Shown here: in pieces, positions 1 through 64,000 of the stretch
Numbering within the stretch: position 1 is the first letter of the stretch
Layout of the letters: each line of letters starts with the position of its first letter
Assembly (NCBI GenBank): GCA_016787725.1
Contig: JAEUTZ010000004.1
Coordinates: forward strand, 339,259 to 403,258
DNA from: Cyclobacteriaceae bacterium
Lineage (GTDB): Bacteria > Bacteroidota > Bacteroidia > Cytophagales > Cyclobacteriaceae
Direction: 5' to 3'
DNA length: 64,000 nt
The notes under the pieces: model-generated
Seen by the model: the letters and a program-made list of their open reading frames with translations, nothing else
What the model was told of the DNA's origin: nothing
Databases searched by the model: none
Made by a program: the position numbers and the translations under genes

Positions 1-294
1 GTATTTTCGTGTGGTGCCAATGTGCCGTTTGCCGATCCGGAAATTTTCTTCGGATCAACCGGACTCTATGCGGATGAAAAAATCTCTGTCATTCCGGATT
101 TCATCGCGAACTGTGGTATGGCCCGGGTGTTTGCCTATTTTATGGAGAAAGAAGTGGAGATGACCGAGGAAGCAATCTTCTCAGATATTTCAACCACTAT
201 CAAAAAGGCATTGGAGAAGACCCTCCAAATTAGCCAATCGAAGACAAAAGTGGCTCAAACCTCGTTTGAAATCGCGTTGAAGCAATTGATATAG
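1..294 (+). CDS. Glu/Leu/Phe/Val-type amino-acid dehydrogenase, C-terminal fragment
   Basis: The reading frame is open from the first base, so this is the 3' end of a gene that starts outside the window. The visible 97 residues match the C-terminal part of the NAD(P)-binding domain of the Glu/Leu/Phe/Val dehydrogenase family: a CGAN motif near the beginning, then VIPDFIANCG, which corresponds to the family's PDYxxNAGG segment. Such enzymes oxidatively deaminate an amino acid to a 2-oxo acid in the cytosol. Substrate specificity cannot be judged because the catalytic lysine region lies outside. An ATG/GTG inside the fragment is not a real start. It ends about 90 bases before the first antiporter gene. 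Confidence 0.8.
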   Translation, partial: VFSCGANVPFADPEIFFGSTGLYADEKISVIPDFIANCGMARVFAYFMEKEVEMTEEAIFSDISTTIKKALEKTLQISQSKTKVAQTSFEIALKQLI

Positions 295-385
295 ATTGAC
301 CAGAAGGGTTTCTAAATAGGAAATATTGGTATTTTTGGTTGGGAGGGAGCGTAGTCTCGCTCTGACTTTAATCTGACCTAACACC

Positions 386-1348
386 ATGTTTCTCGCCTTC
401 TTGCTATTAGTAGTGGGGTTCGTAATTCTTATTAAAGGTGCCGATTTTCTGGTTGCCGGCTCTGCTTCGATTGCAAAAAAGTCAAATATCTCGAATCTTA
501 CCATTGGCCTTACCGTAGTGGCCTTCGGAACTTCCTCGCCCGAGCTGCTCGTGAATGTACTGTCATCTGTGAAGGGGTATAATGATGCTGCGTTTGGAAA
601 TGTAATCGGCAGCAACATCTTCAATTTACTTTTAATTCTGGGTGTTGCGGGGCTCATCTATCCGTTGGTAGTACATCGTAATACAGTTTCGTACGAGGTT
701 CCGTTATCGCTATTGGCGGCTATCATTCTTTTCATTTTGGTGAATGATAATTTGCTATTTGGGAATCCGGATAATTCACTGAGTCGTGTAGATGCTCTGA
801 TCTTACTGGCGTTTTTCGGACTTTTTATGTTCTACATCACACGAACCATGAAGGATGGTCCAGGGGGTGATGAAGGTGAACCGATTAAATTATACCGCAC
901 CGGGGTTTCCGTTTTTTATGTAATCCTGGGTCTTGCTATGTTGGTAGGAGGTGGCAGTTTGGCAGTAGAAAATGCAGTGGCCATTGCCCGACAGTATGGA
1001 CTTAGCGAAAAGCTGATTGGGCTTACCATTTTAGCTGCTGGAACCTCGCTACCCGAATTAGCAACTTCTGCCGTAGCCGCTTATCGTAAGAATACGGACA
1101 TTGCCATTGGGAATGTGGTGGGGTCTTGCATCTTCAACATTTTTTTAATCCTGGGGATCACCGCGGCAATAAAGCCTTTACCATATAATACAGCATTGAA
1201 TTTTGATATTTATATACTGGGCGGCTCAACTGTTTTGCTTATGATCTTTATGTTTACACTTAACCAGCGAAAGTTAGATCGTTGGGAAGCGCTTATTATG
1301 TTTTTATCTTATATCGCATACACAATTGTTTTAATGGGTATGGAATAG
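386..1348 (+). CDS. calcium/sodium antiporter, CaCA family (copy 1)
   Basis: A 320-residue inner-membrane exchanger of the Ca2+/cation antiporter family (YrbG-like), expected to move Ca2+ against Na+ or H+. The two alpha repeats are visible: GTSSPELLVN followed by GNVIGSNIFN in the N-terminal half, and GTSLPELATS followed by GNVVGSCIFN in the C-terminal half. About ten hydrophobic helices fill the chain, which is the usual length. The second alpha repeat has Cys where the family (and the neighbouring copy) has Asn in GSNIFN. A paralogue of identical length lies 475 bases downstream, so the two arose by tandem duplication. The ATG at 386 begins directly with the first membrane segment. Confidence 0.9.
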   Translation: MFLAFLLLVVGFVILIKGADFLVAGSASIAKKSNISNLTIGLTVVAFGTSSPELLVNVLSSVKGYNDAAFGNVIGSNIFNLLLILGVAGLIYPLVVHRNTVSYEVPLSLLAAIILFILVNDNLLFGNPDNSLSRVDALILLAFFGLFMFYITRTMKDGPGGDEGEPIKLYRTGVSVFYVILGLAMLVGGGSLAVENAVAIARQYGLSEKLIGLTILAAGTSLPELATSAVAAYRKNTDIAIGNVVGSCIFNIFLILGITAAIKPLPYNTALNFDIYILGGSTVLLMIFMFTLNQRKLDRWEALIMFLSYIAYTIVLMGME

Positions 1349-1381
1349 CCGTGATAGGCGCTTTTCTATTAGCCGTTAACA

Positions 1382-1774
1382 ATGGTTGAGATCGAACAAA
1401 TCAGTCTAATTTCGGTAAGGTTTATTTCGTTATTTTTGATTATGTCTTATTGGCGCGATTCTCCGGGTTTTTCCGTTTTGTTGTTGGTAAGCTTAATGGT
1501 TGTTCAAGCGAACACTTTCCAGTCGGGCAGGAGAATTGACTTATCTGATAAACCTTGCTTTAGCTCAAACCATGTTAAGTTTTCTCCTGCCACGTTGAAG
1601 CAGGTTGTTTCAGTTGACAACCTGGTAGTTCGGACTCCTGTTTTTTTACTTGAAGTGGAGACTAAATCCTTGAATCGGGTGCCGATACCCTTTTCAACTT
1701 CTACGAATCATGTGCCTAAGTGGCGGATTGTTTATACCGGCTTGATTTTATTGATTAGGGTGTTAAGGATATAG
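1382..1774 (+). CDS. hypothetical protein between the antiporter copies (doubtful)
   Basis: This 130-residue frame fills the gap between the two CaCA genes. I recognise no family. It contains a hydrophobic stretch at about residues 15-45 and another at the C-terminus, so from an internal Met (about residue 21) it could be a small exported or membrane protein. Composition is not strongly protein-like and the ORF may be a chance opening in what was left between two duplicated genes. It is listed because nothing else explains this 390-base gap. Confidence 0.25.
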   Translation: MVEIEQISLISVRFISLFLIMSYWRDSPGFSVLLLVSLMVVQANTFQSGRRIDLSDKPCFSSNHVKFSPATLKQVVSVDNLVVRTPVFLLEVETKSLNRVPIPFSTSTNHVPKWRIVYTGLILLIRVLRI

Positions 1775-1823
1775 AGTGGTTTATTATCAAATAATCATTC
1801 ATTTACCTTAACCCTAATTAACC

Positions 1824-2786
1824 ATGTTACTCGCATTTACTTTATTAATAGTAGGATTTTCAATCCTCATCAAAGGCGCAGACTTTTTGGTCAATGGCTC
1901 TTCCTCAATAGCAAAACGATTCAATATTTCGAATCTCGCCATAGGACTTACCGTAGTCGCGTTCGGTACGTCTACTCCCGAATTACTGGTAAATATCATG
2001 TCTTCAGTGAAAGGCTATAATGATGCAGCATTTGGCAATATTATTGGCAGCAATGTTTTTAACCTGCTCTTTATCCTGGGCATTTCAGGATTAATCTACC
2101 CGTTGGTCGTACACCGTAATACAGTTTCGTTTGAAGTTCCCTTGTCGCTGCTCGCTGCGGTGGTCTTATTCGTGCTGGTCAATGACCAGCTTATTTGGGG
2201 CGCACCTGAAAATATCCTAACCCTGGTGGATGCTTTAATTCTATTGGTGTTTTTCGGGCTTTTTATGTATTACATCGTACGAACCATGAAAAGTACAACG
2301 AGTGCAGATGAAGGTGGACCTATCAAGATTTATCGCACTGGCCGTTCGGTACTTTTTGTTGTACTGGGATTGGCCATGTTGGTTGGAGGGGGAAGCCTAG
2401 TGGTGGACAATGCGGTTGCCATTGCTCATCACTATGGACTTAGCGAGAAATTGATTGGGTTAACCATTCTTGCCGCGGGAACTTCCCTTCCGGAACTGGC
2501 TACATCAGCGGTAGCTGCCTACCGAAGGAACACAGACATTGCCATTGGAAATGTAGTGGGGTCAAATATTTTTAACATCTTTTTCATTTTGGGAGTAACC
2601 GGAATCATCCGTCCAACACCTTATAACACGGCTATGAATTTTGATATTTATGTACTGGGAGCGTCTACGGTACTCCTGATGATTTTTATGTTTACATTAA
2701 ATCAACGCAAGCTGGATCGGTGGGAAGCGTTACTGATGTTGTTGGCTTATTTTGCGTATACAGGAGTTCTCATCGGGCTTGAGTAA
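1824..2786 (+). CDS. calcium/sodium antiporter, CaCA family (copy 2)
   Basis: A second 320-residue CaCA exchanger. Both alpha repeats are canonical here: GTSTPELLVN with GNIIGSNVFN, and GTSLPELATS with GNVVGSNIFN. It aligns with copy 1 over the full length without visible gaps, and the last 150 residues are nearly identical. It is predicted to extrude Ca2+ across the inner membrane. The gene ends just before a strong terminator hairpin that also serves the convergent nhaD genes, which places the two pairs of cation antiporters back to back. Confidence 0.9.
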   Translation: MLLAFTLLIVGFSILIKGADFLVNGSSSIAKRFNISNLAIGLTVVAFGTSTPELLVNIMSSVKGYNDAAFGNIIGSNVFNLLFILGISGLIYPLVVHRNTVSFEVPLSLLAAVVLFVLVNDQLIWGAPENILTLVDALILLVFFGLFMYYIVRTMKSTTSADEGGPIKIYRTGRSVLFVVLGLAMLVGGGSLVVDNAVAIAHHYGLSEKLIGLTILAAGTSLPELATSAVAAYRRNTDIAIGNVVGSNIFNIFFILGVTGIIRPTPYNTAMNFDIYVLGASTVLLMIFMFTLNQRKLDRWEALLMLLAYFAYTGVLIGLE

Positions 2787-2804
2787 CTCTACCAGATTTT
2801 GGTT

Positions 2805-2836
2805 AAAAAAGAGGGGAGTTACTCCCCTCTTTTTTT
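2805..2836. terminator. bidirectional intrinsic terminator
   Basis: The arms GAGGGGAG (2811-2818) and CTCCCCTC (2822-2829) form a perfect stem with a three-base loop. It is preceded by a run of six A and followed by seven T, so it can stop transcription from both the antiporter genes on the plus strand and nhaD on the minus strand. Confidence 0.9.
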
Positions 2837-2848
2837 AGTAAGCTCCCT

Positions 2849-4240
2849 TTAAGCAGGTGGGTGTACCGCTAAATAGGGTTGAATAATCAGATAAATAATA
2901 GCCCCTGCGAAATAACCCAGCATCGCGAGTAAGGAGATTCGTTTGAGATACCAGATGAAATCGATTTTTTCAATTCCCATGGCTGCGACCCCAGCTGCTG
3001 AACCGATGATTAAAATACTTCCACCTGTTCCAGCACAATAGGCCAAATATTCCCAAAGCATGTGGTCCATGTAATAAATGTCCATGCTGTACATACCCAT
3101 GCTGGCAGCTACTAGAGGTACGTTATCGACAATGGCGGAAAGTAATCCTATTAGTGTAACAATTATCCGCTGATCTCCTATGGATTCATCCAACCAGGAT
3201 GCCAGATGATGAAGAATTTGCATGGACTCCAGAGCCCCAACAGCCAATAAAATTCCGAGAAAGAATAATACACTCGGTACATCAATTCGCGAGAGAGCAC
3301 CAGCCACAGTATAGTTTTTCTTTACAGCTTCGTCCAATTCAGGGTTAATGAGTTCAGAGACAACCCAAAGTACCCCTAAGCCCAACAAAATTCCTGTATA
3401 AGGGGGCATGTGTGTTATGGTTTTAAAGATTGGCACGAATATGAGGGCACCAACACCCAGAAATAGCATGAGGTTCCCTGACCGTACAGTTGTGTCATGA
3501 CCATGCGCTTTTTGCTCTTGAGCTTCACCCAAGGTTCCCTTCAATGTAAAATTCAAATAGATTAAAGGTATTAACATACAGGCCACACTGGGCAAAAACA
3601 GAGTGATCATGATATTACCCGTTGATATCTGACCTCCGATCCATAACATTGTGGTAGTTACATCCCCAATGGGCGTCCACGCACCTCCTGCATTGGCCGC
3701 TATAACAATCATTCCGGCAAAGAACAAACGCATTTCTTTATCCGAAATCAATTTTCGGATCAAGGATAACATAACAATTGTGGTAGTAAGATTATCCAGC
3801 ACGGCCGATAGAAAGAACGTTACCCAACAAATTATCCAAAGCAACACTTTTGGATTTTTCGTTTTAATTCTATCGGTAATAAACTTAAAACCATGATGTG
3901 CGTCTACCAATTCAACTATGGTCATAGCACCCATCAGGAAGAATAAGATCTGAGCAATGCCACTCAAATGTTCCGATAGCTCAAAGGTCACAAACTCGCG
4001 GTAAAGCTCACCGGAGGTCAATGCCGAAAACTTATCGCCCAATTCGACTTTTAAAACTTGTAAAAAGGAATTATAAGATTCGCTTTCAGTAACTGCAGGA
4101 GAAGGATCCGATAATACAAAAAGGGTCCAGCAAATTACTCCGGCTAGCAAGGCGGAGGCAGTTTTATTTATCTTAATTGGATGTTCAAGGGCAATGGCTA
4201 AATAGCCAATAACAAATACGATGATAACGAGCGCCTCCAT
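2849..4240 (-). CDS. nhaD: sodium:proton antiporter NhaD (copy A)
   Basis: A 463-residue, multi-helix inner-membrane protein of the NhaD / arsenite-permease (ion transporter) superfamily. NhaD exchanges Na+ (or Li+) for H+ and supports growth at raised salt or pH. Family segments visible include the region FLSAVLDNLTTTIVM, the stretch GGAWTPIGDVTTTMLW, and near the C-terminus SAIVDNVPLVAAS and GTGGSILIIGSAAG. It is slightly longer than copy B because of an insertion after the first helices (roughly residues 45-90). It lies downstream of copy B on the same strand, separated by 78 bases, so the two are probably co-transcribed. Confidence 0.9.
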   Translation of the reverse strand: MEALVIIVFVIGYLAIALEHPIKINKTASALLAGVICWTLFVLSDPSPAVTESESYNSFLQVLKVELGDKFSALTSGELYREFVTFELSEHLSGIAQILFFLMGAMTIVELVDAHHGFKFITDRIKTKNPKVLLWIICWVTFFLSAVLDNLTTTIVMLSLIRKLISDKEMRLFFAGMIVIAANAGGAWTPIGDVTTTMLWIGGQISTGNIMITLFLPSVACMLIPLIYLNFTLKGTLGEAQEQKAHGHDTTVRSGNLMLFLGVGALIFVPIFKTITHMPPYTGILLGLGVLWVVSELINPELDEAVKKNYTVAGALSRIDVPSVLFFLGILLAVGALESMQILHHLASWLDESIGDQRIIVTLIGLLSAIVDNVPLVAASMGMYSMDIYYMDHMLWEYLAYCAGTGGSILIIGSAAGVAAMGIEKIDFIWYLKRISLLAMLGYFAGAIIYLIIQPYLAVHPPA

Positions 4241-4318
4241 GAGTTTAAGGTTAGTTCCTCCTAGTTTAGGAAAATTTTGGAAAAACTCGTAATTCTAACC
4301 CAAATCAACCCTATAAAT

Positions 4319-5629
4319 TTAATGGACGGCTAAAAACGGATAAATAATCAGGTAAACGATGGCTCCGGCAAAGTACCCCAGGGCAGCCAGCCAGGCAATC
4401 TTTTTCAAGTACCAGATAAAATCTACTTTCTCCATACCCATCACCGCAACGCCTGCCGCTGAACCGATAATAAGAATACTACCCCCTGTTCCGGCACAAT
4501 ATGCTAGGTATTCCCAAATCATGTGATCCGTTGGATAAGTTTCCATGCTGTACATTCCCATACTGGCAGCAACCAGGGGCACATTATCTACAATTGCAGA
4601 TAACACTCCAATGAGCGTAATAATGATCCGGTTATCCTTTAGCGTGGTGTCCAGCCAGGCTGCAAAGTGATGGAGAATTTCCATTGATTCGAGGGCAGCC
4701 ACCGCCAAAAGTATTCCCAGAAAAAATAAGACACTGGGCACATCAATGCGTGTCAGGGCACCGGCTGCTGTATAAGGCCTCTTCTCGGCCTCATCCATAT
4801 CCGGATTGATAAGCTCCGATGCAACCCATAGCACTCCTAGTGCAAATAACATACCTAAATAAGGCGGAAGTTGGGTGACGGTTTTAAATACAGGAACCGA
4901 TATTAATCCTCCTACCCCTAAAGTCAACATAGTCAGAGAACCTTTAACTGGGGCATTGCCATTGCTATGACCATGGTCGACAGCGTTGTTCGACTCCTGA
5001 TTATCATAACTTCCTAGATCACCCTTTAAGGTGAATTGCAGGTAGATCAGAGGGACGGCTATACAAACCACACTCGGCAAGAACAAGGTGAGCATGATGT
5101 TACCGGATGAGATTTGTCCACCTATCCAAAGCATGGTGGTTGTAACATCTCCAATGGGGGACCACGCCCCGCCCGCATTGGCGGCAATCACGATCATCCC
5201 TACAAAGAATAGGCGCATTTCCCGATTTGGAACTAGCTTTCTGATAAGTGATACCATCACAATGGAGGTGGTCAGATTATCCAGGATGGCCGATAGTATG
5301 AATGTTACACTACAAATAATCCAAAGTAATTTCTTGGGGTTTTTTGTATTAATGCGATCGGTAATGATCTTAAATCCCTGGTAGGCATCCACTAACTCAA
5401 CAATAGTCATGGCACCCATCAAAAAAAACAAGATTCCCGAAATAGATCCGAGGTGCTCGCCCAGTTGTTCGGTGATATGCGCTATGGAAGTCTGTGATAA
5501 AAGCGCATAAAGTGTCCAGCAAATTACACCGGTAAGAAGAGCCGATGCAGTTTTGTTTATTTTAATTGGATGTTCAAGGGCAATGGCAAGATAGCCAACA
5601 ACGAAGATGATAATTACAATTGCTTCCAT
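4319..5629 (-). CDS. nhaD: sodium:proton antiporter NhaD (copy B)
   Basis: A 436-residue paralogue of the downstream gene with the same conserved segments (SAILDNLTTSIVM, GGAWSPIGDVTTTMLW, SAIVDNVPLVAAS, GTGGSILIIGSAAG). A His-containing cytoplasmic or periplasmic loop (HGHSNG, about residue 220) is more His-rich than in copy A. The start is set at the ATG at 5629; an upstream TTG would add only two residues. It is predicted to exchange Na+ and H+ across the inner membrane. Two adjacent NhaD copies next to two CaCA copies suggest dedicated Na+/Ca2+ homeostasis. Confidence 0.9.
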   Translation of the reverse strand: MEAIVIIIFVVGYLAIALEHPIKINKTASALLTGVICWTLYALLSQTSIAHITEQLGEHLGSISGILFFLMGAMTIVELVDAYQGFKIITDRINTKNPKKLLWIICSVTFILSAILDNLTTSIVMVSLIRKLVPNREMRLFFVGMIVIAANAGGAWSPIGDVTTTMLWIGGQISSGNIMLTLFLPSVVCIAVPLIYLQFTLKGDLGSYDNQESNNAVDHGHSNGNAPVKGSLTMLTLGVGGLISVPVFKTVTQLPPYLGMLFALGVLWVASELINPDMDEAEKRPYTAAGALTRIDVPSVLFFLGILLAVAALESMEILHHFAAWLDTTLKDNRIIITLIGVLSAIVDNVPLVAASMGMYSMETYPTDHMIWEYLAYCAGTGGSILIIGSAAGVAVMGMEKVDFIWYLKKIAWLAALGYFAGAIVYLIIYPFLAVH

Positions 5630-6240
5630 GGACAATCTGGTGGGTTTTCAAAGTAAAACATACCTATTTGCGAAGTGAGCAAGATAATTATTACCGGTCA
5701 GCCCAGTTATTAATTGTTGGTTAGAAAACGGATAGTCGACTAGCACTCGATCCCGTAACATCTTTAAATTTTACTTAACATTAAGAAATCCGGATTACAG
5801 GACAGAATAGTTTTTAGTAGCCGGTAAGCACAGCACGCAATACTGAACAGTTAATCTGAAAAATATAATTGGCTGCCGGTTCTATCAGCTGCACGATCAA
5901 GGCTAGCACTTCAGGTTATAAAATGAAGCAAGAGCAAACCAAACCGTTGAAACCGGAAAGGAAATATTGTTGTGGCTAATCCGCTCCTTCCAACACGCTG
6001 TAACTGGTGTATATACTTTTAGGGCGGGCCTTGAGGGATTGGAAATCCATTTGACGTTGTATTTCATTAGATCCACATTGTGATTCTGTTTGAATACATA
6101 CGCATAAACTGGAGGTGTTCCCGAGCAAGTCCGGGAGCAAAAAAAGCATCACTCAACCTTACTAACTTAGCTATGGATGCAGTAGGCCAGATGAATGGAA
6201 TAGGATAACCCAATAAATAGATCCTTGGGAATTTTTATCA
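5630..6240. other. gene-poor spacer upstream of nhaD
   Basis: About 600 bases between the divergent-side start of nhaD and the terminator of the TonB receptor gene. No RNA gene or recognisable protein domain was found. One open frame on the minus strand (5903-6148, roughly 80 codons, with no convincing start) could be decayed coding sequence, but no family could be named. The nhaD promoter should lie near 5640-5720. Confidence 0.4.
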
Positions 6241-6287
6241 AAAAACAAGAAAAAGAGGCTGTAACCTATTTTTTTGTTACAGCCTCC
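6241..6287 (-). terminator. terminator of the TonB receptor gene
   Basis: The arms GAGGCTGTAAC (6256-6266) and GTTACAGCCTC (6277-6287) form an 11-bp perfect stem with a ten-base loop. On the minus strand it is followed by TTTTTCTTGTTTTTT. It lies 26 bases past the stop codon of the receptor gene. Confidence 0.9.
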
Positions 6288-6313
6288 TATAAATCAATTT
6301 TTAATCATTTTTA

Positions 6314-9082
6314 TCAGAACTTATAAGTAAACTGAAACAGGAAAGTCGTTCCCATTTGGCTAAAGTGTGCACCATCGTACGTTAGCACGGGATATCGTCC
6401 ATTAAAGGTGATGTAGCTTACTTGTTCTTGTTTCTGAGCTTCATCAGCGAGAATGGCAGCGCCTGTCGGATTATGAGCCTTCATCACATATTCAGGCATT
6501 ACATTTAAGATATTCTGCGCTGTTAGTGAAAAGGAAGCCTTCGGACTAGCGTTATAAGTAAATCCAAGATCGGTAAGCACTTTTGTTTTGAATTCGATAA
6601 AGAGATTATCATCGAGGTCTGCATTATTAAAGGTTGTAGGTCCGAATATAGTGTTATTCAAGTTGAAGTAGAACTTGCCGGCAGTCAAATCGGCACCCAC
6701 AATAACTTTATACTTGGGTCTGCTTGTTGTCATCAGGGATTCCTGCGTCTGATTGAACAGATCCTGGTTGTTTGCTTCAAGAATTGGAGTGCTCTTCACG
6801 CCTTCCCAACCCCCAATTAATTCGTTGCTGATAGTATAGTTACCGGCAAGATTGAAACCAAGTTTATTTGAGCCTACGGTAAGATTTCTTACACTGGCTA
6901 CTACATCAACACCGGATGTTTTGGTTTCGGCTGCGTTTATGAAAAAACTAATATTACTAACATCTACCCCAGCTACAGTAGCGGAAACTTCGTTGCTGTA
7001 AATCACTCTATCTTTAATGCGAATGGAATAATAGTCAGCGGTCAGTGAAAAATTAGAGTTTGGATTATAGCCCACTCCAAACGTAAAATTATTGGATTTT
7101 TCGGCCTTAAGTTTTGGCACTTGGAGTAACTGTGCTTCGCGGCTGAAGTTGTTTGCAAGACCGGTGATGACAATATCACCGCCTGAGAATGAAGCCTGAC
7201 TTAACGAAAGGTATTGTTGGTGCAGGGTGGGGGCTCTAAAACCACTTGACACGGAGGTCCGCAACGTTACCATATCTCCTATTTTATACCGCGATGTAAG
7301 TTTGTACACATTGGCGGCTCCAAAATCAGAGTAGTTTTCGGTTCGTACGGTACCACCGATGAGGAACCTTTCAGTGATATCCCAGTTTAAATCGAGATAG
7401 GCACCGATATTAAATCTATTGGCTTTAATGGCATTGCGCTCCTGAAATCCCGGAAACGAATTAGCTCCTTCACTTGAGTAGGAGGCAGTGTCTCCTGCAA
7501 TTATCTCATAATTTTCTGACCTGAATTCAGAACCTATGGCGATAAAAAATTTATCACTAATGGGTCTTGAGAAGTCGATATTGCCAACTAGGTGATTGAA
7601 TGCGAAGCCACCAGGTTTAAATGAAACCGGACTATTCTTTACCAAGGCCCTGTTCACCGTATTGTTTACGGTAAATAACATCTTGTTTCCCCCTACGGTA
7701 AGGCTCATATCTTGTTTCCAGCCACCTAAATTTTGGGAACGCAAGCCAATGGTGCCATTGTAATCGCTCAAATCGCCATCAAACGAAGGTTGGTAACCAA
7801 GATACCCTTCATACAAGCCCGCTGCTTTATCAGCTGCAAAAGCAGCTTGAACCGCGGCTCCATTGGGTCCACCTGTGTAGTCGTCACCGGTATAATCTGG
7901 TGCACCTGGGATTCGGGTATGCAATAAACCCTGGTCTATTCTCCAATAAGGTTGCCGATAGTTTGCATTGCTAAGAGTCTTTCTATACACGTAGGCCGCG
8001 TTCGCATAGATTTCAGAATTCTCGCCTACCGGTAGTGCACCGTTAAGTAAGAACTTTGCGGATGTATTTTCAGGTGTACCGTTTTTATTTAATCCATCAG
8101 GAAAACGAGCGAGGAAATTATTAACACCGTTAATTGCATTAGCGGATCCATCTGTTAAATCCCTTATATCACTGGCAGCATCGATCTTGTCTTCCCGAAT
8201 GGCGGCATCTTGATGCGAAAACGAAATATGACTATTTATAAATCCATTGTTAGGAAGGCTGGCTCCGCTATTGTAGTTTAATGAGTAAGCTTGGCCTCCG
8301 TAATTCAGGGTAGATCCGGTATTCAGCGTAACGGTGGTCCCGTCATAATTATCCTTTAATATGATATTCATGACTCCGGCTATTGCATCAGAGCCATATT
8401 GCGCAGACGCTCCATCTCTTAAGATTTCAACTCGCTTAATCGCATCGGTAGGAATTGCAGTAAGGTCGGCTCCGGTTTCACCACGACCGGGGCTTGTTTG
8501 GGTGTATACCAGGGAAGTAAGATTTTTTCGTTTTCCATTGATAAGGATTAACGTGCGGCTCGGTCCAAGATTTCTGAGCTCATAAGGATCGAACAAGGAA
8601 GTAGCATCATTTACAGGTGTATTTACGGTATTAAAAGAAGGTACCCGGTACTGCAAGGCTTTATCAAACGTAATTTGCCCAGTTGTCCTCAGGTCAGTAG
8701 CGGTGAAATTGTCAATTGGCAATGGGGTGTCGGTGATAGTCCGCTGTGAACCGCGGCCAACAGAGACCACCACTTCTTCCAATTCGCTTGCACTGGCTTC
8801 GAGCGTTATCGTAATATTGGTCATCGAAGTTATATCAACTTCTTGCGTAAGGAAGCCCACAAACGACACAATCAGTCTGTTGGAATTAACTGGCACCGAT
8901 AGGGTAAACCTTCCATTTGCATCCGTTGTAGTTCCCGAGGTAGAACCTTTTACGATAATGTTTGCACCCGCAATTGGCGATCCATCCGATTTATCAGAAA
9001 CTGTACCCGACACATCTCGGGTTTGGGCGAGGGCTATTGTTCCCGAAAAGAGGAGAACAAATAGCAATAAAGTAATTTTCAT
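6314..9082 (-). CDS. TonB-dependent outer-membrane receptor with carboxypeptidase-regulatory-like domain
   Basis: A 922-residue outer-membrane protein. Residues 1-19 are a Sec signal peptide ending ALAQ; residues about 23-110 are a CarboxypepD_reg-like beta-sandwich (GTVSDKSDGSPIAGANI, then DANGRFTLSV). A plug domain follows at about 118-245, with LINGKRKN and RVEILRDGASAQYGSDAIAG, and then a beta-barrel that ends in aromatic Phe, as expected for BamA-dependent insertion. It has the Bacteroidota architecture but no SusD-like lipoprotein gene next to it, so it is not a classic SusCD polysaccharide locus. The transported substrate is unknown. The gene stands alone, with its own terminator downstream. 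Confidence 0.92.
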   Translation of the reverse strand: MKITLLLFVLLFSGTIALAQTRDVSGTVSDKSDGSPIAGANIIVKGSTSGTTTDANGRFTLSVPVNSNRLIVSFVGFLTQEVDITSMTNITITLEASASELEEVVVSVGRGSQRTITDTPLPIDNFTATDLRTTGQITFDKALQYRVPSFNTVNTPVNDATSLFDPYELRNLGPSRTLILINGKRKNLTSLVYTQTSPGRGETGADLTAIPTDAIKRVEILRDGASAQYGSDAIAGVMNIILKDNYDGTTVTLNTGSTLNYGGQAYSLNYNSGASLPNNGFINSHISFSHQDAAIREDKIDAASDIRDLTDGSANAINGVNNFLARFPDGLNKNGTPENTSAKFLLNGALPVGENSEIYANAAYVYRKTLSNANYRQPYWRIDQGLLHTRIPGAPDYTGDDYTGGPNGAAVQAAFAADKAAGLYEGYLGYQPSFDGDLSDYNGTIGLRSQNLGGWKQDMSLTVGGNKMLFTVNNTVNRALVKNSPVSFKPGGFAFNHLVGNIDFSRPISDKFFIAIGSEFRSENYEIIAGDTASYSSEGANSFPGFQERNAIKANRFNIGAYLDLNWDITERFLIGGTVRTENYSDFGAANVYKLTSRYKIGDMVTLRTSVSSGFRAPTLHQQYLSLSQASFSGGDIVITGLANNFSREAQLLQVPKLKAEKSNNFTFGVGYNPNSNFSLTADYYSIRIKDRVIYSNEVSATVAGVDVSNISFFINAAETKTSGVDVVASVRNLTVGSNKLGFNLAGNYTISNELIGGWEGVKSTPILEANNQDLFNQTQESLMTTSRPKYKVIVGADLTAGKFYFNLNNTIFGPTTFNNADLDDNLFIEFKTKVLTDLGFTYNASPKASFSLTAQNILNVMPEYVMKAHNPTGAAILADEAQKQEQVSYITFNGRYPVLTYDGAHFSQMGTTFLFQFTYKF

Positions 9083-9205
9083 AGGTTTGAGGGGTTAGAT
9101 TTAAGGAAATGAAATCTATCACTTAATATCCACTTTCGGAATGGGGTATAAAAAATGTCAGGCAGGAGGCACCGACATTTTGTTAAAAAGTGGTAGAAAC
9201 CCTAC

Positions 9206-10525
9206 TTAAAGATTGAACAAACCTTCATTTAAAAGAAAAAGGGCCTTTTCTTTTTGAACGGTATTTACCAAAATTGAAATATTATTCGGACTGCCGCCAT
9301 AAGAAACCATCCGGATGGGCACGGTGGCCAGCGATTGAAATACTTCTTTCAAAACCCCCTCTTTTTCTGACAGCATGTTGCCGACAATGCAAATAATGGA
9401 CTGATCGGTATCTACTTCAATGGAACCGAAGTCTTTTAATTCTTCGAGAATGGAATTTAGATTTCTATTGTCATCAATCGTAACAGAAACGGCCACCTCG
9501 GAGGTGGAAATCATATCAATGGGAGTCTTGTATCGTTCAAATACTTCAAACACCTTGCGCAGGAATCCATACGCCAGCAACATGCGCGAGGATTTGATCT
9601 TGATGGCTGTTATTCCATCTTTAGCCGCAACGGCTTTGAATTGACCCCGGCTGCCTTTATCACTGATGAGTGTACCAGCTGCCTTTTCATCCATGGTGTT
9701 TTTTAACCGCACGGGAACATGGTATTTCTGTGCGGGAACAATGGTAGAAGGATGTAAAATTTTGGCACCGAAATAGGCTAACTCGGAAGCTTCATCAAAG
9801 GTAAGTTCAGCGATCGGAGTTGTTTTCTTCACCACCCGTGGGTCATTATTATGCATACCATCGATATCCGTCCAGATCTGTACTTCTTCGGCCCGGATGG
9901 AGGCGCCAATCAGGGAGGCGGTATAATCACTGCCGCCACGCTTGAGGTTATCGATTTCATTTCTGTGGTTACGACATATGTATCCCTGGGTAACTAAGAT
10001 GTCCACATTGCTCATGGTCTCCAAGATAGGTTTCAGCCGTTCACTTATTTTTTCAAGTTCTGGTTCCTGATTTTCGTCAATGGACATGAAGTGAAGCGCT
10101 GGAAGGAGCCGCGCAGGAACCTTTCTTTCCTGAAGGTGATGATAAAAAAGTTCGGTCGAAATCAATTCTCCTTGCGCCAGCAATTCCCGGTAACTGCGAT
10201 CGTCAAACCGGCCGGCTGCCAGCAACCGGAATAAGCTGAAGTAACGGCTCACAATCTCCTGACCGATGGCCTGATAAGCATCACTTTCAAATAATTCCCC
10301 GATAAACTGCTGGTAATGTTTCTCCAGTTCTGCAATTTCCTGTTCAGCATGAGTTTGCTGGTGAGCCAACAAACTATCGCCAATGCGTACGAGCGTATTA
10401 GTCGTGCCGCTCAATGCGGAAAGAACGACAATCTTTTTTTCCGGCATGCTCAATACCAGGTTGGCGATCTTTTTCATTCGTTCAGGCTTACCTACGGAAG
10501 TACCACCAAATTTCACTACCAGCAT
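9206..10525 (-). CDS. aspartate kinase (monofunctional)
   Basis: The 439-residue enzyme phosphorylates L-aspartate with ATP, the first step toward lysine, threonine, methionine and diaminopimelate. The N-terminal KFGGTSVG motif is present, followed by GGSDYTASLIGA in the kinase domain. The C-terminal 150 residues form the tandem ACT regulatory domains, with signatures such as DMISTSEVAVSVTID. No homoserine dehydrogenase domain follows, so it is not the fused ThrA type. The ATG at 10525 is preferred because it begins MLVVKFGGTS; an ATG nine bases upstream would add three residues. It follows dnaK on the same strand but is separated from it by a terminator. Confidence 0.92.
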   Translation of the reverse strand: MLVVKFGGTSVGKPERMKKIANLVLSMPEKKIVVLSALSGTTNTLVRIGDSLLAHQQTHAEQEIAELEKHYQQFIGELFESDAYQAIGQEIVSRYFSLFRLLAAGRFDDRSYRELLAQGELISTELFYHHLQERKVPARLLPALHFMSIDENQEPELEKISERLKPILETMSNVDILVTQGYICRNHRNEIDNLKRGGSDYTASLIGASIRAEEVQIWTDIDGMHNNDPRVVKKTTPIAELTFDEASELAYFGAKILHPSTIVPAQKYHVPVRLKNTMDEKAAGTLISDKGSRGQFKAVAAKDGITAIKIKSSRMLLAYGFLRKVFEVFERYKTPIDMISTSEVAVSVTIDDNRNLNSILEELKDFGSIEVDTDQSIICIVGNMLSEKEGVLKEVFQSLATVPIRMVSYGGSPNNISILVNTVQKEKALFLLNEGLFNL

Positions 10526-10591
10526 AACGTACATTTTATCGGGCCGTAAAGATAGGTTTGAATTGAAGAATTAAGAATCAAAGGAGCCAAA

Positions 10592-10628
10592 GAAAAAAAG
10601 ACCCTTTGAGAAAAGCTCCCAAAGGGTC
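10592..10628 (-). terminator. dnaK terminator
   Basis: On the minus strand GACCCTTTG and CAAAGGGTC form a stem (10600-10608 with 10620-10628), followed by a T-rich tract (A-run 10592-10599 on the plus strand). It lies 26 bases after the dnaK stop. Confidence 0.88.
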
Positions 10629-10654
10629 GTTAGTTTAGATTGTCTGAAGAACAA

Positions 10655-12568
10655 TTACTTCACCTCTTCGTATTCTACATCGGTTGCATTACCACCCGTA
10701 CTTCCGGTCTGTCCTCCGGCCTCGCCATTGGATTGAGCCCCGGCATTGGCACCTGGCTGTGATCCACCGGCATACATTTCCTGCGATGCCGCCTGCCAGG
10801 CAGCATTAAGTGCATTGATTGCATTTTCAATGGCGGTCAGATCCTGACTCTTATGTGCTTCTTTCAATTTATCCAGCGCCTGGTTGATGGCTGTCTTATT
10901 ACCTTCTGAAAGTTTTTCACCAAACTCTTTCAATTGTTTTTCGGTCTGGAAAATTAACGAGTCAGCTTGATTGATTTTATCAATGCGCTCTTTCTCTTTG
11001 CGATCCTGTTCTGCATTCGCTTCGGCTTCCTGCTTCATCTTCTTGATCTCGGCATCCGTTAACCCACTGGAAGCTTCGATCCGGATCTTCTGTTCTTTGC
11101 CGGTGCCTTTGTCTTTGGCGGACACATGCAGGATACCATTGGCATCGATATCGAAAGTAACTTCAATCTGGGGTACTCCGCGCGGTGCCGGTGGAATTCC
11201 GTCCAAGTGGAACCGGCCAATGGTGCGGTTGTCGCGGGCCATCGGACGCTCCCCTTGTAACACGTGAATTTCGACAGACGGTTGGTTATCCGAAGCGGTA
11301 GAGAATACCTCCGATTTTTTAGATGGAATCGTGGTGTTTGACTCTATCAGTTTGGTAAACACACCACCCATGGTTTCAATTCCCAACGAAAGTGGCGTGA
11401 CATCCAACAACAACACATCTTTCACCTCACCCGTAAGTACACCGCCTTGAATGGCAGCGCCTACCGCTACTACTTCGTCAGGATTCACACCTTTCGAAGG
11501 TTTCTTTCCAAAGAATTTCTCAACTTCTTCCTGAATTCGGGGGATACGGGTGGAGCCACCCACCAGGATAACCTCATCAATCTGATTCACGCTATAACCG
11601 GAATCTGCCAATGCTTTGCGGCAAGGCTCCAGCGTTCTGCGAATCAGGTCATCGCACAATTGTTCAAACTTGGCGCGTGAAAGCTTCCTTACCAAGTGTT
11701 CAGGCACACCATCCACGGAAGTGATATACGGTAGATTGATTTCGGTTTCGTTTGAGCTGGAAAGTTCGATTTTTGCTTTTTCAGCGGCTTCTTTCAAACG
11801 CTGTAAGGCCATGGGGTCTTTGCGCAAGTCGATATTCTTATCGGCTTTGAATTCATCGGCCAGCCAGTTCATAATGCGCATGTCAAAGTCATCACCGCCC
11901 AGGTGTACATCCCCATTGGTGGATTTCACTTCAAATACGCCATCTCCTAATTCCAGGATCGAGATATCGAATGTACCACCGCCCAGGTCGTACACAGCGA
12001 TTTTCATGTCTTTGTTCTTCTTATCGAGACCATAAGCTAATGCAGCGGCAGTAGGCTCGTTGATAATGCGCTTTACATCCAAGCCGGCAATTTGACCAGC
12101 CTCTTTGGTAGCCTGCCGCTCGGCATCATTAAAGTAGGCCGGAACGGTAATAACCGCTTCGGTGATGGTAGTGCCCAGGTAATCTTCGGCTGTAGTCTTC
12201 ATTTTTTGAAGGATTATGGCAGAGATTTCCTGTGGGGTGTAGAGCCGGTCGCCAATGCGCACCCGCACGGTATCATTGTTACCACTTTCAACCTGGTAGC
12301 TAACGATCTTTTTTTCTTCACCCACATCGGCAAATTTTTTGCCCATGAAGCGTTTAATGGAAGAAACGGTATTTTTTGGATTGGTAATCGACTGACGTTT
12401 AGCAGGGTCACCTACTTTACGCTCGCCTTTACCGTTATCCAGGAAGCCCACAATAGAAGGCGTTGTTCTGCGGCCTTCGCTGTTGGCTATCACCACGGGT
12501 TCGTTGCCTTCCATTACAGCTACGCACGAGTTGGTGGTTCCTAAGTCGATTCCAATAATTTTTCCCAT
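10655..12568 (-). CDS. dnaK: molecular chaperone DnaK (Hsp70)
   Basis: A 637-residue cytosolic Hsp70 that binds unfolded peptides in an ATP cycle driven by DnaJ and GrpE. The N-terminal signature [11 protein letters not shown] is complete. [10 protein letters not shown]-type ([15 protein letters not shown]) and VGGSTRIP phosphate-binding motifs follow, then the substrate-binding domain and a Gly/Gln-rich tail ending DVEYEEVK. The start is placed at the ATG giving [10 protein letters not shown]; the open frame extends 15 codons upstream through the promoter and is not coding. DnaJ and GrpE are encoded 12 kb away. A sigma-54-like -24/-12 element lies upstream and resembles the one before grpE. 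Confidence 0.97.
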
Positions 12569-12615
12569 GATATGCTCAGTTTTTTGATTACAGATTAATT
12601 CAGCAAAACCCATTG

Positions 12616-12632
12616 AACAAGGCTTGTGCCAA
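12616..12632 (-). promoter_or_regulatory. sigma-54-like -24/-12 element upstream of dnaK
   Basis: On the minus strand the sequence reads TTGGCAC-AAGCC-TTGTT, close to the RpoN consensus TGGCAC-N5-TTGC, with ten bases between the GG and the following G. The predicted transcript start is near 12605, giving a leader of about 37 bases. The only deviation is GT in place of GC at -12. No TAnnTTTG box suitable for the housekeeping sigma is visible in this leader. Confidence 0.4.
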
Positions 12633-12753
12633 GGGGCTTTTTATCAGAAAATGTGACAGAGTGGCAGGAATTATTTGGGGATTTGCCTACCTAGACCGTG
12701 ATTTGATAACGTCCATTTATTTGTAGTGATTTAAAGGGAAAGCGCAGCCTGAT

Positions 12754-13725
12754 CTATTGCGACCACTCAGTTGGTGTTCTGTCCCAGCGATGTTGTTTTA
12801 GTTTCTTGAGGAGTGTACTTTCCAATCGTTGGCCATCACTCACTCTTGTGTTCGCAATTACATTTTTTACAGATCGCATACCAGGGATAATGGTATGGAC
12901 TTCGTCATTGCATAAAATGAACCGCAGCGCCATTTCGGCCATCGACATCCCCGCTGGAAGTAGGGGTCGTAACGCTTCGGCATGGTCAACACTCGCATTC
13001 AGGTTTTCAGGCACGAAATAGGTGGCTCGCCAATCCCCAGCTGGAAATACGGTGCTTTTAGTTAAGGTACCGGTTAACGTTCCTTCATCGAAAGGAACGC
13101 GTGCGATTACTCCTATGTTTAACTCACGGCAAACCGGAAACAAGTTATCTTCAGGGTTTTGATCAAAGATATTGTAGATTACTTGCACCGTATCGATAAA
13201 GCCGGTTCGCAACGTTGTTAACACATTGTCGGGTTCCCATCGGTTAACACTTATTCCAAAATGTTTTACTTTTCCTTCTGATTTTAGTTTCTCAATGGCT
13301 TTTTTCCACTCATCGTGGTGTGCCCAACTGTCTTCCCACACATGAAATTGCTGCAGATCGATACAATCGACATTCAAATTGGTAAGACTTTTTTCGGTGT
13401 ACTCAATAATATGGGCGGCAGGAAAGCATTCTTCCAAGGTATAATGTGCTTTGGAAGGCCACTTGAAGTTTTTGGGTGGAATTTTGGTTGCACAATAGAG
13501 CCGTTTATCGGCATGTTGTTTCATGAGTCGGCCTAAAATCTGTTCGCTGGCACCTGCCCCGTACCCCCAGGCAGTGTCATAAAAATTGCAGCCTAACTCT
13601 ACAGACATGTCCAATGCTTTCAACACTTCCGTTTGATCGGTTCCTTTCCAGCCAGCCAAGCCCCACATGCCATATCCAATTTCGCTGATGGACCAGCCTG
13701 TTCTACCAAATTTTCTGTGTTGCAT
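12754..13725 (-). CDS. aldo/keto reductase
   Basis: A 323-residue NADPH-dependent oxidoreductase of the AKR superfamily, a cytosolic TIM barrel. The start MQHRKFGRTGWSISEIGYG is typical. The catalytic Asp/Tyr are visible in NFYDTAWGYGAGASEQILG, the catalytic Lys in YCATKIPP, and the His in DLQQFHVWED. A substitute for the cofactor-binding end is seen in IIPGMRSVKNVIANT. The physiological substrate cannot be deduced. The gene is divergent from prfC, with 46 bases between start codons. Confidence 0.9.
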   Translation of the reverse strand: MQHRKFGRTGWSISEIGYGMWGLAGWKGTDQTEVLKALDMSVELGCNFYDTAWGYGAGASEQILGRLMKQHADKRLYCATKIPPKNFKWPSKAHYTLEECFPAAHIIEYTEKSLTNLNVDCIDLQQFHVWEDSWAHHDEWKKAIEKLKSEGKVKHFGISVNRWEPDNVLTTLRTGFIDTVQVIYNIFDQNPEDNLFPVCRELNIGVIARVPFDEGTLTGTLTKSTVFPAGDWRATYFVPENLNASVDHAEALRPLLPAGMSMAEMALRFILCNDEVHTIIPGMRSVKNVIANTRVSDGQRLESTLLKKLKQHRWDRTPTEWSQ

Positions 13726-13753
13726 ATTTTAAAAATTTCAATCTCTAAAATAG

Positions 13754-13761
13754 TACTTTTG
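13754..13761 (+). promoter_or_regulatory. -7 element of the prfC promoter
   Basis: TACTTTTG matches the Bacteroidota -7 consensus TAnnTTTG and sits 11 bases before the prfC ATG. No clear TTTG is found at the ideal -33 distance, so the call rests on the -7 box and the short divergent spacer. Confidence 0.5.
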
Positions 13762-13771
13762 CGCCCACTTT

Positions 13772-15355
13772 ATGACACTGGAACAAGAAATAGCCAAACG
13801 GAGAACATTTGGAATCATCAGTCACCCCGATGCAGGAAAGACCACCCTCACCGAGAAACTACTGCTTTTTGGAGGTGCTATTCAAAAGGCAGGCGCAGTA
13901 AAGAGCTCAAAGATTAAAGATCATGCCCGCAGTGATTGGATGGAGATTGAAAAGCAGCGCGGTATCTCCGTAGCTACTTCGGTGATGGGATTTAATTACA
14001 AAGATATAAAGATCAACTTATTGGATACACCGGGTCACCAAGACTTTGCAGAAGATACGTATCGCACGCTCACTGCCGTAGACAGCGTGATCATGGTGAT
14101 CGACTGTGTAAAAGGTGTTGAAACACAAACAGAAAAACTCATGGAAGTATGCCGGATGCGCAGCACTCCGGTATTGTGCTTTATAAATAAACTCGATCGT
14201 GAGGGTCGAGACCCCTTTGAGCTGCTGGATGAGATTGAAGATAAATTGAATATAAAAGTGCGGCCGCTGAGTTGGCCGATCAGCATGGGTAAAACATTTA
14301 AGGGCGTGTATAACCTGTACGAAAAAACCCTGCAGTTATTTACTCCCAGTAAAACAACCCTTGAGGAGGGCATTGAGATCTCGGATATTCAACATGAGCA
14401 ATTGGATAAACTCGTGGGTGAAAACTATGCCCGGCAGTTGCGGGCGGATGTCGAATTGATTGAAGGTGTTTACCCTGAATTTGATGCGGATGATTATTTA
14501 TCCGGACAGGTAGCTCCGGTGTTTTTTGGAAGTGCAGTCAACAACTTCGGGGTAAAGGAATTGCTGGATACCTTTATCAGGATTGCTCCACCTCCCATTC
14601 CGCGCGAAACTAACGTGCGGATAATACGACCTGAAGAGAGCAAGTTCTCAGGGTTTGTGTTTAAGATACACGCTAATATGGACCCCAAGCATCGGAATCG
14701 GATTGCGTTTTTGCGAGTTTGCTCTGGCAAGTTTGAACGCGGCAGTAACTATTTGCACGTGCGGCAGGAAAAGGGAATCCGGTTTTCAAACGCGACAGCC
14801 TTTATGGCGCAAGACCGGGAAACGGTGGATGAGGCCTGGCCGGGTGATATCGTAGGATTATATGATACCGGAAACCTGAAAATCGGGGATACCCTGACCG
14901 ATGGAGAAAAAGTGATCTATACCGGCATCCCCAGTTTTTCGCCCGAGATTTTTAAGGAGGTGATTAACAAGGATGCGATGAAGACGAAACAACTGGAAAA
15001 GGGCTTACTTCAGTTGATGGAGGAAGGGGTTGCGCAACTGTTTACGTATGAGTTAGGCAAGCGAAAAGTGGTTGGAGTTGTAGGGGCCCTGCAGTTTGAA
15101 GTTATTCAATTCAGATTAAAGAATGAATACAGTGCCTCGGTTGAGTTTGCCGGACAAAGTATTTACAAGGCTTGCTGGATCAGCAGTAAAGACTCGAAAA
15201 AACTTCAGGAGTTTATCGATTCGAAGCAACGCCATATTGCCCGAGATAAGGATAATAAGTTGGTATTCATGGCCGAGTCGCGTGCATGGCTGCAAATGGT
15301 GCAGGATAATTTTCCGGAAATTAACTTCCACTTCACCTCCGAGTTCAAGGAGTAG
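13772..15355 (+). CDS. prfC: peptide chain release factor 3
   Basis: A 527-residue translational GTPase that removes RF1/RF2 from the ribosome after peptide release. The G1 motif [12 protein letters not shown] is near residue 20, the switch region [16 protein letters not shown] near 90, and the NKLD G4 motif near 145. The middle contains the domain II segment [19 protein letters not shown], diagnostic for RF3 rather than EF-G. Length is usual for the family. The stop codon lies two bases before the end of the convergent beta-lactamase-like gene, leaving no room for a terminator between them. Confidence 0.96.
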
Positions 15356-15357
15356 CG

Positions 15358-16251
15358 TTACTTTTTTGCACGCGTATAATGGTACAGTAGTTCTGAAACG
15401 GTGGCCATGGCCTCCGTGCTGGCTTCCGGATCCTCCAGTTCTTTCGACAACAATACAAGCACATATTTTTTACCATCCGGAAGGAAGATGATTCCTGAGT
15501 CATGACGTACACCAGTGATTAACCCGGTTTTGTGAGCCACCTTTACGTCCTTTGGTAGTTTGGCAGGAATGATATCATTGAACTGCTGATCCAAAAGGAT
15601 ATCCATCATGGCCATGCTTGACTCAGAGTTTACAATTTCCTCGGAATCAATTTTTTCAAAAAGCAACATCAGGTCAAAGGCCGTTACTTGATTGTTTAAT
15701 CCTGCTTCGAATGCTTTTGTGTCTTCCACACCCCGCAATATCATGATTTTATTCGCGCCTATCGAACGCATGGTTTGTGTTACATTTTTTGCATCCACCA
15801 GGTCGACAATCAGATTGGTGGCCAGGTTGCTGCTGATGATAATCATGTCGTACATCAACGCATAGATGGTACGCTTCTCGCCAATATGGTTGTAAATGAG
15901 AGTATCACTATCAGACTCCGGACTCAATGAGTACACACTGCCATCAACGATGCTTTTGAATTCATTTCGAGTTATCAGGGAATCCTTTAAAGAGAACTTC
16001 CCCTCCATGGCTTGCCGGTATACCTCTGCCATAACAGGAGTTTTCATGGTGCTGGCTGCGTGAAATAGCTCATGTTCATTAATGAGGATTTCCTCATCGG
16101 TGATTAAATTTTTATAGGCAACAGCAAATGTTCCTTTTTGTTGATTCAGGAGTTGAGCGATTTGTGCGGTTATTTCTTCATGAGAAGGGTTGCTCGTACA
16201 ACCGGAAAGGATGTATATCAAAACCATAATGAGACATACGCGCTGAACCAT
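15358..16251 (-). CDS. class A beta-lactamase-like serine hydrolase, lipoprotein
   Basis: A 297-residue periplasmic protein with a lipoprotein signal (hydrophobic segment, then LSGC at residues 15-18). All class A landmarks are visible: the SxxK nucleophile pair in AASTMKTPV, an S-x-N (SSN) motif about 60 residues on, the E-A-G-L-N element equivalent to E166xxLN, and the KTG triad in AHKTGLITG. It therefore has the residues needed for beta-lactam hydrolysis. Whether it confers resistance or acts on peptidoglycan-like substrates cannot be told. Its 5' end is divergent from the pseudouridine synthase gene, 45 bases away. Confidence 0.85.
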   Translation of the reverse strand: MVQRVCLIMVLIYILSGCTSNPSHEEITAQIAQLLNQQKGTFAVAYKNLITDEEILINEHELFHAASTMKTPVMAEVYRQAMEGKFSLKDSLITRNEFKSIVDGSVYSLSPESDSDTLIYNHIGEKRTIYALMYDMIIISSNLATNLIVDLVDAKNVTQTMRSIGANKIMILRGVEDTKAFEAGLNNQVTAFDLMLLFEKIDSEEIVNSESSMAMMDILLDQQFNDIIPAKLPKDVKVAHKTGLITGVRHDSGIIFLPDGKKYVLVLLSKELEDPEASTEAMATVSELLYHYTRAKK

Positions 16252-16296
16252 AACTCCTTTGAATGTTTAATTAGCGGGTCTAAATTACAGGGTTTT

Positions 16297-16974
16297 ATGA
16301 TCAATCCCTTATCGGTATTATACGAAGACAACCATTTGCTGGTTCTTAACAAACCTGCAGGAATACTAGTACAGGGGGATGAAACCGGTGACAAACCTTT
16401 GGTTGAAATAGCAAAAGATTACATTAAAAATAAGTATGGGAAGCATGGAGAAGTGTTCTTGGGGGTTGTTCATCGGCTGGACAGGCCTGTAAGTGGTGTG
16501 GTCGTTTTAGCACGAACGTCAAAGGCATTGGCGAGAATGAATGAATTGTTTCGGGAAAAGGAAATGAAGAAGACCTATTGGGCATTGGTTAATTCAAAAC
16601 CACCTGCGGATTCCGGAACTCTGGTTCATTGGTTAGTGAAGGATCCCATAAAAAATAAAACAACGGCCTATCCACGCGAGTATCCGGGTGGGTTGCGTTC
16701 AGAATTAACGTATCAACTCCTTAGCCAACGCGAGGGTTTCCATTTGGTAGAGGTGAAGCCAGTTACAGGGAGGTCGCATCAAATCCGGGTGCAATTAGCC
16801 AGCATGCATTGTGTAATTGTGGGCGATGTGAAGTATGGATATCAACAACCTTTGGAAGATGGAAGCATAGCGCTGCATGCCCGTCAGTTAGAGTTCATCC
16901 ATCCTGTAAAAAAAACATCGATAGCCATCTCTGCGGACCTGCCAAAAAATGACGTCTGGCGGCATTTTTCGTAA
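16297..16974 (+). CDS. RluA-family pseudouridine synthase
   Basis: A 225-residue enzyme that isomerises uridine to pseudouridine in rRNA or tRNA. The catalytic motif HRLDRPVSGVVV contains the essential Asp. Further landmarks are LYEDNHLLVLNKPAG at the start and the motif GRSHQIRVQLA in the second half. There is no S4 RNA-binding domain, as in the shorter RluA/RluC-type members of Bacteroidota. The frame is open further upstream, across the divergent beta-lactamase gene, but MINPLSVLYED is the natural start. The target base cannot be assigned. Confidence 0.88.
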   Translation: MINPLSVLYEDNHLLVLNKPAGILVQGDETGDKPLVEIAKDYIKNKYGKHGEVFLGVVHRLDRPVSGVVVLARTSKALARMNELFREKEMKKTYWALVNSKPPADSGTLVHWLVKDPIKNKTTAYPREYPGGLRSELTYQLLSQREGFHLVEVKPVTGRSHQIRVQLASMHCVIVGDVKYGYQQPLEDGSIALHARQLEFIHPVKKTSIAISADLPKNDVWRHFS

Positions 16975-17009
16975 TGTTGCTTTGTTATCTTCACGCCCAA
17001 TTAGTATGC

Positions 17010-17309
17010 ATGAGTTGGTTAAATAAGCTGCAGTCGCGGTGGCAGGTTAAGAGCTTGCGGCAGGTAATTGTAATTCTGGTTGTATTTGCCTGCACCGGAT
17101 TTACTGTATTACTGATTAAAAGACCCTTGTTTGAGTATTGGTTTCCCACCGGAGACAAGCCCGTGTGGGCAAGTATACTGTATTGGATTTTGATTTTCCC
17201 GATATATAATGTGTTCCTTTTATTCTATGGGTTTATTTTTGGTCAGTTTCGTTTTTTTTGGGATTTTGAGAAGAAGTTCTTTAATCGAATGACTAACTTT
17301 AAAAAGTAA
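17010..17309 (+). CDS. small membrane protein, DUF6787-like
   Basis: A 99-residue protein with two hydrophobic helices (about residues 18-40 and 55-80) and a conserved-looking tail FGQFRFFWDFEKKFFNRM. It resembles a small Bacteroidota family of unknown function (DUF6787 as I recall it). The ATG at 17010 is preferred over the in-frame ATG at 16974, which overlaps the end of the preceding gene. A TATCTTCA box (16986-16993) just upstream resembles a -7 element. No function can be inferred. Confidence 0.65.
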   Translation: MSWLNKLQSRWQVKSLRQVIVILVVFACTGFTVLLIKRPLFEYWFPTGDKPVWASILYWILIFPIYNVFLLFYGFIFGQFRFFWDFEKKFFNRMTNFKK

Positions 17310-17327
17310 ACAAAAACCAACTACACT

Positions 17328-17837
17328 ATGAAGAAGATTTTTTACGTTTTGTCGGCACTTATGGTGGTAGCGTGTTCAAGCCCGAAATACACGGCCAGCT
17401 TTAATCAGTATGATCCGCAAGTCAATTATCATCCGTTGAAAAAGGTAACTTTGGAGAACCAGTCGCAATCGGTTAGTCCTGAAGAAGTTCAGGTGCCGGT
17501 ATTAGCTAGTACCTCCAATACGCCAGCAGAGATCAAATCTGAAAAGCCGGTTGAAGTACGAAAGACGTATGTTCAAATGAATAAAGTGGAGCGCAAGGCA
17601 CTTAGAAATCAATTGCGTTCTGATATTAGAACCTACGTGAAAGCGCAGAAAGCCAACTTGGGTCTTGAATCGGTAAGCGCTACAAAGGCTCTTGATAATG
17701 ACCTTAAGCTGGCGGCAATCTTTGGTGCAGTGGGTATAGTTGCATTGATTATCGGTGGAGATGTATTTTGGATTATTGGCGGTGTAGCAATGATCATTGG
17801 AGTGGTCTTTTTTGTCAAATGGCTGGTCAGACAATAA
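17328..17837 (+). CDS. hypothetical lipoprotein with two C-terminal membrane helices
   Basis: A 169-residue protein with a lipoprotein signal ending VVAC at residue 16. A Ser/Pro/Glu-rich linker (residues 40-85) is followed by a basic helical segment (KVERKALRNQLRSDIRTYVK) and two adjacent hydrophobic helices at about residues 128-167, separated by GG. No enzyme motif was found. It follows the DUF6787-like gene by 18 bases and ends before a strong terminator, so the two are likely one transcript. It is probably an envelope protein of unknown role. Confidence 0.7.
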   Translation: MKKIFYVLSALMVVACSSPKYTASFNQYDPQVNYHPLKKVTLENQSQSVSPEEVQVPVLASTSNTPAEIKSEKPVEVRKTYVQMNKVERKALRNQLRSDIRTYVKAQKANLGLESVSATKALDNDLKLAAIFGAVGIVALIIGGDVFWIIGGVAMIIGVVFFVKWLVRQ

Positions 17838-17860
17838 CAAATGAGGTGGAGTAATAAAAA

Positions 17861-17892
17861 AAGACCTGGTTCATTGAACCAGGCCTTTTTTT
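17861..17892. terminator. bidirectional intrinsic terminator
   Basis: CCTGGTTCA (17865-17873) and TGAACCAGG (17875-17883) form a nine-bp stem. It is preceded by A-rich and followed by T-rich DNA, and serves both the hypothetical lipoprotein gene and the convergent atpDC operon. Confidence 0.9.
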
Positions 17893-17907
17893 TGGCTTGA
17901 GTTGGTT

Positions 17908-18153
17908 TTAGTCTTTCAATCCATCAGCCAAGAGAATAACCTTGTTTTTGAGAACTTCAACTACACCCCCTGTGATTTGAATTCGTTCGGACAGTTCTTT
18001 GGATTTGTATTCCACAACGCCCTCTTTCAATAAACTTACCAGCGGGGCGTGGTCATTCAGTATCTGAAACGACCCATCTTCCCCCGGAAATGTAGCGATT
18101 GCTACTTCCCCTTCGAAGATCTTTTTTTCCGGAGTAATTATTTCAAGTTGCAT
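17908..18153 (-). CDS. atpC: F1F0 ATP synthase subunit epsilon, short form
   Basis: An 81-residue epsilon subunit consisting only of the N-terminal beta-sandwich (MQLEIITPEKKIFEGEV, then GEDGSFQILNDHAPLV). The C-terminal helical hairpin that inhibits ATP hydrolysis in Escherichia coli is absent, as is usual in Bacteroidota. It lies in the rotor stalk on the cytoplasmic side. It begins five bases after the atpD stop codon. The other ATP synthase genes are elsewhere in the genome, the normal Bacteroidota arrangement. Confidence 0.93.
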   Translation of the reverse strand: MQLEIITPEKKIFEGEVAIATFPGEDGSFQILNDHAPLVSLLKEGVVEYKSKELSERIQITGGVVEVLKNKVILLADGLKD

Positions 18154-18158
18154 ACAGC

Positions 18159-19670
<1,512 letters not shown>

Positions 19671-19735
19671 CTATTAGAATTTTGTGATGGTTATGAGTTG
19701 AGGATAAAGCCGCTTGGGGCCTAAAAATCCGGACG

Positions 19736-19766
19736 CAAAAGTAGTTTTTTGCGGGGTTAATACAAA
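19736..19766 (-). promoter_or_regulatory. atpDC promoter
   Basis: On the minus strand TTTG (19763-19766) is followed after exactly 19 bases by TACTTTTG (19736-19743). This is a full match to the Bacteroidota TTTG-N19-TAnnTTTG promoter. It would start a transcript with a leader of roughly 60 bases. Confidence 0.75.
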
Positions 19767-19867
19767 CTAGGAACTGTGTTTTATTAACACGTGGGAAGGT
19801 CTTTCATACCTCTTTCATACTATTGATATTCAGTTAGTTAGTGGTGATCGTTTACTCACCACGGTTC

Positions 19868-21082
19868 TTAACTGCTTTTTAATTCAATTCGAAACGTTGT
19901 GCCTTGATTTTCCTCTGAAGATTTTACAAAAATTTTCCCTTCGTGATACATTTCAATGATTCGTTTGGCCAGGGCCAAACCCAGGCCCCAACCCCTTTTT
20001 TTGGTAGTAAACCCGGGTTTAAACACATTGGGAAACATGGTTTTTGGAATACCTTTTCCGGTATCTGAGATATCGACAAAAACCTTTCGGTCGCTGCCCC
20101 GCAATATTTTAATGGCAATGGTGCCCGTGCTCCCCATTGCATCCACAGAATTTTTGCACAGATTTTCAATCACCCATTCGAATAAAGGGGCGTGAACCTT
20201 CGCGTGGATTTTTTCAGAGAGGGTGTAGACTTCGAAATTAATTTTCGAAGAAACACGGGGTTGAAGATAACCTACCACATTGTTTACCAGGTGAAACACA
20301 TTTTCGTCTTTCAATACCGGAGTTGAACCGATGCTGGAGAATCGCTCCGTTACGACCCGTAACTTGCGGATATCTTTATCCAGTTCATCAACAATGCCTT
20401 TGTTTTTGATATCGGGATCATCGCGCAACACCTCCACCCAGGCCATGAGTGAGGAGAGGGGGGTGCCCAATTGATGGGCTGTTTCTTTTGCAAGCCCCAC
20501 CCAAACCTGGTTTTGTTCGGCTGTTCGCGAGTAGTTAAATGCCAGATAGGAGATAAAACCAAAGATGGCTAATACGGAGAGCTGAATGTAGGGGAAGGCG
20601 ATTAACTGTGTTAACAAGAATGAGTTTTCGTAATAAACATATTGCTTCCCAAACACTTCACCGGTGCTGTCATCGCGCAGAACGATCTCTATGGGATCAT
20701 AAGATTCTTTCATTCGGTTAATCTCCTTTCGAAGAAATTCATTTTTTCTTTCCTGCGGCCAACCTGGATTGATATCAATGTTGGCATATTGATATTCGTT
20801 GTCTTTGGTGAGCCAGATTACTGGAACTGATTTATTCTTAAACAGAATTTCATCGGTAATAAAAACGATGTTTCCATCATCATTCATCAGCGTATACTCA
20901 AGGGCTTTGGCAAACAACTCCACTTGTTGTTTTTCCCGTTCCTTCAGCTGGTTTACTAAAATGCTAGTGTAGTAGATTGATCCAGCACTGATTAAAACCG
21001 AAACGGCCAGGATGATCCACTTCAACTTGGTGTTGTCGCGGTAGAAGTCCATGGAAGCCGGGAGCTGATTCTTTTTAGCCAT
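19868..21082 (-). CDS. membrane sensor histidine kinase
   Basis: A 404-residue kinase. Two membrane helices (about residues 22-45 and 160-182) bracket a periplasmic sensor region, followed by the dimerisation/phosphorylation helix with the H-box in LAKETAHQLGTPLSSLMAW. The catalytic domain shows the N-box (LCKNSVDAMG), the G1 box (ISDTGKGIPK), and the G2 box (RGWGLGLALAKRI). No response regulator gene is adjacent, so this is an orphan kinase. The signal is unknown. A terminator follows the ABC permease gene upstream, so it is a separate transcription unit. Confidence 0.9.
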   Translation of the reverse strand: MAKKNQLPASMDFYRDNTKLKWIILAVSVLISAGSIYYTSILVNQLKEREKQQVELFAKALEYTLMNDDGNIVFITDEILFKNKSVPVIWLTKDNEYQYANIDINPGWPQERKNEFLRKEINRMKESYDPIEIVLRDDSTGEVFGKQYVYYENSFLLTQLIAFPYIQLSVLAIFGFISYLAFNYSRTAEQNQVWVGLAKETAHQLGTPLSSLMAWVEVLRDDPDIKNKGIVDELDKDIRKLRVVTERFSSIGSTPVLKDENVFHLVNNVVGYLQPRVSSKINFEVYTLSEKIHAKVHAPLFEWVIENLCKNSVDAMGSTGTIAIKILRGSDRKVFVDISDTGKGIPKTMFPNVFKPGFTTKKRGWGLGLALAKRIIEMYHEGKIFVKSSEENQGTTFRIELKSS

Positions 21083-21101
21083 TGCTGCTTGGAAATTAAA
21101 T

Positions 21102-21130
21102 AAAAAAAACCGGACTGCTGGATCCGGCTT
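21102..21130 (-). terminator. terminator after the ABC-2 permease gene
   Basis: On the minus strand CCGGA (21123-21127 side) pairs with TCCGG (21110-21114 side) inside AGCCGGA/TCCGGTT, followed by eight T. It lies 25 bases past the permease stop. Confidence 0.75.
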
Positions 21131-21154
21131 TTAATGTCTGAAGGATCTATGAAT

Positions 21155-22486
21155 TTATCCTTTTAACATGAACCATTTGGCTAGAACCTTATAACTTACT
21201 TTCGTTCCCGTCATCAATATTCCAACGCGGTAAATCCTTCCCGCGATCCAGGTGGTTAGCAAAAACCCGCCAATCAACAGAACAATAGAAAGTGCTAATT
21301 GCCAGTCAGGCACGCCAAAGGCGATGCGCCCTACCATGGCTACGGGCGAGGTAAAAGGAATGATGGAAAGCCAGAAACTTACAGGCCCATGAGGATCCCG
21401 TAAGATGAACATGAATAACCCCAGGTACCCGATCAATAAAGGTAACGTGACTGGAAATTGAAATTGTTGGGCTTCCTGCTGCGAGTCGACTGCGGAGCCT
21501 ACGGCCGCAAACAAAGCACCGTATAACAGATATCCGCCCAGGAAGTAGAAAACAAATACCACCGCAATTTTTCCAAAAGGCACCTCGCCTAGGTTGGCTA
21601 AAAATTCTGCTGCCTTGTTGTTCTGTGTATTCATTGCATCTTTAACTTCAGGGTCACTGGCAAATGATTTTGATACTTGCTCCATCGCTTGCTTTTGTGG
21701 CATCTTCAATCCAAGAAAGGCAAGGGCGCCTGAGGAAAGAACGGAGATCAAAATAATCCAGATCGTAAATTGCAGTAAGCCAACTGCAGCAATTCCGATA
21801 ATTTTGCCGAGCATGAGCTGAAATGGCTTTACGGAGGAAACGATGACTTCTACAATTTTCGAAGTTTTCTCATCAATTACACCCTGCATGATTTGAATTC
21901 CATAAATCAACACAAACATGTAGATGAGAATACCCAACCCAAAGCCGAGACCATATAAAAGACCTGAGCTGCTGGATTTTTCTTCACCTGACTCGGTTAG
22001 ATTAAATTGCTTTAAACTCACCTGGGGCCGTAAGCTTTTTAGAATGGATTCGTCAATGTTGTACTCTTTCAATTTCAGGTCGTGGATCTGCGTCTCAATT
22101 AACGACTCCAGGTCGCCAACCTTTTCAATACTTGGATTCTCTTTGGTATAGATGGCAACCCCTTCCGGCTTGTTGATGTCGAAAGCCGGGATATACAACA
22201 AAGCAAAATCATCTGTCTCGTTGTATGCTTTTTTAGCTTGCTCCAACGACATATCGAGCAGGATAAAGTTGAATCGCTTCGTGTTTTCAAATTTGAAAAG
22301 CTTACTTTCATCAATCACCTGAACGTTTTCGGGTTTCGCTGACTCTGCTTCTTTATAAGCGATATACCCTAACCCACCAATAATAACCGGAAAAATAAGT
22401 GGTACTAGTATTGTGGCGATGAGAAATGATTTTTTTTGAACCCGATTCAAAAACTCACGCTGTATGATTAACCAAATTTTATTCAT
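21155..22486 (-). CDS. ABC-2 type exporter permease (NatB-like)
   Basis: A 443-residue inner-membrane protein of the ABC-2 family. It has a first helix at residues 21-45, a large external domain (about 50-170), and then five or six helices in the C-terminal half, with the segment IMQGVIDEKTSKIVEVIVSSVKPFQLMLGKI typical of NatB/CcmB-like permeases (shown here only as a landmark for residues about 205-235). It forms an exporter with the ATPase encoded just upstream. Na+ export is known for NatAB of Bacillus subtilis, but the substrate here is unproven. Confidence 0.88.
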   Translation of the reverse strand: MNKIWLIIQREFLNRVQKKSFLIATILVPLIFPVIIGGLGYIAYKEAESAKPENVQVIDESKLFKFENTKRFNFILLDMSLEQAKKAYNETDDFALLYIPAFDINKPEGVAIYTKENPSIEKVGDLESLIETQIHDLKLKEYNIDESILKSLRPQVSLKQFNLTESGEEKSSSSGLLYGLGFGLGILIYMFVLIYGIQIMQGVIDEKTSKIVEVIVSSVKPFQLMLGKIIGIAAVGLLQFTIWIILISVLSSGALAFLGLKMPQKQAMEQVSKSFASDPEVKDAMNTQNNKAAEFLANLGEVPFGKIAVVFVFYFLGGYLLYGALFAAVGSAVDSQQEAQQFQFPVTLPLLIGYLGLFMFILRDPHGPVSFWLSIIPFTSPVAMVGRIAFGVPDWQLALSIVLLIGGFLLTTWIAGRIYRVGILMTGTKVSYKVLAKWFMLKG

Positions 22487-22503
22487 AAGACTGTCGATAA
22501 TGA

Positions 22504-23448
22504 TTAAGCTTCCTGTAAATGTTTCTTAAGCGATTCATCACCTTCCCCTTTCACAAGACTGATGAAGATATCAGCCATGCTGGGTACCACCTCCTGAAAG
22601 CTGTGTACCTCAGCAATGTCAATCAGATCCCGAATTACCTGGTTCCCCTGAATTCCAGTTTGAGCTTTTAGTGTGGTGGAGAATAATCCTTCTTCCAACG
22701 GCACTTGCCGTACCAGTTCATAACGATCCATTGGGAGCGTAAAATGATTACCCCGGTGTTCAACTACGAAGGTATTTGATTTGTATTGGGCTTTTACTTG
22801 TTTTTTAGGTCCCTCCAGAATTTTTTTGGATTTGTTAATTAAGGCAATGTGATCGCACAGGGATTCAACGGTTTCCATCCGGTGCGTTGAGAAAATAATT
22901 GTACTGCCGTTCTCCTTCAGCTCCAGAATTTTTTCGGTAATCAATTGCGCATTGACTGGATCAAAACCAGAGAACGGCTCATCCAGAATGATCAATTTTG
23001 GTTCATGCATTACCGTACTGATAAACTGCACCTTTTGCGCCATCCCTTTCGAAAGATCCTCCACCTTTTTGTGCCACCAGTCGCGAATCTCGAATTTATC
23101 CAACCAGATTTTGATGCGGTCTAGGGCTTCTTTTCTGCTGAGCCCTTTAAGTTGAGCCAGGTAAAGAAGTTGCTCGCCCACTTTCATTTTCTTATAAAGG
23201 CCCCGCTCTTCAGGCAGATATCCAATGATCTCGATATGCTTTTCCTGCAAAGGCTCTCCAAAAATTTCAATCTCGCCTTCATCGCGATTAATGATTTGAT
23301 TGATGATGCGGATAAGGGTTGTCTTACCGGCACCATTGGGTCCTAACAACCCATAGATGGTGCGTTCGGGGATCGTTATACTGATTTGATCCAAGGCAGT
23401 GTGATTGGCGTACCGTTTTGTTACACCACGAGTGATTAAAGCGTTCAC
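22504..23448 (-). CDS. ABC-2 type exporter ATP-binding protein (NatA-like)
   Basis: A 314-residue ATPase. The Walker A motif GPNGAGKTTL is at about residues 36-45, the signature LSKGMAQKVQF near 128, Walker B KLIILDEPFSGFDP near 153, and the switch His in FSTHRMETVE near 192. The C-terminal 100 residues are the DUF4162-type extension common in ABC-2 ATPases. It ends 17 bases before the permease start, so the two are one operon. Given two NhaD and two CaCA genes 20 kb away, a NatAB-like role in Na+ export is possible but speculative. Confidence 0.9.
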   Translation of the reverse strand: MNALITRGVTKRYANHTALDQISITIPERTIYGLLGPNGAGKTTLIRIINQIINRDEGEIEIFGEPLQEKHIEIIGYLPEERGLYKKMKVGEQLLYLAQLKGLSRKEALDRIKIWLDKFEIRDWWHKKVEDLSKGMAQKVQFISTVMHEPKLIILDEPFSGFDPVNAQLITEKILELKENGSTIIFSTHRMETVESLCDHIALINKSKKILEGPKKQVKAQYKSNTFVVEHRGNHFTLPMDRYELVRQVPLEEGLFSTTLKAQTGIQGNQVIRDLIDIAEVHSFQEVVPSMADIFISLVKGEGDESLKKHLQEA

Positions 23449-23553
23449 AGAGGTATTCTGGTTAGTTAATGTTTAGTAACAAAAATAACAATAGAATTAC
23501 AGTACCCCAGTATTAATTCGGGTACATCCATTCACAAAATCAAAAAAGTGAGA

Positions 23554-24444
23554 TTATTTTTCGCGGAAAACAATTTTGCCCATAGAAACATCGAGGTCGA
23601 AAACGAGGGCGTTCTTACTGTCTTTTGAATACGCAGCATTGGCGAAGCGATTTTGACCAATTTTCTTTAAACTGTTTGACAATTGCAGGCTGCACAACCA
23701 TGAATCGTTAATCGTAACGAGCACGGGAACTTCGGCATCCGGAAGTTGGATGATCAAATTGCCGGCACCAACACTGCCAATAATGTGATTGCTGATGGTG
23801 GGCCGGTTGCTAAAATCAAGCATCATGTTGCCAAAACCAACATCGGCCACCACTACTTTCGAGCGAGCCAAATTCAGTTGACGGGCATGCAACGACCCCA
23901 TATCGACTTTTACCAGGAAGGTATCCATGTTGATCTTGTTCTCTAACCCAGATCCGTAACCGATATTCACATCAGCACTGCCTGTGTTGATTTTGAGTTT
24001 TTGTATGGTGAGACCGGATAAATCGATGTTGGCATTCCCTAATCCGTAATCTAAGTCCAACGAATACGGGGTGGATTCCGTAAGGTATACTTTCCAGAAT
24101 TTATCAGTAGGTCGTTCTTCGGCTCCAAACACCTGAATGGAAATTTTTTGACTTACCCCCCGCTGGCTTTCTTGTTCCAGGGCCAGGTTAACCGTACACG
24201 TCTCACCCTTCCTTTCGTTGCTGAAAGAGTGTGTATATTCTTCAATATTCTGATTGCTGTAAATGGTGAGGATGTCTTCGTTTTGGGAAGGTCGGATAAA
24301 GCAATTACCGGTTTTTGCTTTGAGTTTGAGTTCTACCTGCTTGCAATCAGGAGATTTGTCAACAGAAAACTGCTTTTTGACTTGCCCCTGTACTCCCGCG
24401 GCAACTCCACTTATCAATACGACCGAAACAATCAATCTCCGCAT
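23554..24444 (-). CDS. secreted beta-rich protein of unknown function (toastrack-like)
   Basis: A 296-residue protein with a signal peptide (residues 1-20, ending GVQG). The rest is rich in short alternating hydrophobic strands (SLDLDYGLGNANIDLSGL, KLKINTGSADVNIGYG, VKVDMGSLHARQLNLA), a pattern seen in DUF4097/LiaF-like toastrack beta-solenoids. There is no catalytic motif and no T9SS sorting domain, so it is probably periplasmic or outer-membrane associated. It is flanked by the ABC-2 exporter and dnaJ but shows no functional link with either. Family assignment is by pattern only. Confidence 0.6.
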   Translation of the reverse strand: MRRLIVSVVLISGVAAGVQGQVKKQFSVDKSPDCKQVELKLKAKTGNCFIRPSQNEDILTIYSNQNIEEYTHSFSNERKGETCTVNLALEQESQRGVSQKISIQVFGAEERPTDKFWKVYLTESTPYSLDLDYGLGNANIDLSGLTIQKLKINTGSADVNIGYGSGLENKINMDTFLVKVDMGSLHARQLNLARSKVVVADVGFGNMMLDFSNRPTISNHIIGSVGAGNLIIQLPDAEVPVLVTINDSWLCSLQLSNSLKKIGQNRFANAAYSKDSKNALVFDLDVSMGKIVFREK

Positions 24445-24531
24445 GTCAGTTCTTACGCGTTAGTTCAGGTTAATGTTACTTCAATGTAAGAAAGGCCACC
24501 TTTTAGCAACTTAATCGTAATGGATTGGTCA

Positions 24532-24566
24532 CAAAAAAATAACCCGTAATAGAACTTATACGGGTT
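24532..24566 (-). terminator. grpE-dnaJ terminator
   Basis: On the minus strand AACCCGTA and TACGGGTT (24559-24566 and 24541-24548) form an eight-bp stem followed by ATTTTTTT. It lies about 40 bases after the dnaJ stop. Confidence 0.85.
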
Positions 24567-24607
24567 AACGCAATTTGGGTTATATAAACCGGCAAAAAAA
24601 TTTCGAT

Positions 24608-25726
24608 TTAGCCAAAATACTCTTTCATACGCTCAAAAAAGCCCTTTTCGCTGGCATCGGGGTGTGGTTGAAAGTTCGGGGATTGCTTCAAACTTTCCAG
24701 TTTAGCTTTTTCCTCTGCCGTAAGCTTTTTGGGTGTCCACACATTAATATAGATAAGCTGATCGCCAGCTCCATATCCATTCACATCCTTCAGGCCCTTT
24801 CCGCGCAAGCGTAGGATTTTTCCACTCTGCGTTCCCGGGTCGATTTTAATGCGCACTTTTCCTCCCACCGAGGGCACTTCTACGGAAGTTCCAAGAGCAG
24901 CGTCAATAAAACTGATGTGGAGGTCATAGATGAGATTGTTCCCATCCCGCTTCAGTTCTTTGTCTTCAACTTCTTCAATCAAAATCAACAGATCACCCGG
25001 AATACCACCGCCCGGAGCCTCATTCCCCTTGCCCGACATAGAGAGTTGCATTCCATCACCTACGCCAGGTGGAATTTTAACCGTAATCATATCTTCCTTT
25101 GAAACCAGACCTGAGCTATCAACACCGGAAGGACGTTTGTCAATCAGTTGCCCGGCCCCGTTGCACGAAGGACACGTAGAGGTGGAGACCATCTGCCCCA
25201 ACATGGTATTCACCACCTTGCGTACCTGGCCGCTGCCTCCGCAGGTTGTACAATTCTTGAAGGTAACGCCTTCGGCCCGCACCAGCCGGTTCACTTTTAT
25301 TTTCTTTTCAACCCCGTTGGCAATCTCTTCCAATGAAAGCTTTAGCTTGATGCGCAGATTAGAGCCTTTGCGCTGCCGGGTTCTTCCGCCACCACCTCCA
25401 AAAAAACTGTCGAAAGGACTTCCCCCGCCCCCAAAGATGTCTCCGAATTGGCTGAAGATATCTTCCATGTTCATGTCATGACCCTGGAAACCACCCTGCC
25501 CTGGTCGGGAATGACCAAAACGATCGTATTGTGCACGCTTCTCGGAATTACTCAATACTTCATACGCTTCAGCAGCTTCTTTGAATTTTTCTTCCGCTTC
25601 CTTATTGCCTGGATTTTTGTCGGGATGAAATTGAATGGCCACCTTCCGGTAAGCCTTTTTAATCTCTTCCGGAGAGGCGCTTTTGCTTATGCCTAAGATT
25701 TCGTAATAATCGCGTTTTGTTGACAT
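24608..25726 (-). CDS. dnaJ: co-chaperone DnaJ (Hsp40) with a reduced zinc domain
   Basis: A 372-residue Hsp40 that stimulates DnaK ATPase and delivers substrates. The J-domain (residues 4-70) contains the essential HPD in QFHPDKNPG, followed by a Gly/Phe-rich linker (about 75-115). The central Cys domain has only two CxxCxGxG repeats (CTTCGGSG near 157 and CPSCNGAG near 185) instead of four. By alignment these are repeats 2 and 3, which make zinc site II. The C-terminal substrate-binding domains are complete. It starts 21 bases after grpE and ends before a terminator. Confidence 0.95.
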
Positions 25727-25747
25727 GATGAGCAGGTAATGAACTGA

Positions 25748-26320
25748 TTAACTTCCGACTACTACTTTGGCAAAGCGGATCACTTTGTCATTGAGTAAGT
25801 ATCCCTTCTCAACAACATCTATGATTTTTCCTTTTAGCTTTTCATCGGGTGCGGGTACTTGCGTGATCGCTTCGTGCAAATCAGGATTGAAGTCAGAACC
25901 CGAATTGGTATCCATTGCTTTAACACTGTATTGCTCCAGCGTTTTTTTAAATTTATTCTGAATGAGCAGAAAACCTTCGGCTTCTTTGTCGTCTCTTCCC
26001 TTGTATGATTTTTCGGCCCGTTCAAAATCATCAATCACCGGTAAGAGCGCTTTCAAAAGTTGCTCGTTGGCCGATTGAATCATCTCTAACTTTTCTTTAG
26101 ACGACCTGCGTCTGAAATTGTCAAACTCAGCATACAGCCGAAGGTATTTGTCTTTGGCTTCTGCCAATTCGTCCTGTAGTTTTTTAAGGGGATCGGTGCT
26201 TTCCTCCTTTGGTTTAGCGATAACAGGTTCTTCAGATTGACCTTCTGGGGTCTCGGTACCCAAATCATCGTGTTTTTCCAATTCTTGCTCCGGTTGTATC
26301 GTGTTTTCCATGGTGTTCAC
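25748..26320 (-). CDS. grpE: nucleotide exchange factor GrpE
   Basis: A 190-residue partner of DnaK that releases ADP. Residues 1-45 are acidic and disordered, followed by the long coiled coil (KLQDELAEAKDKYLRLYAEFDNFRRR region, residues 47-85). The C-terminal beta-domain has the motif FNPDLHEAITQVP and ends in KVIRFAKVVVG. Either ATG at 26320 or the one at 26311 (MENTIQ) may be used; the second gives a better leader length from the sigma-54-like element. It is co-transcribed with dnaJ. Confidence 0.94.
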   Translation of the reverse strand: MNTMENTIQPEQELEKHDDLGTETPEGQSEEPVIAKPKEESTDPLKKLQDELAEAKDKYLRLYAEFDNFRRRSSKEKLEMIQSANEQLLKALLPVIDDFERAEKSYKGRDDKEAEGFLLIQNKFKKTLEQYSVKAMDTNSGSDFNPDLHEAITQVPAPDEKLKGKIIDVVEKGYLLNDKVIRFAKVVVGS

Positions 26321-26338
26321 TAAGTGCGCTGCAAAAAT

Positions 26339-26376
26339 GACAAGAATTTTGCCAATACGCTGAATCTTGACAAGAT
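26339..26376 (-). promoter_or_regulatory. grpE regulatory region: sigma-54-like element and a 13-bp palindrome
   Basis: On the minus strand TTGGCAA-AATTC-TTGTC (26339-26355) has the same spacing and almost the same bases as the element before dnaK. Immediately upstream is a palindrome, ATCTTG-A-CAAGAT in plus-strand order (26364-26376), that could bind a regulator. All of this sits in the 61 bases between the obgE stop and the grpE start. Confidence 0.4.
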
Positions 26377-26381
26377 GTCCG

Positions 26382-27371
26382 TTACTGTAAGGTTTGCCAG
26401 ATCAGATCTTTTAATTCGGTAATACCCTGGTTGGTGATGGAAGAAATAAAAACAGAAGGCAAATCGTTCGGAATTTCCTTCGCCAGTTCATCCTTCAATT
26501 CATCATCCAGCAAGTCGCATTTTGAGATGGCCAACATTCTTTTTTTATCCAGCAATTCCGGATTGTATTTCCGCAGTTCATTTAAAAGAATCTCATACTC
26601 TTGCTGAATGCTTTTTGCATCGGCCGGGATGAGGAATAAGAGCAACGAATTGCGCTCAATGTGCTTTAAAAAGCGGATACCCAATCCTTTACCTTCGGCC
26701 GCACCCTCAATGATGCCTGGAATATCGGCCATAACGAACGAACGATCATCACGATACCGCACAACACCCAGGTTGGGAGTTAACGTGGTAAAGGCATAAT
26801 CAGCAATCTTGGGTTTCGCAGCAGAGACCACCGAAAGCAATGTCGACTTACCTGCATTCGGAAATCCTACCAGCCCCACATCGGCCAGCAGTTTTAATTC
26901 CAGAACGACCCATTCTTCACGGCCGGGTTCTCCGGGTTGCGCATGTTGTGGAGCCTGGTTGGTGGAGGTTGCAAAAAAGGAATTTCCTTTTCCACCGCGG
27001 CCACCGGGCGTAAGAATTACCTCCTGTCCATCCTCATTAATCTCACAAATAATTTCGTTTGTGTCAGCTCTCCGGGCTATGGTGCCAATCGGCACATCCA
27101 GAATTTCATCTTTGCCAAAGGCACCAGTTCGATTTTGACCCTCGCCCGGCTTGCCATGATCGGCAATAATATGTTTGCGGTATTTCAAATGGAGCAAGGT
27201 CCAGAGCTGGGCATTGCCGCGCAAGATTACATGCCCCCCGCGACCGCCATCACCCCCATCGGGGCCCCCTTTTTCAATAAACTTTTCACGATGAAAATGT
27301 AAACACCCCGCCCCGCCATGGCCCGAGCGTGAATTGAATTTTACATAGTCAATGAAATTAGGGGAAGACAT
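26382..27371 (-). CDS. obgE: ribosome-associated GTPase ObgE/CgtA
   Basis: The 329-residue essential GTPase acts in 50S ribosome assembly and stress signalling. The N-terminal Obg domain (residues 1-155) is Gly-rich, with [14 protein letters not shown] and [11 protein letters not shown]. The G domain starts with the P-loop [11 protein letters not shown] near 165; G3 gives [11 protein letters not shown] and G4 SKCD. There is no C-terminal OCT extension, giving the short form usual in Bacteroidota. It follows adk on the same strand with a 97-base gap. Confidence 0.95.
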
Positions 27372-27468
27372 CTATTCTTGTTTTAATTCAAGATCCACAA
27401 TTCAAAAAAGCAACGGAGTCAATGACTGACTTTTTTGCTTAGTGAATTATGAATGTTGAAGGGGAAAT

Positions 27469-28038
27469 TTACTTTTTATCGAGTAGGGTGCAGATGTTAA
27501 TAAATATATCGTCTATGTTACCAATGCCATGCACGGAATTGAGTCGGCCTAAATTTTTATAGTAAGGTAATACGTGAATGGTTTTGGTGAAGTATTCAGT
27601 AATCCGCTTGTTCAGTTTCTCTTCCTCATCATCAGCGCGGTTTTCGATGGTTCTGCGTTTGGCAATACGGGTCCGCAATTCCTCCTCCGTTACCTCCAGC
27701 GCAATCACGTGATGAATGGCTGTTCCATTGGCTTTCATGAATGCATCGAGTGCTTCCGCCTGGGGCACGGTACGTGGAAATCCATCAAATAGAAATCCTT
27801 TCGCCTGCGGGTTTTTATCCAATTCTTCTTTTAGCATGGCGATGGTAATTTCATCAGGCACCAGGGCTCCGCTATTCATAATCTCTTTCACTCGCTTGCC
27901 CAATGGAGTATCATTTTTGGTATGCCACCGAAACAAGTCACCAGTACTAATGTGCACAAAACCATATTTCTGAATAAGCTTTTCACTTTGCGTGCCTTTG
28001 CCTGCCCCGGGCGGGCCAAAGAGAACAAGGTTGATCAT
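27469..28038 (-). CDS. adk: adenylate kinase
   Basis: A 189-residue cytosolic enzyme that interconverts ATP + AMP and 2 ADP. The P-loop GPPGAGKGTQ is at residues 7-16, the AMP site motif HISTGDLFRWH near 30, and the segment FDGFPRTVPQAEAL near 83. The LID is the short type, without zinc-binding Cys. It starts 79 bases after the hpt stop, and both serve nucleotide metabolism. Confidence 0.95.
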   Translation of the reverse strand: MINLVLFGPPGAGKGTQSEKLIQKYGFVHISTGDLFRWHTKNDTPLGKRVKEIMNSGALVPDEITIAMLKEELDKNPQAKGFLFDGFPRTVPQAEALDAFMKANGTAIHHVIALEVTEEELRTRIAKRRTIENRADDEEEKLNKRITEYFTKTIHVLPYYKNLGRLNSVHGIGNIDDIFINICTLLDKK

Positions 28039-28117
28039 GATTAATTCTGGGTTTAGGTAAAACGGGCTGCAAGATAAGGATCAAAAGTGCAATCACCAAT
28101 GACGGAGATCGACTGCT

Positions 28118-28663
28118 CTATTTGGCCTCTTCGGTGGAACGGGTTGCTTTGTAGATGTCTTTATAATTGCGACCCAGACCGTCATAATCCAGTCCGTACC
28201 CCAAAACAAATTCATCTTCAAGATCAAAGCCCACGTATTTCACATCAATTTTTTTCTCGCGTGCTGACTTTTTGCGCAGCAAGGAAATCGCTTCCACCGA
28301 TTTGGCACCCAGGCCCCGGAGTTCTTCGATAATCTTTTCCAATGTTAGCCCTGAATCCACGATGTCTTCTACAATCAGGATGTTCTGGTTAAAAAGACTT
28401 TCGTCATGACCAATCAGGGTTTTCAGTTGACCGGTGCTCATAGTGCCTGAATAGGACGAGGTTTTTACAAACGAAACCCTGCAAGGAATTTTTACTTCTT
28501 TCAAAAGATCGGCTGCAAACATGAACGAGCCGTTTAACACAGGCAGAAAAACAGGGGTTTTATCCTTGTAATCATGATTGATTTGAGCGGCCAACTCGGC
28601 AACCTTATCGTCAATCTTCGTTGCGGGAATAAATTTTTTGAACTCGAGATCTTTTATTTTCAT
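28118..28663 (-). CDS. hpt: hypoxanthine phosphoribosyltransferase
   Basis: A 181-residue purine-salvage enzyme that forms IMP or GMP from PRPP and the free base. The PRPP-binding motif ILIVEDIVDSGLTL is near residue 95. The preceding flexible loop with SSYSGTMSTG and the purine-contact region KYVGFDLEDEFVLGYGLDY near the C-terminus are also present. It lies downstream of dnaE2 with a 64-base gap and upstream of adk. Confidence 0.94.
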   Translation of the reverse strand: MKIKDLEFKKFIPATKIDDKVAELAAQINHDYKDKTPVFLPVLNGSFMFAADLLKEVKIPCRVSFVKTSSYSGTMSTGQLKTLIGHDESLFNQNILIVEDIVDSGLTLEKIIEELRGLGAKSVEAISLLRKKSAREKKIDVKYVGFDLEDEFVLGYGLDYDGLGRNYKDIYKATRSTEEAK

Positions 28664-28727
28664 ACGCCAATTCAGACGGTCAAAGATAGTTTTTTAAAAG
28701 CAATGTTCGCTGGCGTAGGTATAATCA

Positions 28728-31700
28728 CTAACTGGCAATGGCCAGCGCCTGATCACCTCGTTTGTTAATCATCGGCACTTTAGTCATCCAAAAAACATCC
28801 AGTGCATATACGCCAAAGTCTTCGATTACTTTGCCTTTTATTTCATAAAACCCCCGACCCCGGAAAGGAAACTTACGGGCTGAATCGGGGAAGTGTACGG
28901 TGTCAAATACTTCTCCGTGTACATCATAGAATGTACCAAAACACATGTGTTCTTTGGTTTTCATGGTGGCAGCATCTTTGGTGGTAACCAAATACCCCAC
29001 CAAACGAACTGACTTTCCTTTTTTATGACGGAGCTCAAGAGCCCGGGTGTCACCGAAGTCACGCGTTTCCAGCAAGTCAAATGGATTGCAGAGCGGGAAC
29101 CCCAATAGTTCGATTTCGTCAAAGGCGTCCTCCAGCGGATTGCGTTTCAATTCAGGAAGGGCATAGTTTTTTGGTTCGGTGTCAAACAGATCAACGGTGG
29201 TGAGCGGCCGGGTGCGGTTGCTACTAAAGAAGAGCATTCCTTCCCACAGCAGATGTTGTTTGGTTTTTCCCGTAAAGCGAAAGGACCCCAGCCGGATGAG
29301 GATACGCAGTTGCTCCAACCCGATGCCCGGGGTGCGTCTCAAAAAATTATCCAGACTCTTGTAGCTTCCTCTTTTCTTTCGTTCTTCTGCAATCTGTTGT
29401 CCGATTTTTGTCTCCAGACTTTTTAAATGAATGAATCCAATATAAATCGTATCCCCGGCAATGGTAGTCAGGTATTCGCTGTGGTTTACGCAAGGGGCCT
29501 CAATTTTTGCACCGTTCATGCGGGCCTCGTGAAAGTAAAATTCAGTGCGATAAAATCCGCCAAAGTTATTGATGACACCCACCATGAACTCCAGCGGAAA
29601 ATGAGCCTTGAGGTATAAGCTCTGATAACTCTCCACGGCATAACTGGCCGAGTGGCCTTTGGCAAACGAGTATCCTGCAAAGCTCTCAATTTCAAACCAC
29701 ACCCGGTCAATGATGGGTTGTGCATATCCGATTTTTTTGCAGTTCTCAAAAAACGTATCGCGCACCCGCTGAAATTCTTCGCGCGAGCGATACTTCCCCG
29801 ACATGCCCCTGCGCAATACATCGGCTTCGGTAAGCGTTAACCCTGCAAAGTGATGGGCCACTTTAATCACATCTTCCTGATACACCATAACGCCATAGGT
29901 ATCGTGCATAATTTCATCCATCTTGGGGTGAATGGATTCATACGGAATGCCGTTACGGTGCATATGAAAACGTTCGATATACGCTTTCATCATGCCGGAA
30001 CTGGCCACCCCGGGGCGAATGATGGAGCTGGCCGCCACCAGCGTGAGGTAATCGTCACATTGCAGTTTGCCCAATAACATGCGCATGGCAGGCGACTCCA
30101 CATAAAAGCAGCCCATGGCTTTGCTGTTGCGCATGAGGGTTTTTATTTTTTCATCCTCCTTAAATTTCTTGAATTGATAGATGTTCACATCAATTCCTTT
30201 ATTTCGCTTCACGTGCTTTACGGTTTCTTTAATATGCCCCAGCCCGCGCTGACTCAGGATGTCGAACTTATAAATGCCAAAGTCTTCGGCTGCATGCATT
30301 TCAAATTGTGCAACGGGCAAACTTTTGGGTGGAAACTCCGTGGCGGTATAGGTGTAGATGGGCTTCTCGGTGATGAGCACTCCGCCTGCATGAATGGAGA
30401 TATAGGCCGGGAGTTCCTTTTGCACGATGTAGGAAGCGTACGTCATTACGCGCTGGGCGATGTGATCGCGTTCCACAACTTGCTTCCGGTTTTCAACCAG
30501 GGCATCAATTTCTTCTTTGGGTAAACCAAATACTTTGCCCAATTCACGAATGATGGATTTTGCCTGATAGGTTACATGCGTACCCAGTAAGCACACATGA
30601 TCATAGCCATACTTGTCAAAGATGTATTCATAAATCGCATCGCGGTTGTCCCACGAGAAATCAATATCAAAATCGGGTGGAGATACCCGTTCTTCGTTCA
30701 GGAAGCGTTCAAAGAATAAATCGAGCTCAATAGGATCTACGTTCGTGATGCCCAGGCAATAGGCCACCGTGCTGTTGGCGCCACTGCCGCGCCCCACAAA
30801 ATCGTACCCTTTCTTTTTAGCAAACCGGATCAAATCGTAAGCAATAAGATAATAGGCGGTGAATCCTTTTGTCTTAATGATGGTTAGCTCCTTTTCAATC
30901 CGGTCTTTCCAAATGGTTTTATCCTGCCCGTACCGGGTGGCGTATCCTTTCAGGGTTTGTTCACGCAGGTGTTTCAGGTCTTCTTTGGCGCTGTGGGTAA
31001 ATACTTTTTTGTTTTTGTCTTCACCCAACCTGCAGGAGATCGTGCATTGGTCAAGCAACGATTGAGCGTTTTGAATCAACTCAGGAAACGCATCAAATTG
31101 TTTTTCCAACGCTTCCGGAGGCACCATGTATTCATCCTTGCCGGCCAGTAAATGATCGGGTAGTTTACTTAACAATGTGTTGTGGGCAATGCAACGCAGC
31201 AACCGGTGAATATTAAAATCCCGGTAAACGGGTTTTCCTTTTTTTCTTGTTTCAGGCGGCCGCAAAGTAACCGGGTGGTGTACTACAAACTTGTATTCGT
31301 AGTCTTCGCGCTGCGGATGATTGGCATAGTTAATCAGGTCTTGCCTGCGCACTCCAATGTATTCGTTTTCACGAAGCAGGTCGGGGTCCATTTTTCCAAA
31401 CGGGTAGATCACAAAAGCTTCGTTGAATTCCGGTGCGCGGTCGGGTAGCGGTTTTCCTTCGCGATTGTGATAGGATAAAAAGCGATTGATGGACTCCAGC
31501 CCCTGATTATTTTTAGCGATGGCGATGTACAGCAACCCCGGATCAGCTTTCACAGAGAGTTTTTCGGCCGGGTCGGTCGTAAAAAACGTTACATCTTTTC
31601 TAAATTCAATTCCTACGGCCAGGGTAAGATCGTACGCAGGGTTTCCATACTTCGTCAATCCGTTCGCGCAAGGTTTATTTTCCTCGCAAAGCCTGAGCAT

Positions 31701-31838
31701 TTCGAGGTACGATGCCACGTTGTTGATTTCTGTGAGTGCAAGTTTATGGATGCCGCACCGCCTGGCTTCCTCAAAAAGGTCTTTGATCGGCAGCGTGCCG
31801 TATTTGAAACTGAAGCCGGTGTGGCAGTTGAGATACAT
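28728..31838 (-). CDS. DNA polymerase III alpha subunit, short DnaE2-like form
   Basis: A 1036-residue C-family polymerase, shorter than replicative DnaE (about 1160-1200 or more). The N-terminal PHP domain begins MYLNCHTGFSFKYGTL; the HxH metal motif of active PHP domains is altered to N-C-H. The catalytic Asp pair is in PPDFDIDFSWDN near residue 385, with a third in KFDILSQRGLGH. An OB-fold follows near the C-terminus (VRLVGYLVTTKD). It is the last gene of dinB-recQ-dnaE on the minus strand, a neighbourhood that points to damage-tolerant, error-prone synthesis rather than bulk replication. The replicative DnaE is presumably elsewhere in the genome. Confidence 0.87.
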   Translation of the reverse strand: MYLNCHTGFSFKYGTLPIKDLFEEARRCGIHKLALTEINNVASYLEMLRLCEENKPCANGLTKYGNPAYDLTLAVGIEFRKDVTFFTTDPAEKLSVKADPGLLYIAIAKNNQGLESINRFLSYHNREGKPLPDRAPEFNEAFVIYPFGKMDPDLLRENEYIGVRRQDLINYANHPQREDYEYKFVVHHPVTLRPPETRKKGKPVYRDFNIHRLLRCIAHNTLLSKLPDHLLAGKDEYMVPPEALEKQFDAFPELIQNAQSLLDQCTISCRLGEDKNKKVFTHSAKEDLKHLREQTLKGYATRYGQDKTIWKDRIEKELTIIKTKGFTAYYLIAYDLIRFAKKKGYDFVGRGSGANSTVAYCLGITNVDPIELDLFFERFLNEERVSPPDFDIDFSWDNRDAIYEYIFDKYGYDHVCLLGTHVTYQAKSIIRELGKVFGLPKEEIDALVENRKQVVERDHIAQRVMTYASYIVQKELPAYISIHAGGVLITEKPIYTYTATEFPPKSLPVAQFEMHAAEDFGIYKFDILSQRGLGHIKETVKHVKRNKGIDVNIYQFKKFKEDEKIKTLMRNSKAMGCFYVESPAMRMLLGKLQCDDYLTLVAASSIIRPGVASSGMMKAYIERFHMHRNGIPYESIHPKMDEIMHDTYGVMVYQEDVIKVAHHFAGLTLTEADVLRRGMSGKYRSREEFQRVRDTFFENCKKIGYAQPIIDRVWFEIESFAGYSFAKGHSASYAVESYQSLYLKAHFPLEFMVGVINNFGGFYRTEFYFHEARMNGAKIEAPCVNHSEYLTTIAGDTIYIGFIHLKSLETKIGQQIAEERKKRGSYKSLDNFLRRTPGIGLEQLRILIRLGSFRFTGKTKQHLLWEGMLFFSSNRTRPLTTVDLFDTEPKNYALPELKRNPLEDAFDEIELLGFPLCNPFDLLETRDFGDTRALELRHKKGKSVRLVGYLVTTKDAATMKTKEHMCFGTFYDVHGEVFDTVHFPDSARKFPFRGRGFYEIKGKVIEDFGVYALDVFWMTKVPMINKRGDQALAIAS

Positions 31839-31870
31839 GAATCGGTGCGGAAATCAAGTTTTATAAGGAA

Positions 31871-34021
31871 TTAAGATTCGTTTTGCAACCGTGTTTTGTG
31901 CGCCAGCACCATCCGGATTTCTCCGTAGCTGTAATCCTCACCCAACAATTCTTTGATGGGGGTTAGTGCCTGGGCTCCGGCTTGTGCAATGGCATCGCGA
32001 ATGGCAGAAATCCTTTTGTCGTCCATAAATTCGGTTATGGACAATGTACCCTGCCCGATGTAAAACGCCAGGTGGCCTTCGATGGTGGAGATGCTCAGAT
32101 TTCTTTGCTCCGCAATTTCTGCCAATGTTTTGCCTGACTGAAAGAGCTCGAGGCTTTGTTGTTTTGTATCGGTATCGTGCTCCCGCTTTTCCCTGCGCAG
32201 CCGTTTGGGAGTTTTCTTGTGGATGCGCGATGGCAGCTGATGCTCGCGGCAATACGCAGCTACGATCTCTAAAAACTGTTTTCCGTAGCGTTCGATTTTG
32301 ATTTCACCAAACCCCGAGATTTTCAGAAGCTCTTCTTTGTTTTGCGGCAGGAAGGTAGCCAGTTCGAGCAAGGAAGCATCTGACAACACAATGTAAGCCG
32401 GTACATTTTCCTCACCGGCAATTTGCCTGCGCACGTCTTTCAACTGTTGGAAAAGTGATTTTTCGTAGGGCAACTCTTGTTCGGCAACCTCCACCGTTGA
32501 TTTCGATTTCGTGACCATCACTTTTTCGAGTCCTTTCAAAACCAGAGCACTTTTTGGAGTGAGCGACAGAACCGGGTACATCCCGTCCGACTTGGTGAGG
32601 TATTCCTGGGCAAGCAAATCGCGGATAACGCTGCCCCACTCTTCCTTACTGACTTCGGCTCCAATACCAAATGTTTTAAGTTGTTTGTGTTCTTCGCGGA
32701 TTTTGGCGGCCTGAGAGCCGCGTAAAAAATCAATCACATAGCCGGCCCCAAACTGCTCTTGCAGACGGGCTATGGCCGAAAGAACTTTTTGAGCCAGTAC
32801 GGTGCCGTCTACCTGATCCACGCGGGTAAGGCATACATCGCAATTGTTGCAAGTGGGCGGGGCCGATTCGTCAAAATAGTTGAGCAGGTATTTTCTACGA
32901 CACGTAACCAGATCGCCATATTCGGCCATCTGATTCAACTTCTTCAGGTAGATTTCAGTTTGTTCGGGATTGTTCTCCACCTCTACAAACCTTTTCATTT
33001 TGGTTACATCGGCATAGGAATAAAACAACAACGCTTCGCTGCTCAGCCCATCGCGCCCGGCCCGGCCGGTTTCCTGGTAATAGCTTTCAATGTTTTTGGG
33101 TAAATCCATGTGCACCACATACCGCACATTTGATTTGTCGATGCCCATGCCAAAGGCGATGGTGGCTACCATGATTTTCACATCATCGCGCAAAAATAAT
33201 TCCTGGTGGTGGGCGCGCACGTCTTTGTCGAGCCCCGCATGATAGGGCAGAGCCTGATACCCTTCTGCCTTTAAATCATCGGCCAGCCGTTCGGTAGAAG
33301 CCCGCGACAGGCAATAGATGATGCCGGCATCTTCACGGTGTTGTTGCAGGAACTGCAGCAACTTATCAACGCTGTTGCGTTTTGCTTCCACCGTATACCG
33401 AATGTTGGCACGATTGAAACTGGAAATGAAAACGGCCGGGTTCCTTAATTCCAACTTCTCAAGAATATCTTTTCGCGTGAGGTTGTCGGCCGTGGCGGTA
33501 AGGGCGATGATGGGTACTTGCGGAAACGAGCGCTTGAGATGGGCAAGGGTTAGATACTCGGGCCGGAAGTCGTGACCCCAATGCGAGATGCAGTGCGCTT
33601 CATCTATGGCAATCAAACTTACTTCAAAGGAGTTCAACTGCCGGATGAAGTTGCTTTCGGGGGCGAGGTACAGCAGCTTCAGTTCTTTTGCTTTTATTCG
33701 TTGGAGGATGTCCTGCTGTTCCTGAGGCTGCTGGGTTGAATTTAAAAAAGCAGCGGGGATGCCGTTTATACGCAAAGCATCCACCTGGTCCTTCATCAGG
33801 GCGATGAGGGGCGAGATCACTACGGTGAGCCCGTCAAAAAGTAAAGCTGGAATTTGGTAGCACAACGATTTGCCTCCGCCTGTAGGCATGAGCACAAACG
33901 TGTCGGTCTTTTTCAATAGCGATTGAATAATAGCCTCCTGCTCCAGCCGGAAAGCGCTGTATCCAAATTTTTGTTGGAGTAATTGGAGGGGTGTCATGGT
34001 CATCAGGGTATCGAACTCCAT
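31871..34021 (-). CDS. recQ: ATP-dependent DNA helicase RecQ
   Basis: A 716-residue 3'-5' helicase in recombination and fork repair. Helicase motifs are clear: PTGGGKSLCYQIPAL (I) near residue 42, IDEAHCISHWGHDFRPEY (II) near 137, and YQETGRAGRDG (VI) near 320. The zinc-binding region has CRRKYLLNYF and CNNCDVC. The winged-helix and HRDC domains follow (about 530-600), and the C-terminal 100 residues resemble the HTH_40 domain (ELFQSGKTLAEIAEQRNLS). The start may be the Met at residue 7. It lies 50 bases after dinB and 32 before dnaE2. Confidence 0.93.
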   Translation of the reverse strand: MEFDTLMTMTPLQLLQQKFGYSAFRLEQEAIIQSLLKKTDTFVLMPTGGGKSLCYQIPALLFDGLTVVISPLIALMKDQVDALRINGIPAAFLNSTQQPQEQQDILQRIKAKELKLLYLAPESNFIRQLNSFEVSLIAIDEAHCISHWGHDFRPEYLTLAHLKRSFPQVPIIALTATADNLTRKDILEKLELRNPAVFISSFNRANIRYTVEAKRNSVDKLLQFLQQHREDAGIIYCLSRASTERLADDLKAEGYQALPYHAGLDKDVRAHHQELFLRDDVKIMVATIAFGMGIDKSNVRYVVHMDLPKNIESYYQETGRAGRDGLSSEALLFYSYADVTKMKRFVEVENNPEQTEIYLKKLNQMAEYGDLVTCRRKYLLNYFDESAPPTCNNCDVCLTRVDQVDGTVLAQKVLSAIARLQEQFGAGYVIDFLRGSQAAKIREEHKQLKTFGIGAEVSKEEWGSVIRDLLAQEYLTKSDGMYPVLSLTPKSALVLKGLEKVMVTKSKSTVEVAEQELPYEKSLFQQLKDVRRQIAGEENVPAYIVLSDASLLELATFLPQNKEELLKISGFGEIKIERYGKQFLEIVAAYCREHQLPSRIHKKTPKRLRREKREHDTDTKQQSLELFQSGKTLAEIAEQRNLSISTIEGHLAFYIGQGTLSITEFMDDKRISAIRDAIAQAGAQALTPIKELLGEDYSYGEIRMVLAHKTRLQNES

Positions 34022-34071
34022 TGATCAGGTATAATAAGGGTACTTTTTCTAATAACGGTAAAGGCTGCGGA

Positions 34072-35277
34072 TTAATTGATTAAATTTTTTGTGATTTTCC
34101 CTTTAAACAGATTCATCTCCATGCGCACACGCTTGCTCACATCAATGGTGGTGGCACGCACCAGTTTTTCCACGCCATGTTTGTGTTTGATAAAATCCAT
34201 GGCTTCATAAAGGTTAATGTCCTGCTCGGTTTCGTCAAACAAACTGATCTGGTGGTTGCCCTGCACCAGGTTGCTCAACCGTACCCCCACCAGCCGGATC
34301 AGCATCCTGCGGTTGTACAGTTTGTCGAACAACTCCTGCACCACGCGCAAAATCACGTGATCAGAAGACGTGTAGGGGATATGAATCTGTTTTGTTTCAG
34401 TATCGAAATTGGAGTAGCGGATTTTTACGGTAACACAGGCGGTTAGCTTTTTCTGTTCGCGCAACTGAAATGCCACCTTCTCCACCATCGCGATCAGGAT
34501 GGACTTCAGGCGCTTTACATCAATGGTGTCCTGGTCAAAAGTAGATTCTGTGGAAATGGATTTTTGTTCGCTGTACGATACCACGGGCGAGTCGTCCAAC
34601 CCGTTGGCCTTGTTCCACAAGCTGATGCCATTTTTGCCAAAAGCACTGACTAAAAAGGGCAAGGGCATTTCGCGCAACGTGGCCACCGTGCGCACACCCA
34701 TGTCGTACAGAAAAGTGGCGGTCTGTTTACCGATCATGGGTATTTTATCAATGCTGAGCGGGGCCAGAAATTCTTTTTCTTCTCCGGCCGGAATTTGCTT
34801 TTGGGCGTTGGGCTTGAACTCGCCCGTGGCCACTTTTGATACCAACTTGTTTACGGACAGCGCCATGGAAATGGGCAGACCGCTTTCTTGGATAATGTTT
34901 TTGCGCAGTTCAACCGCCCATTTAAACGTGCCGAAGTAGCGATCGAGGCCGGTGGCATCGATGTAGAATTCATCGATTGAGGATTTTTCGAAAGCCGGGG
35001 CTTTTTCGGCAATGATTTCGGTAACCAGGTGCGAGTTCTGGCTGTAGGCCTCCATGTCGCCCGAGATCACTTTGGCATCGGGGCAAAGTTGAAGGGCCAG
35101 GTACATGGGCATGGCCGAATGGACCCCGAATTTGCGAGCTTCATAACTGCAGGCCGCCACCACACCCCTGCGGCTGCTACCCCCTACAATTAAAGGTAAC
35201 CCCTTCAGTTTTGGCTCCTTTTTGCACTCTACGGCCACAAAAAAGGCATCTAAATCCATGTGTATGATGCTCCTGTT
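34072..35277 (-). CDS. dinB: DNA polymerase IV (DinB)
   Basis: A 401-residue Y-family translesion polymerase. The N-terminal metal-binding motif IIHMDLDAFFVAVE starts at residue 4 and the catalytic acidic pair appears as SSIDEFYIDATG near residue 100. The helix-hairpin-helix region IPMIGKQTATFLYDMG and the little-finger domain follow. The ATG at 35277 is chosen. The frame extends 12 codons further, but that extension would run through a 21-bp palindrome that looks like an operator over the promoter. It is the first gene of a likely dinB-recQ-dnaE2 operon. Confidence 0.93.
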   Translation of the reverse strand, partial: NRSIIHMDLDAFFVAVECKKEPKLKGLPLIVGGSSRRGVVAACSYEARKFGVHSAMPMYLALQLCPDAKVISGDMEAYSQNSHLVTEIIAEKAPAFEKSSIDEFYIDATGLDRYFGTFKWAVELRKNIIQESGLPISMALSVNKLVSKVATGEFKPNAQKQIPAGEEKEFLAPLSIDKIPMIGKQTATFLYDMGVRTVATLREMPLPFLVSAFGKNGISLWNKANGLDDSPVVSYSEQKSISTESTFDQDTIDVKRLKSILIAMVEKVAFQLREQKKLTACVTVKIRYSNFDTETKQIHIPYTSSDHVILRVVQELFDKLYNRRMLIRLVGVRLSNLVQGNHQISLFDETEQDINLYEAMDFIKHKHGVEKLVRATTIDVSKRVRMEMNLFKGKITKNLIN

Positions 35278-35289
35278 CATGGAAGCAAT

Positions 35290-35318
35290 AATACTAAAAT
35301 TTTTAGTATTCAAAACTA
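35290..35318 (-). promoter_or_regulatory. dinB promoter with a perfect palindrome (candidate SOS-type operator)
   Basis: The arms AATACTAAAA (35290-35299) and TTTTAGTATT (35301-35310) surround a single T, a perfect 21-bp inverted repeat. On the minus strand it immediately follows TAGTTTTG (35311-35318), an exact TAnnTTTG -7 box. The palindrome would therefore cover the transcript start, an ideal position for a repressor. No good -33 TTTG is seen at the standard distance. The palindrome ends 12 bases before the dinB ATG. Confidence 0.6.
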
Positions 35319-35398
35319 AAATAATTGTCTTTTTGCGTGAGGGATGGAGTCTTTGTTTGAGCCCGTTAGGGAAAAGGGCAGGGTCGTGAAATGGCGGT

Positions 35399-35442
35399 GG
35401 GCTGATGGCGAGTGGCGACAGCCCGACCCCGGTAAGCCGGGG
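35399..35442. repeat. GC-rich palindromic unit (REP-like)
   Basis: Two hairpins sit in tandem: GGGCTG with CAGCCC (35399-35424) and CCCCGG-TAAG-CCGGGG (35427-35442). The stretch is much richer in GC than its surroundings and lies between the stops and starts of rlmD and dinB. It could act as a terminator-like structure for rlmD but lacks a T run. It resembles dispersed palindromic elements of other Bacteroidota genomes. Confidence 0.45.
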
Positions 35443-35452
35443 GCACGCCCAA

Positions 35453-36928
35453 CTATTTCCTTACATCCAGTCGCACCACATTTTCCACATGGATGGTTTG
35501 CGGAAACATGTCTACCGGCTGCACCGCGGTGATGTCGTACTTCTCGCACAGGATTTTTAAGTCGCGCGCCTGGGTGGCGGCATTGCAGCTCACGTACACG
35601 ATGCGTTTGGGGGCGGCCTGCAACAGCATGTTGGTTACATCTTCATGCATGCCTGCGCGGGGCGGATCGGTGATGATCAAATCGGGGCGGCCGTGGTGTG
35701 AAAGAAAACTTTCGTTGAGCAGATCTTTCATATCGCCTGCATAAAAATCGGTGTTGGTAATGCCGTTGATGGTTGAATTGACCCGGGCATCGTCAATGGC
35801 TGCGGCTACATATTCGAGACCGATTACTTTTTTTGCCTGGCCGGCTACAAAGTTGGCGATGGTGCCCGTGCCCGTGTAAAGATCATAGACCAACTCATCG
35901 CCTTTCAGGTCAGCCAGCTGCCAGGCCACTTTATAAAGTTGGTAGGCTTGTTGCGAATTGGTTTGATAAAAGGATTTGGGGCCAACCCGAAATTGAAGCA
36001 GGCCTGAGCCATCGGGCTTTGGCATTTGTTCAGTTATATAGGGATTGCCTTTCCAACAGATCACCTCCAGATCGGCAAAGGTATCGTTGCGCTTGCCGTT
36101 GATGATGTAGTTGGCCGAAGTGATTTGGGGAAACGCATCGGTGAGGGTTTTCAACATTTGCTCAATCCATTTCATTTCATTGTACGTCACTTGAAGGATA
36201 ATCATCACTTCTCCAGCTTTTGGTGGAGCACCGGCAGGCAGGCTGCTGGTGGCGGTGCGGATGGTGAGCGTACGCAAAAAACCAACTTGCCTGCGCAGAT
36301 CGAAAAACGGAATCTGATTTTCCAGTGCGGTCTTCCTGGCCAGCAAGCGAATGGAGTTGGATGGCTCCGGTTGCAGGTAACAGGTATTCACATCAAACAC
36401 GCGGTCGTACATGCGCGGAATGTGATAGCCTAAACCGGGTTCATCCGGGTAGCGGCCATTTTCTTCCATGGCCGCCTGACCCTTTTTTGCTTCCAGTTCT
36501 TCCCTGGTTAACCAACGTCCGGCTGTAAAGGTGTAGTCAAGTTTGTTGCGATAGAAGTTTGTGTTTTTCGATGCGAGAATAGGCGTTATTGCCGGGAGCA
36601 TTAATCCACCAATTCTTTCCAGGTTATCGATTACCTGCTGTTGTTTATATTTTAGTTGAGTTTCATAATTAATATGTTGCCACGAGCAGCCCCCACATAA
36701 TCCGAAATGTTCACAGAACGGTGTGGCGCGATGGGGTGATACTTTCTGAATGGACGTAACTTTTCCTTCCAGGTAGTTGCTTTTAATTTTTGTCAGTTCT
36801 GCTTCTACGGTATCGCCTGGCGCGCCCCCTTGTAAAAAGATGACCAGCCCATTCACCTTTGCCACACACTTGCCTTCGGCCGCCATGGTTTCAATAAGGA
36901 TATTGTCAAGCCGGTCTCCTTTCTTCAT
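35453..36928 (-). CDS. rlmD: 23S rRNA (uracil-C5)-methyltransferase RlmD
   Basis: A 491-residue SAM-dependent methyltransferase for U1939 of 23S rRNA (E. coli numbering). Residues 1-65 are the TRAM RNA-binding domain. The [4Fe-4S] cysteines are in FCEHFGLCGGCSWQH, with the fourth further on in NTCYLQP. The SAM site is VYDLYTGTGTIANF, followed by ITDPPRAGM and the catalytic Cys in YVSCNAATQARDL. Length is typical. It is divergent from the T9SS cargo gene. Confidence 0.94.
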   Translation of the reverse strand: MKKGDRLDNILIETMAAEGKCVAKVNGLVIFLQGGAPGDTVEAELTKIKSNYLEGKVTSIQKVSPHRATPFCEHFGLCGGCSWQHINYETQLKYKQQQVIDNLERIGGLMLPAITPILASKNTNFYRNKLDYTFTAGRWLTREELEAKKGQAAMEENGRYPDEPGLGYHIPRMYDRVFDVNTCYLQPEPSNSIRLLARKTALENQIPFFDLRRQVGFLRTLTIRTATSSLPAGAPPKAGEVMIILQVTYNEMKWIEQMLKTLTDAFPQITSANYIINGKRNDTFADLEVICWKGNPYITEQMPKPDGSGLLQFRVGPKSFYQTNSQQAYQLYKVAWQLADLKGDELVYDLYTGTGTIANFVAGQAKKVIGLEYVAAAIDDARVNSTINGITNTDFYAGDMKDLLNESFLSHHGRPDLIITDPPRAGMHEDVTNMLLQAAPKRIVYVSCNAATQARDLKILCEKYDITAVQPVDMFPQTIHVENVVRLDVRK

Positions 36929-36970
36929 TTTACTGTTTTTGAGCGCGCGAAATTACTGAATTGTGGGGGT

Positions 36971-37000
36971 TTTGGCTGTGCGGTGAAATCCCTATCTTTC
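36971..37000 (+). promoter_or_regulatory. promoter of the T9SS cargo gene
   Basis: TTTG (36971-36974), an 18-base spacer, and TATCTTTC (36993-37000) fit the TTTG-N19-TAnnTTTG Bacteroidota promoter with one mismatch. The ATG follows 18 bases after the -7 box. Confidence 0.65.
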
Positions 37001-37018
37001 CGTACTTGGTGAATTGTG

Positions 37019-39733
37019 ATGAAACGGTTTTTCCTAACCTTCCTGCTGCTGATTTCTTTTCCGGTATTGGCTTCCCACATCGTGGGTGGCGAATTTGAAT
37101 TGATTCATATTTCAGGGTCTTTGTACCGGCTTAACCTGATTATTTATTTTGATGAAATCAATGGGGCTCCCGGAGCAAAAGATGCCAGTGCTTCTGTAAC
37201 GATTTATCGCAAACGGGATAAAGTTCGCATGGGTTCCCTTGTCTTAATCCGGACCGGTGAAACCAATGTTCCCTATACACAACCGGAATGTTCCAATGGA
37301 GAAATAATAACTACTAAACTTTTATACACATCAACCATTACTCTTTCGCCCGAGCAGTACAATGATCCGGAGGGGTATTTTGTAGTGTGGGAACGTTGCT
37401 GCAGAAATTATACCATCACCAATATTTATAGTCAGGTGCCGCAGGGAAACAACATCGCGGCCGGGCAGACTTTTTATTTGGAGTTTCCTCCGGTGGTGAA
37501 GGACGGGCAGCCTTTTGTTAATTCTTCGCCCCGGCTTTTTCCCCCGCTCAATGACTATGCCTGCCCGTTCCGGCCGTATTATGTTGATTTTGCAGGGATC
37601 GATGATGATGGTGATTCGCTGGTGTATTCCATGGTGACACCGCTCAACACCACTTCTGCGGTTGCGTTGCCACCGGCCTCACCGGGTCCATTTCCCAATG
37701 TTATCTGGCGCCCGGGTTACAGTTTAAATAATATAATCAACGGCCTTCCCGACTTGCGCATCAGTAAAGAAGGGTTACTAACCGCCACCCCCCGTACGCA
37801 AGGGCTGTTTGTATTTGCAGTGAAAATTGACGAGTTCCGTGAAGGCGTGAAAATAGGGGAGAGCAGACGCGATTTTCAAATGTTGGTGGTGGATGCCTGT
37901 CCGGTTGCCGAGCCGCCTCAAATTATTGGAAAAAAACTAACGGATGCCGACTTCTCGTTCGATGAGAATATGAGTGTGAGTTTTTCCAATGCGGTATCGG
38001 ATGAGGACCGCTGCATTCTGGTGCGCATTTCCGATCCGGACGCCACCAAACCGGAAGACAACTTCAGTGAAAAAATTTCTATCCGGGCCGTTTCACTTAA
38101 CTTCAAACAGAATGTGAGCGAGATTTTACCGGAAGTCCGATCAGCCACCTTAACCAACGGCAGCACTCAGGATTTTACCATTTGTTTTCCGCAGTGCCCT
38201 TTTATTGACGGAGGCCCATATCAAATCGGCATCATTGCTTTTGATGACGCCTGTAGTTTACCCTTAATGGACACGTTAAAAATTGCTGTCAATATTCAAC
38301 CTCCACCCAATACCGAACCCTATTTTGTTACTCCCAGTCAACAGACGATTGATGTGGTATTGAATGAAGGGGATTTTTATGAAACCAATTTTGAGATCCG
38401 CGATGATGATGGCGATGAATTGATCTTTGCCGTTACCACCAATGGGTTTGTTCTGGCGGATGCCGGATTTACGGTTACAGTTGATGAGCCCCGGCAAAAC
38501 GGAAAGATCACAGGTAAGCTTCGGTGGGATGCTTATTGCAACATCTACGACTTCACGAACCGAACTGGTTTTGAAGTAACCTTGCAGGCAGCAGATAAGG
38601 ATCTTTGCGAAACGGGTGAACCGGTTAAATCGTTGTTTCGGTTTGCCGTAAAGCTACCCGGAAATGCCGATCCTTTTATTGATACAGATTTGACCACTAA
38701 CCCGCTGGAGCAAAATGTAAGTGTACAACGTAGAATGAATGAATCCCTTTCCTTCTCTGTATTCGGCAAGGATTTGACCGACAATGATTTTCTGATACTC
38801 GATGTTGTCAATCGCGATTCGTTGGATGTACTGGGAATTTCTTTTCCTGCGGTTTCAGGCAATGGAATGGTTTCGTCCAAATTTGATTGGACGATCGCGT
38901 GCAGCACCATCAATTTATCGGGAAAGGAGAGTGAAACAATTGCCATTCGATTTTTGGTAGTGGATAACGCCAATAAGTGCCGGTTTTACAAAGCCGATAC
39001 GGTGCGTGTACAGGTCAAGGTCCTTCCACCACTCAATGCTCCACCGCAGTTAATTATCAAACAAGGAAATGAAGTAGTCAATGATCAGTCCCTGGAATTT
39101 ACGTTGGGCCAACCGATCGAGTTTTTGCTGTCCGGTGTGGATGCCGATCTGTTGCCGGAACCTGATTTGCTAACGCTAAGCTTAATTGAAGCTTTGGGTG
39201 ACCGGAAGCCGGAAGGATATATGTTTACTCCGGTGGAGGGGAACAATACCATTGAAACACTATTTTCCTGGTCACCGGACTGCTCCATTTTTCAGGCAGA
39301 TGATTTCGAAAACAATTATGTTTTTACTTTTCGATTGTCCGATGACCGGTGTTATTCAGCGAAGGCAGATACCGTTTCCGTGCATGTGAAAATAAAAGAC
39401 GTGGATGGTTCTGGAACAAATTTCATTCCCCCCAACGTATTTACCCCGAACGGAGACGGGTGCAATGATTACTTTGCGTTGGAGGGTATTGATCCCTGCA
39501 CGTTAAATCCGGATGCCATACAAGATCCTGATCAATTGGTATCCCTTCCTCCCGATAATTGTATTAGCCGGTTTGAATCGGTTACTATTTTCAACCGGTG
39601 GGGTGGGCTGGTCTTTGAAAGTACAGAGCGAACGTTTCGGTGGTATGCCGTTGATCAGCCGGCCGGGGTTTATTACTTTGTGGTCAGGTATACGAGTGCT
39701 GAGTACAAAGGATCCCTTTCCATCCGGTTCTAA
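37019..39733 (+). CDS. T9SS type B sorting-domain (gliding-motility C-terminal) surface protein
   Basis: A 904-residue secreted protein. Residues 1-20 are a Sec signal (ending VLASHIVGG). The body consists of repeated beta-sandwich modules with calcium-like acidic motifs (GIDDDGDSLVYSM, IRDDDGDELIFAV, SGVDADLLPEPD), suggesting cadherin/PKD-like repeats. The last 90 residues are the type B sorting domain: PPNVFTPNGDGCNDYFAL, then FNRWGGLVFES and PAGVYYFVVRY. It should cross the outer membrane by the type IX system and be attached or released. The ATG at 37019 is preferred to the GTG three bases earlier. The ligand is unknown. Confidence 0.9.
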   Translation: MKRFFLTFLLLISFPVLASHIVGGEFELIHISGSLYRLNLIIYFDEINGAPGAKDASASVTIYRKRDKVRMGSLVLIRTGETNVPYTQPECSNGEIITTKLLYTSTITLSPEQYNDPEGYFVVWERCCRNYTITNIYSQVPQGNNIAAGQTFYLEFPPVVKDGQPFVNSSPRLFPPLNDYACPFRPYYVDFAGIDDDGDSLVYSMVTPLNTTSAVALPPASPGPFPNVIWRPGYSLNNIINGLPDLRISKEGLLTATPRTQGLFVFAVKIDEFREGVKIGESRRDFQMLVVDACPVAEPPQIIGKKLTDADFSFDENMSVSFSNAVSDEDRCILVRISDPDATKPEDNFSEKISIRAVSLNFKQNVSEILPEVRSATLTNGSTQDFTICFPQCPFIDGGPYQIGIIAFDDACSLPLMDTLKIAVNIQPPPNTEPYFVTPSQQTIDVVLNEGDFYETNFEIRDDDGDELIFAVTTNGFVLADAGFTVTVDEPRQNGKITGKLRWDAYCNIYDFTNRTGFEVTLQAADKDLCETGEPVKSLFRFAVKLPGNADPFIDTDLTTNPLEQNVSVQRRMNESLSFSVFGKDLTDNDFLILDVVNRDSLDVLGISFPAVSGNGMVSSKFDWTIACSTINLSGKESETIAIRFLVVDNANKCRFYKADTVRVQVKVLPPLNAPPQLIIKQGNEVVNDQSLEFTLGQPIEFLLSGVDADLLPEPDLLTLSLIEALGDRKPEGYMFTPVEGNNTIETLFSWSPDCSIFQADDFENNYVFTFRLSDDRCYSAKADTVSVHVKIKDVDGSGTNFIPPNVFTPNGDGCNDYFALEGIDPCTLNPDAIQDPDQLVSLPPDNCISRFESVTIFNRWGGLVFESTERTFRWYAVDQPAGVYYFVVRYTSAEYKGSLSIRF

Positions 39734-40467
39734 AGTTCAATGGGCAGTACCTGGGTTTCCTTCACATAGGCGACTTGATCCAGCCACTCCACTTTCAACC
39801 ACACATCTTTTTTATCCGTCACTTTCAATTTATGGCCTTCATTTATTTGAGTGACCACCGAGGCACCTGCCGAAGGACCTGTCATGAGATAGGTATTCGA
39901 ATTAGAAATAATAGCAGCCGGTTGCTCAAGCGAAAAATTCACGTGACCCGCCAGTAACAACAGTACGAGCATTGCATAAATAGCGGGCGAGACGGAGCTT
40001 GATTTTTTTGTAATGAAGCGATATTGAAGTGCCAGCAACAAAATTGCCAAAGAAAGCAGCACCAATGAAAAATGGAACCGGTATTTGTTAAGATTGAACA
40101 GCAAATGGGTGGTGTTGGAATGGGCATATCCTTCCAGCCGGTTTTTGGCGGCCACCTCATCCATTTTATTCAATGCCTGCTCATCGCCACTGGCCAGATA
40201 ATATAAGTTTAAATAGTAGAGGGAAAGGCTAACGTGGCCAAGCCCCTCTTGTATAAATGCCATCTTTAGCAACATGGCCGGAGAGTGAAATCCGTTGGTC
40301 CTCAATTCCTGATAGATTTCAAACGACTGCGTGTATTGTTTCTTTATAAAGAGGGAATCGGCTTTGTGTAAAGATTCTAGTGCTCTTTCGGCCCGTGCAT
40401 TCTGACTAAATAATACCAGCCCTGCAATAGCAAGAATTTTTAGAATGCTGGTTTGTATATTTTTCAT
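39730..40467 (-). CDS. TPR and SH3 domain membrane protein (BatE-like)
   Basis: A 245-residue protein with a signal peptide (residues 1-26, ending NARA). A TPR-like helical region (about 30-110; ADSLFIKKQYTQSFEIYQEL) is followed by two membrane helices (about 132-150 and 162-180) and a C-terminal bacterial SH3 domain (residues 190-245; KLKVTDKKDVWLKVEWLDQ). This architecture recalls BatE proteins of Bacteroidota, but no other bat genes are adjacent. Its 3' end overlaps the convergent T9SS gene by four bases. Confidence 0.75.
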   Translation of the reverse strand: MKNIQTSILKILAIAGLVLFSQNARAERALESLHKADSLFIKKQYTQSFEIYQELRTNGFHSPAMLLKMAFIQEGLGHVSLSLYYLNLYYLASGDEQALNKMDEVAAKNRLEGYAHSNTTHLLFNLNKYRFHFSLVLLSLAILLLALQYRFITKKSSSVSPAIYAMLVLLLLAGHVNFSLEQPAAIISNSNTYLMTGPSAGASVVTQINEGHKLKVTDKKDVWLKVEWLDQVAYVKETQVLPIEL

Positions 40468-40482
40468 ATCCTGTTACCTTTG
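40452..40482 (+). promoter_or_regulatory. tRNA-Lys promoter
   Basis: TTTG (40452-40455), exactly 19 bases, then TACCTTTG (40475-40482) match the Bacteroidota housekeeping promoter. Transcription would start about 40 bases before the tRNA. Confidence 0.75.
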
Positions 40483-40529
40483 TGCCCTCAATTACGGAAA
40501 CACCTGTATTTAGGTTTTTTTGTAGGTTC

Positions 40530-40602
40530 GATCTCGTAGCTCAGTCGGTAGAGCAATACACTTTTAATGTATGGGTCCTGGGTTCGAGTCCCAGCGGGAT
40601 CA
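40530..40602 (+). tRNA. tRNA-Lys (anticodon TTT)
   Basis: A complete cloverleaf: the acceptor GATCTCG pairs with CGGGATC, the D-arm contains AGCTCAGTCGGTAGAGC, the anticodon loop is CTTTTAA in stem ATACA/TGTAT, and the T-loop is GGTTCGAGTCC. CCA is not encoded. Confidence 0.97.
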
Positions 40603-40753
40603 CAAAGTTTCAAAGGAAAGAATTCAAAGTGTCAAAAACGCTGTGTTTCGGTCTTTTTTACCCTCCCAAAAATACTCAATTTAATTTGGAGTCAAGCAAA
40701 CCAAGGAAGACAGACTCCTGAAATGACCACTAAAACGTTCATCCTCATTTACT

Positions 40754-40892
40754 TCAAATAATAGTAATGTTGTTGTCCGTGCATACAACGATGTCCGCTT
40801 TTCCATCACCGTTTAAGCCGGCAAGGGCAACATCCTTCAGGTGATTTCCAACGGCACGTGGGGACGGTGTTTACGCCAGCGCTCTTTTTCAT
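40754..40892 (-). pseudogene. remnant of an FG-GAP/VCBS repeat protein
   Basis: On the minus strand one frame reads DVALAGLNGDGKADIVVC followed by TDNNITII and a stop. This is a textbook FG-GAP repeat with its calcium-binding NGDGKAD loop. Upstream the same frame hits a stop at 40871-40873, while a +1-shifted frame continues from an ATG at 40892. No signal peptide or other repeat survives. It is the frameshifted tail of a once larger secreted protein, lying in the spacer between tRNA-Lys and the MFS gene. Confidence 0.7.
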
Positions 40893-40983
40893 GAGGACAG
40901 ATAAATCTTATTACCACTAATGCGTGACGGAAGAATCACTTACAATCATCTCCATTTCCATCCGTTTTAGAGGCCATTGATTT

Positions 40984-42132
40984 CTACAGCATTCCCACGA
41001 TGTCCATGATTGCATCCGGCACAGCGGAACCGCTAAAGAAAATTCCTACACACAATACTTTTTCGTAGTAATTGGATTTACGGATACTGAGAGGCAATGC
41101 ACTCACGGACAGGGCAGCAAATGCAACAGAAAAAATCAATACGCTGATGACAACAAGGATTGAATTTTGAAGAAATACGATAAGCGCCATGGAGACCAGG
41201 GTGATGGCAAAGCTTATCCAAAATGAAGACATTAATCCATACCGACTTACAAGTTGACTGGTAGGCCATGAAACCATCGCGGCCAGCAACAGCACTCCCG
41301 CGATTAAAAGATTTTCATTTGCACCAGACCAATACGATGCAATTTTCTCATTCAGTATTCCTGGAAGTATATTAAACAAGACTGCAGTCGCGAGCCCTAC
41401 CGACAGCCCCATAAAGAATATGAAGCGATACTCCGAGCGCTGCGTGTCTAACTTAAAGGTAGCCATCGAGTGTTTCGTATCAGTTTTTCCCTGCATGAAA
41501 AGGCCCATCGAGTTTTTTCGTAATGCGTATCCCGAACCGAATACCACTACACCGCCTGTTACAAAAGTCAGAGAAGCACCCAGGTAATCAATGATATCTA
41601 CGATAATGGGTTCCATGGCGTATAGCAGGTTGGCCACAATAGTTAATATAGCCATGGCAATGGGTAGTTTCTCCACAGGGGTAAATAACTCCACGGTGGA
41701 AAGGGCCGGACTGGTAAATATGCTCATCGCAATTAGCCAGAGGATGATCAGGATGGGCAAAACCCATTCGAAGATCTCGCCCGGATTGGCAACCAACGTG
41801 AATGCCACGGCCATGAAGATCATGGCTGCAAAACTAATTCCCGATGAGATGATGGGTAGTCGATGGCCATTCCTGAACCTGTATCGGTCGCCAAGTCGGC
41901 CGGCAATCAGCGGTGTGACCACCAGGATGATGGCCTGGGCAACCACCAGTAGAAAACTGAAGTCGGTAAAACTAAACTGAACCAGAAGTTTGGGTTGGTA
42001 TCGGTAATAGGCAATCCAGCCTATGATAATGCTCCCGTACAGCGAGGTGAGGCTGAGCAACTGCTTCCATTCAATGGATTCTGGTCTGCGTTCGAGTGTT
42101 TCGGCAGAGCCTTTATCAAGGGTCACTTCCAT
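40984..42132 (-). CDS. major facilitator superfamily transporter
   Basis: A 382-residue inner-membrane transporter with about 11-12 hydrophobic helices. The loop after the second helix pair carries the MFS motif A-like segment AGRLGDRYRFRNGHRLP. A hydrophilic central loop (GKTDTKHSMATFKLDTQRSEYRF) separates the two halves. The sequence lacks drug-efflux or sugar-specific signatures that I recognise, so the substrate is unknown. The first 24 residues are cytoplasmic and charged. Confidence 0.8.
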   Translation of the reverse strand: MEVTLDKGSAETLERRPESIEWKQLLSLTSLYGSIIIGWIAYYRYQPKLLVQFSFTDFSFLLVVAQAIILVVTPLIAGRLGDRYRFRNGHRLPIISSGISFAAMIFMAVAFTLVANPGEIFEWVLPILIILWLIAMSIFTSPALSTVELFTPVEKLPIAMAILTIVANLLYAMEPIIVDIIDYLGASLTFVTGGVVVFGSGYALRKNSMGLFMQGKTDTKHSMATFKLDTQRSEYRFIFFMGLSVGLATAVLFNILPGILNEKIASYWSGANENLLIAGVLLLAAMVSWPTSQLVSRYGLMSSFWISFAITLVSMALIVFLQNSILVVISVLIFSVAFAALSVSALPLSIRKSNYYEKVLCVGIFFSGSAVPDAIMDIVGML

Positions 42133-42647
42133 GATTAACTTTGTTGTTGTTGATTACCTACGAGAAAGAAGGTGTTCTTGGATTTTAGCGGGGCGGAATT
42201 CTTTAAGTTTAGTATCCGTTGGCGCTCATATTCCCATGGCTGTGGATTGCCGATAGCGAAGACCCAGTTCATAGATTTTCTTGAAGCATGTTTCTCAAAG
42301 TCTGACAACCTGACAATGCTTGCTCCTTATACAAATGGAAGTGATGCGTCCCGAGTTACATCCGTGATAATCCGGGTCGACTTAATGTTTGTGGAGATAA
42401 ACAGGCCGGGAGTTATTGGTTTTCGGCTATTGCCTTCGCTGCCCAAATGAGAAGGAATACGTACTCATAGCCCAAAGCAATACCGGTTGAACGGAGCTAT
42501 AAAAAGGGCTTACGGAGAGGATTAAGCAGAAGGGTCTCTTTTTAACTGCATAGGGATTGTGCAGGCTTTGCGGTCTGGCATACTAAAGAAAGGGTCAGTA
42601 ACTGGATTCTGTTAAATATGCACGATAGCACACATTTATAATCACAA
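42133..42647. other. intergenic region without a recognisable gene
   Basis: 515 bases between the MFS gene start and the anti-sigma stop. A 92-codon plus-strand frame (42172-42450) and a minus-strand frame interrupted by one stop are both open here. Neither shows a domain, signal peptide or believable start context. The MFS promoter should lie in the first 150 bases. Confidence 0.35.
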
Positions 42648-43445
42648 TCACCCCACAACTTCACCAATCACCTGCATGGTCTCCAGTGTTGGAGAGGTAC
42701 GACCGCCACGAGGTTCAATGGTGACAGCGAAAGCTGAAGCTCCCCTTATTGTTTTCATCGCCAGAAGGCCGTTCGTTCCGCTTACATCAAATACTCCCGC
42801 ATCTACAGGTTTTCCATCTACAATGGCCCATAGTTGATACTGATTTTCTCTGGCAAGAGATTTAAGGTTTCGAATACTAAGATACACTTCTTGCGTTTCA
42901 GCATTCCAAAAAACGGAGGCCATCGCATCAGGTGCAGCGGCCGTGCCTTTCAATACAATTCGTTCAAAGGAGGGGTCGTTGCTAATCTGCAGGTCCGATT
43001 CTATTTTTTCAAGACGATTATGCACATTGTTGTAATCCCGGGCGATTTGCTGATTCTGGGCAATCAACTCAGATAGGTTTTCCTCTGATGCCAGCCACCT
43101 GCCCCGGTAATCAAAAGCAAAGTAGCTTGCAACCATGGCCAGCACCACCGATGCAGCCACCGCGTATTTCCACCGAATGGTCTTTCCATTGTCTGGTAGC
43201 GGCAATGCGCGCACCGTGCCGGTACTTTCAATAGTTTTGAAAAGTTTTGCCTTACCTGACACTGGAGGTTGGATAGCTGCCTTCATCAACAACTCTTCCT
43301 GCGTTTCTTCTATTCGCTTCAATTCCTCACGCAACGCAGGATATTTTAGCAAGTGTTCGTTAACCTCTGCCATTTCCTGCGGAGAGAGTTCGCCTAAAGC
43401 ATACGCTTCCAAAACTCCTGACGATATGTATTCCTCAATATTCAA
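42648..43445 (-). CDS. RskA-type anti-sigma factor
   Basis: A 265-residue membrane anti-sigma factor. An N-terminal cytoplasmic anti-sigma domain (residues 1-85; VLEAYALGELSPQEMAEVNEHL) binds the sigma factor. One membrane helix lies at about 92-110, followed by a short coiled stretch. The periplasmic anti-sigma-K domain spans about 165-265 (NQYQLWAIVDGKPVDAGVF and RGGRTSPTLETMQVIGEV). It starts with a TTG whose last bases overlap the sigma-factor stop (TTGA), implying translational coupling. It should hold the sigma factor inactive until an envelope signal triggers proteolysis. Confidence 0.9.
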   Translation of the reverse strand: MNIEEYISSGVLEAYALGELSPQEMAEVNEHLLKYPALREELKRIEETQEELLMKAAIQPPVSGKAKLFKTIESTGTVRALPLPDNGKTIRWKYAVAASVVLAMVASYFAFDYRGRWLASEENLSELIAQNQQIARDYNNVHNRLEKIESDLQISNDPSFERIVLKGTAAAPDAMASVFWNAETQEVYLSIRNLKSLARENQYQLWAIVDGKPVDAGVFDVSGTNGLLAMKTIRGASAFAVTIEPRGGRTSPTLETMQVIGEVVG

Positions 43446-43975
43446 ACTACTTTGATTAATGATCTCAATTCTTTCATGGCCAGGCGAAGTCTTGTCTTTA
43501 CTGTACCCAAGGGTATGTTAAACTCTTCGGCAAGTTCGGATTGCGAATAGCCTTTGAAGTACAGATACTCCACCACAAATTTCTGCTCTGCCGACAAATC
43601 GTTCAATATTTCTGCTACGCCAATAGATTCAGTTTTTTGTTCAACAAATGTTGCCGAATCTGTGCTATCTACGAAATTGTCGAGGTCTTTGGATTTACGT
43701 TCGTTCATTAGTTCTTTCGAACGGGTTTTATCAATAGCCTGATTACGGGCAATGCGCAACATCCAGGTAAACAATCTTCCTTTATTCGGATCATAATCGT
43801 GCATTCTGTCCCATATCCGAAGAAACACGTCCTGCAAAACTTCTTCGGATGCCGATTCCGTACGCACAATCCGGTTGATTACGCCATAAATCGCCCCCGA
43901 GTAATGATCGTACAGATACTCTAATGCCCTTCGGTCCCTGGACTTCAGTCTGCTAACCAATTCGTTTTCACTCAT
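43442..43975 (-). CDS. ECF RNA polymerase sigma factor (SigK-like)
   Basis: A 177-residue group 4 sigma factor. Region 2 contains RALEYLYDHYSGAIYGVINRI and EEVLQDVFLRIWDRMHDYDP; region 4 contains LSAEQKFVVEYLYFKGYSQSELAEEFNIPLGTVKTRL (residues about 125-160, landmark only). The true start is the ATG at 43975 (MSENELVSRLK); the longer open frame upstream is the complement of the divergent DUF4331 gene. Pairing with an RskA-type anti-sigma identifies it as SigK/ECF19-like. It has no cysteines, unlike mycobacterial SigK with its redox disulphide. It likely drives the adjacent DUF4331 and fasciclin promoters. Confidence 0.9.
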   Translation of the reverse strand: MSENELVSRLKSRDRRALEYLYDHYSGAIYGVINRIVRTESASEEVLQDVFLRIWDRMHDYDPNKGRLFTWMLRIARNQAIDKTRSKELMNERKSKDLDNFVDSTDSATFVEQKTESIGVAEILNDLSAEQKFVVEYLYFKGYSQSELAEEFNIPLGTVKTRLRLAMKELRSLIKVV

Positions 43976-44058
43976 ACAGAAGTCCAGCTGTAAAACATGC
44001 CGTAATTTGTTCAAAAAAGCCCAAAAATAAAAAAGGCGAGAATTTCTGAATGGGAGAG

Positions 44059-44083
44059 ATCCAATGTGTGGCTGCACTTCGTA
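44059..44083 (+). promoter_or_regulatory. candidate ECF (SigK-like) promoter of the DUF4331 operon
   Basis: ATCCAAT (44059-44065), 13 bases, then TCGTA (44079-44083). The same two boxes at the same spacing precede the fasciclin gene. Read as GATCC-N16-TCGTA, it parallels the mycobacterial SigK consensus CCATCC-N16/17-CCGAAT. The DUF4331 ATG lies 31 bases downstream. Confidence 0.6.
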
Positions 44084-44114
44084 AGTGGAAAGTATAACCA
44101 TTAAATAACTGATA

Positions 44115-44786
44115 ATGAAACTTACAAGAAAAACTAAAACCTTGGGTGCAGCGCTACTGGTACTTCTGGCTTCCGGAATGTATCTGATCGCTGCTGACCA
44201 TATTGATGCACCCGGAGTAACCGGAGCTGGCAGCGCCAGCCTGGGTTCCGACATTACGGACGTGTATGCTTTTGCCAACGGCAATAACATGGTGTTCGTA
44301 GTAAACACACAAGGGCTGTTAAGTCCCGCAGCCTCTGGATCGGCCGCTTTCGATGAAGAAGTTATGCTGGAAATCAATATTGATAACGGCAGCACGAAGG
44401 ACAATATCGAAGATCTGGTCATTCAGGCGACCTTCGAAAACGGGAAAGTTCGCGTGTATGGACCTGCCGCCCCGGTCACTACAGGGTTGAACAGCACTTT
44501 GCTCAACAGCGTAACTGTGGAAGCCAATATTACTCCTTATGGTCAATCACCGGTAATCGGTGAGCAAAATGGCATCAAGGTGTTTGCCGGTCCGCGTGAT
44601 GATCCATTCTTTTTTGACCTCGGTGCATACAAGGCCGTTTTAGGTGGAACAGCGAGCAGCTTTAATAATCCTGGCACCGATACGTTTGCAGGCACCAATG
44701 TAATGGCGCTGGTAATCGAAGTGCCAAAATCACAATTAGGCTCGGGTACTATTAATATCTGGGCAACATCAAACCGTAAAATGTAA
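44115..44786 (+). CDS. DUF4331-family secreted protein
   Basis: A 223-residue exported protein. The signal peptide (residues 1-27) ends in LIAADHIDAPGV, and ADHIDAP is the N-terminal hallmark of DUF4331, followed by ITDVYAFANGNNMVFVVNT. Strands such as DEEVMLEINIDNG and KVFAGPRDDPFFFDLGAYKAVL match the central part of the family. The chain is about half the length of a full DUF4331 protein; the next gene appears to carry the C-terminal part. DUF4331 has no established biochemical function. First gene of a five-gene block divergent from the sigma/anti-sigma pair. Confidence 0.88.
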   Translation: MKLTRKTKTLGAALLVLLASGMYLIAADHIDAPGVTGAGSASLGSDITDVYAFANGNNMVFVVNTQGLLSPAASGSAAFDEEVMLEINIDNGSTKDNIEDLVIQATFENGKVRVYGPAAPVTTGLNSTLLNSVTVEANITPYGQSPVIGEQNGIKVFAGPRDDPFFFDLGAYKAVLGGTASSFNNPGTDTFAGTNVMALVIEVPKSQLGSGTINIWATSNRKM

Positions 44787-44807
44787 ATCATCCAAAAGAA
44801 TAAGACA

Positions 44808-45329
44808 ATGAATACGATAACAAAATACCTAATGGCCATTGCAGTCAGTGGAATGATATTCACTGCATGCGATGATGACGATACAAAACCTGTCGTCATG
44901 TACGAACAGGAAGATCAAATGGGGAGGCCCGCGATCAACACCGTGTTTGTAACCAGTGGCGAAAAAAATACATTCAACGCTACAATTCCCTCTGCGCAAG
45001 GTGCGGCCTTTGCATCCAAGTTTAATACCCAATTGCTTGCACTTAATCCGGGCTATACCACCAATCTGCTTGGCCTTAATGCGGCAACATTTACCAGCGT
45101 GCTGGCAACGGATGTACTGTCTGTAGCACTCACCGGTGTCACTACTTTCTTCGATGGCACCAATGTGCTGACAGGAAGGACGTTGGCTGATGACGTGATC
45201 ACGGTTGAGTTGATCCTGATTTTTGGCGGTCCCGATGCCATGGCAAACCCAGGCTTGACGGACGATCACGTGGATGCTAACGATAAAGCGTTCTTAACTT
45301 CATTTCCGTACCTGGCGGCACCTCATTAA
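44808..45329 (+). CDS. DUF4331-like lipoprotein (C-terminal half type)
   Basis: A 173-residue lipoprotein: signal and lipobox FTAC at residue 20, then an Asp-rich linker. The rest resembles the C-terminal part of DUF4331: EDQMGRPAINTVFVTSGEKNTFNATIP (residues about 35-60, landmark) and DDVITVELILIFGG near the end, followed by DHVDANDKAFLTSFPYLA. It starts 21 bases after the preceding gene. Together the two products seem to reconstitute one long DUF4331 protein, one half lipid-anchored and the other soluble or anchored separately. Confidence 0.75.
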   Translation: MNTITKYLMAIAVSGMIFTACDDDDTKPVVMYEQEDQMGRPAINTVFVTSGEKNTFNATIPSAQGAAFASKFNTQLLALNPGYTTNLLGLNAATFTSVLATDVLSVALTGVTTFFDGTNVLTGRTLADDVITVELILIFGGPDAMANPGLTDDHVDANDKAFLTSFPYLAAPH

Positions 45330-45410
45330 TATTTTAGTCGAGTTTGTGGGTTGGTTAGAGTGGTGATTGGCCTGAAAGGGCCTTTCACCTTCTTTAAAAT
45401 CTTTTGCAAA

Positions 45411-46730
45411 ATGAAAAGTATAAATAAAATAAAAAGTTCTACTCCTCATTGGGTCGCGTTTTTGTTCGTATTGATGCTGACAGGAGCTTGTTCGAATCAA
45501 AAACAGCCCATTGTAAATCCGGCAGACTACAGCACTTATCTTGAGAGTTTGCCCATGCCTGAATATGATATAGATGTGGATATAAAATTTTGGCATGAAC
45601 GGCTCACCAAAATGCCGAACGATTATGCCTCCCAGGTTAAGCTGGCAGGACTGCACAGTGCCCTGTTTAGGCGAACGGGCGATGTTAGGCAAATCCACTA
45701 TTCGGACAGTATTTATTTGAGTTTACTAGAATCGCCCTCAACGGATAAAGCCAAAATCCATTTGGCGCTTGCGCAGAACGCAATTACACAGCACCAGTTT
45801 AAAAAAGCCTGGTCATTTACTCAAGCAGCATTGGATGAGGGTGAATTGAAGCCGGCTTCATTGATGGTGATGGTGGATGTAAAGCTGGAATTGGGCGACT
45901 TGCAAGGCGCTAAAAATATACTCAGACAGTTTACTAACAAAAATTCATTTGCGCATCGGATCAGGCAGGTAAAGGTTAAAGACCAACAGGGAGAGTTGGA
46001 CTCTGCCATATATATAATGGAGCAGGCTTTCGATCGGGTGAAAGGAAATAAGGATTTGTTTTGCTGGTCATTATCAAATCTTGGCGATATGTACGGGCAT
46101 GCGGGAAGAATTGAAGATGCGTATCGCGCTTACCTGAATGTATTAAAAAAAGAACCCAATTATGACTACGCGCTAAAGGGAATAGCCTGGATCGCCCTCT
46201 CGCATGATAAAAATCTAAATGAAGCAAAGCGCATTATTGCCGCGCTGGCAGCGCGCAGCCGCATGCCCGAAGCACACCTGATGTTGACGGAAATTGCCGA
46301 ACTTGAAAATGACAAACATGAAAAATCAAATCAACTTGCTGCATTCGTGCGCATGACTGATACACCGACCTACCATACGATGTATGCCAAATACCTCGCG
46401 AACATTTTCGCTGAAGATCTGAACCAACCTGAAAAGAGTCTTGCCATCGCTGAATCTGAGATTGCGAACAGACCCACCCCTCAATCATATGACCTGAAAG
46501 CCTGGGCGCTGCTGCATTTGGGCAGGGAAAAGGAGGCGCTCGTTATCGCGCAAAATCATGTGGTTGAAAAAACATTCGAACCGGAGGCAGCCTACCATCT
46601 TGGAATGATTTACAAAGCAAACGGTTTTGAGAAAGAGGCTGAAAAATACCTTGAGCACGCCCTGGAAAGTTCCTTCGAACTGGGGCCATCGGTAACACAT
46701 GATATTCAGAAGGCCTTGAAAACAAGGTAA
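45411..46730 (+). CDS. tetratricopeptide-repeat lipoprotein
   Basis: A 439-residue protein with a lipoprotein signal (LTGAC, about residue 29) and about eight to nine TPR-like helical pairs over residues 90-430 (for example GDMYGHAGRIEDAYRAYLNVLKKEP and YHLGMIYKANGFEKEAEKYLEHAL, landmarks). It should sit on the periplasmic face as an interaction scaffold. The upstream in-frame ATG at 45351 would break the signal peptide, so 45411 is chosen. Its position between the DUF4331 pair and the TonB receptor suggests a role in the same envelope system. Confidence 0.8.
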   Translation: MKSINKIKSSTPHWVAFLFVLMLTGACSNQKQPIVNPADYSTYLESLPMPEYDIDVDIKFWHERLTKMPNDYASQVKLAGLHSALFRRTGDVRQIHYSDSIYLSLLESPSTDKAKIHLALAQNAITQHQFKKAWSFTQAALDEGELKPASLMVMVDVKLELGDLQGAKNILRQFTNKNSFAHRIRQVKVKDQQGELDSAIYIMEQAFDRVKGNKDLFCWSLSNLGDMYGHAGRIEDAYRAYLNVLKKEPNYDYALKGIAWIALSHDKNLNEAKRIIAALAARSRMPEAHLMLTEIAELENDKHEKSNQLAAFVRMTDTPTYHTMYAKYLANIFAEDLNQPEKSLAIAESEIANRPTPQSYDLKAWALLHLGREKEALVIAQNHVVEKTFEPEAAYHLGMIYKANGFEKEAEKYLEHALESSFELGPSVTHDIQKALKTR

Positions 46731-46734
46731 CATT

Positions 46735-47085
46735 TTGAAATCGCTCATAACCAAAATACTTTTTCTTGTTTATGGTCTTTCCATAAGCGGGTATGTATTG
46801 TTGGATGGCGGCCATGAAATACTTCACATACTTAAAGGGAGCGTGCATCAGCATGGCACAAATCACAACCATCATCATCACTGGGAAGATCATGAAGATA
46901 TTTTTGCTCCCGATGAAGGCAGCGACCACGCCCGTGGCACGGTTGAGATTTCTTGTTTTTTTCTGTTCTACCAAGCCCCTCAGTCTTATTCTTTTGATGC
47001 ACGCGTTTCAAGCACACATCCGTTGACAGCGGCAAAAATAGAACCGCAAACCCAAACTCCACGCACACCGCCACCCCTGGTTTGA
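46735..47085 (+). CDS. small His-rich secreted or membrane protein
   Basis: A 116-residue protein starting at TTG four bases after the TPR stop. A hydrophobic segment (residues 5-24) is followed by GGHEILHILKGSVHQHG and a run of four His within NHNHHHHWEDHED. Ten or more His and several Asp/Glu over about 25 residues make metal binding (Zn, Ni, Co or Cu) likely. The C-terminal part is Pro/Thr-rich and there is a second hydrophobic patch near residue 75. No family is recognised. It precedes the TonB receptor by 73 bases. Confidence 0.6.
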   Translation: MKSLITKILFLVYGLSISGYVLLDGGHEILHILKGSVHQHGTNHNHHHHWEDHEDIFAPDEGSDHARGTVEISCFFLFYQAPQSYSFDARVSSTHPLTAAKIEPQTQTPRTPPPLV

Positions 47086-47158
47086 TCACTCCGATCTGCG
47101 GTTCATTTGCCGCTAACATTCATTCTATTTTAGATTTTACATCATTCAATTGTTCTTC

Positions 47159-49390
47159 ATGAAAAAGATCGTATATGGTATTTTATTGTCATCATCGTCC
47201 GTATTTGCACAAGGCACGCTCAAAGGCATTGTGAAGGAGGAGGGTTCCAGGCAACCCCTTGTGGGTGCCCACATCGCCATCAAGGACTCTAACCAGGGAG
47301 CTATCACCAATCGTGACGGTCAGTTTACCATTCCGTCAATCAATTCCGGAAAGTATCTGGTTGAAATTTCTTTTGTTGGATACTACATGCAAACGCTCCC
47401 TGTTGAAATCGGAGAAGGAGTAAGCTCGTTGCCCGAAGTACTTTTAACGCCTGGCAATATTCAATTGGCCGATGTGGTCATTACCAGCGGTACAGATCGG
47501 CCGCTCAATACCCTTTCCCCCGTAGATATCAACTTGCGCCCCACCAACACCTCACAGGACATTTTGAGAATGGTGCCAGGGCTGTTTATTGCCCAACATG
47601 CCGGTGGCGGAAAAGCTGAACAGATATTCCTTAGGGGTTTTGATATCGATCATGGCACTGACATCAACCTGGAGGTGGATGGATTGCCCGTAAATATGGT
47701 CTCACATGCCCACGGGCAAGGATATTCCGACCTCCATTTTCTTATACCTGAATTGGTTCAATATGTGGATTTTGACAAGGGCCCCTATTTTGCTAATAAG
47801 GGAGACTTTACAACTGCCGGTTATGTGGATTTTCAAACGAAAACCTCCCTCGAAGGCAATTTTGTCAAAGTCGAAGGGGCCCAATTCGGTACGTTGCGGA
47901 CAGTAGCAGGCGTTAATTTAGTTTCCAGGAATGCAACGAAGAACACCGGCTACATTGCTTCAGAGTACTTTCGCTCAGACGGATTCTTTGAAAGCCCGCA
48001 GCACTTTAATCGCTTCAACCTTGCCGGAAAGTATACCATTGACCTTGGAAAATCCCATTACGTCAACCTGGGAAGCACCTATTTCAGAAGCAGTTGGGAT
48101 GCATCCGGGCAGATCCCTGAAAGAGCCGTGCGAAACGGAACCATTACCCGGTTCGGCTCAATTGATGATACAGAAGGAGGTCAAACCAGCAGAGCCAATT
48201 TTTTTATCAAGCACAGATTTCAATTCGGCCGCGCCTCCTTTGATCAGCAAGCTTATGCCGTCTATTATGATTTTAATCTTTATTCAAACTTCACCTTTTT
48301 ACTGGCTGACCCCGTGAATGGCGATCAAATTCAGCAACAAGAAGCAAGGATGATCTATGGATATAAGGTCAACTATCACACGAATAGTACCGTGTTTGGC
48401 CGGGAGTTGAATACTCAATTTGGTGGAGGAGTTCGCTTCGATGACGTGCGCGAAATTTCTTTATCCAATACGCTCCGCAGGCAGTTCCTTGGGGATATTC
48501 AGCGCGGTGACCTCACGGAGGGCAACGCCAACATCTTTGTCAACGAAACCCTGGCGCTTAACAGACGGTGGTCGATAAATGCTGCCCTGCGATTCGACTA
48601 TTTTACTTTTGAGTATGACGATAAACTCACGGCACAACAAGGCAGCGAAACGGCCTCCATCGTTAGCCCAAAACTGAGCATTAATTACCAGGCGAGTGAA
48701 AACACATTGTTTTATATCCGCTCCGGAACAGGATTTCATTCTAATGATGCACGCGTTGTGGTAGAACGGAATGCAAAGGAAATTCTGCCACGGGCTTACG
48801 GAATCGATATCGGCATGCATACCAAGCTATGGGACAAACTGCTCCTTCATTCGGCTCTATGGCGTCTTGATCTCGACCAGGAGTTTGTATATGTGGGCGA
48901 TGCTGGCATTGTAGAGGCGAGCGGAAAAACACAACGGCAGGGCCTAGACCTGTCGGCCCGATACCAGGTACTTCCGTGGTTGTTTGCCGATGTGGATTTG
49001 ACACTGGCAGACCCTAAAGCGAAAGAAGCTTTGGAAGGAGAAAACTATATTCCATTGGCGCCCACATTTTCAAGTGTGGGTGGGCTTAGCGTTCGCAGTA
49101 ATACCGGTATAAACGGAAGTTTGCGCTACCGATGGCTGACTGACCGTGCCGCCAACGAAGCCAACATCGTGAAGGCCGATGGTTATTTTTTGATGGATGC
49201 GATGATTGCTTTTACCCAAAGAAAATTTGAGATCGCATTCTCTGTCGAAAATGTGCTGAACATGGATTGGAACGAGGCACAGTTCGACACCGAGTCAAGA
49301 CTGGCTGGCGAAACAGATCCTATTTCCGAAATTCACTTTACACCCGGTTCACCACGATTCACCAAACTAAAGGTTGCAATCTTTTTTTAA
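47159..49390 (+). CDS. TonB-dependent outer-membrane receptor (DUF4331-locus type)
   Basis: A 743-residue outer-membrane receptor. The signal peptide ends near residue 17 (SSVFAQ). A CarboxypepD_reg-like domain (about 20-105) comes first. The plug has a striking segment RGFDIDHGTDINLEVDG and NMVSHAHGQGYSDLHFLIPEL (about 155-200), a His-rich pattern characteristic of one receptor subfamily. The barrel ends in FTKLKVAIFF. The TTG three codons upstream is not needed. The adjacent His-rich protein and the plug histidines hint at metal or metal-complex uptake, but the substrate is unknown. Confidence 0.9.
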   Translation: MKKIVYGILLSSSSVFAQGTLKGIVKEEGSRQPLVGAHIAIKDSNQGAITNRDGQFTIPSINSGKYLVEISFVGYYMQTLPVEIGEGVSSLPEVLLTPGNIQLADVVITSGTDRPLNTLSPVDINLRPTNTSQDILRMVPGLFIAQHAGGGKAEQIFLRGFDIDHGTDINLEVDGLPVNMVSHAHGQGYSDLHFLIPELVQYVDFDKGPYFANKGDFTTAGYVDFQTKTSLEGNFVKVEGAQFGTLRTVAGVNLVSRNATKNTGYIASEYFRSDGFFESPQHFNRFNLAGKYTIDLGKSHYVNLGSTYFRSSWDASGQIPERAVRNGTITRFGSIDDTEGGQTSRANFFIKHRFQFGRASFDQQAYAVYYDFNLYSNFTFLLADPVNGDQIQQQEARMIYGYKVNYHTNSTVFGRELNTQFGGGVRFDDVREISLSNTLRRQFLGDIQRGDLTEGNANIFVNETLALNRRWSINAALRFDYFTFEYDDKLTAQQGSETASIVSPKLSINYQASENTLFYIRSGTGFHSNDARVVVERNAKEILPRAYGIDIGMHTKLWDKLLLHSALWRLDLDQEFVYVGDAGIVEASGKTQRQGLDLSARYQVLPWLFADVDLTLADPKAKEALEGENYIPLAPTFSSVGGLSVRSNTGINGSLRYRWLTDRAANEANIVKADGYFLMDAMIAFTQRKFEIAFSVENVLNMDWNEAQFDTESRLAGETDPISEIHFTPGSPRFTKLKVAIFF

Positions 49391-49404
49391 ATCAAGACGA
49401 AAAA

Positions 49405-49429
49405 ATCCAATCGTCCGTGATTTATCGTA
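49405..49429 (+). promoter_or_regulatory. candidate ECF (SigK-like) promoter of the fasciclin gene
   Basis: ATCCAAT (49405-49411), 13 bases, then TCGTA (49425-49429), identical in both boxes and spacing to the site at 44059-44083. The fasciclin ATG lies 48 bases downstream. Confidence 0.6.
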
Positions 49430-49477
49430 TGTAGATCAAATTATGTCAAATAATTATTAAACTAAAACAAACTATTT

Positions 49478-50017
49478 ATGAAAAAGACAATTATGTCTGT
49501 GTTGATGCTCGTAATAATCTGTAGCGCATTCGCACAAAAACCTGTTGAGGTAGGTGGCGCGCCTATGTATGCCAGCAAGAACATTATTGAGAATGCGATG
49601 AATTCTAAAGATCACACCACGTTGGTAGCAGCGGTGAAAGCTGCTGGTCTGGTGGAAACATTACAAAGCGCAGGACCGTTTACAGTGTTTGCGCCTACCA
49701 ATGCCGCTTTTGAAAAACTTCCGGCAGGAACGGTAGACAACCTGTTGAAGCCTGAGAACAAGAGCACTCTCACCGCGGTACTTACCTATCACGTGCTGGC
49801 TGGTAAATTTAGCGCTGCCGATGTGGCCAACGCGATTAAAGCAGGTAACGGTAAGGCGGAATTCAAAACCGTACAGGGCAACAAACTATGGGCGATGATG
49901 GACGGAAAAAAGGTGGTGCTTAAAGATGAAAAAGGCAACACATCAGTAATTACCATTATGGATGTGAACCAATCGAACGGAGTAATTCACGTGATTGATA
50001 CGGTAGTAATGCCGTAA
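49478..50017 (+). CDS. secreted fasciclin (FAS1) domain protein
   Basis: A 179-residue exported protein with a signal peptide (residues 1-19, ending AFAQ) and a single FAS1 domain at about 32-179. The H1 motif GPFTVFAPTNAAFEKLP is near residue 68, the YH motif in LTYHVLAGKF near 105, and H2 in GVIHVIDTVVMP at the end. FAS1 domains mediate adhesion or ligand binding. In mycobacteria, SigK controls the FAS1 proteins MPT70 and MPT83; here a FAS1 gene again shares a locus and an apparent promoter motif with a SigK/RskA pair. Confidence 0.93.
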   Translation: MKKTIMSVLMLVIICSAFAQKPVEVGGAPMYASKNIIENAMNSKDHTTLVAAVKAAGLVETLQSAGPFTVFAPTNAAFEKLPAGTVDNLLKPENKSTLTAVLTYHVLAGKFSAADVANAIKAGNGKAEFKTVQGNKLWAMMDGKKVVLKDEKGNTSVITIMDVNQSNGVIHVIDTVVMP

Positions 50018-50048
50018 TCATCTTCTTACATTAAACATGCATTTCCAG

Positions 50049-50079
50049 CAGCCAGGTTTGTAATGAGCCTGGCTGTTTT
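50049..50079 (+). terminator. fasciclin gene terminator
   Basis: CAGCCAGG (50049-50056) pairs with CCTGGCTG (50068-50075), followed by TTTTG. It lies 32 bases past the fasciclin stop. Confidence 0.75.
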
Positions 50080-50272
50080 GTTATTACAACAACCGTCAAT
50101 TAATAACGCATGATTAATTCAACAAGTCTTAATTTGAAATGAGATTTATGTTACAACCCTGATGAAAACTACTAAAGCATATCCAAAAATCTGATCTGCG
50201 AAGAAATGGAAGTCTTGTGACCAGGCAGGGGAATGACCAAAATAATCCGACCTGATCAGGTTTTTTATCGGC

Positions 50273-51898
50273 TTATTTAACGATGGTTTTTTGGTTTTTC
50301 ATCTCCTGCGCGAGCTTTACTGCCTCGTAGGCATTCACCAATCCACCCGAACTACTCAATTGACTGAAGTCCACCATACCTCCACCAGGCCGCATTACTT
50401 TCAAATTATCAAACTTTCTGGACGATTTCATCAACACCTCTTTCACCTGTACGGCTGTTAACTCCGGAAAGTAAGCCATTAGCAACGCAGCAACACCGGC
50501 TGTGGCAGGGCTGGCCATGCTGGTGCCACTTTCATTTTTATATTTATTGTGGGGTACCGTTGAATAAATTTCAACTCCGGGGGCAAACAGGGAAACAACC
50601 TTCTTTCCATAATTCGAAAAACTACCGACAAACTCTTCATCGGTTCCCCAGGCTGAGGCACCCACCTCAATCCAGTTTTTGGCTTCTTTACCATCCTGGT
50701 AAAACCGTGAGGGGTAATTTTTTTCTACATCCGAATCTTCGGCATCGTTTCCGGCAGCATGAATCAACAGTACACCCTTTTGTTCGGCATACCGGATGGC
50801 TTTGTCTACAATTTCTTTTTGTGGTGAAAATGACTTGCCGAAACTCATATTAATGATGTGTGCACCGTTGTCGACAGCATAGAAAATTGCATTGGCAACA
50901 TCTTTATCACGCTCATCGCCATTGGGCACCGCCCGGATCACCATGATCTGCACATTGTCAGCAATGCCTTTGATCCCCAACTCATTTTTACGATCGGCCG
51001 CAATGATTCCTGAAACATGGGTGCCATGGGTAGGATCAGGACCTTTCACATCGTTATTTCCATAGTGTCGTTCGTTTAGGTTATTAATGTCATCTCCAAC
51101 AATCAGGCGCGAATTAAAACTTTCATTGTATCCGTATTTAACGATGACTTCGTAATAATCCACACCTTCTTTCAGTTCAGCCAGGTATTCGTCAAGGTTG
51201 CCGTCTTCTCCAATGTTCTTAAACATGTTAAGCAAAAAACCTTTGGCGAATAATAATCCGGGCTCGTTGGTCTCAAACTTTCGCAGGTCCTCTGCGCGAA
51301 TGGTATCTACTCCCATCAATGCTTTCAACGTATCAATGCTGTGTGCGATGTTGTTATAGATATTCGAGTACAGTTTATATTGCTGTTCGTTTTTGGCTTT
51401 TAGCTTTTCATACTTGTCTTTAATCGCTTTATAAGAATCGTATTCTGCTTTTTGTTTTTTCGGCACCTTACTCTCTTCCGTGGCTTCGTACCGGGCTTTT
51501 AACCGGATGTATTCCCGTGTCAATTCATACGTGTCTGCATCCACGTTTCCATTTTTTCCACCGATGAAATTCCACCCGTAAACATCATCTATATACCCGT
51601 TTTTGTCATCATCGATCCCGTTACCGGGAAGCTCATCCTCATTTTTCCAGATCACGTTCTTAAGATCTTCATGGTCGATATCTACCCCGGAATCGATAAC
51701 AGCTACGATTACGGTACGGGCGGGTTGACCTTTTAATAAGGTCCGGTATGCCCGTTCAGAACTAACACCTTGCAAACTGTCCTGCTCGGGGTCGCGTAAA
51801 TACCAATCGTTAGGTAACGACTGGTTGGCGTGGGTTTGAGAAATTCCCGGAATCGCCATGACCAGGAAAAATATTACACTCACTAGGGGATTCTTCAT
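50273..51898 (-). CDS. subtilisin-like serine protease (S8 family)
   Basis: A 541-residue secreted protease. The signal peptide is residues 1-20 (ending GISQ). The catalytic Asp is in VIDSGVDIDHEDLKN near residue 67, the His in HGTHVSGIIAADR near 295, and the Ser in GTSMASPATAGVAALL near 475. A roughly 150-residue helical, Lys/Glu-rich insertion lies between Asp and His (about 120-280). The chain ends shortly after the catalytic domain, without a T9SS sorting domain, so it probably stays in the periplasm. It is divergent from the tRNA cluster side and likely has its own promoter. Confidence 0.93.
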   Translation of the reverse strand: MKNPLVSVIFFLVMAIPGISQTHANQSLPNDWYLRDPEQDSLQGVSSERAYRTLLKGQPARTVIVAVIDSGVDIDHEDLKNVIWKNEDELPGNGIDDDKNGYIDDVYGWNFIGGKNGNVDADTYELTREYIRLKARYEATEESKVPKKQKAEYDSYKAIKDKYEKLKAKNEQQYKLYSNIYNNIAHSIDTLKALMGVDTIRAEDLRKFETNEPGLLFAKGFLLNMFKNIGEDGNLDEYLAELKEGVDYYEVIVKYGYNESFNSRLIVGDDINNLNERHYGNNDVKGPDPTHGTHVSGIIAADRKNELGIKGIADNVQIMVIRAVPNGDERDKDVANAIFYAVDNGAHIINMSFGKSFSPQKEIVDKAIRYAEQKGVLLIHAAGNDAEDSDVEKNYPSRFYQDGKEAKNWIEVGASAWGTDEEFVGSFSNYGKKVVSLFAPGVEIYSTVPHNKYKNESGTSMASPATAGVAALLMAYFPELTAVQVKEVLMKSSRKFDNLKVMRPGGGMVDFSQLSSSGGLVNAYEAVKLAQEMKNQKTIVK

Positions 51899-52098
51899 AG
51901 ACCTGCTTTATCTGGAAAAATTATGCCAAGATAACGGTTACTGCCATTAGTCGGATTTTTTTACGGGTTGGAGGGGAAATATTTGTTGCTGAAATATCCA
52001 GAATTTGAAATAAATGCGTCATAAATTACCTCTGTTGGGGGGAAGACGAGTTGGGCGGGATTGCACGGATAGGGTTACGCACTTTTACTACGTACTAA

Positions 52099-52236
52099 AT
52101 GTCTACCACTATGATCCACTTCTGTTTGATTTCCGTTTCCCTGTTTTTCACGGTCTTCTTTTCGGCCATAGTTCGGGTTCATCATGACATCCGGTTTCAG
52201 ACTCAATCCTGGAAGTCAAAGAAAGCTGTTGCCTGA
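52099..52236 (+). CDS. possible 45-residue single-helix membrane protein
   Basis: In the 400-base gap between the protease and tRNA-Leu, an ATG frame encodes 45 residues: a hydrophobic helix (FCLISVSLFFTVFFSAIV, residues 8-25) followed by a His/Arg/Lys-rich tail ending KSKKAVA. The positive-inside charge pattern is plausible for a small membrane protein. There is no similarity evidence, and a short ORF of this kind can occur by chance. Nothing else is visible in this gap. Confidence 0.25.
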   Translation: MSTTMIHFCLISVSLFFTVFFSAIVRVHHDIRFQTQSWKSKKAVA

Positions 52237-52263
52237 GTGCATGATCTTCAGGGGGAGCAGAAC

Positions 52264-52291
52264 AAAAAAGTCATTCAAAAATTGAATGACT
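52264..52291 (-). terminator. tRNA-Leu terminator
   Basis: AGTCATTCAA (52269-52278) and TTGAATGACT (52282-52291) form a ten-bp stem with a three-base loop; on the minus strand it is followed by TTTTTTGTT. It lies just past the 3' end of tRNA-Leu(CAG). Confidence 0.88.
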
Positions 52292-52298
52292 TTAAGTG

Positions 52299-52380
52299 TG
52301 CCGAAGGCGGGACTCGAACCCGCACAGCTTGCGCCACACGCCCCTGAAACGTGCGTGTCTACCAATTTCACCACTTCGGC
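52299..52380 (-). tRNA. tRNA-Leu (anticodon CAG)
   Basis: An 82-nt class II tRNA on the minus strand. The acceptor GCCGAAG pairs with CTTCGGC, the anticodon loop TTCAGGG gives CAG, there is a long variable arm, and the T-arm is GGGTTCGAGTCCC. CCA is not encoded. Confidence 0.95.
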
Positions 52381-52383
52381 CTT

Positions 52384-52436
52384 TGGCGCCAAGACTGGAC
52401 TTGTCTGCCGACAGGCAGTCTCGAACCAATCTCAAG
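52384..52436 (-). other. tRNA 3'-end-like scrap split by a 20-base palindrome-bearing insert
   Basis: In plus-strand order GACTGGA (52393-52399) and CTCGAACCA (52420-52428) equal the contiguous T-arm of the neighbouring tRNA-Leu(GAG). Here they are separated by 20 bases containing CTGCC-GACA-GGCAG. Outside lies TGGCGCC, resembling a tRNA acceptor end with CCA. This looks like the 3' end of a former tRNA gene that received a small palindromic insert. Confidence 0.4.
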
Positions 52437-52441
52437 AACCT

Positions 52442-52675
52442 CTTTGAAGCTGCTTCAAAATTCTTTGCCCACACCTGATTTCAGGTATTTTTCCCGCGCA
52501 CGGCTTCAAGTCGTGTCGGAAAAGACTTGATTAGCAGAATTGAAAATGGAGCCTATGCTCTTGGTGTTTTTTCATATCCTGCATTATGCTGGCCGATTCT
52601 CCTTTCAGGGTTGTCGGTTAGACCAACATAAATGTAGTTCCTTTCGGCACTACATATCGCGTAAACAAAAAACAT
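52442..52675 (-). pseudogene. GIY-YIG nuclease-family gene, inactivated
   Basis: From an ATG at 52675 on the minus strand the frame reads MFFVYAICSAERNYIYVGL, then TDNPERRIGQHNAGYEKT. This is a clear GIY-YIG (UvrC N-terminal-like) domain of the short Bacteroidota type. A TAG stop interrupts it soon after EKTPRA, then the frame resumes with APFSILLIKSFPTRLEA. The family's closing segment EKYLKSGVGKEF appears in a shifted frame, followed by another stop. At least one nonsense change and one or two frameshifts therefore disable it. It lies exactly between two tRNA-Leu genes. Confidence 0.8.
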
Positions 52676-52676
52676 G

Positions 52677-52758
52677 TGCCCAGGACTGGACTCGAACCAG
52701 CACACCTTGCGGCACTACCCCCTCAAAGTAGCGTGTCTACCAATTTCACCACCTGGGC
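52677..52758 (-). tRNA. tRNA-Leu (anticodon GAG)
   Basis: An 82-nt class II tRNA. The acceptor GCCCAGG pairs with CCTGGGC, the anticodon loop TTGAGGG gives GAG, and the T-arm is GGTTCGAGTCC. Its 5' half is very similar to the tRNA-Leu(CAG) 300 bases away. Confidence 0.95.
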
Positions 52759-52831
52759 TTTACTCGTTATAGCGAGCGAGGGCAGGGGCGCAAAAGTATA
52801 AAGGTTTTAAAACTTTACCAACGCTGGGGGC

Positions 52832-53281
52832 TCAACTTCCGGCTGTCTTCTTTCCCGGTATCTTTTGGTGTAAGTAGTGTATCAGCCGCGCGTATTCGGT
52901 GTGTTCTTTCTGCCCCAGGCTAAGTCGTTTCTGGTTCTCAAAAAGAATTTCCAATTGCTTGTAGGTAGACCGTTTGCCGGTTTTGATAATATTTTCACGC
53001 CAGGCTACGACCGACTTTACCGCATATTTTTCAGAACGGTTCAGAATCGGGTACCGGACCTCAATTTGGTTATTACCCATGGAGATCACTTTGTACCGGA
53101 TGAAGATTTTAAAGAGAACAAACAATCCGATCGGTACTAACAAACCAGCGATCAGGTAATTATACCAGGCCGCCTGCTTTTGAATAATTGCAATTATATT
53201 CAGCGTTAAAACACTGAAGGTGAGCATCAGAAAGAAAGCAAACGAAAGGAGGGTACTGGTTTGTGGTTTGGAAATGATCAC
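52832..53281 (-). CDS. small membrane protein with PH-like cytoplasmic domain
   Basis: A 149-residue protein with two hydrophobic helices (about residues 13-33 and 42-62), followed by a soluble beta-rich part (KVISMGNNQIEVRYPIL, then KSVVAWRENII and YKQLEILFENQKRLSLG). This layout is that of bacterial PH-domain (YdbT/PH_10-like) proteins, but no motif proves it. It is flanked by tRNA genes on both sides. The function is unknown. Confidence 0.6.
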   Translation of the reverse strand: MIISKPQTSTLLSFAFFLMLTFSVLTLNIIAIIQKQAAWYNYLIAGLLVPIGLFVLFKIFIRYKVISMGNNQIEVRYPILNRSEKYAVKSVVAWRENIIKTGKRSTYKQLEILFENQKRLSLGQKEHTEYARLIHYLHQKIPGKKTAGS

Positions 53282-53300
53282 CGGTCGTTCTTACTCAAAG

Positions 53301-53372
<72 letters not shown>

Positions 53373-53455
53373 AAATAATTTAGGCGGAGTTGCCCAAGAC
53401 AAATCCGTGTGCAAAATTAGAATTATTAACAAAAAGTATATCTTGGAAGCACGAT

Positions 53456-53890
53456 ATGCTGTCAAAGAAATGTAAATATGCCATTCATGCCTTGATCTAC
53501 CTGACAGAACGGTATCAACAGGGCCCGGTCCATATTCAAGAGATAGCCGATCGTCAGCGAATCCCCAAAAAGTTTTTAGAGGCCATCCTGTTGGAACTAA
53601 GAAATGCCAAGATACTTCATAGCAAAAAGGGCAAAGGAGGTGGCTATTATCTATATAAGCAGCCTGAGGATGTGAATCTGATCGAGATCATCCGGTTAAT
53701 GGATGGTGCCATTGCCATGCTGCCCTGCGTCTCGCTGAATTACTACGAGTCTTGTGAGGAATGTAAGAATGAAAAGACCTGTGGGATTCGAGACAGTTTT
53801 ATTGGCGTGCGTGACGAAACGTTGCGCATTTTGTCCGAGAGTACCCTCGCTAAAATTGTAAAAAGGGAACAGGTACTCGCGAAAGGATAA
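53456..53890 (+). CDS. Rrf2-family transcriptional regulator
   Basis: A 144-residue winged-helix regulator. It starts MLSKKCKYAIHALIYL and continues with the recognition-helix region IQEIADRQRIPKKFLEAILLELRNA and the wing KGKGGGYYL. The C-terminal half has cysteines in PCVSLNYYESCEECKNEKTC, compatible with an Fe-S cluster or redox sensing as in IscR/NsrR-type members. The ATG at 53456 is preferred because the frame upstream overlaps the tRNA region. It precedes a peroxiredoxin gene whose promoter carries repeated ATAGACT boxes, so it may control that gene. Confidence 0.9.
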   Translation: MLSKKCKYAIHALIYLTERYQQGPVHIQEIADRQRIPKKFLEAILLELRNAKILHSKKGKGGGYYLYKQPEDVNLIEIIRLMDGAIAMLPCVSLNYYESCEECKNEKTCGIRDSFIGVRDETLRILSESTLAKIVKREQVLAKG

Positions 53891-53901
53891 TATTTTATAA
53901 A

Positions 53902-53937
53902 ATAGACTATAAAATCTATAGACTTACAGTATATTTG
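53902..53937 (+). promoter_or_regulatory. peroxiredoxin promoter with repeated ATAGACT boxes
   Basis: ATAGACT occurs at 53902-53908 and 53918-53924 (16-base period), and ATAGA-N8-TCTAT forms an inverted repeat at 53902-53919. A perfect -7 box TATATTTG lies at 53930-53937, 17 bases before the ATG. The repeats could be the operator of the adjacent Rrf2 regulator. Confidence 0.5.
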
Positions 53938-53953
53938 CTCAAAATTCTTAATT

Positions 53954-54589
53954 ATGTCATTGCGGTTAGGAGACATTGCCCCCGACTTCGTAGCGGAGAC
54001 CACGGAAGGCACGATGAAATTTCATGATTGGTTAGGCAGCAGTTGGGGTGTCTTGTTTTCACATCCCGCTGATTTTACCCCGGTGTGCACCACGGAATTG
54101 GGCGCTGTGGCAAAACTGCGTTCCGAGTTTGACAAACGAAATGTAAAAGTGGTGGCCCTCAGTGCGGATCCCCTCGATGCACATCAAACCTGGATTGGAG
54201 ATATCAATGAAACCCAAAAGACCCAGGTCAATTTTCCATTGATTGCCGATCCTCAGTTCAAAGTGGCGAATCTGTATGACATGGTACACCCACAGGTAAG
54301 TGATAAGTTTACGGTACGTTCGGTATTTGTGATTGGCCCCGATAAAAAGGTCAAACTCACCATCACCTATCCTGCATCCACCGGTCGAAATTTTGATGAG
54401 ATTCTCAGAGTAATAGATAGTTTACAATTAACGGCCGGATACAGCGTGGCGACCCCTGCCAACTGGAAGCAAGGTGAAGATGTCATCATTACAACGGCTG
54501 TAAAGGATGAAGATATTCCGTCCAAATTCCCCAAGGGGCATACCCGGGTTAAACCGTATTTGCGCACAACGCCCCAACCCAATATTTAA
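53954..54589 (+). CDS. peroxiredoxin, 1-Cys (Prx6) type
   Basis: A 211-residue thiol peroxidase that reduces hydrogen peroxide and organic peroxides. The peroxidatic Cys is in DFTPVCTTELGAVA near residue 45, with the conserved Pro and Thr before it. The segment FVIGPDKKVKLTITYPASTGRNFDE and the long C-terminal extension (residues 150-211) identify the Prx6/1-Cys group rather than AhpC. The Rrf2 gene ends 63 bases upstream, with promoter boxes between. A terminator follows directly. Confidence 0.94.
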   Translation: MSLRLGDIAPDFVAETTEGTMKFHDWLGSSWGVLFSHPADFTPVCTTELGAVAKLRSEFDKRNVKVVALSADPLDAHQTWIGDINETQKTQVNFPLIADPQFKVANLYDMVHPQVSDKFTVRSVFVIGPDKKVKLTITYPASTGRNFDEILRVIDSLQLTAGYSVATPANWKQGEDVIITTAVKDEDIPSKFPKGHTRVKPYLRTTPQPNI

Positions 54590-54601
54590 ATTCAGATTTG
54601 A

Positions 54602-54628
54602 AGAAGGCCAGCAGCCTTCTTTTTTTTG
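54602..54628 (+). terminator. peroxiredoxin gene terminator
   Basis: AGAAGGC (54602-54608) pairs with GCCTTCT (54614-54620), followed by seven T. It lies 12 bases after the stop. Confidence 0.88.
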
Positions 54629-54680
54629 GACTAAATTTGTCATCGCTTATAAATCAGCCTGCATGCAGAAGGAGAAACCT

Positions 54681-55814
54681 ATGAATGAATTGCCCGTAAT
54701 GAACGAGCAGGAGGGGATCGTATTATTTCATCCTCATGTTCCGGCCAGGGCTATTGATGAAGTAACAAACGTTTTGCAATCTCGATGGATTGGCCAAGGT
54801 CCAAGGGTCGCTCAATTTGAAAAAGAGTTTTCAAAACGATTTGCAGGGGCTGGCTCTTCCATTGCCGTTGGCTCCGGTACGGATGCCTTACACCTCGCAT
54901 ATATTTTAGCCGGGTTAAAAGCGGGTGATGAGGTGATTGTTCCCGTATTCACCTGCACCGCCACAAACATCCCGTTTTTGTACATGGATGTTCACGTTCG
55001 GTTTGCGGATGTAGATCCGGAAACGTTGAACATCGATGTAAATCACGTACGGCAACTCGTCAGTGATAAAACAAAGGCCATTGTGTGCGTTCACTATGGA
55101 GGGTTGCCTTGCGATATGGATGAATTGCATGCGGTTGCGAAAGAGTTTAATATTCCCATCATTGAAGATGCCGCGCATGCCCCGGGAGCAACGTACAAAG
55201 GAAAAGTGATTGGAGCGATCTCTCCCTTCACCATGTTTTCTTTTCAGGCGATTAAACACATCACCACCGGAGATGGTGGGATGTTGACCCTTCAGGATCC
55301 AACCCTCGTATCAAAAGCTGAACGCATCCGGTGGTTTGGAATCGACCGGTCTAACAAACAAAAAGGAACCTGGGAAAATGACATTACCGAAGTAGGATAC
55401 AAATACCAGATGACAGATATTGGCGCGGCCATGGGGTTATGCTCTCTTCATGAGTTTGATGATATTCTCGGGCACCGGCAAAAATTAATGGAAGGATACA
55501 AAAAGGGTTTACGTGGAGCGCAAGGCATAAAGCTCATTGGTGCGGATACAACCGACCGTACGCATGCTGCTTGGTTATGCACTGCTCTTGTTGAGGCAAA
55601 TCGTGTTGGATTCATGCATGCGCTTCGGAACAAAGGAATTGAATCGGGACAAGTCCATTATCGCAATGACCGCTACAGTATTTTCGGAGGCCGGAGAGAT
55701 GATCTTCCGCACATGGATGCCATTGAAGACCGGTATATGGTACTCCCGTTGCATACCAAGATGACGCTTGAGCAGGTAGACTACATTTGCGAAGTAATTA
55801 AGCAAGGATGGTAA
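54681..55814 (+). CDS. DegT/DnrJ/EryC1/StrS family sugar aminotransferase
   Basis: A 377-residue PLP enzyme that typically transaminates a nucleotide-linked keto sugar. The family start region VLQSRWIGQGPRVAQFEKEF is present near residue 30. The PLP-contact loop GSGTDALHLAYIL follows, then the Asp of IIEDAAHAPGATYKG and the Schiff-base Lys in FSFQAIKHITTGDGG. The ATG at 54681 has a good purine-rich AAGGAG six bases upstream. A TAAATTTG -7 box (54632-54639) lies in the gap after the terminator. The convergent neighbour is a glycosyltransferase, so a surface-glycan role is likely. Confidence 0.92.
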   Translation: MNELPVMNEQEGIVLFHPHVPARAIDEVTNVLQSRWIGQGPRVAQFEKEFSKRFAGAGSSIAVGSGTDALHLAYILAGLKAGDEVIVPVFTCTATNIPFLYMDVHVRFADVDPETLNIDVNHVRQLVSDKTKAIVCVHYGGLPCDMDELHAVAKEFNIPIIEDAAHAPGATYKGKVIGAISPFTMFSFQAIKHITTGDGGMLTLQDPTLVSKAERIRWFGIDRSNKQKGTWENDITEVGYKYQMTDIGAAMGLCSLHEFDDILGHRQKLMEGYKKGLRGAQGIKLIGADTTDRTHAAWLCTALVEANRVGFMHALRNKGIESGQVHYRNDRYSIFGGRRDDLPHMDAIEDRYMVLPLHTKMTLEQVDYICEVIKQGW

Positions 55815-55815
55815 G

Positions 55816-56712
55816 CTATTTCTGAATAAATGAGAATGCCCGCTTTAAGTGATCGCGCAACAGCTTTATTTGAAACCCACGAGGATCGGGTTCGGGCGTG
55901 TAGCCATCGAATTTTTGTCCCATCCTTAAATACATGTCGAAGAAGGTCGATTTAGAGAGGCCCCATTTACGAAGGAACTGTTTGTTCCCATTATTCCTTT
56001 TTACACGAGCTGTTGTGCGCGAAACAAAATGATACACCCGGGCCTGACTGACCCCCTTGTAATAGCGCACTCCACATTGCCATAACTTCATCATCATGTC
56101 CGGGTCGGATCCCATGCCTGGAGTGAATTCAGTACTAAGCCCGCCAATGAGACTCCATATCTGGTGATGTAATACCAGCGGATACCAATTGGAGCCATTC
56201 CAATCGGTAAACGGAATGGTATTATGTTCTTTAAGAAATCGACTCTCCTCAAATTCTTTTATGTTTTTACCAAAGTTATACGGGGCGATCATGCTTTTAT
56301 ATTGCGTGGGACTATGTTCAATCATTGTGCCACTGATACAGAAAAATATATGACCTGCTCTTTTGATTTCTTCCAATAAATAATAGTCCCAATCAGGTGC
56401 GAAATAATAATCATCATCCGACAGGACAAGGTACTTAGCCGTAGCCAACGAAGCCGGTGCATTGAAACCATAGCACACGCCTACGTTTTCCTCTGAATGG
56501 GTATAACTTATCCGCTGCTGTTTTATCCAATCTAAGGTGCCATCCCTTCCTTCATTCACGTGTATAATCAGCTCATGCTGATAGCGCGAATTTTTCCGGA
56601 TGCTTTCGATACAGCATTTCAGGTATTCCAGGTTGTTCCAGGAGGGTATTAAAATAGAGAAGACCGGACTGTATTCAGGGGGTGTTGAATGGTAGCTGAT
56701 TTTTGAAATCAT
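55816..56712 (-). CDS. glycosyltransferase family 2
   Basis: A 298-residue GT-A fold transferase. The N-terminal FSILIPSWNNLEYLKCCIESI is the nucleotide-sugar site, and the DxD motif appears as YLVLSDDDYYFAPDWD near residue 100. A second acidic/Trp-rich stretch (PFTDWNGSNWYPLV, then FTPGMGSDPDMMMKLW) contributes to the acceptor site. The acceptor is unknown. Its start overlaps the EamA stop by four bases, so both are one operon on the minus strand. It converges on the aminotransferase with a single-base gap. Confidence 0.88.
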   Translation of the reverse strand: MISKISYHSTPPEYSPVFSILIPSWNNLEYLKCCIESIRKNSRYQHELIIHVNEGRDGTLDWIKQQRISYTHSEENVGVCYGFNAPASLATAKYLVLSDDDYYFAPDWDYYLLEEIKRAGHIFFCISGTMIEHSPTQYKSMIAPYNFGKNIKEFEESRFLKEHNTIPFTDWNGSNWYPLVLHHQIWSLIGGLSTEFTPGMGSDPDMMMKLWQCGVRYYKGVSQARVYHFVSRTTARVKRNNGNKQFLRKWGLSKSTFFDMYLRMGQKFDGYTPEPDPRGFQIKLLRDHLKRAFSFIQK

Positions 56713-57644
56713 GCTTTAAGATTTAAGGCCTCGTACTGTTTCCGTTTTTGATGTTGGTACCCATAATTAACAAGATAAATACCGGTTACAGTAATTAAAA
56801 ACGCCAGGCCAATTTTAAGATTCAATTTTTCTTCCAACACCAGCCAGCCAAGCACCACAGCCACCAGGGGATTTACGTAGGAGTAGAGTGAGGCAATGGT
56901 AATGGGTAACTTACTCAGCGTGTAGGCATACATACTAAATGCGGCAACCGATCCGATCAAAACCAGGTAGGTCAATGCAAAAATTACATCGGTGGACCAC
57001 TGCACCTGTTGCAAATTGTCAAACGCGAGACTAAAAGGAATACAAAAGATTCCTCCAAAAAACATTTGTTGACCCGCATCAAAGAAGGGATTGGATGTAT
57101 GAATGGTGCGTTTTGTTAAAATACTACCAACCGCCCACGTGAGGGTCGCAATAAAAATCAGGACAATGCCCCACCGGTAGGTAGGGTTCGCAAAGTCTGC
57201 GAGATACTCTGAGAATACCAGGATTATTCCCGACAACCCAGTGAGTACGCCTAGCCCAATGATCCAATTGGGCATCTCTGACCGATTAACTGACAGGTTG
57301 ATCAAAATAACCATCACCGGCATGGTGGAGCAAATGATGGCGGCCAGTCCACTGGGCACAACCACTTCGGCCCAGGACACCAACCCATTGCCACAGGTGA
57401 TCATCAAAAATCCCCGAAAAGCCTGAATTCGCAGATCATTTAACGAAGGAAACTTATCCCGCCTGATCAAGAGGAAGAAAGAGCATAAGAGCAGACCCGC
57501 AGTAATCTGGCGAAGTCCGGCAAACAGAAAGGGAGGAAAATTCATTACTCCTATTCTCATCACCAAAAATGTAGTGCCCCAGATCAGACAAATTCCAGCC
57601 AGGCATAGGTATGCGATTCCAATTTCTTTTTTCACGGGGCGCAA
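56709..57644 (-). CDS. EamA/DMT-family transporter
   Basis: A 311-residue inner-membrane protein with ten helices in two EamA repeats. The first repeat has CLAGICLIWGTTFLVMRIG and the second FIATLTWAVGSILTKRTI. The family exports small metabolites such as amino acids or nucleobase analogues; the substrate here is unknown. It precedes and overlaps the glycosyltransferase gene, which implies co-transcription but not necessarily shared function. Confidence 0.9.
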   Translation of the reverse strand: MRPVKKEIGIAYLCLAGICLIWGTTFLVMRIGVMNFPPFLFAGLRQITAGLLLCSFFLLIRRDKFPSLNDLRIQAFRGFLMITCGNGLVSWAEVVVPSGLAAIICSTMPVMVILINLSVNRSEMPNWIIGLGVLTGLSGIILVFSEYLADFANPTYRWGIVLIFIATLTWAVGSILTKRTIHTSNPFFDAGQQMFFGGIFCIPFSLAFDNLQQVQWSTDVIFALTYLVLIGSVAAFSMYAYTLSKLPITIASLYSYVNPLVAVVLGWLVLEEKLNLKIGLAFLITVTGIYLVNYGYQHQKRKQYEALNLKA

Positions 57645-57786
57645 GGTAGAGAGTGTTTAATAATCGCCAAAAAGCGGTTGACATTTCAATTTGATTTTGA
57701 GACACCTCAGCTAGTGTCGACCTCATTTTAATTAAAAACCTTAAACAATCCATCGGCCCTGGCGTACATTCGAGTAAATTATACAA

Positions 57787-58866
57787 ATGAAGCGTTCCTC
57801 TGTACTCGTTCTTGTGTTTTTGGCTGGCTGTAATCAGAAAATGGAAACTTTCAAGCCAGCGGTAAAGCCGCTGATAGAAGCAGTTTACGCCTCTGGATAT
57901 GTTGTTTCAGAACAGGAGTATCAGGTTTTTTCTCAGGCAGACGGGACGTTGAAGCAAGTGGTTGTGAAAGAAGGCGAACGGGTAAAGCAGGGGCAACCTC
58001 TGCTCATTATTGAGAGTATTCAGCAAAGCGCCCGCTATACTATCGCTAAAGAAGCGCATGAACAGGCAAAGGCAAATAAAGCTCCGGCTCTTGCCGAATT
58101 GGAGGCTTCCCTTCAAAGCGCACAGTCAAAGATGCAGTTTGATTCAATCAACTTTCAGCGCTATGAAAATCTGTTGAAGTCGAATGCTACCTCCCGGATG
58201 GAATTTGACAGGGCACAGGTTCAATACAAGAATTCCCGCAATGAGTACCGGGCACTTAAAAATCGGTTGATCAAAACTCAGAACGATATCGACCTGGCAA
58301 TACAAAATTCCTTTAATCAATTACAGATCGCGGAGGAAGAATCAGGCAATTATGTGGTGCGCAGCGACATTGATGGCATCGTCTTTAAAATCATGAAAGA
58401 ACGTGGTGAATTGGTACGCAGAAGTGAAGTAATCGCCATTGTTGGACAACCCGACAACTTTTATTTGAAACTGACGGTCGATGAATTGGATGTACAACGG
58501 GTGAAGGAAGGACAGGAGGTGGTGGTAAAAATTGATGCCTACTCTAACCGGAGTTACCGCGGTACCGTAAGTAAAATATATCCCCTGGTAGATACCCGTC
58601 AACAGTCATTGCGCGTGGATGTTGTGTTGAACGAAAAATTGCCCGGCATCTTTTCAGGATTGGCGGTGGAGGCGAACATCATCATCCGCCAAAAGGAGAA
58701 TGCCTTGGTTATACCCAAACACTATTTACTTCCGGGCGACTCGGTTTTGATAAACACCGATTTGGGAACACAAAAAGTGAAAGTGATACCCGGCATCGAA
58801 ACCCTGGAGGAAGTGGAAATTTTTGAGGGGTTATCGCCTGAGAGCAACTTAGTTAGCACCCGATGA
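57787..58866 (+). CDS. periplasmic adaptor subunit of an ABC exporter (HlyD/MacA-like)
   Basis: A 359-residue membrane-fusion protein with a lipoprotein signal (LAGC at residues 12-15). A beta-barrel/biotinyl-lipoyl half motif (DGTLKQVVVKEGERVKQGQPLLII, landmark near 55-78) is followed by a long coiled-coil hairpin (residues 95-180), the second lipoyl half (SDIDGIVFKIMKERGELV) and a beta-barrel. It links the inner-membrane permease to an outer-membrane channel. Its stop overlaps the permease start by four bases (ATGA). Confidence 0.9.
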   Translation: MKRSSVLVLVFLAGCNQKMETFKPAVKPLIEAVYASGYVVSEQEYQVFSQADGTLKQVVVKEGERVKQGQPLLIIESIQQSARYTIAKEAHEQAKANKAPALAELEASLQSAQSKMQFDSINFQRYENLLKSNATSRMEFDRAQVQYKNSRNEYRALKNRLIKTQNDIDLAIQNSFNQLQIAEEESGNYVVRSDIDGIVFKIMKERGELVRRSEVIAIVGQPDNFYLKLTVDELDVQRVKEGQEVVVKIDAYSNRSYRGTVSKIYPLVDTRQQSLRVDVVLNEKLPGIFSGLAVEANIIIRQKENALVIPKHYLLPGDSVLINTDLGTQKVKVIPGIETLEEVEIFEGLSPESNLVSTR

Positions 58867-60131
58867 ATTCACCCATTACAGCTTTTAAACTTTCGCTTGA
58901 AATTGCCCGGGTACATCTGGTAAGCAAGCCCAAGCAAACGATTATTGCCATGTTGGGTGTAACGTTTGGCATCGGCATGTTTGTGGCGCTGGTCAGTTTA
59001 ATGACTGGACTTAACAATTTTACGGAAGAGTTAACGATGACTTCGTCCCCGGATATTCATATCTATCAGGATGTTACGGAGCCACGCCTCAGTCTGCTGG
59101 AAGAAATTAATCCGGCAGGGTTAAATAAGATCCATCATCAGCGACCAAAGCAAGAGTCCGCACGATTACGCGGAGCTATGCAAATTGTGGAAATGCTCAG
59201 ACGCGATCCACGCGTGATGGGTGCGGCTCCTTTTTTGTCATCGCAGGTTTTTTACAACAACGGCCCGGTTCAGTTAAACGGTTCAATTGTCGGAGTTGAC
59301 ATTCTTGAAGAGGATAAACTTTTTGATTTGCGATCTAAATTGAAGCAAGGCCGATTGGAAGATTTATTAGCCAGTCGTGATGGAATAATTATAGGCTCCG
59401 GATTAGCGCGGAAATTGGATGTGACTGTTGGAAGTCGGGTTTTAATCACTACTCCGGCCGGTTTTACGCGAATGCTGAAGGTGATTGGGATATTTCAAAT
59501 GGGCATGGGCGCCATCGATAATGTTCGGGCGTATGCCAATCTGGCGATGGTACAGACCATCATGCAACAAAACCAATCATTTATCACGAACATCAATGTG
59601 CGGTTATACGATCGTTATCAGGCCAAGCCCATGGCGGCTGATCTGAACATGAACTTGGATTATAAAGCCGAAGACTGGGAGACGGCCAATGCCACGTTTT
59701 TAACCGGAAATAAAATCCGCAATATTATTTCTTACTCGGTGTCGATTACCTTATTAATTGTTGCCGGCTTTGGGATTTACAACATCCTGAATATGACCAT
59801 TTATAACAAGATGAAAGACATTGCCATTTTAAAAGCCATGGGTTTTGCAGGAGGAGATGTCAGAAGAATCTTTATGATACAATCCCTGACCATCGGGTTT
59901 GTTGGGAGTTTATTCGGATTACTGGTTGGATTCACGCTGTCGTATTTGATTTCCAAAGCTCCCTTTGATGGGGGTGACTTTGTTAGCCTGGATCATTTTC
60001 CGGTTAATTTTGATCCCCTTTATTATCTGATTGGAACCGTTTTCGGGGTTATCACGACAGCCGTTGCCGGATACATGCCTTCGCGCAAAGCATCAAAGGT
60101 AGACCCCATTGAAATATTAAGAGGCCAATGA
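58863..60131 (+). CDS. ABC transporter permease (MacB/FtsX family)
   Basis: A 422-residue inner-membrane protein. One helix near residues 28-48 (QTIIAMLGVTFGIGMFVALVSL) is followed by a periplasmic MacB_PCD domain (about 50-270) and three C-terminal FtsX helices (about 290-312, 340-365, 388-410). The segment KDIAILKAMGFAGGDVRRIFMIQS is the FtsX family coupling loop. With the adaptor and ATPase it forms a MacAB-like mechanotransmission exporter for peptides, lipids or antibiotics. It overlaps the ATPase gene by four bases. Confidence 0.92.
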   Translation: MNSPITAFKLSLEIARVHLVSKPKQTIIAMLGVTFGIGMFVALVSLMTGLNNFTEELTMTSSPDIHIYQDVTEPRLSLLEEINPAGLNKIHHQRPKQESARLRGAMQIVEMLRRDPRVMGAAPFLSSQVFYNNGPVQLNGSIVGVDILEEDKLFDLRSKLKQGRLEDLLASRDGIIIGSGLARKLDVTVGSRVLITTPAGFTRMLKVIGIFQMGMGAIDNVRAYANLAMVQTIMQQNQSFITNINVRLYDRYQAKPMAADLNMNLDYKAEDWETANATFLTGNKIRNIISYSVSITLLIVAGFGIYNILNMTIYNKMKDIAILKAMGFAGGDVRRIFMIQSLTIGFVGSLFGLLVGFTLSYLISKAPFDGGDFVSLDHFPVNFDPLYYLIGTVFGVITTAVAGYMPSRKASKVDPIEILRGQ

Positions 60132-60814
60132 AAGCGTCATCTGCCGATGTTTTGAAAGTTACCGGAGTATCCAAATACTTCTACGAACCTGAAAAGTTTC
60201 AAGTCTTAAAGAATATCGATTTGACGGTGCAACGCGGTGAATTTCTTTCGCTGGTTGGAAAATCGGGCTGTGGAAAATCCACCTTAATGTATGTGCTTTC
60301 CACCATGGATACCGACTATGAAGGTGAGCTTGAAATTGCCGGGGAACGACTGACGGGTAAAAAGCAAAATGAGTTAGCCCCCTTTCGAAATAACCACATC
60401 GGGTTTGTGTTTCAGTTTCATTACCTGCTGCCGGAGTTCACCGTCTTACAAAATGTGATGATACCCGCGCTGAAGTTAGGACAGTATTCCCGAACAGAGA
60501 TTGAGCATCGGGCAGTTGAGAAACTTAAACTATTGGGTATGGATGAACATGTCCTTAAGAAGACCAACAAATTATCCGGGGGTCAGCAACAACGAGTGGC
60601 CATTGCCCGGGCATTAATCAATGATCCCGATATCATCATGGGCGATGAGCCTACGGGTAACCTTGACTCATATAATGCGGGGTTGGTGTTTGAGACGTTT
60701 AGAGAATTGACCTCTGCGTATAATCAAAGTATTATTGCTGTTACCCATGACAGCGAATTTGCAAAACGAACCGACCGGGTTGTGGAAATGAGTGATGGAC
60801 GGATTATTAAATAG
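60128..60814 (+). CDS. ABC transporter ATPase (LolD/MacB type)
   Basis: A 228-residue ATPase. Walker A GKSGCGKSTLMYVL is near residue 38, the Q-loop in FVFQFHYLLPEFTV near 95, the signature LSGGQQQRVAIARAL near 145, and Walker B DIIMGDEPTGNLD near 166. Short length and close similarity to LolD/MacB partner ATPases fit the adjacent FtsX permease. All three genes overlap by four bases, a tightly coupled operon. Confidence 0.95.
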   Translation: MKASSADVLKVTGVSKYFYEPEKFQVLKNIDLTVQRGEFLSLVGKSGCGKSTLMYVLSTMDTDYEGELEIAGERLTGKKQNELAPFRNNHIGFVFQFHYLLPEFTVLQNVMIPALKLGQYSRTEIEHRAVEKLKLLGMDEHVLKKTNKLSGGQQQRVAIARALINDPDIIMGDEPTGNLDSYNAGLVFETFRELTSAYNQSIIAVTHDSEFAKRTDRVVEMSDGRIIK

Positions 60815-60829
60815 ATTAAACAAAACTCG

Positions 60830-61045
60830 ATGGAAGAAATAGGGGTAACGAAGCAGCCAAGTGTCTTATGGAAAAAGGATCCATTTATGACAACGCTTAA
60901 TTCTTTATTGACGCGGCCAGCTCCTGTCAACTCCTACCATCATCTGTTCCATGTAGCCCAACAGAATTTTTACCTGTGGCAACAGGAACAAAAGAAGGGA
61001 AAAGAGAAAACCAGGCGCAGGCTGAGACGAGATGACACTGGCTAA
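60830..61045 (+). CDS. hypothetical 71-residue basic protein
   Basis: A short frame beginning 15 bases after the ATPase stop and ending 14 bases inside the histidine kinase gene. It is hydrophilic with a highly basic tail (QKKGKEKTRRRLRRDD) and has no membrane helix or known motif. Its position inside an otherwise tightly packed operon favours real translation, but length and composition give little support. Confidence 0.4.
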   Translation: MEEIGVTKQPSVLWKKDPFMTTLNSLLTRPAPVNSYHHLFHVAQQNFYLWQQEQKKGKEKTRRRLRRDDTG

Positions 61046-62063
61046 GCGAATTGGTTATCAGAGTTGGTCCCATGTAGCAACCGCGTATGGCATCATTGTA
61101 GGCCTCGGTATGCTCAGTGCCCTATTCAGATACTTTCGGTTTCCGGACTTCAGTGTTCCGCTTCAAGTTAATTTCTTCATCGCATCCTTAATTGGAGCTG
61201 CTTTTATTTGGGAAACTTTGCGTGTTATTAATTTAACTCTTAACCGCTATTATCCGTTTGAACGAAGTGTTTATGGCCGAATTGTATTGCAGTTGATCAT
61301 CGGGTCTGCATTCGGTCTTTTTTGCCGCATCTTAATCTATCTGTTTGCCGAGCCTCATTTTCCTTTTCAGCTAGACAGCCTGTTTCTGGCCGTTACTTGG
61401 GCATTGTGGATCCTATTTCCTTCCGGTATTAATCTGATCTTTTTTGCCGGATATTTCTTTAACCAATGGAAAGCGGGGTTGGTGAAAACGGAGCGCCTCG
61501 AGCGGGAAAAAGCACAAGTGCAGTTTGACAACCTTAAAAATCAACTCAACCCTCATTTTCTTTTCAATGCCTTGACGTCATTGAATAGTTTGATAAAAGA
61601 GGATCAACAATTAGCCTCGCTTTTTCTTCAGCACTTATCAAAAGTGTACCGGTATGTGCTACAACATCAGGAAGAAACGCTGGTGAGTATTCAGACGGAA
61701 CTGGAATTCATCAAAAACTATATTTTTTTAGCGCAAACCCGGTTTGATAAAGCATTATTGATTGTTGTCCACATTGAGCCTCGCTGTTTGGATAAACGAA
61801 TAATACCCGTCACTATACAGGTTCTTTTAGAGAACGCTTTTAAACATAATGTTCTGGAAGTAGACCGACCCCTGCGAATTGAAATCGTTACGGAGGGAGA
61901 TTTCTTATTGATTCGTAATAATTTGCAAAAGAGGCGAATCGTGGAGGGGTCCAATCAGCTTGGATTAGAAAATCTCAAATCCTTGTATCGGTACTTTAGC
62001 ACAAGACCTTTGCAAGTAGAACAGACTGAAACTTCCTTTATGGTTAAAGTTCCGTTGCTATGA
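61032..62063 (+). CDS. LytS-family sensor histidine kinase
   Basis: A 343-residue kinase with four hydrophobic helices in the N-terminal 150 residues. The His_kinase domain follows, with the phosphorylated His in LKNQLNPHFLFNALTSLNSL near residue 180 and the ATPase part showing VQVLLENAFKHNVL (N-box) and LGLENLKSLYRYF. It senses an unknown membrane signal and should phosphorylate the LytTR regulator whose gene overlaps it by four bases. It is in line with the ABC exporter, suggesting it controls that exporter. Confidence 0.92.
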   Translation: MTLAKRIGYQSWSHVATAYGIIVGLGMLSALFRYFRFPDFSVPLQVNFFIASLIGAAFIWETLRVINLTLNRYYPFERSVYGRIVLQLIIGSAFGLFCRILIYLFAEPHFPFQLDSLFLAVTWALWILFPSGINLIFFAGYFFNQWKAGLVKTERLEREKAQVQFDNLKNQLNPHFLFNALTSLNSLIKEDQQLASLFLQHLSKVYRYVLQHQEETLVSIQTELEFIKNYIFLAQTRFDKALLIVVHIEPRCLDKRIIPVTIQVLLENAFKHNVLEVDRPLRIEIVTEGDFLLIRNNLQKRRIVEGSNQLGLENLKSLYRYFSTRPLQVEQTETSFMVKVPLL

Positions 62064-62809
62064 AAATCCTGATCATCGAAGATGAACCCCTGGTGGCCAA
62101 TGATTTGTTGAAAACCATAAACCAGTTGGAGCCGGCAGCACAGGTGTTGGCCATTATTCCAAATGTGACGGGTGCAAAAAATTGGTTTGCTAACAACGTC
62201 CAACCCGATTTGATTTTTTCGGACATTCAGCTTTCGGATGGTGTCAGCTTTGAAATTTTCGAACAGAATCAGCAAATTACTTGTACCATTATTTTTACAA
62301 CCGCTTATGATGCCTACGCCATTCGCGCTTTTAAGCTTAACAGCATTGATTATTTATTAAAACCAATTGATGAACAGGATCTAGCAAAGGCGCTCGCTAA
62401 ATACCGTTCCTTTCGCCATGAGGAGAGCAATTCCTTAAAGGAGCTTATTTTACATCTTACCCAGGAACCACGCAAATACAAGGAACGGTTTTTATCGCAG
62501 CAGCGAAACAGCCTGGTGCCCGTACGGGTAGATGAAATTGCATTCTTCCATAAAGAGGAACTTATTTTTATTCATACGGTTGGAGGTGAGAAACTGCTTA
62601 GCGATCAATCCACCCTGGACGACCTGGAAAGCCTGGTGGATCCAACGCTCTTCTTCCGGGTAAACCGTCAGTATTTAGTTCACCTGCAAAGCGTGGCCCG
62701 CGTAAAAACCACCCACAAAGGATTGAGTGTTCAGTTAAAACCTCCTTTTGCACAGGAGTTGGATCTGAGTCGCGAAAAGGCTACCGCTTTTAAGCAGTGG
62801 CTGGGCTAA
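62060..62809 (+). CDS. LytTR-family response regulator
   Basis: A 249-residue regulator. The receiver domain (1-120) begins MKILIIEDEPLVANDLL, with the phospho-Asp in DLIFSDIQLSDG near residue 55 and the Lys in YLLKPID near 105. The C-terminal LytTR DNA-binding domain (about 145-249) contains EIAFFHKEELIFIHTVGG and FFRVNRQYLVHL. Its start overlaps the kinase stop (ATGA). Its stop is immediately next to the convergent Dabb gene. Confidence 0.95.
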   Translation: MKILIIEDEPLVANDLLKTINQLEPAAQVLAIIPNVTGAKNWFANNVQPDLIFSDIQLSDGVSFEIFEQNQQITCTIIFTTAYDAYAIRAFKLNSIDYLLKPIDEQDLAKALAKYRSFRHEESNSLKELILHLTQEPRKYKERFLSQQRNSLVPVRVDEIAFFHKEELIFIHTVGGEKLLSDQSTLDDLESLVDPTLFFRVNRQYLVHLQSVARVKTTHKGLSVQLKPPFAQELDLSREKATAFKQWLG

Positions 62810-63208
62810 TTATCCGTTTATCGTATCGTACACAATTACTTTCTCCCAAAGGGGCGAGCACTCGGCAATAAATTTTTGATGCAGGGGGTGGTCCTGATAG
62901 GTTTTCTGTCCGGCCAGGTCCTTGAAGAACATCAGTTCCGAAACGGAGTAACTGTTGTCCACCACATCGCGCTGCTCGGTGGAGGCCGGCACACCCACGT
63001 GAATGTATTGGATGGTTTCAATTTTTGACAGGGACTTAACACCGGCAATCAATTTAGCCAGGTCTTCTTTTGAACCCGGGTTCTTTAGCCAGAAGAAAAC
63101 ATGATGTACGAGTACAGGTTTCTCTTTTTTCATGGGGTAGGCTTCCAGTGCCGGAGCCAAAGTTAAGAGGGATGCACCGGCTAAAAATTTTCTTCGGGTG
63201 GTTTTCAT
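62810..63208 (-). CDS. Dabb (stress-responsive alpha/beta barrel) domain protein, exported
   Basis: A 132-residue protein with a twin-arginine-type signal (MKTTRRKFLAGASLLTLAPA, residues 1-20). A single Dabb ferredoxin-like domain follows (VLVHHVFFWLKNPGSKEDL, then YIHVGVPASTEQRDVVDNSY). The start MKTTRRK is chosen because it gives a complete signal; the open frame upstream would bury it. Dabb proteins form small barrels that bind or modify hydrophobic compounds; the ligand is unknown. It ends one base after the LytTR stop in the opposite direction. Confidence 0.85.
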   Translation of the reverse strand: MKTTRRKFLAGASLLTLAPALEAYPMKKEKPVLVHHVFFWLKNPGSKEDLAKLIAGVKSLSKIETIQYIHVGVPASTEQRDVVDNSYSVSELMFFKDLAGQKTYQDHPLHQKFIAECSPLWEKVIVYDTING

Positions 63209-63254
63209 GGGGCGGATTTCTGTAAAAGTAATCAGTGTGAGTAAAATGCCCAAT

Positions 63255-63287
63255 TAAAAAGCCCATTCTGCTTACGCAGAACAGGCT
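63255..63287 (-). terminator. possible terminator of the RadC-like gene
   Basis: On the minus strand AAGCCTGTTCTGC pairs imperfectly with GCAGAATGGGCTT across a GTAA loop, followed by TTTAATT. It is about 100 bases past the stop of the gene at 63385 and upstream of the Dabb gene. Confidence 0.45.
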
Positions 63288-63384
63288 TGATTGATTTGTC
63301 GCCCTCCCTGTACAATTTTCGAACCTTTTTATTGAAGACCTTAGAAAGCTAGCTAATTTAGCGGCCTAGTCAAAAAAAAGGGCC

Positions 63385-63852
63385 CTATATGAGCCCTTCA
63401 TCAGCAAAGGAATAATATCCTTCGCTGGTTATTATGATGTGATCAAGTAATTGAATTTCCAGGAATCTGCCAGCTTCTTTTATCTTTCTGGTCAGGTCAA
63501 TATCCGCTTGGCTTGGCTGCAAATTGCCAGAAGGATGATTATGGCTTAGTATGATCCCTGATGCTGCCGCTTTGATCGCGGCTGCAAAAATTAGTTTTGG
63601 ATCAGCTACAGTCCCGCTAATTCCTCCTGTTGATACTTCGAAAATTCCAAGAACCTTGTTTGCGCGATTTGTAAGCATTACTTTGAATTGCTCTACAAGT
63701 TCAATCTTCGTCTTATCCCAAGTTTCTTGCAATACACTGTGGGCATCCCTTGAACTGTTGATCTTGGGACGTTGCGATGGCTTGACGTTCGACTTGTAGG
63801 TGAGCTGAATTTCTGCTACCTGATACTGTCTTGTTTCTTTTGTATTTTCCAT
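63385..63852 (-). CDS. short RadC-type JAB/MPN domain protein
   Basis: A 155-residue protein containing almost only the JAB1/MPN (RadC) domain. The metal-binding JAMM motif is visible: a Glu in VLGIFEVSTGG, then SHNHPSGNLQPSQADIDLT near residue 102. It lacks the helix-hairpin-helix half of chromosomal RadC. Such short forms are common on plasmids, conjugative elements and genomic islands of Bacteroidota, with no proven function. It is the last gene in the window; 63853-64000 shows a Gly/Pro-rich AG-biased stretch but no recognisable gene. It may mark the edge of a mobile element continuing beyond base 64000. Confidence 0.88.
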   Translation of the reverse strand: MENTKETRQYQVAEIQLTYKSNVKPSQRPKINSSRDAHSVLQETWDKTKIELVEQFKVMLTNRANKVLGIFEVSTGGISGTVADPKLIFAAAIKAAASGIILSHNHPSGNLQPSQADIDLTRKIKEAGRFLEIQLLDHIIITSEGYYSFADEGLI

Positions 63853-64000
63853 AATCGTGAGAATTAATTATGGTGCACTCGAAGGCTTTGGAAGGAATTT
63901 GCGCAAGGAGGAACGGAATAATTGGGGGTTCCTGGAAGGAGGCACGACTGGAAGGGGGAACCGTTTATGCCGGAAATTCCTTGCAAGCATATTCCGACAT

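Follow-up and report, generated by a model that had tools for sequence, protein, structure and literature searches.

Three gene groups lying beside the genes for a SigK/RpoE-like ECF sigma factor and its RskA-type anti-sigma factor are preceded by a common two-part signal in the window, a 64,000-nt stretch of a Cyclobacteriaceae genome. Since the signal stands before all three groups next to the sigma gene and is kept in many relatives, it is very probably the promoter recognized by this sigma factor. The first-pass annotation had linked the DUF4331 operon and the fasciclin (FAS1) gene to the adjacent sigma/RskA pair by such a motif, and this link is supported as a conserved promoter-like element.

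The window contains exactly two copies of the string ATCCAAT-N13-TCGTA, both on the forward strand: at 44059-44083 (followed by AGT), 31 nt upstream of the ATG of a DUF4331 gene (44115), and at 49405-49429 (followed by TGT), 48 nt upstream of the ATG of the FAS1 gene (49478). Both copies, with their identical boxes and spacing, were thus confirmed where the first-pass annotation had placed them. Its impression that no other copy exists at this spacing holds for the exact form, but two near-copies on the reverse strand had been missed. One of them, ATCCAAG-N13-TCGTA (42159-42183, followed by GGT), differs from the ATCCAAT copies in one base and is located 26 nt upstream of the ATG of an MFS transporter gene; the other (43670-43694) lies within the sigma gene, in the sigma2-sigma4 linker, 225 nt upstream of rskA. 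The pattern RATCY-N17-CGTANNT matches the window in exactly four places, namely the three gene-start sites and the copy in the sigma gene.

As to the frequency of the motif, a chance level of which the first-pass annotation had named as a ground for rejection, the answer depends on the form considered. The exact form is absent from 100 dinucleotide-preserving shuffles of the window (mean 0.00, largest 0) and is kept across families, whereas with up to three mismatches there are 71 window matches vs 64.1 expected, and 20 of the 100 shuffles reach 71, so that the relaxed motif by itself is not enriched. In the 4.2-Mb genome, ATCCAA-N14-TCGTA is found 8 times, and only the three window sites precede a gene start; the stricter 12-base ATCCAAT-N13-TCGTA has four exact copies, of which the two outside the window lie within open frames; RATCCR-N15-YCGTA gives 29 matches, most of them within genes. 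Because the relaxed forms stay at chance level, the proof rests on the relatives. A further candidate target in the same genome, with a site before it, is a gene for a 223-aa exported protein (L336). Another precedes a glutathione-peroxidase-like gene (named by eye; L338), which was rejected as a conserved target, as only 1 of 30 ortholog loci, its own, has the site.

In the regions preceding the orthologous operon, a de novo search for dyads recovered ATCC-N17-CGTA in 24/24 cases from Cytophagales/Saprospiraceae (shuffle maximum 6), AACC-N16-CGTA in 42/45 from Flavobacteriales (shuffle maximum 17), and AATC-N17-CGTA in 12/15 Chitinophagaceae-type loci (shuffle maximum 6), the relatives not being independent samples. 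This set excludes L061 and L062, which duplicate L075 and L082, as well as one region that was absent or of insufficient length; L257 and L259 represent the contigs already sampled as L071 and L073. The scan of related genomes, proposed in the first-pass annotation as a check, thus yielded clade-specific versions of the motif. The sites were aligned on CGTA, a box picked by the open dyad discovery, and a T that had not been searched for follows in the form CGTA-NN-T in all aligned sites (24/24, 42/42, 12/12, and 18/18); information is concentrated in the boxes, and the spacers are nearly free. Upstream of other genes in the same loci, the clade motif was found in 2 of 943 regions (290+173+480), one of which belongs to a mis-started DUF4331 gene. 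Where units have separated, several of them have their own sites: the first DUF4331 gene, a TPR gene, and the TonB gene in L080, the first DUF4331 and TonB genes in L077, the first DUF4331 gene and a TPR gene in L134 and L145, and FAS1 and the first DUF4331 gene in L086 and L121. No site was detected by the pattern used before the detached TonB genes of L131 and L139 and the TPR genes of L130 and L139. The distance from the site to the predicted ATG varies between 3 and 149 nt, being mostly 25-50 nt.

The presumed operon downstream of the first site is encoded on the forward strand and opens with two DUF4331 genes, 44115-44786 (223 aa, Pfam E 7.9e-23, with an N-terminal hydrophobic segment) and 44808-45329 (173 aa, E 6.5e-15, with an N-terminus that by eye is lipoprotein-like). 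They are followed by a gene for a 439-aa TPR protein (45411-46730; TPR families, lipoprotein-like N-terminus by eye), a small His-rich gene (46735-47085; N-terminal hydrophobic segment, no Pfam match), and a TonB-dependent outer membrane receptor gene (47159-49390; Pfam Plug and barrel domains). The TPR and receptor genes are syntenic in relatives, and similar small genes occupy the His-rich position in six loci (L063, L064, L068, L073, L081, and L083). The FAS1 protein (49478-50017, forward strand; Pfam Fasciclin E 9.8e-34) has a signal peptide-like N-terminus and matches MPT70 (PDB 1nyo, E 8.9e-18). For DUF4331, the only sequence match in PDB has E 0.73, and a fold search with an AlphaFold model (pLDDT 79.1) gave no matches at E <= 0.001.

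The MFS transporter (40984-42132, reverse strand, 382 aa; Pfam MFS_1 E 9.3e-10) is a predicted regulon member. Its site is present in 18 of 30 ortholog loci, the window's own included, and the reversed pattern in none of the 30. All 18 belong to the 24 loci from genomes with a sigma ortholog, vs 0 of 6 from genomes lacking one (p 0.0016); thus, six loci from sigma-containing genomes have no site. The gene itself is present in 32/39 genomes with and 48/109 without the sigma factor (p 3.5e-5), and in L276, L277, L278, and L279 an MFS gene adjoins the sigma gene or lies within about 3 kb of it. Before the other MFS paralog of the genome (C27, L207), a regular-expression search found no site. With respect to substrate, MFS_1 is the only family assigned, and PDB gave no match at E <= 10.

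The sigma factor (43442-43975, reverse strand, ATG at 43975, 177 aa) has the SigK model NF007228 as its best NCBIfam match, at 141.9 bits and below the cut-off of 226. This model matches 15 proteins of the genome, the window sigma being the best and the next one reaching 71.2 bits. In PDB, the sigma factor matches SigK (4nqw, 84 bits) and RpoE (2q1z, 81.6 bits). In the trees, the Bacteroidota orthologs form a clade of their own (99/95 and 99/97), outside both SigK and ECF11 RpoE, which group together on the opposite side at 89/87, with outgroups on long branches. SigK has cysteines 133 and 183 (PMC7509140), in a numbering that we derived from a chain offset of 17; the window sigma has no cysteine at all and therefore lacks this pair. 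Of 60 orthologs, 19 are likewise cysteine-free, and the remaining 41 contain two or three cysteines, two of which occupy positions that are shared but shifted. The anti-sigma factor (42648-43445, reverse strand) contains RskA_C (Pfam E 5.1e-19), scores above the cut-off of NCBIfam model NF052375, and has one hydrophobic (membrane) segment at residues 93-113. The motif inside the sigma gene recurs at the same place in 10 of 96 distinct ortholog genes (98 in total), vs a mean of 1.80 and a maximum of 6 in 200 synonymous-codon shuffles, so the copy at 43670-43694 may be an internal promoter. A site upstream of the sigma gene itself was absent from the Cytophagales DUF4331 loci scanned and present in four Flavobacterium loci and in L267 and L294.

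The mycobacterial SigK promoter is CCATCC-N16/17-CCGAAT and drives the FAS1 proteins MPT70 and MPT83. The near-identity to it that the first-pass annotation saw extends to ATCC in the -35 box; the Bacteroidota -10 box is CGTA rather than CCGAAT, and the measured ECF11 consensus, TGATCC-N16-CGTA as given in PMC5507510, fits better. Two known systems are closest. One is SigK-RskA of Mycobacterium (ECF18/ECF19 group), together with the mpt83-sigK-rskA cassette of Yersinia; conservation of the FAS1-sigK-rskA cassette with its site in Gram-negatives has already been published (PMC7509140). As there, the sigma gene adjoins that of a membrane RskA_C anti-sigma factor, FAS1 is a predicted target, and the putative regulon is small, but the predicted targets here include DUF4331, TPR, TonB, and MFS genes. 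The other is RpoE-ChrR (ECF11) of the singlet-oxygen response in Rhodobacter and Pseudomonas syringae, with core targets such as phrB and cfa; it shares both boxes and has the fasciclin gene RSP_1409 in a photo-oxidative stress table (log2 changes 2.8 and 4.5, as listed in PMC7074977). Compared with the ECF11 spacer of 16 nt, that of Cytophagales has 17 and that of Chitinophagaceae-type loci 16, and Flavobacteriales have an AACC box; ChrR is described as a cytoplasmic zinc anti-sigma factor (PMC6852236), unlike the membrane-type protein of the window. Motif SM6 of F. psychrophilum likewise belongs to the ECF promoters of Bacteroidota and contains a CGT box, but as described in PMC9723704 it serves T9SS genes and has neither an ATCC/AACC -35 box nor a FAS1 or DUF4331 target. 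No publication dealing with the Bacteroidota branch, with its promoter, or with DUF4331, TonB, or MFS genes as its targets came to our notice. The SigK-type sigma factor with a FAS1 link, proposed for Bacteroidota in the first-pass annotation, exists insofar as a SigK-like sigma gene has a site-bearing FAS1 neighbor in the window and in L260, L261, and L263 (the DUF4331 search found nothing in the latter three); membership in SigK proper was not borne out by the tree and the cysteines. Judged from its sequence, the sigma factor is best read as one that would function like SigK but belongs to a separate clade next to SigK and RpoE/ChrR.

Beyond Bacteroidota, some match was found in 9 of 24 upstream regions. 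The same boxes precede FAS1 or DUF4331 genes beside an RskA_C-paired sigma gene in Pantoea and Croceicoccus, and beside a sigma gene with an annotated anti-sigma factor in Novosphingobium. In Mesorhizobium, the neighbors of the site-bearing FAS1 gene are DUF1365 and cfa genes, a combination resembling that of ECF11, and the stretch shown contains no RskA pair; the region upstream of the ECF11-type sigma gene of Shinella contains TGATCC-N16-CGTA. Streptomyces FAS1 has a CGAA-type match at a distance of 200 nt, and two weak matches lie 91 and 179 nt from Ensifer FAS1. No match was found upstream of the sigma genes of Pantoea, Novosphingobium, Microvirga, Phaeobacter, S. meliloti, and Croceicoccus, of the FAS1 genes of Microvirga, Phaeobacter (two), S. 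meliloti HM006, R. leguminosarum, and Deinococcus, or of Mesorhizobium msrP and the DUF4331 genes of Streptomyces and Nostoc.

The sites might instead be promoters of another ECF sigma factor, the sigma/RskA pair merely adjoining them. The 15 SigK-model matches would provide candidates, CGT-type -10 boxes are common to other ECF sigma factors (e.g., SM6), the boxes are identical with those reported for ECF11 RpoE, the Mesorhizobium site lies in an ECF11-like set, and the Cytophagales DUF4331 loci have no autoregulatory site. We nevertheless consider this unlikely, since the MFS sites track the presence of the sigma factor, as does the MFS gene itself, the sites lie on its neighbors, and the same boxes accompany anti-sigma-paired sigma genes in Pantoea, Croceicoccus, and Novosphingobium.

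Still less probable is a transcription factor binding site: the evidence is sequence, and a regulator could bind a two-box element, but the boxes form neither an inverted nor a direct repeat, their orientation to the gene is fixed, boxes and spacer agree to within 1 nt with the measured consensus of ECF11 (PMC5507510), and the distances to the predicted ATG are those of the range above. Chance look-alike strings are scarcely conceivable; the relaxed motif is indeed as frequent as in shuffles, but the exact copy appears in none of them, and conservation in orthologous upstream regions across families rules out a chance origin.

With the sites taken as promoters of the adjacent sigma factor, the membrane-anchored RskA-type partner would hold the sigma factor inactive until an extracytoplasmic signal, at a guess oxidative or photo-oxidative stress, frees it. 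The holoenzyme would then read the -35 box AATCC and the -10 box CGTA, followed by NN-T, across an ATCC-to-CGTA gap of 17 nt in Cytophagales and one nucleotide less in Flavobacteriales (AACC) and Chitinophagaceae. Three units of the window would be switched on: FAS1, DUF4331-DUF4331-TPR-His-rich-TonB, and the MFS transporter. A wider and rather doubtful conjecture is an old cross-phylum stress circuit, in which a sigma factor of an ATCC/CGTA superfamily and its RskA partner would drive one set of exported proteins (FAS1, split DUF4331, TPR, HupE or His-rich protein, TonB receptor in Bacteroidota, CHRD, Ferritin_2, DUF7282, and MFS) that shields the envelope against (photo-)oxidative damage; in some Cytophagales, the promoter copy in the sigma-gene linker would raise the anti-sigma factor and close a feedback loop.

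These results suggest that Bacteroidota have a version of their own of a regulatory circuit known mainly from mycobacteria. An ECF sigma/anti-sigma pair of this phylum gains a concrete candidate promoter and a testable regulon, the uncharacterised DUF4331 family becomes connected, in two phyla, with a sigma factor of the stress type, and a single kind of promoter links the textbook systems SigK and RpoE/ChrR. Cultured Flavobacterium and Roseivirga now offer a direct way of testing what bacterial FAS1 and DUF4331 proteins do.

The spaced motif ATCCAAT-N13-TCGTA occurs exactly twice in the window, at 44059-44083 (+) and 49405-49429 (+), and is absent from 100 shuffled sequences. These copies lie 31 nt before the ATG of the first DUF4331 gene and 48 nt before that of the fasciclin (FAS1) gene, respectively; both positions, both distances, and the lack of a further exact copy agree with the first-pass annotation. 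When up to three mismatches were allowed, the window contained 71 matches vs. 64.1 expected, and relaxed matches are therefore no basis for the argument. An MFS transporter gene (40984-42132, −) just beyond the anti-sigma gene rskA is preceded, at a distance of 26 nt, by a third copy, ATCCAAG-N13-TCGTA (42159-42183, −), and a fourth match was found inside the sigma gene (43670-43694, −). The ECF sigma factor and the RskA_C anti-sigma factor are encoded at 43442-43975 (−) and 42648-43445 (−), whereas the plus strand carries, in this order, two DUF4331 genes, genes for a TPR protein, a small His-rich protein, and a TonB receptor, and then FAS1.

At least 474 confirmed relatives of the first DUF4331 gene were found in named genomes. 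The best 80, which represent Cytophagales, Saprospiraceae, Chitinophagaceae, Flavobacteriaceae, and a small number of other taxa, were combined with seven stretches chosen by place in further genomes, and removal of two duplicates from these 87 loci left 85, which were grouped by organism name (a few named to phylum only were assigned by likeness). The order of the two DUF4331, TPR, and TonB genes is collinear in 63 of the 85 loci; the sigma gene is present in 59 (57 with RskA) and FAS1 in 11, with some stretches ending at contig ends. Motif discovery was blind to the earlier motif and considered all pairs of 4-mers separated by 8-20 nt within 250 nt before the first gene, i.e., FAS1 where it is directly ahead of the first DUF4331 gene and the latter otherwise. 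The top pair was ATCC-N17-CGTA in Cytophagales/Saprospiraceae (24/24 usable regions from 25 loci) and AATC-N17-CGTA in the Chitinophagaceae-type group (12/15 loci, with ATCC-N16-CGTA in 8), while in Flavobacteriales AACC-N16-CGTA (42/45 loci) shared the top count with two overlapping pairs, AAAA-N18-CGTA and AAAC-N17-CGTA. When each group was block-shuffled 10 times, the maximum for any pair was 6, 6, and 17, respectively. Relative to Cytophagales/Saprospiraceae, the other two groups thus have a spacer shortened by one base. In the site-aligned sets the two boxes hold the information and the spacer is almost unconstrained, although this is less marked among the closely related Flavobacterium loci. 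A T at the third position after CGTA, absent from every search pattern, is invariant in all four sets (24, 42, 12, and 18 sites); it is also present in all three window sites and in 3 of 6 proteobacterial sites.

In the 4.2-Mb genome of the organism itself, ATCCAA-N14-TCGTA has eight exact copies, four of them within one 7.3-kb part of the window, and 110 places with one mismatch, vs. 47 for the reversed pattern. In the genome-wide scan proposed in the first-pass annotation, the only exact copies preceding gene starts are the three in the window; the other five fall within open frames of at least 307 aa, one of which is the sigma gene. The DUF4331 site also lies formally within an open frame, because the sigma frame extends, without a stop codon, to the 5' side of its ATG; the alignments of six relatives begin at residues 1-3 counted from this ATG. 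RATCCR-N15-YCGTA occurs at 29 places, vs. 4 for the reversed pattern. Of the 29, the three in the window alone combine an ATG-started gene within 150 nt with no genuine covering gene: at one other place (L157) an ATG follows after 115 nt, yet the site is inside a 543-aa frame, and three (L151, L168, and L169) are uncovered but have no gene behind them. Addition of the T (RATCY-N17-CGTANNT) gave 28 places (control, 9), of which two beyond the window sites, L338 and L336, precede a likely gene start. The glutathione-peroxidase-like gene at L338 was rejected as a conserved target, its site being found in 1 of 30 loci, whereas the L336 site is located about 50 nt before a gene for a 223-aa exported protein of unknown kind.

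Within the compared loci, the clade motif was found in 2 of 943 regions upstream of non-cluster genes (2/290, 0/173, and 0/480), one of the two belonging to a DUF4331 gene whose start was predicted too far upstream, and in 83 of 249 regions upstream of target-class genes, many of which are operon-internal. Regions upstream of sigma, rskA, and second DUF4331 genes had it in 4 of 198 cases; four Flavobacterium sigma genes carry a site. Where the units are apart, sites precede the first DUF4331 gene, a TPR gene, and the TonB gene in Terrimonas (L080), the first DUF4331 and TonB genes in L077, the first DUF4331 gene and a TPR gene in L134 and L145, and both FAS1 and the first DUF4331 gene in L086 and L121; these detached TPR genes have only 29-30% identity to the window TPR gene. 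No site was seen before the detached TonB genes of L131 and L139 or the TPR genes of L130 and L139. Two Roseivirga loci have a site between TonB and RskA (L082, 15341 (+); L084, 15386 (+)) with no gene of at least 80 aa starting within 200 nt, perhaps serving a small RNA or peptide.

Orthologs of the MFS gene occur in 39 of 148 sampled family genomes, and 18 of 30 fetched MFS loci have a site, compared with none of 30 for the reversed pattern. All 18 belong to the 24 loci from sigma-bearing genomes (E <= 1e-30), vs. 0 of 6 from sigma-less genomes (Fisher p = 0.0016, kinship ignored), whose MFS genes are on the whole more distant. The gene itself is also more common in sigma-bearing genomes (32/39 vs. 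48/109, p = 3.5e-5, kinship ignored). An MFS gene is located at most about 3 kb from the sigma gene in G343, G382, G338, and G347, with a site in all but G382. A second MFS paralog of the own genome (L207, G000:C27), 60% identical, has no site.

Reading of 38 sigma/RskA neighborhoods in the family revealed other candidate targets. In G064 and G173 (same genus) and in G233, a site-bearing FAS1 gene adjoins sigma/RskA or lies within about 1 kb of it, and no DUF4331 gene was detected by the search; G144, a further member of the genus, had no first DUF4331, MFS, RskA, or sigma gene at the thresholds used. Sites also precede genes for CHRD proteins (L269 and L284), Tat-like Ferritin_2 proteins (L271 and L272), and, farther from sigma/RskA, a DUF7282 protein (L280), with Pfam run on L269, L271, and L280 and the remaining two assigned by likeness. 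In L267 and L294, TonB receptor genes next to the sigma gene have a site. For several neighborhoods (e.g., L262, L265, L270, L274, L282, L283, L291, and L293) the pattern used gave no site outside genes.

Relatives of the sigma factor were found in 228 plasmid records. The order is FAS1-sigma-anti-sigma in Pantoea and sigma-anti-sigma-FAS1 in Novosphingobium, where an IS element (IS5 in L311) separates the sigma gene from the anti-sigma gene, while a single row in Croceicoccus (Alphaproteobacteria) comprises DUF4331-DUF4331-hypothetical (weak TPR match)-HupE-sigma-RskA_C. Some match was found in 9 of 24 upstream regions checked across phyla. Six of these have ATCC-N16-CGTA at 45-80 nt from the ATG: those of FAS1 in two Pantoea records, Burkholderia, Mesorhizobium, and Novosphingobium, and that of the Croceicoccus DUF4331 gene. 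No sigma pair was seen in the stretches from Burkholderia and Mesorhizobium. Streptomyces has DUF4331-TPR-nickel transporter-DUF4331-sortase-FAS1, with no sigma gene in the stretch shown. In plasmids of Alphaproteobacteria, Streptomyces, and Nostoc (L305-L308), DUF4331 is near HupE/UreJ, nickel transporter, or TauE genes, and in three of the four a TPR or hypothetical gene intervenes; in the window, the TPR gene is followed by that for the small His-rich protein. The window FAS1 (49478-50017) has up to 71% identity over 157 aa to a Pantoea plasmid FAS1 (40 of 205 records listed), whereas the sigma factors are only about 34% identical, which suggests strong constraint or transfer.

The first-pass annotation proposed a SigK-type sigma factor with a FAS1 link in Bacteroidota; the link stands in the site-bearing FAS1 genes near sigma/RskA, and the sigma is SigK-like. 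Among 15 matches of the SigK model in the genome the window sigma was best (141.7 bits; next, 71.2), none exceeding the cut-off of 226, and its PDB matches are nearly equal for SigK (84 bits) and Rhodobacter RpoE (81.6 bits). Two trees (32 and 31 rows) contain three groups: ECF11 RpoE/ChrR, SigK together with the FAS1-linked sigmas of Proteobacteria, and the sigmas of Bacteroidota (support 99/95 and 99/97); Thermomicrobium is placed weakly near this last group. With distant, long-branched outgroups SigK and ECF11 join first (89/87), and the trees therefore do not establish SigK membership. ECF11 has the same boxes as the window sites, its measured consensus being TGATCC-N16-CGTA (PMC5507510, section 17). 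Trees and boxes together indicate that the window sigma works like SigK-RskA and like RpoE-ChrR, to both of which it is probably a sister lineage. Oxidation of C133/C183 matters in SigK (PMC7509140), whereas the window sigma has no cysteine. Nineteen of 60 sigma orthologs are likewise cysteine-less (18 from the Cytophagales group, one from the Flavobacteriales group); the other 41, all Flavobacteriales (e.g., L088 and L097), have two cysteines at shared columns corresponding to SigK chain residues 158 and 193, not 150 and 200, which could be another pair. With the pair shifted or missing, signal sensing probably differs from that of SigK. Ten of 96 distinct sigma genes (the window and 9 others) have the internal motif, each time with the T, at the same linker place, compared with a mean of 1.80 (maximum 6; with T, 0.58 and 4) in 200 protein-preserving codon shuffles, although relatedness inflates the observed 10 and the encoded residues are themselves similar. 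As a lead, this site may be a promoter for rskA.

The searched literature had no mention of DUF4331 or PF14224, and no paper on this regulon in Bacteroidota was found in a search covering a minority of subscription journals. Earlier work describes an mpt83-sigK-rskA cassette with a SigK binding site whose conservation extends to Gram-negatives, together with tests of RskA in Yersinia (PMC7509140), and a class I anti-sigma domain near only 6% of Bacteroidetes ECFs (PMC7406223). Other studies report induction of a Rhodobacter fasciclin gene under photo-oxidative stress (PMC7074977), RpoE-ChrR control of an Azospirillum fasciclin (as cited in PMC10949492), light induction of M. kansasii FAS1 (PMC9861118), and astaxanthin-binding, singlet-oxygen-quenching algal FAS1 proteins (PMC7477208); msrB or msrPQ genes adjoin FAS1 in three plasmid records. 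From these data and neighbors an oxidative-stress role is possible, against which the fasciclin gene of an Icelandic phototroph had no expression in the conditions studied (PMC10949492). The ECF promoter is real and conserved and serves a small regulon, and from the site we infer, with strong support, its recognition by the sigma factor.
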